A stretch of 37,312 bases of DNA. Origin: an uncultured Elusimicrobia bacterium. GTDB taxonomy: Bacteria; Elusimicrobiota; Endomicrobiia; Endomicrobiales; Endomicrobiaceae. The translations under genes were made by a program, and so were the position numbers. Positions 1 through 37,312 of the stretch are shown one piece after another (position 1 is the first letter of the stretch; the number at the start of each line of letters is the position of its first letter). The stretch lies in assembly GCA_947168325.1 (NCBI GenBank), contig CAMVLN010000003.1:1-37312 (forward strand), given 5' to 3'. The notes beneath the pieces are model-generated. The model was not told the origin of the DNA. It saw nothing but the letters and a program-made list of their open reading frames with translations, and did not search any database.

Positions 1-1253
1 ATCTCTTCTGTATATCTATCCAACTTAGCTACATCGTTTTCTATTGAATATTTACTATAAAGCTCTTTAAATTTTTCCATCCCTACTTTTACATATTCCC
101 ACTCACTCGCTGTTAGTTCTGCCCCTAAATATCTCCTATAATACTCTTTGAAATCACTTATATATGAAACTTCTATTTCCGTTTCACTATTAGACAATAC
201 TGTCCTTATTGCATCTACCAACTTCCTTTCTTCTTTTAACAATTCTACTGGGTTTATCCTTGATACTTCCTCTTTTACTGCAATAAATTTATCCAACATA
301 GGATATTCTTCTTTCATATCTTTCTTCGTCGCTATACAATAATCCCTTATACATCTACTTATCTCTTTTATATCTGTTAAGTTCTCTGTCCTCTCTATTA
401 ATTCCTTATATTGCTTATATGTCACTTCCCTCTTTATCTCTTCTGTTATCCTTACTAGCTCCTCTTTTAAGGCTTTTTCGTTTATCCCTCTCCCTCTATA
501 TGTCCCTAAATATATTTGTAAATTCTTGTATCCTTCTACTTTTATATTGTTCCTCTTTGCATAACTAAATAGCCTTCTTAGATACCTTTCTTCCGTTATT
601 TCCCCTCTGTTCCTTGCTTCTATCAATTCGCTAAATCTCTCGTTCTTATACCCTAAATGTTTCTCCCTTAAAAATTCTATTTCTCTTTCTATCTTCTTTA
701 TATATCTGCCTATCTCTTCCTTAGCTTTTATTATTTTCGATAACCTCTCTATATTCCCTAAATACAATCCTTTCTCTTCTATCCCTCTTAATATCCTTTC
801 CTTGCCATTTGTTATTGAATAATATTCCGTACCTGTTAGTTTACCTTCTTTTATTAGTCCTTCTAGTATCCCTTTCTTATATCTAGTTTTTATTTTAGAA
901 AATATACTTGTATCTATTTCCCCTACTGCTCCCTCTACATACACCCTTTCTACTTTATACCTCTTTGTTATCCCTTCTATTATGCTTGATATGTTCTTTT
1001 GTACACTATAATCACAATGCAAATCTTGTATGTTTATTACCACTGTTTGGCTTCCATTATTATTTATCCCTATCACTTTCCCGTATCTCTCGTTCAACAA
1101 TCTCCCTTGTTGCTGTATCCCTTTTGTATCAAATATATTTTGCATCACTACAGAACTTACTCCAACTGCTGTATATCCTACATTACTCATCACTGTCATC
1201 ATTATGCTACTTGCTACTACTACTGCTATTGCTTTCTTTACCTTTACTATCAT
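1..1253 (-). CDS. Secreted protein, N-terminal part only (about 417 aa visible, continues past left edge); ChaN/TIKI-like motif
   Basis: Own reverse-strand translation from ATG at 1253: MIVKVKKAIAVVVASSIMMTVMSNVGYTAVGVSSVVMQNIFDTKGIQQQGRLLNERYGKVIGINNNGSQTVVINIQDLHCDYSVQKNISSIIEGITKRYKVERVYVEGAVGEIDTSIF... open to base 1 with no stop. AGGAAGGA-type RBS upstream, signal-peptide-like N terminus. Absent from the ORF track because no stop lies in the window. Confidence 0.85.
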   Translation of the reverse strand, partial: MIVKVKKAIAVVVASSIMMTVMSNVGYTAVGVSSVVMQNIFDTKGIQQQGRLLNERYGKVIGINNNGSQTVVINIQDLHCDYSVQKNISSIIEGITKRYKVERVYVEGAVGEIDTSIFSKIKTRYKKGILEGLIKEGKLTGTEYYSITNGKERILRGIEEKGLYLGNIERLSKIIKAKEEIGRYIKKIEREIEFLREKHLGYKNERFSELIEARNRGEITEERYLRRLFSYAKRNNIKVEGYKNLQIYLGTYRGRGINEKALKEELVRITEEIKREVTYKQYKELIERTENLTDIKEISRCIRDYCIATKKDMKEEYPMLDKFIAVKEEVSRINPVELLKEERKLVDAIRTVLSNSETEIEVSYISDFKEYYRRYLGAELTASEWEYVKVGMEKFKELYSKYSIENDVAKLDRYTEE

Positions 1254-1453
1254 TCTTTATTCCTTCCTTTTATTCCTTCTCCATTTTCCTTACTTGTATC
1301 CTTCTTATTATTCTTTTCAGCTCCCATCCATCCCACACATAATATCTTTTTTTCTTTTTATTATAAAAATATATCATATATTTAAATTTATTAAAAACCT
1401 TTCTTATTCTTAATTTTACTATACACGAAAAAACATATAAAACATTTTTTATA

Positions 1454-2326
1454 CTAATAAATTATTTTATTTAAAGGATACTCTATAATTCCTTCAGCTC
1501 CAGCTCTTTTAAGTGCAGGAATAACTTTTTTTACTATATTTTCTTCAATTATAACTTCTAAAGCTATCCAATTACTATCACTTAAATTTGAAATAGTAGG
1601 TTTTTTTAATGCAGGCAAAATTTTTTCAACTTCAGGCAACTTTTTAGAAAGTATATTCATTTTTAAACCAACCATACCTTCTGCATTTAGTGCTCCTTGC
1701 AAAAGAATTGAAAGATTCTCTATTTTCTCTCTTTTTGAATTATCTTTCCAAGCATTATCATTTGCAATAAATCTTGTTGTAGACGACAGAATTTCTTCAA
1801 CTATTCTTAAATTATTTGCCCTAAGTGAAGAACCAGTTTCTGTAAGTTCAACAATAGCATCAACTAATTTACCAGCTTTAGCTTCTGTTGCACCCCAAGA
1901 AAATTCTATGTTTGCTTTAACTTTATTTTTTAAAAAATATTTTTTTGTATAGTTTAAAAGTTCTGTAGCAATCCTTTTGCCTTGTAAATCTTTTATACTT
2001 CTAACATTTGAATCATTAGGAACAGCAAGAACCCATCTAACAGGTCTAAATCCCGACTTTGCATATCTAAGTTCACAAACTTCTTTAACTTTTGCACCCG
2101 TCTCACATATCCAATCAAAACCTGTAAGTCCCGCATCAAATACTCCATCTTGAACATATTTTGCCATTTCTTGCGATCTTACTAACATAACTTCTATCTC
2201 ATCATCACTACAAGTAGGAAAGTAAGATCTTGAAGAAATATTTATTCTTATACCTGCTTTTTTAAATAATTCAACTGTTGAATCTTGTAAGCTACCCTTT
2301 GGGAACCCTAATCTTAATTTTTTCAC
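1454..2326 (-). CDS. hisG: ATP phosphoribosyltransferase, long form with C-terminal regulatory domain
   Basis: 290 aa; [26 protein letters not shown]..., [31 protein letters not shown], and a C-terminal ~75-aa ACT-like extension. Confidence 0.96.
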
Positions 2327-2342
2327 CTTATTTTTTTCTCCT

Positions 2343-2825
2343 TTAAAACAACATATAATTTTGTATATTTTTTATTTTTTTATTATCAATAAAACTTGGA
2401 ATATATTTCCCAAAGATAGGCAAAGTTACTTTAGATAATTTTGAAATTATTGAAGTAGTTTTTTCAATTTTAGATTGTATTTGATTTGCATAAACATCTA
2501 AACTTGGAATTATTACATTTGCAGACAGTATGAACCATAAAAAAAAACCAAAACAAGCACCGGCTAATTTATCAAATATAGATAAATATAAAAATTTAAC
2601 TATTTTAAAAATAAAAACACCAACTAAAAATATTATTATTGCAACTGCAACAAAAACGAAATAATAATTTATACCAACTTGGTACGGATAATTTTCTGCT
2701 AATATTATCGCAAAAAAACCAGAAACTACAGCAAAAAAACTTTTAATAATTCCAGCATAATAGCCGATGTATAGTAAAAACAATAACAATAAAATTATAC
2801 TAATATCTATTGCCAAACTTAACAT
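2343..2825 (-). CDS. CvpA-family-like membrane protein
   Basis: 160 aa, four hydrophobic segments, N-terminal pattern D...[31 protein letters not shown] typical of CvpA-like proteins. Confidence 0.65.
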
Positions 2826-4039
2826 AATGTGTGAATAACTATTCCACTAGCCAATTTTGGAAAAAAGTAAGTTGACTTTTGTGGCATATTTTCATTATTT
2901 AATGCAATTTCTTTTATAGCTTCTACAGGAGTTGCAGGAACTATAATTGCAATTTTGTTTGTTTTACTAGCCAATTCTACAGCTTCCTTTTCATCTTTTA
3001 CATAAATATATTTATCTGCAGAAACTTGTTCTTTTGGTATCAATATATTATGTAATATACTTACACCTAAATTTCTAAAAGCTTCACAATTTTCTGGCAT
3101 AGCTTTATTTAATAATTCAGTATCTTTTATAACCAATGTCCTATAATTTCCATCTTTAACAACCATAATAGGTTGAACTTTTTCTTTTTGTAACTTTATA
3201 AAATCTTCTTTAGGTAAAATATTAAAATATTTTTCAATGTTTTCCTCTAGATTTTTTGGCTCTTCAATAACTCTATGAGTAGGCCATATAGAAATACCTT
3301 CATCTTCCATTGGGCATAAAAAAGCAAGAACATAACCATATTCTTTTGTATCAGAAAAATTTGAATCTTTACCTTTTATGTATTGCAAATAATTCCATGA
3401 AGTTTCATATCTATGATGACCATCAGCAATGAATGTTTTTTTATTCTTTAAACAATTTTCAACTTCTTTAACTATTTTTTCATCACTTACAACCCAAACT
3501 TTATGATTAGTTTTTTCATCATCTGTTGCAACAGATGTTGGCTTTTTTGTAGAAATATCTTTACATAAATTAATAATTTTATTACTATCATCATTAAACA
3601 ACAAAAATATTGGGCTTAAATTTGCTTCTACAGATTTTAAAAGATTTAATCTATCTTCTTTTGGTGCCGAAAGAGTTTTTTCGTGAGCTTTTACTGCCCC
3701 TCCACAAGGATTTTCAATTTTTAATGCAGCAAAAAAACCTCTTCTTACCATTTTTATACCATGGTCCATAAATTCTTGTTCATAAAAATAAAGAGCTGGT
3801 TTATCTTCTTTTAATAAGACACCTTTAGATAACCATTCCTTAAACAAAACACTTGCTTGTTCATATTTATTTTTTGTCCCTTGTGAATCAGAAAGTTCAA
3901 GCTTTACCATATTATACTGAGATTTTTTCTTTAGTTCTTCTTTTTGACTTGGACTTATTACATCATAAGGAGGACATATTTCATTTGTAATATTTTCTTT
4001 TGCATATCTAACACCATTAAATGCCTTTATAATAGCCAT
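2819..4039 (-). CDS. DUF1015 family protein
   Basis: MAIIKAFNGVRYAKENITNEICPPYDVISPSQKEEL..., FIADGHHRYETSWNY, TPVEAIKEIALNNENMPQKSTYFFPKLASGIVIH. ATG at 4039 preferred over the tracked TTG at 4054 because a GGGAG RBS lies between them. Confidence 0.92.
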   Translation of the reverse strand: MAIIKAFNGVRYAKENITNEICPPYDVISPSQKEELKKKSQYNMVKLELSDSQGTKNKYEQASVLFKEWLSKGVLLKEDKPALYFYEQEFMDHGIKMVRRGFFAALKIENPCGGAVKAHEKTLSAPKEDRLNLLKSVEANLSPIFLLFNDDSNKIINLCKDISTKKPTSVATDDEKTNHKVWVVSDEKIVKEVENCLKNKKTFIADGHHRYETSWNYLQYIKGKDSNFSDTKEYGYVLAFLCPMEDEGISIWPTHRVIEEPKNLEENIEKYFNILPKEDFIKLQKEKVQPIMVVKDGNYRTLVIKDTELLNKAMPENCEAFRNLGVSILHNILIPKEQVSADKYIYVKDEKEAVELASKTNKIAIIVPATPVEAIKEIALNNENMPQKSTYFFPKLASGIVIHTLC

Positions 4040-4138
4040 TCTAATTACTCCCAAAAATTTAAAATTTTATTGATTTTACATAATATCTTAATATATTGTC
4101 AAAAAAATTTTCTTTATTTTATGCTCTTATAAATTATA

Positions 4139-5704
4139 TCAATTATTTTTATTTATAATCGTATCTTTTTTATTTGCTAATTTTATTGGATAGCTTGTAG
4201 TATAGTGAGCTCCTCTACTTTCCTTTCTTGTCTTTGCAGATTTTATTATTATTTCAGCTACATCTACTATATTTTTTATTTCTAAAAGTTCCATACTAAC
4301 TTTAAAATCTCTAAAATGTTTCTTAACTTCTTCTTTAATAATATTTAATCTTTTTTGTGCCATCAAAAGTCTCTCATCAGTTCTAACAATACCCACATAA
4401 TTAGACATAAGTCTTCTAACTTCTTCCCAATTATGCAACATTATAGTAGAATCGCCATTACCTGTACTTTTATTAATAAAAATTTTTATATTTTCATTTA
4501 TTTTAATATTGGGTAACATTTCTTTACTTTTTTGATATGCAAACTGGGCAAAAACAAGCCCTTCTAACAAAGAATTAGAAGCAAGTCTGTTTGCCCCATG
4601 TAAACCATTACAGGCATTTTCCCCAATGGCAAATAAGTTTGTTATAGAAGTTTGCCCATATTCATCTACTTTTATTCCACCACAACAATAATGTGCAGCT
4701 GGAACAACCGGTACCATATCTTTTGCCATATCTATTGAATATGACAAACATTTTTTATATATATTAGGAAACCTTTTAACTATAAACTCTTTTCCCCTAT
4801 GTCTTATATCTAAATATACAAATTTATCTCCACTTTTTTTAAGTTCTGTATCTATTGCCCTTGAAACAATATCTCTTGGAGCTAAATCTTTTAGTTTATG
4901 ATATTTTTGCATAAACGGTTCACCTTTTTGATTTTTAAGTATCGCTCCTTCCCCCCTAACCGCTTCTGAAATCAAAAAAGATTTAGCTGCTGGATGATAC
5001 AAACATGTAGGATGAAATTGAATAAATTCCATATTGGATATATCTGCTCCAGCTCTATATGCCATAGCAATTCCATCACCTGTTGCTATATCAGGATTAG
5101 AGGTATATAAAAAAACTTTTCCTATTCCACCGCAAGCAAGAACTACAACTTTAGCTAAAAAAGTTTCAACTATAGATTTATTTACATCATACACATAAGC
5201 TCCACAACACTTTTTATTTTCATCAATAATCAAATCTATTGCCATATTGTATTCATATATATTTACATTTTTAGCTCTTCTAATATTTTCTACAAGAACT
5301 TTTTCTATTTCTTCACCTGTAATATCTCCAGCATGAAGAATTCTTCTTTTACTATGTCCACCCTCTAAACCAAGTTCAAACTCAAAACTATTGTACTCTT
5401 GTTTTGCAAACTTCATTCCCATATTTATCAATTCTTTTATTCTATCAGGAGCAGATTTTACAGCAATGTCTACTATTTTCTTATTACAAAGGCCATCACC
5501 TGCAACAATAGTATCTTGTATATGCTCATCAAAAGTATCATCTTTATCTATAACACAGGCAATTCCACCCTGTGCTTTTCCTGTGGCCGAATCAAACAAC
5601 TTTTTTTTTGTTATAAGTGAAACTGTTCCTATTTTGCATGCTTTTAAAGCAAAACTAAGCCCTGCTATTCCGCTTCCTATAACTAAATAATCTGCTTTTA
5701 TCAT
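4139..5704 (-). CDS. nadB: L-aspartate oxidase
   Basis: 521 aa; N-terminal FAD motif YLVIGSGIAGLSFALKA, GKAQGGIACV, FIQFHPTCLYHP, FLISEAVRGEGAILKN, SRGAHYTTSYP. Confidence 0.95.
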   Translation of the reverse strand: MIKADYLVIGSGIAGLSFALKACKIGTVSLITKKKLFDSATGKAQGGIACVIDKDDTFDEHIQDTIVAGDGLCNKKIVDIAVKSAPDRIKELINMGMKFAKQEYNSFEFELGLEGGHSKRRILHAGDITGEEIEKVLVENIRRAKNVNIYEYNMAIDLIIDENKKCCGAYVYDVNKSIVETFLAKVVVLACGGIGKVFLYTSNPDIATGDGIAMAYRAGADISNMEFIQFHPTCLYHPAAKSFLISEAVRGEGAILKNQKGEPFMQKYHKLKDLAPRDIVSRAIDTELKKSGDKFVYLDIRHRGKEFIVKRFPNIYKKCLSYSIDMAKDMVPVVPAAHYCCGGIKVDEYGQTSITNLFAIGENACNGLHGANRLASNSLLEGLVFAQFAYQKSKEMLPNIKINENIKIFINKSTGNGDSTIMLHNWEEVRRLMSNYVGIVRTDERLLMAQKRLNIIKEEVKKHFRDFKVSMELLEIKNIVDVAEIIIKSAKTRKESRGAHYTTSYPIKLANKKDTIINKNN

Positions 5705-5832
5705 TTTTATTCTTTTCTATTTTAAATCACTAAATAAGTTTAAATTTTATTTGTTGTAAGTTTTATTTGTCTATTTTTAATATCTATATATATCTAATTA
5801 TCTATTTAATTTACAATTATTTTATAATAGTT

Positions 5833-6675
5833 TTATTTTTCACAAACCATATTATCTATAAGCCGAACATTACCAACTTTAACCGCAACAGCAATTACAA
5901 TATTTTTATCCAAATCTGTAACTTCTTGTAAATTTTTAGAATTTCTTATTTCAATATAATCTATTTTACTATTAGGAATTTTTAAACTATTTTCTTCTAC
6001 AACTTGTTTTATATCTTCAATTTCTTTACCTTCACAAAACAACTGTTTAGCCAAACATAAAGATTTATATATTCCTGTTGCCTGAACCTTTTCTTCTTTT
6101 GATAAATATGTATTTCTGCTAGACATTGCAATTCCCGACTCTTCTCTAACTATTGGACAGCCTACAATTTCAATATTAAAATTTAAATCCTCAACCATTT
6201 GTTTAATAATTATATATTGTTGATAATCTTTTAACCCAAAATATGCTCTTTGAGGCATAACTATATTGAAAAGTTTTGCAACTATTGTACATACACCTTG
6301 AAAATGTGTTGGCCTTGTAATGCCACACATTATTTTTGATACATTATTGTTATAAATATAAGTTGAAAAATTTTTGTTATATAGTGTTTCATTTGTAGGC
6401 AAAAACAAAAAATCTACCTTATTATCTTGGCAAACTTTTATATCTTTTTCTATTGGTCGTGGATATTTTTCATAATCTTCATTTGGGCCAAACTGTATAG
6501 GATTTACATATACTGAAACAACTGTAATATCATTTTGTAAAACAGACTTTTTTATTAGAGAAACATGCCCCAAATGTAATGCCCCCATAGTAGGAACAAA
6601 GCCAACATTCTTTCCTTCTTTTTTTAATTCTTCTATTATTTTTTGTAATTCTTCTGGTTTGTTTATAACTTTCAT
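5833..6675 (-). CDS. panC: Pantothenate synthetase
   Basis: 280 aa; GFVPTMGALHLGHVSLIKKS, VSVYVNPIQFGPNEDYEKYPR, FGLKDYQQ, MSSRNTYLS. Confidence 0.97.
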   Translation of the reverse strand: MKVINKPEELQKIIEELKKEGKNVGFVPTMGALHLGHVSLIKKSVLQNDITVVSVYVNPIQFGPNEDYEKYPRPIEKDIKVCQDNKVDFLFLPTNETLYNKNFSTYIYNNNVSKIMCGITRPTHFQGVCTIVAKLFNIVMPQRAYFGLKDYQQYIIIKQMVEDLNFNIEIVGCPIVREESGIAMSSRNTYLSKEEKVQATGIYKSLCLAKQLFCEGKEIEDIKQVVEENSLKIPNSKIDYIEIRNSKNLQEVTDLDKNIVIAVAVKVGNVRLIDNMVCEK

Positions 6676-7463
6676 TTATATGTATTAACCTCTTGAGGAA
6701 AATTCAATTCTTTAACTTCTTTACTATACTGTTTTGTAGCATCTTGAATAATTTGTGCTAAATTTGCATATTTTTTTACAAATTTTGGAGTAAAATCTTG
6801 AAACATTCCAAGCAAATCATCTATAACTAAAACTTGTCCATCACAATATTTGCCTGCACCTATACCTATAGTTGGAATATCCAACTTTTCTGTAACAAAC
6901 TTCGCTACTTGCTCTGGAATACCTTCAAAAACTATCATTGATACACCAACAGATTGCAACAACAAAGAATCTTCCAATAATTTTTTTTGAGACTGATTAT
7001 CTCTACACTGAACTTTGTACCCTCCCATTTTATCTATAGATTGTGGCATAAGTCCTAAATGACTAACAATTTTTATACCCTCATTTATTATTGATTTGAT
7101 TGACTCTATAATTTCAACTCCACCTTCAAGTTTAACCATATCTGCACCACAATCTATAAGTTTTTTTGCATTTTCTACTGCTAATTGTGTATTATCCTCA
7201 TAAGATTTATATGGCATATCTGCAACAACTACAACTTTATCTTTATTTGTTCCTCTAACTACTGCTGATGTATAATGTATCATATCTGCCATAGTTACTG
7301 ACAATGTATTTTTATAACCTAACTTTGTCATACCAACAGAATCGCCAACGAGGAACATATCTATATTCGATTGTGACAATATTTTTGCCATAGTTGCATC
7401 ATAACAAGTTGTCATAACAATTTTTTCTTTATTTTTTTTCATTTGCAAAAAATTTTTTAACAT
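6672..7463 (-). CDS. panB: 3-methyl-2-oxobutanoate hydroxymethyltransferase
   Basis: 263 aa; MTTCYDATMAKILSQSNIDMFLVGDSVGM, KLEGG, SHLGLMPQ, GIGAGKYCDGQVLVIDDLLG. ATGA overlap with panC. Confidence 0.97.
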   Translation of the reverse strand: MLKNFLQMKKNKEKIVMTTCYDATMAKILSQSNIDMFLVGDSVGMTKLGYKNTLSVTMADMIHYTSAVVRGTNKDKVVVVADMPYKSYEDNTQLAVENAKKLIDCGADMVKLEGGVEIIESIKSIINEGIKIVSHLGLMPQSIDKMGGYKVQCRDNQSQKKLLEDSLLLQSVGVSMIVFEGIPEQVAKFVTEKLDIPTIGIGAGKYCDGQVLVIDDLLGMFQDFTPKFVKKYANLAQIIQDATKQYSKEVKELNFPQEVNTYK

Positions 7464-7623
7464 ATTTTGTCCACCATAAAGCTTTAGTAAATTTTTTATA
7501 AAATATTATTTATTAAAAAATTATTATACCTCTTTACTTAATAAAAAAATATTTTTTGAAAATATATTTCTATTTTCATTAAAACTGATTTATACTTTTC
7601 ATGAGGTAAAAAACTTAAAACTT

Positions 7624-7661
7624 ATCAAAAAAAGACATCACCCAATTTTGGACTGATGTCT
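7624..7661 (-). terminator. Rho-independent-type hairpin downstream of 7691-8044
   Basis: AGACATCA (7633-7640) / TGATGTCT (7654-7661) stem; on the minus strand followed by a run of seven T. Confidence 0.8.
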
Positions 7662-7690
7662 ATAATATAAATAGGTTAAAACAACAATTA

Positions 7691-8044
7691 TCAACTAACA
7701 GTAATATCTACAGATGCTACTACACCTTGACAAGACAAATATATCTTTCCATTTCCGCTTTGCTTTGCAAGAAAATTAACTGTCCTAGAAGTTACAAAAT
7801 AAAACTCGCCCAATTCTACAGGAAACACTGACCAGCTAACAGGCTCATCAACCTCTTCCTTTGCGCTATTTCTTATGATAGATTTTAATTGGTATATATT
7901 CCCTACACTATAAGAAATACCATCCGCTGGCTCTATTTGTAAAACCATTGCATTATTCGTCAACTTATCCCTTTTAGTACATCCATAAAAACAAGATACA
8001 AGACAAACAAATGACAATAAAAATAAAATTTTTATATAACTCAT
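7691..8044 (-). CDS. Small lipoprotein, Ig-like (BIG-type) candidate
   Basis: 117 aa; lipobox region LVSCFYGC; MVLQIEPADGISYSVGNIYQLKSIIRNSAKEEVDEPVSWSVFP pattern resembles bacterial Ig-like domains. Confidence 0.6.
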   Translation of the reverse strand: MSYIKILFLLSFVCLVSCFYGCTKRDKLTNNAMVLQIEPADGISYSVGNIYQLKSIIRNSAKEEVDEPVSWSVFPVELGEFYFVTSRTVNFLAKQSGNGKIYLSCQGVVASVDITVS

Positions 8045-8058
8045 AAACTCTTTCCAAT

Positions 8059-8538
8059 CTAAACAGAAAATCTAGTTTTATAGCTCAACATAAAACCATC
8101 CTTTCCATAAGCATAAAAATTAAATTTCTTATAACCATAATCTTCTGACTGTTTATTTGCAACAATATAAGCATCAACAATAGAAAATAACCAGCTAGCA
8201 ACCGCAACACAACCAAAAATTCTAGATACATTTAAATCTTTTTCATAATCGTCATAATAAGAAGACTCTATGGCTCCTAATTCCTTATATCTTTCATAAT
8301 CACCTTCAGATTTATTTAAGTAATAAAATGCACCAAAAACAGAAACTGCAAAAACACCAAACACTATCCACCCTTTTGTTCTCTGATAATTCCAACCCTG
8401 ACCCCAACCAGGCATAATAGCAGAACGAATAAGAGCATTTGTTGGAGTATATTCCGAAAAATCACAAGTGAATGCACTTGCATCTGCACAATTTAACAAA
8501 ACTATAGAAATAATAACAACAAATATTTTTTTTAACAT
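8059..8538 (-). CDS. Small secreted/membrane protein, DUF5683-like
   Basis: 159 aa; signal peptide, ALIRSAIMPGWGQGWNYQRTKGWIVFG then a TM helix and a C-terminal TM, SIVDAYIVA. Confidence 0.6.
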   Translation of the reverse strand: MLKKIFVVIISIVLLNCADASAFTCDFSEYTPTNALIRSAIMPGWGQGWNYQRTKGWIVFGVFAVSVFGAFYYLNKSEGDYERYKELGAIESSYYDDYEKDLNVSRIFGCVAVASWLFSIVDAYIVANKQSEDYGYKKFNFYAYGKDGFMLSYKTRFSV

Positions 8539-8542
8539 ATTA

Positions 8543-9193
8543 TTAATCTTTAGTAAATCTTATATTATCTATATAGACTGTTCCACCATTAGTTGGTATA
8601 CCATCTTTATCTACAGCTAAAGCTAAACCTACAACGAACTTCAAATTATCCATCTGTACACCTGTAATATCAATTTCCACTTCTTGCCATGTAGATGTTA
8701 TTTCTGAACTTGTTACACTATATGTAATCTTATCAGGAATTGATAATTTAAAAACACAATTATTGTACAAATTTCCTCTTACATAAAACTTCAACCATTT
8801 ATACCCACTATTTGTTAAATCTATGATACCACCTATCTCATTCCTAGATTGCATTCCAAAACCAAAAAATGTCTTTTCAGGACTTTTTGAATTTCCTCCC
8901 CATGTAAATTTTATACATCTTGTTCCTGACTGAGGAGCATTTGTACATTTAGTATCCAGTGTAGCATTATTCCAACTATCACAGAATGGATCATCTTTCC
9001 ATACATAAGGTTCAGAATTTCCTTTAGTATTAAACTCATCATCGTACAGATACCATGTATCTGGCCAAGCAGCAATGGGAGCATTGAGACCTAGCAATGC
9101 ATCTACAGGATATTTTTCACATGAAGTAAAAAATACAACACAAACAAAAAAGATAAATAAAAATTTATTAAAAATCCTATTCATAAACAACAA
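8543..9193 (-). CDS. Lipoprotein with CBM/CIA30-like carbohydrate-binding fold (putative)
   Basis: 216 aa; lipobox FFTSC, SGTRCIKFTWGG...YKWLKFYVRGN...WQEVEIDITG...GGTVYIDNIRF. Confidence 0.6.
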   Translation of the reverse strand: MLFMNRIFNKFLFIFFVCVVFFTSCEKYPVDALLGLNAPIAAWPDTWYLYDDEFNTKGNSEPYVWKDDPFCDSWNNATLDTKCTNAPQSGTRCIKFTWGGNSKSPEKTFFGFGMQSRNEIGGIIDLTNSGYKWLKFYVRGNLYNNCVFKLSIPDKITYSVTSSEITSTWQEVEIDITGVQMDNLKFVVGLALAVDKDGIPTNGGTVYIDNIRFTKD

Positions 9194-9375
9194 AACAAAA
9201 AAATATTTTCTTTAAAGGTCAAACCTAATTTAAATATAAAACACAGTTCTATACCATTTATTCACTACTAATTACACACTAAAACCTTTTATAACAAACA
9301 GCCTTACAACTTATTTATATGCGAACTACAAAATAACAAACAATAATACATATACTACTTTAAATTTTAATCTCT

Positions 9376-9414
9376 TTTGAGGATAGGAAAATTATTCCTA
9401 ATCCTATCCTCAAA
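9376..9414 (-). other. Perfect 13-bp intergenic stem-loop
   Basis: TTTGAGGATAGGA (9376-9388) / TCCTATCCTCAAA (9402-9414), 13-nt loop, just after the stop of 9428-10048. No clear T tail on either strand, so a terminator is not certain. Confidence 0.7.
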
Positions 9415-9427
9415 CAAAGAAAAATAA

Positions 9428-10048
9428 CTATTTATAAGAAATATTATCTAAATAAAAAACACATCCATTTGGATTATCTTTTTTAGATAATGCGAAACAA
9501 AAACCACCTATAATATAACTCAAATCTTTGCCTTTTAAATCTATAGTATACTCTTTCCATTCTTTTGTAAGAATTATAGACTCTATTGATGCTGAATCAG
9601 AATCCGGATATTCACCCGTGATACCACCAACTTTAAATTCAGCTATTTTTTCACCACCTTTTGCCCCTCTAGCCCAAAAAGTCAACTTTGTTGCCCCTGT
9701 TAAATCGTATCCTCCTTTTTTATCCCCCCAATTATTTGCTGGTTGTTGCCAAAAAATACCTCCCCAACCCTGACCCTGTGTCTTCTTTGCACTGTACGAT
9801 ATTTTTATACAACTTTTTCCTTTTTTTGGATTTTCTAAACATGACGAATTATAACCTAAATCTCCTGTATCACCCATCCAACCAGATGGAATAAAATGAT
9901 TTTCCTTTGAAGCATCTTGAGTATAAACTTTAAACTCCTGAAAAGATGAAGCAGGCTTCTTATCTTTTGCTTTAAATCTTGGTGCTGCAAAAGATACTCC
10001 TGATACCAATAGCAAACTCAACAACAACAAACTAACTAACTTTTTCAT
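9428..10048 (-). CDS. Secreted CBM/CIA30-like protein, paralogue of 8543-9193
   Basis: Signal peptide MKKLVSLLLLSLLLVSGVSFAAPRF; KSCIKISYSAKK...LTFWARGAKGGEKIAEFKVGG...WKEYTIDLKG...GCVFYLDNISYK. GGAGG upstream of ATG at 10048 supports this start over the tracked 10084. Confidence 0.65.
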   Translation of the reverse strand: MKKLVSLLLLSLLLVSGVSFAAPRFKAKDKKPASSFQEFKVYTQDASKENHFIPSGWMGDTGDLGYNSSCLENPKKGKSCIKISYSAKKTQGQGWGGIFWQQPANNWGDKKGGYDLTGATKLTFWARGAKGGEKIAEFKVGGITGEYPDSDSASIESIILTKEWKEYTIDLKGKDLSYIIGGFCFALSKKDNPNGCVFYLDNISYK

Positions 10049-10083
10049 TACTAAAACCCTCCAATTTTTATTTATAAAACACA

Positions 10084-12834
10084 TTAATTATTATCCACAA
10101 CACTCTCTTCATTATTTTCTTTGTCTTTCAATACAATAATCTCTACTCTTCTATTTAATTGTCTTCCCGAATCTGTTTCATTTGTTGCAACAGGATTGCT
10201 TTCTCCATAGCCTACAACTGAAACTCTATCTCTATCAATTCCTAGTTTTACTAAATAATTTGCAACTGCTTCTGCTCTTTTTTCCGACAATTTCTGATTA
10301 TACTCCTCTGTTCCCTTACTATCAGTATGACCTTCTATACTTAAATTCTGGTATCCATAAGAACCCAAAATTCTTACAGCTTCTCTAAGTTTCTTATCCG
10401 CACTTGATTTTACATTTGATTTATCAAAGTCAAAAAGAACTTCGCAAGCAAAAGATAATTTTATACCTCTATCTATTTTCTCTACTTTTATTCTAGGAGA
10501 CAACACATTCATTTTACAAACATTAGACTTTGCTATATTACCAAATGTATCAGAAATTATCAACTCTATATCATAAGCCCCATCAGAAACATATTTATTC
10601 TCAAAGTCTTTCCCATTCCATTTTATAGACTTCGGACATTCTCCAAAACCGTCAAAAGATTTAACTATCTTAGAAGTTGCTACATCTACTATCCCAATTT
10701 TCCAACTTGCTACACCACTTTCATCATATGCTACAGGATAAATTTCTAAATTTTTTTCATTAGAAAACATCATTACATCAGAACTCAAACTTAAAGAGCA
10801 TGTAGGAATTTCTTCGTCCTCCTCTAATCCTCTCCTACCATCCCCAAACTTAAATAAACCATCAAATATAAGCCTAACATATGTTCTTATTTCATCAAAA
10901 GAACCTAACTCGTTCCTTGATGCTACATCCTTATCTATTTTTCTTAGTGTATACAAATCATTCTTCCTTCCACCAACATAATCTATTCCAGCAATTACAG
11001 ACTTTGAAAAATCTTTAGAAACCTGTGCATAATATAGTTCGTCAAAAGTAGAACCAAAATCTCTATGCCAGTCATACGGGCCCCAAGTATTCTTTCCATA
11101 ACCAACCATAAACTTATATGAACCTTTATAAACTGTTAAATTTGTCTTTAAATAACCTGTTATCTCCTTTACAAAAGACTCTTGTGCTGTATAAGGGGAT
11201 GACAATTTTGCGGTATCCTCTCCAACCTCAAAATCATAAACAATTTCATAATCATTAAAAAACATTCTTGTCAAAAATAGAAAAGATCCTAAATATCTTT
11301 TTGTAGGCAAAGCTCCACTTACCGCATGACCAGAAAAATTCTCCCACACAATATCATCATTTTCATCTCTATATACTTGTTTATCCGTTCCACCTAAATA
11401 TCTAGTTAACCTAAACTGTGTAGCAAAAGTAAAAGATGCATCTTCTTGTGGATTTAAATTCCATGTTTCTAGTGTATTCGGTTCATACCGATAAAACCAT
11501 GTATTAGGGGTTGGATCATAAGTAAATGTAAAAGTAAACTCATCTGTATCCCTATTATCAAATCCTGTTTGAGGATTTCTCCACCATACCCAAAAAGGTT
11601 GTTTTTTTCCTCTAGCAGAAACTAAATCCACCCCATTTCCAACCTCTCCTCCATTTCCCCTTGCAGGAACTGCTTGTAAAAGAGGTTTCCTTCTCATATA
11701 AGAAAAATGCCCTGTAAAAGTTTTAGTTATAGCTTGTTGAACTGAAACATCCAACTGTTGCTTATTCCCAGCAGAAAGCCCTTCATACAAAAACTTTGCT
11801 CCAACAACATCAAAAAATAAACTTTTTGGAATAGATATTTTTGCTGCCCCACCAAAAGCATCTGCAAAAACAGTTTTATCCTGTTTAATCACTAAATCCG
11901 TCCCATATGTCCCTTCACCAAAATTAACTACAGAATCTACATAATCATAAGTTTCATCCATTCTAAAAGGCCTAAACTTTGTACCTATTTCTAATGTGCT
12001 TTCGCCCAACTTAAAATCTGTACTAATCTCTGCTGTTCTCATCCTTTCATTTTCATCACCATAAGGAATGACATGGTCTGCATAAAAGAAATTAAAATTA
12101 CTACCAAAAATATTTTTATACTTCAAATAAAAACCCTCTTTATAGTCAGTTATTGGCTCACCATATTGCAATTCAATATTTCCAACTTTTCCTTCTATAT
12201 TTAACTGATACCATTCAGGAACACTTCTGCCAGTTATCATAAGTAAATTATACGGGTCAGTCTCTGCATGATAGATATTGAATAAATCTCCATCATACCC
12301 CCAATGATAATGAAATTGATTTCTGTTATATTGCAATTTCGCCCAGTCGTTATGAACTTCTACATTTGCCGTATTCCAAGAAAAATGCGGAAAAATCTGA
12401 CCTTCATCAAACATTCTATGAGGATGATTTAATGAAGTCCAATATCTAGAAGCATAATCTGCAATAAAACTTAAACCAAATTGCATACTTGCCCAACTTG
12501 CTGGCTTAAAAGCTACATCTAAAAATAAAGTCTGTCCCCAACGATCTTTCCAAGACTGATCTTTTAATGATTTATTTGAAGAATCATACCTAAAAAAATT
12601 ATTTAAAGAACTAGGAGATGTATACCACCCATCACCCATTCTATTAAAAATTCCCTCAAGCAAAAGCTCTGCTCTAACAGCGACATCATAAGTATCTAAA
12701 TATTCTGTACCAATAAAACCCAGCACCTGCCTAAAATCCCCTCTAGGGTCAAAGGCAGAGCCACTACTTGCGAACAAAAACACATTCATAATCAATAAAA
12801 AAATGATGACCAGAACACATTTCTTTAAAAACAT
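10084..12834 (-). CDS. Large outer-membrane protein: predicted beta-barrel, Ig/FlgD-like segment, C-terminal OmpA peptidoglycan-binding domain
   Basis: 916 aa; signal peptide; many aromatic alternating beta strands; C-terminal VLFDFDKSNVKSSADKKLREAVRIL...LSIEGHTDSKGTEEYNQKLSEKRAEAVANYLVKLGIDRDRVSVVGYGESNPVATNET...NRRVEIIV. Confidence 0.9.
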   Translation of the reverse strand: MFLKKCVLVIIFLLIMNVFLFASSGSAFDPRGDFRQVLGFIGTEYLDTYDVAVRAELLLEGIFNRMGDGWYTSPSSLNNFFRYDSSNKSLKDQSWKDRWGQTLFLDVAFKPASWASMQFGLSFIADYASRYWTSLNHPHRMFDEGQIFPHFSWNTANVEVHNDWAKLQYNRNQFHYHWGYDGDLFNIYHAETDPYNLLMITGRSVPEWYQLNIEGKVGNIELQYGEPITDYKEGFYLKYKNIFGSNFNFFYADHVIPYGDENERMRTAEISTDFKLGESTLEIGTKFRPFRMDETYDYVDSVVNFGEGTYGTDLVIKQDKTVFADAFGGAAKISIPKSLFFDVVGAKFLYEGLSAGNKQQLDVSVQQAITKTFTGHFSYMRRKPLLQAVPARGNGGEVGNGVDLVSARGKKQPFWVWWRNPQTGFDNRDTDEFTFTFTYDPTPNTWFYRYEPNTLETWNLNPQEDASFTFATQFRLTRYLGGTDKQVYRDENDDIVWENFSGHAVSGALPTKRYLGSFLFLTRMFFNDYEIVYDFEVGEDTAKLSSPYTAQESFVKEITGYLKTNLTVYKGSYKFMVGYGKNTWGPYDWHRDFGSTFDELYYAQVSKDFSKSVIAGIDYVGGRKNDLYTLRKIDKDVASRNELGSFDEIRTYVRLIFDGLFKFGDGRRGLEEDEEIPTCSLSLSSDVMMFSNEKNLEIYPVAYDESGVASWKIGIVDVATSKIVKSFDGFGECPKSIKWNGKDFENKYVSDGAYDIELIISDTFGNIAKSNVCKMNVLSPRIKVEKIDRGIKLSFACEVLFDFDKSNVKSSADKKLREAVRILGSYGYQNLSIEGHTDSKGTEEYNQKLSEKRAEAVANYLVKLGIDRDRVSVVGYGESNPVATNETDSGRQLNRRVEIIVLKDKENNEESVVDNN

Positions 12835-13100
12835 GGTTTGCCAATTGTACTATATTTTTTATTTAAAGTCAAGTATAACATGGGCTAAAGATATATCCGA
12901 TATCCGTTTTTGACAAGATAAAAAGAAAGAACGGAGGAAGAAAAAGAAAAAGGAATAATAAATTACTAACTGTTTCGCACCTTTATTTTGTGTTTTTGGT
13001 TCAGCAAAAAACAACTTGTTGAACAAAACGATATATTCATAAATATAATGAAAGTAAAAATAAGTTTTAATTTTTTCATTGATTTAATTCTTATTTTTCA

Positions 13101-14144
13101 TTATTTCAAGTATGTTTTGAAAAATTTTTCTATTTTATCAAAAGGAATTATGTCTGTTCTATCGTACAAATCTGTGTGGTTTGCACCAGAAATAATCATT
13201 ATTTCTTTGTTATCTTTATATTTACTACCTTTACCTTGAACCATATCTATATAAGCATCTTTACTAAAATAACAAGAATGTGCTTTTTCTCCATGTATCA
13301 TTAAAACTGCACTTCTTATTTCTTTAGTAAAAATAAGTTCTGGTGTATTTATAAATGAAAGTGCAGATGTTTTATTCCACCCTGTATTTGAATTTAAACT
13401 TCTTTTGTGATATCCTCTAGGTGTTTTGTAATATGCATAATAATCTTTCACGAATTGTGGTGCATCTTGTGGTAGTGGATCAACTACTCCGCCAGCAAGT
13501 TCGTATTTTCCGTTTTTAAAATCTTTTATTCTTTGTGCATTTAAACTTTGTTTTAAAGAATAAAGTTCATCTTCTGACATTTTATCAAAATAGCCATTAT
13601 GGTTTACTCTACTCATATTATACATTGTGGAAGTAACTGTGGCTTTTATTCTTGTATCTATACTTGCAGTATTTAAAGCAAGACCTCCCCACCCACAAAT
13701 ACCAATAATACCTATTTTTTCAGGATTAATATTTTCTTGAACAGACAAAAAATCTACTGCTGCTTGAAAATCTTCTGTATTTATATCCGGGGAAGCTACA
13801 TATCTTGGCATACCTTTACTTTCCCCTGTAAATGAAGGATCAAATGCTAATGCAACAAAACCCCTTTCTGCCATAGTTTGTGCATATAAACCAGAAGATT
13901 GTTCTTTTACAGCACCAAATGGTCCTGAAACTGCAATTGCTGCCAATTTGTTTCCTTTTTTATATGTTTTAGGTATATACAAATCTCCTACAAGTTCTAT
14001 ACCAAATCTATTTTTAAAACTTACCTTTTTAACATTTACTTTATTACTTTGTGTAAAAACTTTGTCCCAACTTGCTTGTGCCATACTTAATCCCCCAGAA
14101 ATTAATATTAGTGCTAACAAACTTACTGTTAAATTCTTAAACAT
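13101..14144 (-). CDS. Secreted alpha/beta hydrolase (dienelactone-hydrolase-like)
   Basis: 347 aa; signal peptide; VKKVSFKNRFGIELVGDLYIPK, nucleophile elbow GICGWGG, SGANHTDLYDR; AAGGAGG RBS. Confidence 0.85.
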   Translation of the reverse strand: MFKNLTVSLLALILISGGLSMAQASWDKVFTQSNKVNVKKVSFKNRFGIELVGDLYIPKTYKKGNKLAAIAVSGPFGAVKEQSSGLYAQTMAERGFVALAFDPSFTGESKGMPRYVASPDINTEDFQAAVDFLSVQENINPEKIGIIGICGWGGLALNTASIDTRIKATVTSTMYNMSRVNHNGYFDKMSEDELYSLKQSLNAQRIKDFKNGKYELAGGVVDPLPQDAPQFVKDYYAYYKTPRGYHKRSLNSNTGWNKTSALSFINTPELIFTKEIRSAVLMIHGEKAHSCYFSKDAYIDMVQGKGSKYKDNKEIMIISGANHTDLYDRTDIIPFDKIEKFFKTYLK

Positions 14145-14157
14145 ACCTATATCCTCC

Positions 14158-14757
14158 TTATTTTATTTCTATTTGCTTTATAACTTTTGCAGGATTTCCA
14201 ACCGCTATTGAATTTGCAGGAATATTTTTTGTTACAACACTTCCAGCACCAATAACAGCACCATCACCTATTGTAACTCCAGGTAAAATTGTACAATCTG
14301 ATCCTATCCAAACATTCTTACATATTTTTACCGGATTAGGATGTAAATTTGCTCTTTTATTGGGATTAAAATCGTGGTTCAATGTTGCAATTGTTGTATT
14401 ATGACCTATTAAAGAACCATCACCTATTTCTATTCCACCCTGATCTTGAAAACGGCAACATGCATTTATAAAAACATTTTTACCAATTTTAATATTTTTA
14501 CCACAATCTGTATAAAAAGGGGGAAAACATCTAAAAGATTTATCTACTTGTGTTCCTGTAAGTTTTGAAAACAGCTCAACTATTTGTTGTGGAGTATTGT
14601 ACTTATTATTTATTTCATTTGTTACTTTAAGTGCTTCTTGAGCAAATTTATGAAATATTATAAACATTTCAGAACCGTCACAAATTTCTTCTTTTGTTGC
14701 CATAGCTTTTCTTAGTTTTTCTATATCTTTTATTAATTTTGTATTTGTATTATTCAT
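14158..14757 (-). CDS. Hexapeptide-repeat sugar O-acetyltransferase (maltose/galactoside acetyltransferase-like)
   Basis: 199 aa; left-handed beta-helix hexapeptides, NKRANLHPNPVKICKNVWIGSDCTILPGVTIGDGAVIGAGSVVTKNIPANSIAVGNPAKVIK. Confidence 0.92.
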   Translation of the reverse strand: MNNTNTKLIKDIEKLRKAMATKEEICDGSEMFIIFHKFAQEALKVTNEINNKYNTPQQIVELFSKLTGTQVDKSFRCFPPFYTDCGKNIKIGKNVFINACCRFQDQGGIEIGDGSLIGHNTTIATLNHDFNPNKRANLHPNPVKICKNVWIGSDCTILPGVTIGDGAVIGAGSVVTKNIPANSIAVGNPAKVIKQIEIK

Positions 14758-14848
14758 AATATATTTTCCTTTTTTTATAATTATTGCTTATTATTTTAAA
14801 AATAGCAAATACTTATATTTTATATTTATATATGCTTGAAAAGCATAA

Positions 14849-15058
14849 TATAAAAATGCTGGTTTAATGGTAAATTCTGGTGTAGGATATGCTATAACTT
14901 TAGATAAATTAGTAAATATAACTTCAAATTCAAACTTAATTTTTAAACCTTTAAGTCCAAAACTTGAATCAAGATGGAATATAGTTTGGAAAAAATCTAC
15001 ATTATTTTCTTCAGCAACAAAAATGTTTTTAAAAAAACTTAACAAATTGTGTAAATAG
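14849..15058 (+). pseudogene. C-terminal remnant of a LysR-family regulator (substrate-binding domain end)
   Basis: YKNAGLMVNSGVGYAITLDKLVNITSNSNLIFKPLSPKLESRWNIVWKKSTLFSSATKMFLKKLNKLCK reads like the last ~65 aa of LysR proteins; in-frame TGA and TAA immediately upstream and no N-terminal half present. Confidence 0.75.
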
Positions 15059-15255
15059 TAAAAATCAATTTAATTTATATACAAAGCTAATGACATAAAG
15101 TTAGTATTGGTTAATTTAAAATATTTAATACAAAAAATATATTGTAATAAAAACACTTTAAAAATTAATCTGGTATATGTTTTAATATATATTTAAATCA
15201 TTGTATATTTTATTTACAAACTATAAATTATATAATCTGCAAAAGAGGAGATTTT

Positions 15256-16041
15256 ATGAATAATAAAAATGTAAGTATTTATGTTTTTTCTGGAACAGGG
15301 AACACTCTTTTAATAGCAAATAAAATTTCTGAAATATTTAATAATAATTCTTGCCAAAGTAAAGTTTATAGAATGGAAGCTATTGATTGTAGAAATATAA
15401 ACTTAAATTCTACAATTGGTATTGGATGGCCAGTTGCTTTTTGGAATACATACCCATTAGTAAGAAACTGGATAGACAATTTGCCAGATGGCAACAATAC
15501 AGAAGTGTTTTTGTTTGATACAATGGGTGACAGTTCTTGTAAAATGATAGCACATATCGCAAAGATATTAGAAAAGAAAAATTATAAAATTATAGGAGCA
15601 AAAGGTTTTATAATGCCAAACAATTTTTTGCTTGTTTTAAAAGATTTAAAAAACAAAGAAAGAATAGAAAAAACATTTAAAAAAGTTGAACTATACATAA
15701 AAGATGTAATAGCTGGTAACGGCAAAATTTCTAAACCAAATATTTTTTCTTTTATAGCATTTAAAATAACAAGTTTTATTACAACAAAATTATGGCTTAC
15801 AAAACTTGCAAAAAAAATAATGAAATTTAAAGTAGATAAAAATAAATGCAATAGATGTGGAATTTGTGCAAATCTTTGCCCTACAGAAAATATAGAGGTA
15901 AAAGATTTTGTGCACTTTAAAGATAAATGTATTTTCTGTTTAAGATGTGTATCTTATTGCCCGCAACAAACAATGAGCAACAAAATATTGCTTAAAACTT
16001 ATAGAGCAACAGAAATTGGAGATATAAAATGGAAACAATAA
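15256..16041 (+). CDS. EFR1-family flavodoxin-ferredoxin fusion protein
   Basis: 261 aa; N-terminal flavodoxin-like YVFSGTGNTLLIANKI; C-terminal CNRCGICANLCPTEN and CIFCLRCVSYCPQQT, two 4Fe-4S motifs; GAGGAG RBS. Confidence 0.92.
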   Translation: MNNKNVSIYVFSGTGNTLLIANKISEIFNNNSCQSKVYRMEAIDCRNINLNSTIGIGWPVAFWNTYPLVRNWIDNLPDGNNTEVFLFDTMGDSSCKMIAHIAKILEKKNYKIIGAKGFIMPNNFLLVLKDLKNKERIEKTFKKVELYIKDVIAGNGKISKPNIFSFIAFKITSFITTKLWLTKLAKKIMKFKVDKNKCNRCGICANLCPTENIEVKDFVHFKDKCIFCLRCVSYCPQQTMSNKILLKTYRATEIGDIKWKQ

Positions 16042-16301
16042 TAATAGACATTTTAGGATATCTTTCAGCAACATTTACAACAATAGCATTTTTGCCACAA
16101 ATAATAAAAACTATTAAAACAAAATCTGCAAAAGATGTTTCTATGGGAATGTTTGTATTTTTTACGACAGGTGTATTTTTATGGATAATTTATGGAGCTT
16201 TAACTAATACTATGCCGTTAATAATTGCAAATTCAGTAATATTTTGTTTATCACTTATACAAATTATTTTGAAAATTAAATACGACAAAATTAAAAACTA
16301 A
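16029..16301 (+). CDS. SemiSWEET-type (PQ-loop/MtN3) sugar transporter
   Basis: 90 aa, three TM helices; GYLSATFTTIAFLPQIIKTIKTKSAKDVSMGMFVFFTTGVFLWIIYGALTNTMPLIIAN. Confidence 0.92.
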   Translation: METIIIDILGYLSATFTTIAFLPQIIKTIKTKSAKDVSMGMFVFFTTGVFLWIIYGALTNTMPLIIANSVIFCLSLIQIILKIKYDKIKN

Positions 16302-16336
16302 AAGATAAAAAACTTCTTTTCATCATTTTGTTTTAA

Positions 16337-17497
16337 TTACTTGTTTAAAAAAAGTTTTGCTGTGTTTGCCAAAAATTTTGCCCCACCAACGAGAGCTTTT
16401 TCATCTAAATCAAATTTAGCATGATGCCAAGGATAAGAAGTAGCTTTATTTGAAGATGTACCTATATAAACAAAAGCACCTTTAATTTCTTTTAAATATT
16501 CTGCAAAATCTTCGCCACCCATAGAAGGATTTTGTAACATTTCAATATTTTTATTACCATAGCATTGTTTGGCACTTTCAAAACATAATTTTACAATACA
16601 ATCATCATTTATCAAGGGAATATTTAATATTTGATAATTTAATGTATATGTTATAGAATAACTTTTGCAAATACCTTGTAATCTTTTTATCATTTCTTTT
16701 TTAATAAGCTCTCTTGTTTTTACACTAAAAGTTCTAACAGTTCCTACAATTTTCACTTTATCTGCAATTATATTATATTGTTTGCCACCTTCAATTTTTC
16801 CAACACTAACTACAGCAGGTTCAACAGGGTTTATTACCCTTGAAACAATAGTTTGTAAAGACATTATAAACTCACATGCAGCAACAATAGAATCTTTTGA
16901 TAAATGAGGATAAGCTCCATGCCCTAGTAAACCTTTTATTTCTATAACAAACTCATCTACTCCTGCCATCATAGCACCATATTTCAATGCAATTTTTCCA
17001 GTTTTTAGCCAAGGACTTACATGAGCACCTATTATGCAATCAACCTTATTTTTAGATAAAACACCCTCTTTAATCATATATTTAGAACCACCAGCTGTTT
17101 CTTCATCTAACTGAAAAGTGAATTGAACTTTACCAGAAAATTCTTTTTTTTGTTTAGCTAAAATCATTGCTGCACCTAACAACATTGTTGTGTTTCCATC
17201 ATGCCCACAAGCATGCATTATGCCATCATTTTGTGATTTATAGGAATGATTATTTTCTTCCTGTATTGGCAAGGCATCTAAATCTGCCCTTAAAGCTATA
17301 GTTTTTTTATTATTAGAATTATTTTTTGCCCCTTCTAATATTCCAACAACTCCGGTTTTACATAATCTATATGTTTTTATTCCTAAATTGTTTAAATATT
17401 TTTCTACTAAGTTAGCTGTTTTAAATTCTTTATTACTAAGTTCAGGATTTTTATGAATAGTTCTTCTAATATTTTTTAATGTTTCAAATAAGTTCAT
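16337..17497 (-). CDS. M20 family amidohydrolase / N-acyl-amino-acid deacylase
   Basis: 386 aa; RRTIHKNPELSNKEFKTA, ALRADLDALPIQEEN, HACGHDGNTTMLLGAA, MGGEDFAEYL. Confidence 0.93.
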   Translation of the reverse strand: MNLFETLKNIRRTIHKNPELSNKEFKTANLVEKYLNNLGIKTYRLCKTGVVGILEGAKNNSNNKKTIALRADLDALPIQEENNHSYKSQNDGIMHACGHDGNTTMLLGAAMILAKQKKEFSGKVQFTFQLDEETAGGSKYMIKEGVLSKNKVDCIIGAHVSPWLKTGKIALKYGAMMAGVDEFVIEIKGLLGHGAYPHLSKDSIVAACEFIMSLQTIVSRVINPVEPAVVSVGKIEGGKQYNIIADKVKIVGTVRTFSVKTRELIKKEMIKRLQGICKSYSITYTLNYQILNIPLINDDCIVKLCFESAKQCYGNKNIEMLQNPSMGGEDFAEYLKEIKGAFVYIGTSSNKATSYPWHHAKFDLDEKALVGGAKFLANTAKLFLNK

Positions 17498-17564
17498 TTT
17501 TTACCTCAATATTAAAATTGATTAAATTTTCCAAACTTTAGTTAACTAAATAGCTTACAGCTAA

Positions 17565-18464
17565 TCAAAAAATGTTCAATTCTTTACCTTTTAATTTAGT
17601 AATTGTTTTTATTGCTTTATAAATATTGTTTATTATATCTGTTGCACACATACAAGTTTGAGTTTTTTCTTTGCTTGCAAAATCTCCTGCAAGGCCATGA
17701 ATATATACTGCAGTTGCAACTTTTAATAACAAATCTTTGTTATCATTACATACAAATGCCGATATAATTCCAGTTAAAACATCACCACTTCCAGCTGTTG
17801 CCATACCGGCATTTCCTGTATTATTTACATACAATTTTTTTCCATCGCTAACAACACTATTGTGGCCTTTTAATACACAAATTATATCATTATTTTTAGC
17901 AAAAAATTTAGTTATTTTTTGCCTATAAATTTTATTATCTTTATGTTTTATACCAGATATCCTTTCAAATTCTTTTGGATGAGGAGTAACTATTATTTTT
18001 GCTTTTGAATTTTTAAATTCTTTTATCACAGAATTGTTTTGAATATTTTCTAAAGAATTTAGCCCATCAGCATCTATAGTAACATAAATATTGAAATTTT
18101 TTATTATAGATAATATTAAATTTTTTAATGACAAACTTTTACCCATTCCACAACCAATGGCAACTGAAGATATATTTTTAACTTTTATAAAATTTAAAAT
18201 TTTATTTTGAGCAGATTTTGTGATATTTTGTTTCTTTTCTTCTAAAGGTAATAGCATAATTTCAGGTTTTATGTTAGCTGAAATTGCTGTATAAGCAGAT
18301 TTACCAAAGGCAACAGTAACAAGCCCTGCACCTGAAGTTATTGCAGAATTTGCACACATAAGTGCTGCACCAGGCATATTGTAAGAGCCAGCTATTACCA
18401 AAATATGCCCATAATTATTTTTATAACTATCTTCTTTTCTATTAAAAATATCTTTTATTTGCAC
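17565..18464 (-). CDS. nnrD: ADP-dependent NAD(P)H-hydrate dehydratase (single domain)
   Basis: 299 aa; YGHILVIAGSYNMPGAALMCANSAITSGAGLVTVA, VTIDADGLNSL, VTPHPKEFERI, VVSDGKKLYVNNTGNAGMATAGSGDVLTGIISAF. Confidence 0.9.
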   Translation of the reverse strand: MQIKDIFNRKEDSYKNNYGHILVIAGSYNMPGAALMCANSAITSGAGLVTVAFGKSAYTAISANIKPEIMLLPLEEKKQNITKSAQNKILNFIKVKNISSVAIGCGMGKSLSLKNLILSIIKNFNIYVTIDADGLNSLENIQNNSVIKEFKNSKAKIIVTPHPKEFERISGIKHKDNKIYRQKITKFFAKNNDIICVLKGHNSVVSDGKKLYVNNTGNAGMATAGSGDVLTGIISAFVCNDNKDLLLKVATAVYIHGLAGDFASKEKTQTCMCATDIINNIYKAIKTITKLKGKELNIF

Positions 18465-18754
18465 AAAAATTTAGTCCGTATCTCATTATTAGATATAAAT
18501 AAATTTCAGTAAAGCAAACTAAAAACTTTAACTATTATATCTATTATAACTTCTATCTTGTAGATTATATATTATATTTGCTAATCTTTAAATCATAAAA
18601 TTTTAAAAATTTAAAATTACTATTTTTTAGTAAAATGCAATATGAAAATACAATTAATAATAAGGAATTTTTATTTTTTTTATAGATTCCCGATAGAGAC
18701 TTTTGGCAATAACAAAAAATAAAAACTTTAGATAATAACAAATACAGCAACGAC

Positions 18755-18992
18755 TGGATTGCTTCGCTTTCGCTCGTAATGACGACAACGGCAAAAAAAA
18801 GGATGTTTATTGTTTGATAGATTCCCGCTCAACTGCTTTGCGGGAATGACAACAACAATGGATTGCTTCGCTTTCGCTCGCAATGACGACAACGGCAAAA
18901 AAAAGGATGTTTATTGTTTGATAGATTCCCGCTCAACTGCTTTGCGGGAATGACAACAACAATGGATTGCTTCGCTCTGCTCGCAATGACGG
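18755..18992. repeat. 104-bp direct tandem repeat (about 2.3 copies) of two small palindromic elements
   Basis: TGGATTGCTTCGCTTTCGCTCGYAATGAC starts at 18755, 18859, 18963; alternates with ATTCCCGCTCAACTGCTTTGCGGGAAT, whose 8-bp arms are perfect. A decayed half-copy (GATTCCCGATAGAGACTTTTGGCAATAAC) lies near 18685. Confidence 0.93.
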
Positions 18993-19002
18993 CTGTTTTA
19001 AT

Positions 19003-19050
19003 AAAAAACGGCAATTTATAATCTATGTATTTTATAAATTGCCGTTTTTT
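19003..19050 (-). terminator. Strong hairpin after the giant gene (usable in both directions)
   Basis: AAAAAACGGCAATTTATAA (19003-19021) / TTATAAATTGCCGTTTTTT (19032-19050): perfect 19-bp stem, 10-nt loop, A/T-flanked. Confidence 0.88.
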
Positions 19051-19068
19051 TCTTTTTATTCCTTTCTA

Positions 19069-22000
19069 CTATGCTGCACTCAAAGTCGCTCTCATTCCTT
19101 TTAGTACATCCACTGTCATTTGTGACATCTTGTTTACTGGTTTTATATTATCTTCTAACAATACCTTTATATTTTCAAAATCACTTTCTGCTACACTACC
19201 AATAAATAACATATCTGTCTTGTTCCACTGCTGTGCAATCTCTTGTGATACCTTACCTTCCAAAACTTCTTTTACCATATCTGCCAGTGTTGTTGTTTTA
19301 ACTTTGCCTATTTCTACTTTTTGTATCGCTTCACTTATATCTTCTACACTATATCCGTTTACTAGTGCCCTTATTATCCTATACACTATTTGTTTCTTTA
19401 CCTCTATATTCATTGTTGCCATATCTACTGGTTCTTTATAAAATCTTCCTATATTCTTTTCTACATATGCTACTAAACTTCCTATCACATATTGCCTTAG
19501 TGCTACTACTTTATCTTCCCCTTCTATTCCTTTATCTTCCATTATTGCTCTTATCTTTAATTCAAACTCCGGTGTCAAAATCTTTTCTAGTTTCCCTATT
19601 TCATACTCTTCCTTAATTGTTTTTATGCTCATATTATTATCACTCAAAAGTCCTTTTAATGTGTTTACTACTTCTTCCGGTGATACTTCCCCTTTATAAC
19701 TTCCCTTTGAAAAGATTTCTTCATACCCTATTTCATATCCTTCACTAAAACTTATTGTCGCTATATCTTTCTTAAATAATTTTCCAAAACTATTTCCTAC
19801 TACTGCTTTCCCTACTGATATCATTGTCTTTGTAGCTTTTGCTCCTTTCCCAAATATCTTTTCTACTAGCTCTGTTACTTTCTTAAAATTATCTTCTTCA
19901 TCACTTTCTAAGTATAAGCTAATCCTCCCTTGTGTTGCTAACTCTTTTATCTGTTTAATCATTGCTTCGTTATCTTCTTTTATTTCTTTTGCTTCTACTA
20001 CAAATATTACTTTGTTTTTAAATTCACTATCTATTCTAGCTATGTTTCCTATATTGCTTTTCCCTATCTTATACGATATTTCTTTGCCACTTTCCTTTAT
20101 TAATTCTATTACTTTATAATCTATACCTTCTTCTAATAACCTAAAACCATTCACTTTTTTATTCCCTATATATCTTTTTATCTCTTCTTTTGTAGTATCT
20201 TTACTTATACCTATTACCGGATGTAATCCTGCTTCGCTTATCTCGTTTATCTGCCATTTTGTAAACTTATTTATATCGCCTTTTTTCAATACCACTTTGC
20301 TTACTCCGGCTCTTCTTAACAATTTACATTCTCTCTTTATATCTTTCTCTCTCATCCTTTCAAAAACAGCTAACTCGGCATCTTTTAACCCTACATTCGT
20401 ATTTGCTGTTACTACTTCTGCTAGCATATCTTCTATCTCTTCGTCTGTATATTTTAATGCTTTCAACTCTTCTTTATTCTTCCTTCTTATCTTTTTAAAT
20501 TCAAATTTATTTGCATCATATTCCCCACCTGAAATTTCTTTCAGATTCTCTCTTATTACTTCATCTATTTGCAACCTATCCATCAACAAACTTGTTAATA
20601 CCTTTAATATTTTCTCTTCTGTTTTTTCTTTCCATTCTTTCCTAACTATTTCTTCATATGTTTTTTTAGATGTACCTATGAACCTAAATGCTATCTCTTT
20701 TTTCTCAACATCGTACCATGCACTTGCTTTTATTTGAACCATTTTCCCTTTGCTATCTCTTATTGTATTCCCCTGTGCATCTTTTAATATCATAACAGGT
20801 ATTGGACATATCTTTTTATATCTTTGTTGACTTGGATATTCTTCTTTACTATATAAAGTTGTTGGAATATTTTTTTCGTATTTAGTATTTCGTACTTCTG
20901 CCCCTTTGATTTTATCCATTTCTTTTTCGTCCATTACTGTTCCTATTTTGCTCAAATCGCTTGTACATAACATTATAATTCGTCCATTTTCAACAGCATT
21001 GTCTTTTAAATATTTTATAAAATCTTCGCTTGTATATTTTTTGTTTCCTTCATTTTGATCGTACACAATATACTCATATACTTCAGGCATTTTTAAAATG
21101 CTTTTCTTTGGGTTCTTGTTTTTAGTGTTGTTGTATTCTTTTTTTATATATGCATTTTCTGCATAACCATACGAATTGCTGCCTTTTTTTCGTTTTTCTA
21201 TTGTTACAAAATGTGACTGATTTCGGTTTGCTAATACATTTTTTGGTAAATATAATATTGCTGTGTCAGCTTCTTTCATTTTTGTAATCATTTTGTCAAT
21301 ATTATTAGAATCAATTTTGTATACATTTACTTCTGCTTTATTTTTCTTTCTGTTTTTGTTAATTATATCTCTTATTACTTTCATACTTGTAAACTTAATA
21401 TCACTATCGTCTATTGACAATTGTTCTTTTTTGTTAAACACTCCTTTAGCTATCAATTTATACAATATCAGTAATGCAACTTCTTCAATTGTCTTATTTT
21501 GTATTACTTTTTTTATTGCATATGTTGCACAATTAATTATATCTTTTATATCATGTTGCTCTATAATAAAAAATTTATATAATATTTTTATTATTGAGTC
21601 TTTATCGCCACCACTACTTTCTATTGCTTTTGCTAAATGCTGCTTTGCAGATGAATCATATGGGCTTAATTCGGCTAATATTTGATCATACTTACTAGCA
21701 GCAATATTTTGACTATTTACCATATTTTGTTTGTAAATCGTGCCATATTTATCATTATTTACTAAATTTATTAAATTTAAATTATTATTTCCGATTGCTG
21801 CTTCTACCTTTATAAGATAAACAATAACGAAAAAGTTGTTAGAAAGTGGTCGGTTATGTTTATCTTTGATTTCGTATGAATGGACATCACTTGTTTTGTT
21901 ATAGTGAAAAGCTGGGTATTCGGAGTCAGAGTAGGAGTATCCTGCTGTAACAAGAATGTTTTTAATATCTTCTTGATATTTTTGTAATATCTTTTCAATT

Positions 22001-25000
22001 TTTGTAATATCTGTATCACCAACTTTTTTATCGTTATATTGTGATAATTCGGCCTGCACTTTATTAAACCTTTTTTTTAGTAATATTTGAAGACCAGTTA
22101 TTTTTTGTCTGTCACCTTGTCCCACATGAAAATAATGTTGTTTAACTTCATAACCAAATTTAAATTTTTCTTTATCAGTTTTGGGGGTGGTATAAACAGT
22201 CTCCCTCAGGTACTCAAACTTTTTTGTTTTTATGGGTTTAGTAATAAGCTTATATTTTGGTTTTAAGAATTTAATGCTGCCAAAAGAGGATATTCCATTA
22301 AGTTCTTTAAAGTCTTGGGGAATTTGTTTATCAAACAAATATTTGGCATAAGTATCTAAATCGTCTATTCGTAAAAACAAATAAGTTTTATTTTCTTCGT
22401 TAATAATACCACCAAAATTACTAATATCTTGTTTTATTTGTCCTTTTGTGTTTGATATGTCTTTCATTTTAAGATTGTTGTAGTTAGCGTTAAGATAATC
22501 TACTACTTCACTAAAAAATTGTTCTCTTTTGTCTATATCAAATGCAAATTCCATACTCCAAGAACCATTTGTGTTCGTAAAAGTAATGTTGCCGTATGTT
22601 ACTATAATAGGTTGTGTTCCATTTTTTAAAGTTATAAATATCTTCATATCAATATTGTTTTTATAATTACTAACCGATTTGTTATAACTAATAACCCATG
22701 CTTGATAGTGTGATTCATATTGTTTTAAAAAATCTTTTTGAAAATAGGTATCAAAAATTTTTTCGTTAAAAGTGTTCCCCATTTCTTTTGCAAGGTGGTC
22801 TTTTAAGTTGTTCAAAACTAAATTAGAACCATTATCTTCATTACCATTAAAGCCATATATTGATGTGAAAAGTGAAACGTCTACTGGATTTTTTCTCAGA
22901 TATTCATTAGCAAGGTCTGTCATTTTACCATAATTATAGGTTAACTTAAAAATATCTTCTCCGGTAATCTCTTTTTCGAATACTACATTGTTGGATTCTT
23001 TTTTTATTTCAAATACTATTTGAGGAACTTGAACTTGTAAGTTTTTATTATTAGGATTAGTATTAATAATATTAGTAATATTAGTAATATTAGTAATATA
23101 GTCTTCTAATAGCTGGTTCAATGTAGCAACAACTCCAGGATTATCGCTCAATAACAGAAGATTTTTATTATTTCCGAATTTTTTGTCGTATTCTTTATAT
23201 TTTTCTTCATATTTTTTAACAATATCTTCTTTATAGTTTCTAAATTGTTTTTCTAATGTTTGTTTTATTGTTTGTTCTGTGTAGCTTGTTCGTTTAATTT
23301 CTCTAACAAAATTGTTACATAGTGTTTTCATTTCCATATTTAACTCTGCTATGTTAAAACTTTCATAATAATTATCATTATCCGTAATAACAACTTCTTC
23401 TATTTTAGTTTCACAACCAACTTTATAATTAACTTTTTTTTCAACTTCTTTTTCAACTTCTTTTTCTTTATTTATGAACTTGAATTGTATTTTGTCATTT
23501 TCTTTAAGATCTTTTAGATTTAGTTCTTTCAACTTTTTTAACAATGCACTTACTATTATTTGTTCTATATCTTTGCTATTTTTTAATACAGATGAAAAAA
23601 CAAATTCTTGTAATATAACATTATAAGCTTCAGTGCTATCTTTTTCTTCTATTTTTTTCATTAACTTTTTGATTTCTTTTACTGTCTTTATGTTTCCTTT
23701 TGCAAAAGCTTTATTAACTTTGTCAAAAATACCATCGTCTATATGTTCTTCAAGTTGAATGTTTCTTATATAAGTTTGGCCATTGCTATATTGTAATTTC
23801 TGCGGCAACGGCATTTCTCCATTTGTAAATATTAAATAAAATCTAAACATTTTAATTTTATTCCAACTGTTTTCATTAAGTTTTTTGGATTTTACAGCTT
23901 TTTGAAAAGCAGAATTTTCTTGAAAATGTTTTTTATATTTGCCTTCACTAAGTATTAAATTGTTTTTATAATTTTTCAAAAGTTCTTGTTTTAAAATTTC
24001 AAATGATGAATCACTGAGTTGTTCTCGTGTCACACCATGCATATTATTATAAATGAATTCTTTAAAATCGTCCCCAAAAATAACCTCTTCTAAATATTTT
24101 CCAACATTGTTTCCACTATATTTTTTCTTATACTTGTTGTATACTTTTCCTTCTTTGTTTTTATGTATTGTTATAAAATGACCACTATCGTCTTTGTCTT
24201 TGTTCCAATTTTTGTCTTTTTCCCAACGATATTCCTGAAAATAACCATCTGTGAATAAGTTTCCGGTTCCGAAGCTTCCTTGCAACCAAAGATTAACAAG
24301 GGCTATCACTTTATCATCATAATTGTAGGTCAATTTAATTTCATCTATCCAACGCAAAGATATCTCTTCTGTTTGAGGTTGAGGTTGTGGTTCAGGTTTT
24401 GGTTTTTCTATAATAGGTTGTTGAGGATTTTTAAACAATAGTTTAATTCCTTTCAAATATTTTTTCCGGTGTTTGATTTTTTCTTCTATAGATAAGTCTT
24501 TAGTATCCATATACAATAAACCAAAACCTGCACAATATTCTTCTATTTCTTCACCTTTGTTGAAAGGATTTAGAATGTTTTCAATGTTTTTGTCAAATTC
24601 TTGTTTAAATGAAGCAACTTCTTTTTTATCATATTGTCTTTCTAAGTCGGAGAAAATTTTTTCTTTTTTGCTGCTGTTTTTTGCTAACATAAATTGATCT
24701 TGTTTCGAATCATATTCTATGTCAAAATAATTGGATTCTTTGTCATTCCAATCATTCCAATAGTTAACCAAGTTTTCATCAAAGACTTTTGTAAGTTTTT
24801 TTGTTTTTGTAGAGATAATACCTTTACCTATACAAGATATCTTATAAATGTCAATAGTTTTGTTTGCATTGTTCAACGACGAACTGTTCAAAGAATTGTT
24901 CAAACTGTTAGTAATTTCTGTAAAATTATTCTTTATTTTTTGTTTAATATCTTCAAGAGCTTTACTTTCGACAAAGTTGTTCCAACACTCTTTTATCCAG

Positions 25001-28000
25001 GCTTCTTTTGTCATCATATTTCCGGTCAACAAACCCGTAACCCAATAGTTAGCGAATTCTATTGGTATGTTTTTTTTCGATAATCTTCGTTCCAACTCTT
25101 GTTTTAGTTCTTTTTCAATATATTGTTCAAAATTTTGTTCAAAGTTGTTCAATAGTTCTGTTATCTTTTCTTTGTCTGATTTGTTTTTTTCCAACTCTTT
25201 AAGTAAATCTTTATATTTTTCTTCTATTATACTATTAAGTTCTTCAATGAAATACTTACTATGATATCCATTAATCTGTATTGTTTCATCAACAAGTTTA
25301 AACTCAAATTGTTGTTTTGGTATTTCTTGTTTCTCTGGTTCTGGTTCTTGCTGTTTTTCCTGTTTCTTCGGTTCACCATTTTTGATGTTTATTCTTATCT
25401 TTATATTTTCAAATTTTACATGTGTTAAGTTGCTTTTTTGTAATTTTGTGTTTATGGCAACTTCTTTTGTTTTAAATTGGTCTCGTGCTCCTTTTTCATA
25501 AAAATTTTTCAATGGTTCTGTAACTGAATATTTACTATAAAAACCGTCTATTTTTTGGTTTGTTAACTCTTTTTCAACTGATTTATAAAAATCTGATAAT
25601 TTACTTGCTTCAACTGATTTTGAAAAAAATAGTTTTTTAATTTGCTCAAATGCTTTGCCTTTAACATGTCTTTCAAGTTGAAGGTCCATGTCCACTGTAA
25701 TAACAGGTTTTATAACAAATTTTATTTTAGGTAAAGACAAGTGTTTAATAGTATTACCTTTTTCACTTCCTTCACTTTTTGTTATTGTATATTGATAATA
25801 TTGAAAATTTTTAAACACTTTTAGTTCTTTTTCAACATTTGTGACGATTTCTTGTTTTATTTCTTTGCTTATTTGTAAATTTGAACACATATCTATCATT
25901 TCTTTTTCATATTTTTTGATACTGTTTTTTTCTAATAACGTAAAATCATCCAAATTATAACTTTCCAATTTTTGTTGTTTTGTGAAATCACTGTAATATT
26001 GTTCTATTTTTGAATTAACATTTTCAATAACATTTGTAATATTATTAATATATTGTTCTGTAAAGTTTTCTTCTAAAGATATAGGAAGGGAAACTGTTTT
26101 TACTTTTTGTCCAAATTCTAGTTTGAAGTTTGGTTTTTTTTCTTGTACTTCTGGTACTTTTAATTCTTCTGGTCCTTCTTGTCCATTTTCAAAAGATATC
26201 TTCACAACAACATTATTTTCATCAACAGACGAATCGTTTCCGGCGCGTAACGAATCATATTTGTTTTTTACATCTTTTTCTAAAAAATCAATAAAATCTT
26301 TAAGGTCTACTTTATCTACTTTTTTTATTATCAATTGTTCAATAGACTCTTCGTTGCTTATGTTGCTTTCGCTTTCTTCGCTTTCTTCGCTTTCTCCGCT
26401 TTTTTCGCTTTCTCCGCTTTTTTCGCTTTCTCCGCTTTTTTCTTTTTTGGATTTTTGTAGTTGGTTTAGTTGGTCTATTAGTTGGTCTCTTAGTTGTTCT
26501 ATTTGAATATATAATATATCTGTGTTTTTAAACTTTTTATTTAATTCTGATATAAATTTGTCACCATATTTTTGTTTAAAAGGATACTTCAAACTAATTT
26601 CTTTATTTTCTCCATTTTCAACTTGGAGATAACATAGTTCTTCTTTGTTTACTTCGTATTCTTTCATCGATTTTAAAGCTTTTTCTAAATCTTTTTCAAG
26701 GAGGTCTTCGTTGTATTTTTCGCCTTTTAAATATTTTTTTAGTTTTTCGAAGAGGTTTTTTTCTTCTTCTTCTTGTCCTTTTAATAACAACTCCATTTTA
26801 TTTTCTTCAAAATATTTATTAACATTGTCTATAAGTTTGTCCGGATATTTATGGTTAAGTTTTGTTGGAAAAGGTTTTAAAATCATAGAACTTAAATCAT
26901 CTATTATTCTTTTCAAATATTCCAATCTTATTCTTGCTAGAAATCTTTGTTCGGTTTGGTTAACACCAGCATAAATATTGTCTTTATTATTTTTAGCCAT
27001 CATGTCTTGATTAATCTGAGTAAGAACTTGTGTATGTGCTCTTTTTATAAGGTTAAATAACTCCATTAATTTAGCTTCGTTAAATATTTTCATTAAATCT
27101 ACTATTGTATAGTCTTTTTGCAAAAAATGTTCAAAAAGGGTTAACAATATATATGTATAATTTGCACCTTTCTCTTTATCGAGAGGGTAATGAGAGTCAA
27201 GTAGAGCTTTACTAAAGTTTTTGTTATTTAGAGACAGAATGTTATTTATAAAGTAATCTTGTATCTTGCTTATTATATTACCTTCTTTCTCTTTATCTTT
27301 TTTGTTAAATTCTTGTTCAATAAAATTTTCTAAAAATTTAAAATCACCGTTATATTTTTTCAAATCTTGTGCACGAAAAGATTGTTTTAATAATGCTTTT
27401 CTATCTTTTATAAACAGTGCTATGTCTTTTTTGTCAATGTTCAGATTTGTTAATTCGTCTTCTAATTTTTTCAACTCTTCTTCTATCTTTATTTTCATAG
27501 TAAGAAACAGAATAAGTCTGTTTCTTCTTCTATGTAGCTTCTCTTTATCGGTTTCATTAGTTTTGTCTATTTCGTCTAACATGTAAATAACAAGATCTTG
27601 TTCACCTATTAAACCTTCGTCATACATCTCATATTTGTTTTTTCTTTTGTTTTTAAACATTTGTGAATATTGACTATAAGCAGACTTCATAGCATCAACG
27701 GTATAAGATTGAGTTCCTATAGTTGTGTCAAGTTTTTTATTTTTAAATTGGCTGGTAAGAAGTTCATTATAGCTGGCCGTTGTGATTTTTTGTTCTTGTT
27801 TTATTTTTTCTATTCTATATTCAATAGCTTTTTTTATTTTATCTTTATCTTTATCTTTATTAACTACATTAATCTTTTTAAAAAAACTATTAATATCTTT
27901 TATATCGTTTTCTTTTTCATTAAAAAATTTATCAATTTTAAGTATATTCTCATATTCTTTATATTTAGTTTCATCTTGTTCATTTTCTTGTTTATTTTTT

Positions 28001-31000
28001 TGTTCATCTTTTTTATCTTTTTCAGTTTTATCTTTTTTATCTTGTTCATCTTTTTTAATTTTGTCATAAGCTTCTCTTGTACGTTGCACCAATATTGCAT
28101 TTGCTTTATTCTTGTATTGTTTATTATTACTTTTTGCTATTACTGTAGTCATTACTTCAATCATTTTCATCGTATTGTTCGTATCTAGTGATTCTAGTAA
28201 TGAAGATTGGCTTAAATCAGTAGGACCACTACCTAGTAATCCTTTCATGTCGTCTTCTGATAATCTTTCAATATTATTATTATATTTACCCTTATTTTCT
28301 TTAATCAATACTTCTATAGGAAAACCACCACCTTTTTCATTTTCTTCTACTGAAGCTTTTTCACTTTCTTCTACTGAATCTTTTTCACTTTCTTTTACTG
28401 AATCTTTTTCATTTTCTTCTACTGAATCTTTTTCTTTTTCTTCTACTGAAGCTTTTTCACTTTCTTCTATTAAATTTTGTTCATTGTCTCCCATTAAATA
28501 TCCTACTAACTCTGTTTCTGTTTTCTTTAATTCTCCTTGTGAATCAACAACAACATATTTGTCTTCGTCGTCGTCGTTTTCTTTTTCTAATTTTTTTATT
28601 GTTACAAAATGCCCTCTGTTCAATCTCACAATTATTTCATCTTTTTCTATTAAATTAATAAGAGTTTTAAAGTTTTTTATGCGATAGCCATGGTATATTT
28701 TGTTTGAATTGTTGTCCTTCAAATTTTTGTTCAAATATTCTTTAATTGCGAACATACTAGAAAGCAAGTTTTTGTTTAATAAAAATTTATCTTGATTTGC
28801 TTTTTTACTAAATACCCCTGTAGCTATATCTTTCAAAAACATTGTTAAAGATATTTGATAAAGCTCTTTACTTCCTTTAACAACATTATTCACTACTTTA
28901 GTTGCACAATTAATTACATCATTGCCATTATTAATAATTTCATCAATATATATATTCAAAAAGGCTATTGTTTTTATTTTTTGTTTTCTTACTTCTTCTT
29001 CTATATCTTTTTTATTTTTAAAGGCTTCGTCGCTTGTTATTTTCGTTCTTAAATATTTTTCTAATTCTCTTAATGCTTCATCTACATCGTTTTCTATTTG
29101 TTTATTGGTTTTGCTATTTTGTTTGTTACTATTTTGTTTGTTACTATTTTGTTTGTTAAAAAATTTTACTATTTTTTCTTTTAAATCTTTATCGTTACCC
29201 AAACATTCCAAAAAATCTTTTAAAATCAAATCACTATTTTGTTCTATTAAAACTTTAAGTTCTTGAAATCGTTCATCTGTCATTACTTGTAGCCATTCAT
29301 AGATACTGGTTTTGCTTTCAATAGTACTGTCTTTGTTTTCAAGCCAATCTAAAAACCAATCCCAAAATAATTTTCCTGGTCGTATTTCAGTTTTAAGAAT
29401 ATAAGCAAAAAGTATATCAAATATAAACAGTAACAACATTATTGGAGAAGCAAGAAATAATAGTAACACTTTACCATAAAAAACACCAACATCTGAACCA
29501 CTAATTTTACCTCCTTTATTTGATGCCCTAAAAACATTCATTCCTGTCATATTTGCTAAAGCAGTTGCCATAATAAATATATTCGAAACAAAAAAGCCAA
29601 CTACAGCAAGTACAATTTCAGTTGTTGACCATGATGATGCTAACTTCCATAAAATAATCACAAATATAACAACAGCAGTAGCTACACCTAGGAAAATCCG
29701 GAAACCAAACTTAATCGTTTTTTTATAATCCTCATTCATTTCATCAACAGATTTAGTTGTACGCTCCAACCCTTTTGTAGTAGGTGTAAAATTAAATTTT
29801 TGTTGTAAACCTTGGTCAAAACCCTGATATATGGTTCCAGACATACTAGAAAAATAAGGTAAAAATTTAAATATATTAACAAAGAATGTGAAAAAGCCAC
29901 TAACCCCATCAGACAAGGAAGAATTATAAGGTAATGAACTAAAAGAACTACTTTGCATTAACATAATCATAAGAATAACAACAAATAAAATTGGTATAAA
30001 TGCAAATGTATAAGATGTAAATAAAGTAAGAATTGGAAAAAATAACAATATAAACCTTGCAAAAGGAATATTCAAATAATGTTGCCACATCATTGAATTA
30101 ATAACTTTTACATCATAACCAAGTGAACTATCTGCAAAATTAGCATCCCTTGCTGTTCCCTCTATATAATATAACAAAACATTCCACAAATACCGTTGCT
30201 CTGTTGGTGCTGAATATGAGGCCGGTCTTTGCCATAACAGTGTTCTGTATGTTGTAGTAACAGATTTTCTATCTATTTTATCAGAGTCTTTTTTTGCTCC
30301 TTTATACCTTCTTACTAAATTAGATAAGCTTCTGTACATAATAAAGGAATAAGAATCTTCACCTGTATGAACTATTCCCATTACAAGATAATAGTACCCT
30401 GTCCCTTTTCCATAGAAAGTTAAAAAAATAGAAAAACCTCTTTGTGTAACATTTATCCAAGCCTCTTGGGATGAACCGTAAGCATAAGCTGAATAATTTC
30501 CAGGCTCCGCACCAGGAACAAGCATTGGCGGATTTAAAACCGCAACACCGTTTTCTATGAGAGCTATCACAAAATGAGATGCCATAGTTCCATCAAAAAT
30601 CTCCTGACCATACAATAAACTATTTAATGCATCGTGCAAAAACATAACACAACCTACAAATTCTGCCATATTATATACAAGGTTAACATTCTTACCAGAT
30701 GGCGTCCATACTTGATCTCGTTTTAGCTTCCATGGAAAATAAATGCCTATTCTTATTAGATCGTTTGTTTGTTTCATCATCCTAATAAAACCAAATTTCC
30801 CTTCCCAATATAAAGGGTCTATGTGATTTGTTTGAACAAAGTATATAAATTCAGTTGCATGTTCTTCTCTAAAATCACATATTTCTTTTGCATATTGAGC
30901 TAAAGTTTTTCCTTGACAGTCTTGTATTTTGGCAAGGAATTCTTTGGCGAATTTTTTACTTCGATTATCACCGTTTTGACAAGCAGCCTGTAAATCCTTT

Positions 31001-34000
31001 ATAATTCCTTTTTTTGTTACTTCATCTGCTAATTCAACTATTCTCCCATTTGTACCAAGTTTAATATGGTCTGGCATTATTCCTTCAAATAATATAAACG
31101 AATGTTTTTCTTTTACTCTGTTATTTATGCTTTCGTATTTTTTTAAGAAATTTAGAACATGTTTAATTGCATCTTTATTTACAATATATTTGTTGTTTTC
31201 ATCTGTTTCAACAAATAAACCAGAAGAAAACAACTTATCAATAAATAAAACATCTTCTTTGCTTATTTTGCCTGATTCTCTTTGTTTTATTATTGCATTT
31301 ACTTTGCTTTGTATTTGATTAATGACATTATCAGCCTGAGCATTACCATAATCATTTACACCACAGTCTTCTAAAATATCTTTGTACTCTTCATATGCAA
31401 TTTTAACTGCCTCATAATGTTTGCCTACAAAATCTAATGCATCCAAATATTCATATTCACAATATGTTTTAGCATAAGAAACATGATATTGAAATATCTC
31501 CACTGCCATACCACGGACAACTTGGCTATCATTAGATCTTATTTCATTAATTAATTTGTTTATCTCGCTGATAACATATTTATAAAATAGTTTATTTCCA
31601 ACTTCAGTTTCCAATACAGGGAATTTATATGTATCCAAACTTTCTGTGTTTAATAAAGTATTTACAGACTCTTCCATTTTTTCAAAATCTTTTTTTATTG
31701 CTTCATAAGTTTTTTTACCATAATACAATGGTAAAATTTTATTTTTAACTCTTTCTATATTTTCTTTAGCATCTTTTAAAACATTTTCCCAAGCAGTTTT
31801 TCTTTCTCTAGCTATACGCCCCATAACAGTTGTACCTAAATCACTAGAAGACTTTTTAGAAGATAACTCAGACCCTGTTTCAAATGTTTCCCCTGCACCT
31901 GCCATAATATTAGTAACTGTTCTTGGGTTCCCATCCCAACCAAAACCCTGTGGTTTTTTAGCCGCAAAAGTCTCTATTGTTTTTATAATATATTTCCTTG
32001 CAACATAATTTTCTACCCACGGGATTTCTCCTTCACCTGTTTTGATATATATAAGAAAACCTTCTCGTTCTTCTTCAGTCATATCTTTGCAATTTTTAAT
32101 AAATCTTATCATTTCATCTTTCCAACTTCTACCATCAGGAAGGAAACTACCATTTTTTTCAACTTCATCAAATTCGTCAAATCTCGCCTTAATGGCTTTA
32201 GGCCAACCTTTCTTATCATACGATGTTTTAAAAAACCATATTCCCAGTGCTTTTAAACCAAGTATCAAACCAATTGTTGCTCCTAAAAATATCAAAAATA
32301 GAATCACTCCTTTCCAAAATGCAGCTATATTTATATTTAAAATATTATGCATTGAAGTAAAAGGAAAAGATATTGTAGCAAGTATAGCCAACAAAATAAC
32401 CGTAAATTGTACCATATCAAAAACAGCTTTCCTTGTAGCCATTCCTGATGGAGCATCTGCTATTATTCTATGTTGTGCAAGAAATGCACCACCAATGTTC
32501 CAAATAGCTTGAAAAGAAATAGGAGCACTCACAATTAATATAAGAACCGTGACAAAAAGCTTTATAAAATCTAGCCAAAGCCATTTTGAAAAAATTAATG
32601 ATTGTAAAAAAGAACCTCCAATAACTCCACCAAAAAAAATTGAGAAAATAACAACTATTATACACATATACACTTTTGAGAAAGTTTTTGAACTTTTTCC
32701 TGCCACATATTTAGGAAGAAGCCATGCTAATACAAAAAATGTCATCATAATATATAAGAATAACGTTTTTGAAGCGGTGCTCAGTGTATACAAAAAACCA
32801 AAATTACCAAAAGCTAAAAAACCACAAAAACCAGAAAGGAGCAATAGTAGAACACGGAGAGTCCAAAGTATAACCTTTTGCCCTCCTGTTCTAATATTAA
32901 AGTAGGTAGAACCGCCAAAAAGAACTTTTAATGTCTTACTTGTTACTAAATTCCAAGTTATACGAAGTTTGCTAAACCAACCTTGTGCTTGTACATACTC
33001 ACCCTTAACTCTGTCGGTATTAAAATTTGACTGGGTACCAAGATAGTTTCTAAGGCTATCACGATATCTATATTCAAAAGCTTTTAGCTTTTGAACATAT
33101 TCTTCGTTTTGTTTTTTCAGAACAGAATCTTTTTCTCCTTTTTCTCCTTTTTCTCCTTTATTATAATCATAAATATTAGTTCCCACATTTCTGCCAACAG
33201 CTTTACTGTATAAATCATAATAGTTTCTTAAATATTGTTTAAAAATGTCTTTATCTTCTGGACTAAGAGTTTTCTTATCACTGTCACTTCTTCCGTATTT
33301 ACGAGTCCACCACTTAATTTTTGCTTTATCTACTTTGCTATTAAGTTTACTAAAACCTTTATATTTAAGTATACATAATTTCATAGCTGCACTTTCTCTG
33401 TCTGTAACACCACCATCCAGTTTTTTATATATACTATAATAGTCTGGAAAGTCTTTGTTCATATTTGAAATTTGTTTTTTATAATAAGATCCATAAACCT
33501 TATTATTTTCATCAATGATAAAATTTTCTTCTAAAAGTTTACTAAACTTTTCTTTTAAATCACCAAAAATTGTTTCAAACTCTTTTGCTTTTTCTACAAG
33601 TTCTCTAAATTTTTTGTTTACAAAAACATCATTGTTATTCTTCTTAAAGTAATCTTTTTTATCACTACTAAATTCATACTCTCTAATCAAAATAAGTGCA
33701 ATTTCATAAACTTCATAATCATTTTCTAATTCTTTTATGTCTTTAACATACTTAAAATTTTGTTCATTAGTTTTTCCTCTAAGGTAGTTAACTATTTTTA
33801 TCCAAGTGTCGCTATTGCTTCCTTTGAAATTCTTTACTTGTTCAATAATTTTTTCTTTTTCTTGTTGTATGTTTGTTTTGTCATCAGTTAAAATATATCC
33901 TTCAATGGCATCCTGCAACATAAACCTATTAGTATCTGCTCTTAAAGCAGCACTTATATCCATAGCAAACTTTAAATTATTTTTGGCATTTTTTATGCTT

Positions 34001-37000
34001 TTATCGTTATATTTGTCTGCAAATATAATAGATAATATTCCAATAACATCAATAAACTTCTCGCTATTTCTTTCTACATCAATATTATTGAAATTAACTT
34101 TTTCACTACTGTTATTGTCTCCATTATTGTTTATCATGAGACTTTGAAAAATTTCAGCATTAATAATGTTAGAAGTGCCCAAAATATCATTGTTACTTTT
34201 TTCATTTTTAGAAATAAGAGAGCTTTCTTTTATAAGAGAGCTTTCTTTTATAAGAGAGCTGTCTTTTTTACGATTATTGTTATTTTGTTTATCTTTATCT
34301 CTAATATAGTCTCTAATTTTTTTATATGTTTCTGGCATATACATTGCAAAATCGCCTACTTTTATGTTAAAAAGATCTACTTTTCTTATTGCTAAATCAG
34401 TAAATAATCTCTCTGCTGCTCCTTCAAAAAAGACATCGTCAATAGACATTGCCATCTGTGTTTCTTTTTTTCTGCCTTTAACCTCCTGCATATAAAAATC
34501 AATAGACTTTGAAATAATTCTAAAGAAATTTATCGCATTAATAATTTTTGTTTGTACATCTTGTTTTATTTCATTATAGCTTGTTCCATTGTTTTTGAGT
34601 TCTTCTGCACTATCTAAAATCCTCCTTATAAAGTAATATGTAGGAGTTAATAAACTACTATATTCACCAAAAGATAAAGCCTCTTTAGATTTGTCTTTTG
34701 TTTTGTCGTCAAAGTCAGCAAAACCACCAAGCAGAGTTTTTGTCATTTTAAAATCTTTATCGTTAGACATAGCTGACATAGCTATAACACTAGGATTCTG
34801 AGCCAAAATCTTAAATAATATGAATTCTTTTATATTTTGAAAATCCATAGTTTCAAGTCCCCGGTCTTGAAAAGAATAATCAAGGTTGTCAAAATCATCT
34901 TTTTTTAATAAAGAATCTTCGTTATAATCTTCTTCTTTATTGATTTTATTTTTTTTGCTTTTTGTTCTTATTACAATTGGAGCCATTACAAAAGAACTCC
35001 AAAATTGTTCAAGTGCTTGTTGTTTAATTTCGTTAGTAATACTAATACCGTCTGCCTTAATATGTCTTTTGCCAATTATATTTGAATAACTTTCTGGGAG
35101 AATGTTCTCTATTTCTGTACACTGTGGCTTAACTATTTTCTTCCATGAAATATATTTTCCAAAAACACTTAAACTATCATTTCTTATTTCGTTACTTCCT
35201 TGAATATATTGTGTATCTTCATTTGCTGCTTGGACATATCCAAAAAATTCTTGTGCATATATCTTTAATTCTTGAATTGTGACAATTTTGTTGTTAACCA
35301 ATGCTTTTAAAGCTGTGGCTGCTTCCGTTGGTAATAATTTGTTTAATGCTTCTTTTATATCATCATCACTAGCATTGTTATCTGTTATTTTATTAAGAAA
35401 ATTTTTTTCAACTTCTATTTTTATTGAATTCATTATCTGTTCAAGTTGTATCCCGTTCGGGGCTTTTATTCCTTCTTTCTCTTTTTTGCTTTTGTTATTT
35501 TCCTCATCCTCATTTTTGCTTTTGTTATTTTCCTCATCCTCATTTTTGCTTTTGTTATTTTCCTCATCCTCATTTTTGCTTTTGTTATTTTCCTCATCCT
35601 CATTTTTGCTTTTGTTATTTTCCTCATCCTCATTTTTGCTTTTGTTATTTTCCTCATTTTTTTTAATAATCTCTAGTATCTTTCTTGGTTCAAGAATACC
35701 GTTTTTTATAATATACTCAATACCAATAACAAATCTATTCTTATCGTTAATTGATGTCTTTACTACTGTATCATTTATATTGTCTTTTAATTTATAAGAT
35801 TTTATGTCGGCTCCTTTTTTAATAAAATTGTCAATGGATTCTTTTACATATTTAAGTTGAGGTGCTCCTTCTTTTTTTATCTCACTTATATCAACATTTT
35901 TATTAATGCCTACATGACCTTCTTTTATATTCTTTACATATTTTTCTAACCTTTCTTCATACTCATCATTAGTTTCCTCATTTTCTTTTTTTGTAAAATA
36001 AAGTTTTAATTGTGCTACAAGCTGACTTTCTGATAGCTTTGTGTTGATATATTTACCATAAAACCTTTGCATAACAACAAATTCTTCTAATTCCTTTTGT
36101 TCTTCATCAGATAGCTTTCCTATAAGCTCATTCTTATTTTTTTTCTTTATAATTTTCCCAAGCCATAGAAAAAATATAGGTATTGTGACAACAAGAATAA
36201 CACTAATGATTAAGACAATAAGATACATTGTTGCATAATCTTGTGAAAACTCATCTTGAATTGCTTTTCGTATATTTAAGATAGTTATCTCTTTACCCTC
36301 ATAGTATATTTTTATACTCTTACCTTTATATTTAAACTCAAAAAACATACGACCGTCATTGTCTTTTTTATATTCTATATCCGTTAAATATTTATCATAT
36401 TCTGATAAATTTTCTATACTTTTTGCTAAGTTTTTTAAATTTTTAGAATTACTATTAGCATCAAATATGTATATTGTTATAGATACCCCTTTGTATTTTA
36501 CTTCTATGTATTCATATCCGTTCTCATCTTTTTTTATATCTCGCCATGTATATTTGTTGTCATCACCATCTTTAAAAGCTTCATTTATGTCCTCAATTAC
36601 TTCATACTTTTTTTTCACATCTGCTACAGTTATTGCTGTTTTATTAAAATATATTGTCTCTTCTATTGTCTCTTCTTTATATTTATAATTAAATTTAAAC
36701 ACACCATACCCTTCATTTGTTGTAGTATATTCTAAGTTTGTTATATCTTCATCCTCAGACAAATTGTTAATGCTTGTCAACAAGTTTTCCAAAACTTTTA
36801 TATCATTTAATGTCCCAACTTTATTATATAAATAATGATTAAAAGTTACATTTTTATATTTTATTGTTATAAATTGTGCACCGTTTTTATCTGTTTGTAT
36901 AGCGCTTTGTGTATACTCCTTATCACCAATGGTATCATCTAGTAGTTTTAATATTTTTGCTATTTCTTTATAATCCTTAAAACGACTATTTAAAGTACCA

Positions 37001-37312
37001 TCTTTATTATATAAATAATGTTCAAAAATCTTTCCATCTATTTTTATTTCTATATATGGAATATATTTCCCATCCATTTTTTTCAACTTAACTTCTGATA
37101 CTTCAGCATCCTTATACTTTTCTTTAATACTTTCTATAAATTCGTTTAATCCGTTTATTTCTTCTTTTATATCATCTGCTGTTATTACTTCGTTATTAAA
37201 AGGTATTGTCCTTTCTTTACCTTTATAATAAAATTTAAACACAACATATCCTTCATCTGTTGTAGTATATTCTAAGTTTGTTATATCTTCATCCTCAGAC
37301 AAATTGTTAATG
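19069..37312 (-). CDS. Giant multidomain membrane protein (more than 6080 aa, N-terminus beyond right edge): beta-repeats, TM, glycosyltransferase-like core, two C39-like peptidase modules, C-terminal alpha/beta domain
   Basis: Uninterrupted frame from the window edge to TAG at 19069. The tracked start at 37302 is a TTG inside a repeat with open in-frame codons ATT AAC AAT upstream, so it is not a supported start. Confidence 0.93.
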   Translation of the reverse strand, partial: INNLSEDEDITNLEYTTTDEGYVVFKFYYKGKERTIPFNNEVITADDIKEEINGLNEFIESIKEKYKDAEVSEVKLKKMDGKYIPYIEIKIDGKIFEHYLYNKDGTLNSRFKDYKEIAKILKLLDDTIGDKEYTQSAIQTDKNGAQFITIKYKNVTFNHYLYNKVGTLNDIKVLENLLTSINNLSEDEDITNLEYTTTNEGYGVFKFNYKYKEETIEETIYFNKTAITVADVKKKYEVIEDINEAFKDGDDNKYTWRDIKKDENGYEYIEVKYKGVSITIYIFDANSNSKNLKNLAKSIENLSEYDKYLTDIEYKKDNDGRMFFEFKYKGKSIKIYYEGKEITILNIRKAIQDEFSQDYATMYLIVLIISVILVVTIPIFFLWLGKIIKKKNKNELIGKLSDEEQKELEEFVVMQRFYGKYINTKLSESQLVAQLKLYFTKKENEETNDEYEERLEKYVKNIKEGHVGINKNVDISEIKKEGAPQLKYVKESIDNFIKKGADIKSYKLKDNINDTVVKTSINDKNRFVIGIEYIIKNGILEPRKILEIIKKNEENNKSKNEDEENNKSKNEDEENNKSKNEDEENNKSKNEDEENNKSKNEDEENNKSKKEKEGIKAPNGIQLEQIMNSIKIEVEKNFLNKITDNNASDDDIKEALNKLLPTEAATALKALVNNKIVTIQELKIYAQEFFGYVQAANEDTQYIQGSNEIRNDSLSVFGKYISWKKIVKPQCTEIENILPESYSNIIGKRHIKADGISITNEIKQQALEQFWSSFVMAPIVIRTKSKKNKINKEEDYNEDSLLKKDDFDNLDYSFQDRGLETMDFQNIKEFILFKILAQNPSVIAMSAMSNDKDFKMTKTLLGGFADFDDKTKDKSKEALSFGEYSSLLTPTYYFIRRILDSAEELKNNGTSYNEIKQDVQTKIINAINFFRIISKSIDFYMQEVKGRKKETQMAMSIDDVFFEGAAERLFTDLAIRKVDLFNIKVGDFAMYMPETYKKIRDYIRDKDKQNNNNRKKDSSLIKESSLIKESSLISKNEKSNNDILGTSNIINAEIFQSLMINNNGDNNSSEKVNFNNIDVERNSEKFIDVIGILSIIFADKYNDKSIKNAKNNLKFAMDISAALRADTNRFMLQDAIEGYILTDDKTNIQQEKEKIIEQVKNFKGSNSDTWIKIVNYLRGKTNEQNFKYVKDIKELENDYEVYEIALILIREYEFSSDKKDYFKKNNNDVFVNKKFRELVEKAKEFETIFGDLKEKFSKLLEENFIIDENNKVYGSYYKKQISNMNKDFPDYYSIYKKLDGGVTDRESAAMKLCILKYKGFSKLNSKVDKAKIKWWTRKYGRSDSDKKTLSPEDKDIFKQYLRNYYDLYSKAVGRNVGTNIYDYNKGEKGEKGEKDSVLKKQNEEYVQKLKAFEYRYRDSLRNYLGTQSNFNTDRVKGEYVQAQGWFSKLRITWNLVTSKTLKVLFGGSTYFNIRTGGQKVILWTLRVLLLLLSGFCGFLAFGNFGFLYTLSTASKTLFLYIMMTFFVLAWLLPKYVAGKSSKTFSKVYMCIIVVIFSIFFGGVIGGSFLQSLIFSKWLWLDFIKLFVTVLILIVSAPISFQAIWNIGGAFLAQHRIIADAPSGMATRKAVFDMVQFTVILLAILATISFPFTSMHNILNINIAAFWKGVILFLIFLGATIGLILGLKALGIWFFKTSYDKKGWPKAIKARFDEFDEVEKNGSFLPDGRSWKDEMIRFIKNCKDMTEEEREGFLIYIKTGEGEIPWVENYVARKYIIKTIETFAAKKPQGFGWDGNPRTVTNIMAGAGETFETGSELSSKKSSSDLGTTVMGRIARERKTAWENVLKDAKENIERVKNKILPLYYGKKTYEAIKKDFEKMEESVNTLLNTESLDTYKFPVLETEVGNKLFYKYVISEINKLINEIRSNDSQVVRGMAVEIFQYHVSYAKTYCEYEYLDALDFVGKHYEAVKIAYEEYKDILEDCGVNDYGNAQADNVINQIQSKVNAIIKQRESGKISKEDVLFIDKLFSSGLFVETDENNKYIVNKDAIKHVLNFLKKYESINNRVKEKHSFILFEGIMPDHIKLGTNGRIVELADEVTKKGIIKDLQAACQNGDNRSKKFAKEFLAKIQDCQGKTLAQYAKEICDFREEHATEFIYFVQTNHIDPLYWEGKFGFIRMMKQTNDLIRIGIYFPWKLKRDQVWTPSGKNVNLVYNMAEFVGCVMFLHDALNSLLYGQEIFDGTMASHFVIALIENGVAVLNPPMLVPGAEPGNYSAYAYGSSQEAWINVTQRGFSIFLTFYGKGTGYYYLVMGIVHTGEDSYSFIMYRSLSNLVRRYKGAKKDSDKIDRKSVTTTYRTLLWQRPASYSAPTEQRYLWNVLLYYIEGTARDANFADSSLGYDVKVINSMMWQHYLNIPFARFILLFFPILTLFTSYTFAFIPILFVVILMIMLMQSSSFSSLPYNSSLSDGVSGFFTFFVNIFKFLPYFSSMSGTIYQGFDQGLQQKFNFTPTTKGLERTTKSVDEMNEDYKKTIKFGFRIFLGVATAVVIFVIILWKLASSWSTTEIVLAVVGFFVSNIFIMATALANMTGMNVFRASNKGGKISGSDVGVFYGKVLLLFLASPIMLLLFIFDILFAYILKTEIRPGKLFWDWFLDWLENKDSTIESKTSIYEWLQVMTDERFQELKVLIEQNSDLILKDFLECLGNDKDLKEKIVKFFNKQNSNKQNSNKQNSKTNKQIENDVDEALRELEKYLRTKITSDEAFKNKKDIEEEVRKQKIKTIAFLNIYIDEIINNGNDVINCATKVVNNVVKGSKELYQISLTMFLKDIATGVFSKKANQDKFLLNKNLLSSMFAIKEYLNKNLKDNNSNKIYHGYRIKNFKTLINLIEKDEIIVRLNRGHFVTIKKLEKENDDDEDKYVVVDSQGELKKTETELVGYLMGDNEQNLIEESEKASVEEKEKDSVEENEKDSVKESEKDSVEESEKASVEENEKGGGFPIEVLIKENKGKYNNNIERLSEDDMKGLLGSGPTDLSQSSLLESLDTNNTMKMIEVMTTVIAKSNNKQYKNKANAILVQRTREAYDKIKKDEQDKKDKTEKDKKDEQKNKQENEQDETKYKEYENILKIDKFFNEKENDIKDINSFFKKINVVNKDKDKDKIKKAIEYRIEKIKQEQKITTASYNELLTSQFKNKKLDTTIGTQSYTVDAMKSAYSQYSQMFKNKRKNKYEMYDEGLIGEQDLVIYMLDEIDKTNETDKEKLHRRRNRLILFLTMKIKIEEELKKLEDELTNLNIDKKDIALFIKDRKALLKQSFRAQDLKKYNGDFKFLENFIEQEFNKKDKEKEGNIISKIQDYFINNILSLNNKNFSKALLDSHYPLDKEKGANYTYILLTLFEHFLQKDYTIVDLMKIFNEAKLMELFNLIKRAHTQVLTQINQDMMAKNNKDNIYAGVNQTEQRFLARIRLEYLKRIIDDLSSMILKPFPTKLNHKYPDKLIDNVNKYFEENKMELLLKGQEEEEKNLFEKLKKYLKGEKYNEDLLEKDLEKALKSMKEYEVNKEELCYLQVENGENKEISLKYPFKQKYGDKFISELNKKFKNTDILYIQIEQLRDQLIDQLNQLQKSKKEKSGESEKSGESEKSGESEESEESESNISNEESIEQLIIKKVDKVDLKDFIDFLEKDVKNKYDSLRAGNDSSVDENNVVVKISFENGQEGPEELKVPEVQEKKPNFKLEFGQKVKTVSLPISLEENFTEQYINNITNVIENVNSKIEQYYSDFTKQQKLESYNLDDFTLLEKNSIKKYEKEMIDMCSNLQISKEIKQEIVTNVEKELKVFKNFQYYQYTITKSEGSEKGNTIKHLSLPKIKFVIKPVITVDMDLQLERHVKGKAFEQIKKLFFSKSVEASKLSDFYKSVEKELTNQKIDGFYSKYSVTEPLKNFYEKGARDQFKTKEVAINTKLQKSNLTHVKFENIKIRINIKNGEPKKQEKQQEPEPEKQEIPKQQFEFKLVDETIQINGYHSKYFIEELNSIIEEKYKDLLKELEKNKSDKEKITELLNNFEQNFEQYIEKELKQELERRLSKKNIPIEFANYWVTGLLTGNMMTKEAWIKECWNNFVESKALEDIKQKIKNNFTEITNSLNNSLNSSSLNNANKTIDIYKISCIGKGIISTKTKKLTKVFDENLVNYWNDWNDKESNYFDIEYDSKQDQFMLAKNSSKKEKIFSDLERQYDKKEVASFKQEFDKNIENILNPFNKGEEIEEYCAGFGLLYMDTKDLSIEEKIKHRKKYLKGIKLLFKNPQQPIIEKPKPEPQPQPQTEEISLRWIDEIKLTYNYDDKVIALVNLWLQGSFGTGNLFTDGYFQEYRWEKDKNWNKDKDDSGHFITIHKNKEGKVYNKYKKKYSGNNVGKYLEEVIFGDDFKEFIYNNMHGVTREQLSDSSFEILKQELLKNYKNNLILSEGKYKKHFQENSAFQKAVKSKKLNENSWNKIKMFRFYLIFTNGEMPLPQKLQYSNGQTYIRNIQLEEHIDDGIFDKVNKAFAKGNIKTVKEIKKLMKKIEEKDSTEAYNVILQEFVFSSVLKNSKDIEQIIVSALLKKLKELNLKDLKENDKIQFKFINKEKEVEKEVEKKVNYKVGCETKIEEVVITDNDNYYESFNIAELNMEMKTLCNNFVREIKRTSYTEQTIKQTLEKQFRNYKEDIVKKYEEKYKEYDKKFGNNKNLLLLSDNPGVVATLNQLLEDYITNITNITNIINTNPNNKNLQVQVPQIVFEIKKESNNVVFEKEITGEDIFKLTYNYGKMTDLANEYLRKNPVDVSLFTSIYGFNGNEDNGSNLVLNNLKDHLAKEMGNTFNEKIFDTYFQKDFLKQYESHYQAWVISYNKSVSNYKNNIDMKIFITLKNGTQPIIVTYGNITFTNTNGSWSMEFAFDIDKREQFFSEVVDYLNANYNNLKMKDISNTKGQIKQDISNFGGIINEENKTYLFLRIDDLDTYAKYLFDKQIPQDFKELNGISSFGSIKFLKPKYKLITKPIKTKKFEYLRETVYTTPKTDKEKFKFGYEVKQHYFHVGQGDRQKITGLQILLKKRFNKVQAELSQYNDKKVGDTDITKIEKILQKYQEDIKNILVTAGYSYSDSEYPAFHYNKTSDVHSYEIKDKHNRPLSNNFFVIVYLIKVEAAIGNNNLNLINLVNNDKYGTIYKQNMVNSQNIAASKYDQILAELSPYDSSAKQHLAKAIESSGGDKDSIIKILYKFFIIEQHDIKDIINCATYAIKKVIQNKTIEEVALLILYKLIAKGVFNKKEQLSIDDSDIKFTSMKVIRDIINKNRKKNKAEVNVYKIDSNNIDKMITKMKEADTAILYLPKNVLANRNQSHFVTIEKRKKGSNSYGYAENAYIKKEYNNTKNKNPKKSILKMPEVYEYIVYDQNEGNKKYTSEDFIKYLKDNAVENGRIIMLCTSDLSKIGTVMDEKEMDKIKGAEVRNTKYEKNIPTTLYSKEEYPSQQRYKKICPIPVMILKDAQGNTIRDSKGKMVQIKASAWYDVEKKEIAFRFIGTSKKTYEEIVRKEWKEKTEEKILKVLTSLLMDRLQIDEVIRENLKEISGGEYDANKFEFKKIRRKNKEELKALKYTDEEIEDMLAEVVTANTNVGLKDAELAVFERMREKDIKRECKLLRRAGVSKVVLKKGDINKFTKWQINEISEAGLHPVIGISKDTTKEEIKRYIGNKKVNGFRLLEEGIDYKVIELIKESGKEISYKIGKSNIGNIARIDSEFKNKVIFVVEAKEIKEDNEAMIKQIKELATQGRISLYLESDEEDNFKKVTELVEKIFGKGAKATKTMISVGKAVVGNSFGKLFKKDIATISFSEGYEIGYEEIFSKGSYKGEVSPEEVVNTLKGLLSDNNMSIKTIKEEYEIGKLEKILTPEFELKIRAIMEDKGIEGEDKVVALRQYVIGSLVAYVEKNIGRFYKEPVDMATMNIEVKKQIVYRIIRALVNGYSVEDISEAIQKVEIGKVKTTTLADMVKEVLEGKVSQEIAQQWNKTDMLFIGSVAESDFENIKVLLEDNIKPVNKMSQMTVDVLKGMRATLSAA
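21030..21580 (-). other. C39/papain-like cysteine peptidase-like module 2
   Basis: DIINCATYAIKKV (Cys codon 21529-21531), NRNQSHFVTIEKR, YIVYDQNEGNKKYTSEDFIKYL: same order as module 1. Confidence 0.6.
26365..26445 (-). repeat. 18-bp-type tandem repeat coding SGESEK
   Basis: Protein KSGESEKSGESEKSGESEESEESES. Confidence 0.9.
28340..28480 (-). repeat. 24-bp imperfect tandem repeat coding ESEKASVE/ENEKDSVE
   Basis: Protein EESEKASVEEKEKDSVEENEKDSVKESEKDSVEESEKASVEENEKGGG. Confidence 0.9.
28520..28990 (-). other. C39/papain-like cysteine peptidase-like module 1
   Basis: DVINCATKVVNNVV (Cys codon 28906-28908), RLNRGHFVTIKK, KYVVVDSQGEL: Cys-His-Asp order. Confidence 0.6.
29111..29157 (-). repeat. 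15-bp tandem repeat coding NKQNS
   Basis: actattttgtttgtt repeated; protein NKQNSNKQNSNKQNS. Confidence 0.9.
29400..30090 (-). other. TM cluster B of the giant protein (about five helices)
   Basis: FARFILLFFPILTLFTSYTFAFIPILFVVILMIMLM, FGFRIFLGVATAVVIFVIILWKLA, TEIVLAVVGFFVSNIFIMATALA, VFYGKVLLLFLASPIMLLLFIFDILFAYI. Confidence 0.8.
30181..30842 (-). other. Glycosyltransferase-like (GT2/GT84-like) motif block in the giant protein
   Basis: Ordered motifs FVQTNHIDPLYWEGKFG, RGFSIFLTFYGKGTGYYYLVMG, HTGEDSYSFIMYRSL, PTEQRYLWN, placed between two TM clusters. Confidence 0.5.
32200..32880 (-). other. TM cluster A of the giant protein (about six helices)
   Basis: VILWTLRVLLLLLSGFCGFLAFG, TLFLYIMMTFFVLAWLLPKYV, VYMCIIVVIFSIFFGGVIGG, FIKLFVTVLILIVSAPISF, VQFTVILLAILATISFPF, FWKGVILFLIFLGATIGLILGL. 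Confidence 0.8.
34214..34266 (-). repeat. 18-bp tandem repeat coding SSLIKE
   Basis: ataagagagctttctttt at 34214, 34232, 34250; protein SSLIKESSLIKESSLI. Confidence 0.9.
35484..35660 (-). repeat. 30-bp tandem repeat, six copies, coding EDEENNKSKN
   Basis: tttgttattttcctcatcctcatttttgct repeats from 35491, 35521, 35551, 35581, 35611, 35641. Confidence 0.97.
36250..37312 (-). repeat. N-terminal beta-rich repeats of the giant protein (about six units visible)
   Basis: Units such as ITNLEYTTTDEGYVVFKFYYKGKERTI / YTQSAIQTDKNGAQFITIKYKNVTFNHYLYN / ITNLEYTTTNEGYGVFKFNYKYKEETI / YTWRDIKKDENGYEYIEVKYKGVSITIYIFD / LTDIEYKKDNDGRMFFEFKYKGKSIKIYY. DNA of two units is nearly identical at 540-bp spacing (36691-36772 vs 37231-37312). 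Confidence 0.85.

Follow-up and report, generated by a model that had tools for sequence, protein, structure and literature searches.

A giant open reading frame (ORF) from an uncultured rumen bacterium of the family Endomicrobiaceae contains two modules that are likely, on the evidence of sequence profiles and structural models, to be C39-type cysteine peptidases of the papain fold that carry their substrate in cis and cut their own chain downstream. A predicted double-glycine-type leader signal stands approximately 60-90 residues behind each peptidase core on the same chain, and the protein would be cut directly behind this signal. The stretch of DNA analyzed here (the window) is one whole contig (C3; 37,312 bases), and the genome to which it belongs measures 1.5 Mb. 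The giant ORF fills its right half (bp 19069-37311, minus strand); 6,080 codons lie within the window, and the 5' end of the ORF, with the N-terminus of the protein, is lost at the contig end. Judging by those relatives that carry names, it belongs to the Elusimicrobiota, family Endomicrobiaceae, close to rumen MAGs such as Ca. Ruminimicrobiellum bubulum and caprinum.

As present in the window, the ORF begins with 349 aa (bp 36265-37311, minus strand) that are internally repetitive (aa 1-234 versus aa 181-349, E-value: 3e-23). Further along, a hydrophobic part with approximately 12 membrane segments predicted by hydropathy scan (bp 29413-32874, minus strand, aa 1480-2633) adjoins module 1 on its N-terminal side. 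The middle part (bp 21601-28227, minus strand, aa 3029-5237) is rich in Lys, Glu and Asn and matches no known domain. The C-terminal part (bp 19072-20898, minus strand; 609 aa, 70 kDa) is without any known family and recurs in the genus at the C-termini of further large ORFs, in G009 and G001 as well as on contigs C31 and C40 of the window genome. Relatives of the hydrophobic part were found in G001, G004, G030 and G037. Two of these (on G001:C9 and G004:C105), as well as the C-terminal-part relative in G009, lie in ORFs for which the DNA examined showed no module, so the C39 module can be absent from the corresponding places. Two large ORFs that share parts with the window ORF (L110 on G009:C212 and L111 on G004:C105) contain, by eye, apparent protein-kinase-like stretches (for example, YNYDLNPQSIMIDKDLNIKLIDCDG; KFAIKIYEKEKL...EIQILKKLKHKNIVKLIE). 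A 104-bp tandem repeat of 2.3 copies (bp 18755-18991) with TTGCTTCGCTTTCGCTCGCAATGACG lies immediately downstream of this ORF, in a region that has no long ORF. No relatives were found in viral contigs, plasmids or phages.

Module 1 (bp 28537-28953, minus strand, aa 2787-2925) and module 2 (bp 21037-21600, minus strand, aa 5238-5425) share one minus-strand open frame. Each contains Cys, His and Asp in the order found in C39 peptidases: Cys2802 (bp 28906-28908), His2901 (bp 28609-28611) and Asp2923 (bp 28543-28545) in module 1, and Cys5261 (bp 21529-21531), His5367 (bp 21211-21213) and Asp5418 (bp 21058-21060) in module 2, which has an insert of approximately 35 residues between the His and the Asp. 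The two Cys codons are separated by 7,377 nt (2,459 aa). The modules are 32% identical over 126 aa (BLASTP E-value: 8e-10), a likeness that is not due to chance given these values. The original prediction of two homologous modules with all three residues kept, approximately 7.4 kb apart in one gene, is thus borne out, as is its observation of near-identical DNA around the Cys and His codons: 16 identical bases are found at the Cys (gttgcacaattaatta) and 14 at the His (attgttacaaaatg). Because overall identity is only approximately 30%, these matches reflect codon conservation and not recent copying. Catalytic activity of both modules is plausible, as predicted from the kept triad.

Two other parts of the original prediction require modification. 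The modules were described as duplicated, and their homology stands; an origin by duplication within the gene is no more than possible. In a phylogenetic tree modules 1 and 2 join with support of 83/42, a grouping flagged as possible long-branch attraction; each sits on a very long branch and has at most 30-31% identity to any relative, and the two are not clearly closer to one another than either is to modules from different proteins. A recent duplication inside the giant gene was considered and is unsupported, with long branches in the tree. The modules were also said to bracket the whole repeat region, which is not supported, as BLAST detects no repeats in the region between them and the strong repeats of the ORF sit at its start (aa 1-349), apart from the modules. 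Between the modules, only one weak internal repeat was recorded (aa 3875-4073 versus aa 4516-4705, E-value: 9e-4).

A first search with module 1 as the query identified relatives in 16 of 61 related genomes. An alignment of 20 modules was then used as a profile (A1), which gave matches in 35 of the 342 Elusimicrobiota genomes searched, all of the same class, with up to eight matches per genome. In the DNA examined, 58 distinct modules were collected, some of them partial or degenerate. The open frames that carry them are mostly very large and reach 12,189 aa. In A1, the N-C-A motif, a Phe, a Ser, the His and the Gly of a motif downstream of the peptidase are invariant. Many of the related ORFs have a signal-peptide-like sequence at their start, such as VSILVVLCFVLNIANLPVYA, and carry the module at approximately residue 260-400 of the frame, unlike the window ORF, in which one module lies mid-chain and the other near the end. 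Two modules per ORF are also found in G002, G010, G026 and G036, and more than two in G030 and G333. In the window genome, a second copy of the module together with the C-terminal part, on C40 (L081), has a frame that is broken downstream of the module, with pieces in different frames and TAG stops; from its sequence, this copy may be decaying. The longest ORF (L082:7904-19999:+ in G038; 12,189 aa) has two different self-processing domains in succession, as a Hint (intein-like) domain (PF05203, E-value: 5e-10) starts directly behind the GA of its module. It also has an extra C39 domain that lacks the Cys, near frame residue 320 (PF03412, E-value: 2.6e-14).

The C39 identity of the modules emerged only from the family alignment; a search of the whole giant ORF against Pfam and NCBIfam showed nothing relevant. 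Neither window module alone reached any Pfam or NCBIfam model, and a PDB sequence-profile search gave chance matches only. PF03412 (Peptidase_C39) matches 15 of the 20 aligned family modules, three of them over the curated cut-off (best E-value: 3.5e-7), and the window modules are counted as members because they are homologous to the modules that match. In the searched part of the window genome, PF03412 matches only two further modules of the same family (on C40 and C11), and PF13529 (C39_2) has no match. Structural modelling agrees with this assignment. The AlphaFold model of a relative, L032, whose alignment input included both window modules, has a pLDDT of 92.9 and a pTM of 0.88. The best match to this model in the PDB is the LahT C39 peptidase (6mpz), a double-glycine protease from a PCAT exporter that was crystallized together with its leader peptide; PCAT1 peptidase domains follow, and 7n87 is among the best matches (probability 0.98-1.00, E-value approximately 0.01). 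For module 2 of the window the model is moderate (pTM 0.74), with structural matches to papain-like folds only. The oxyanion-hole position, approximately 7 residues before the Cys, is Q or N in most modules and Asp in module 2, such that the C39 Gln is not strictly conserved, and some family modules lack the Cys or the His. Based on the profile matches and these models, membership of the window modules in a family of C39-type peptidases is well supported, in agreement with the "C39-like" label given to them originally.

Behind the peptidase, most family members contain the motif L/I-S-x-E-E-M-x-x-I-x-G-A (LSxEEMxxIxG[A/S/G]). According to a review of leader-removing proteases (PMC10885120), C39 enzymes cleave behind GG, GA or GS, with recognition of hydrophobic residues at positions -4, -7 and -12, and the family motif obeys this rule when counted from its final Ala, Ser or Gly. 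The predicted signal of module 1, LSEDDMKGLLGS (bp 28228-28263, minus strand, aa 3017-3028), would be cut after Ser3028, and that of module 2, MDEKEMDKIKGA (bp 20899-20934, minus strand, aa 5460-5471), after Ala5471. The functional units therefore extend beyond the modules as originally delimited, to approximately bp 28228 for module 1 and bp 20899 for module 2. The signals survive in spite of a 24-bp tandem repeat (6.3 copies; bp 28332-28483, minus strand) that encodes the acidic linker leading from module 1 to its signal, and of the approximately 35-residue insert in module 2. Within the soluble part of this protein, sites that obey the rule are found only behind the two modules and at one other place (aa 5585).

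The association between modules and signals was counted using the published rule alone, in the stretch 15-130 aa behind each module. A signal is present behind 29 of 43 modules with intact Cys and His, compared to 69 of 709 control stretches taken from the same ORFs (9.7%; p=9e-20), and behind only one of nine modules lacking the Cys or the His (Fisher p=0.003, versus the intact modules); both p-values are optimistic and overstate independence, because the sequences tested are related. By these counts, the signal and the triad tend to be lost together. One module, L075, keeps the Cys and the signal but lacks the His. The 14 intact modules scored as misses include near-forms of the signal (LSKEDMQSTTGA, LSTEQTKSIRGA, LDSAETDAITGS) and a sub-family of genus g8 in which LxKVLGA is kept while the hydrophobic residue at -12 is lost. 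A stricter pattern occurs 3.0 times per 1,000 aa behind modules versus 0.034 times elsewhere, a descriptive comparison, as the pattern was picked after the sequences had been inspected. One signal stretch matches the lantibiotic-precursor families PF04604 (E-value: 0.022) and PF16934 (E-value: 0.23), both weakly and below the cut-off. Cut signals found in the genus by DNA pattern at places without a module are mostly one recurring sequence, GAAGAAATGCTTGAAATGGCAGGTTC, which looks like a shared gene. The two other pattern matches in the window genome lie in beta-helix-like repeat proteins and appear to be due to chance. This genome encodes long beta-helix-like proteins with SSNTA..GGAIYN repeats (L092 on C12 and L093 on C89), which are probably further surface proteins.

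In the L032 model, the signal belongs to the folded domain. Confidence stays at 91-97 along the signal as far as the GA and falls to approximately 60 directly after it, and a beta bridge is formed at the two residues preceding the final Ala. We tentatively read this model as placing the signal in the active site. From the sequences and the models, we infer the following course of events. Once the module has folded, the GA or GS segment that follows would bend back to enter the active site, with cleavage of the chain behind the signal. In the window protein, cuts after Ser3028 and Ala5471 would produce an N-terminal membrane piece of at least 350 kDa, a 288-kDa middle piece ending with module 2 and the 70-kDa C-terminal piece, and the cut would release an exported N-terminal region from its giant passenger. 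Because relatives have a signal-peptide-like N-terminus ahead of the module, cleavage would probably take place during or after export, outside the cytoplasm. An exporter of the C39 type (PF03412 in an ABC exporter) was not found in the searched part of the host genome, and such an exporter acting in trans is thus unlikely to be needed. That cleavage takes place, that it acts in cis, when it happens and what it does for the cell are all predictions from sequences and modelled structures.

The modules could instead be non-catalytic holders, with the C39 fold clamping the LSxEEMxxIxGA helix structurally, as in the C39-like domain of RTX exporters, and never cutting it. The absence of the Cys or the His from some modules would fit such a role, as would the position of the signal within the folded domain of the L032 model. 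However, most modules keep both residues, including the fast-evolving window pair, and those that do not are mostly without the signal as well, whereas for clamping alone the signal would be required but the Cys would not. We therefore regard a holder as unlikely, although it is the strongest of the competing explanations.

The original prediction had left open whether the modules cut or cross-link the protein. Cutting is favored by the C39-type signal shortly behind each module; cross-linking found no supporting evidence. A transpeptidase, in which the acyl-enzyme formed at the GA reacts with an amine on a different protein, to which the N-terminal part thereby becomes covalently attached, would use the same active-site chemistry and would suit large proteins that are probably located at the cell surface, judging by their signal-peptide-like N-termini; but the sequences indicate no acceptor and the nearest solved relatives are hydrolases, and we consider this quite improbable. 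Least probable is an effector role, with the modules acting as C39-type toxin domains on outside targets, as proposed for Tox-PLC39 of the polymorphic toxins (PMC3482391). The size of the proteins and the Hint domain directly behind the module in L082 are reminiscent of such systems, yet the modules are internal or near the N-terminus rather than C-terminal, and a leader signal behind a toxin domain would serve no need.

Self-cleavage in cis, the reading that we prefer, has its closest known parallel in the C39 domains of PCAT/AMS exporters (LahT, PCAT1 and ComA; PF03412, MEROPS C39), which share with the modules the profile match, the Cys/His/Asp triad, the papain-like fold and a cut signal with hydrophobic -4, -7 and -12 residues followed by GG, GA or GS. 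Unlike in these exporters, the modules have no attached ABC transporter (no ABC domain was found in the searched parts of the giant ORFs), the signal stands behind the enzyme on the same chain, the passenger is a giant protein and not a short peptide, relatives have a signal-peptide-like N-terminus and the oxyanion Gln is not strictly kept. The polymorphic toxins likewise have autoprocessing papain-like, caspase-like and HINT domains embedded as peptidases inside very large secreted proteins, where they are thought to free parts of the chain (PMC3482391), and L082 pairs the module with a Hint domain. In the passages of that article consulted, the papain-like clades in question are named Tox-PL1/OTU, C39 counts among the toxin domains and no leader signal in cis is described; no toxin domain was found by Pfam in the searched parts of the giant ORFs. 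The giant ORFs of Omnitrophota (PMC10066038) are similar in their great length, small genomes, few known domains and many membrane helices, but belong to another phylum, and the text of that article mentions no peptidase.

A literature search, which left most subscription journals outside its scope, found no paper on a C39 peptidase with a double-glycine site in cis or on giant proteins of Endomicrobia. Within this scope, no earlier description was found of giant proteins in which C39 peptidases that lack an exporter are paired, on one chain, with a leader-like site for cutting. The giant proteins of uncultured bacteria are nearly unannotated, and how such chains mature is an open question. 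Here the enzyme, the target bond and the products are all predicted from sequence, which makes the proposal testable with a 250-residue construct, and the module with its signal might be used as a self-cleaving tag. If self-cleavage is correct, it would provide a rule for dividing giant ORFs into mature parts, for both annotation and structure prediction. It would also mean that a C39 peptidase can work without an exporter, with the enzyme and its leader on one chain. More tentatively, and with a little less confidence than doubt, we suggest that the Endomicrobiia of the Elusimicrobiota export giant polyproteins and that several C39 peptidases contained in these chains split them, each at its own leader-like signal, such that the peptidase and leader of bacteriocin export may have been turned into a cis-acting splitter.
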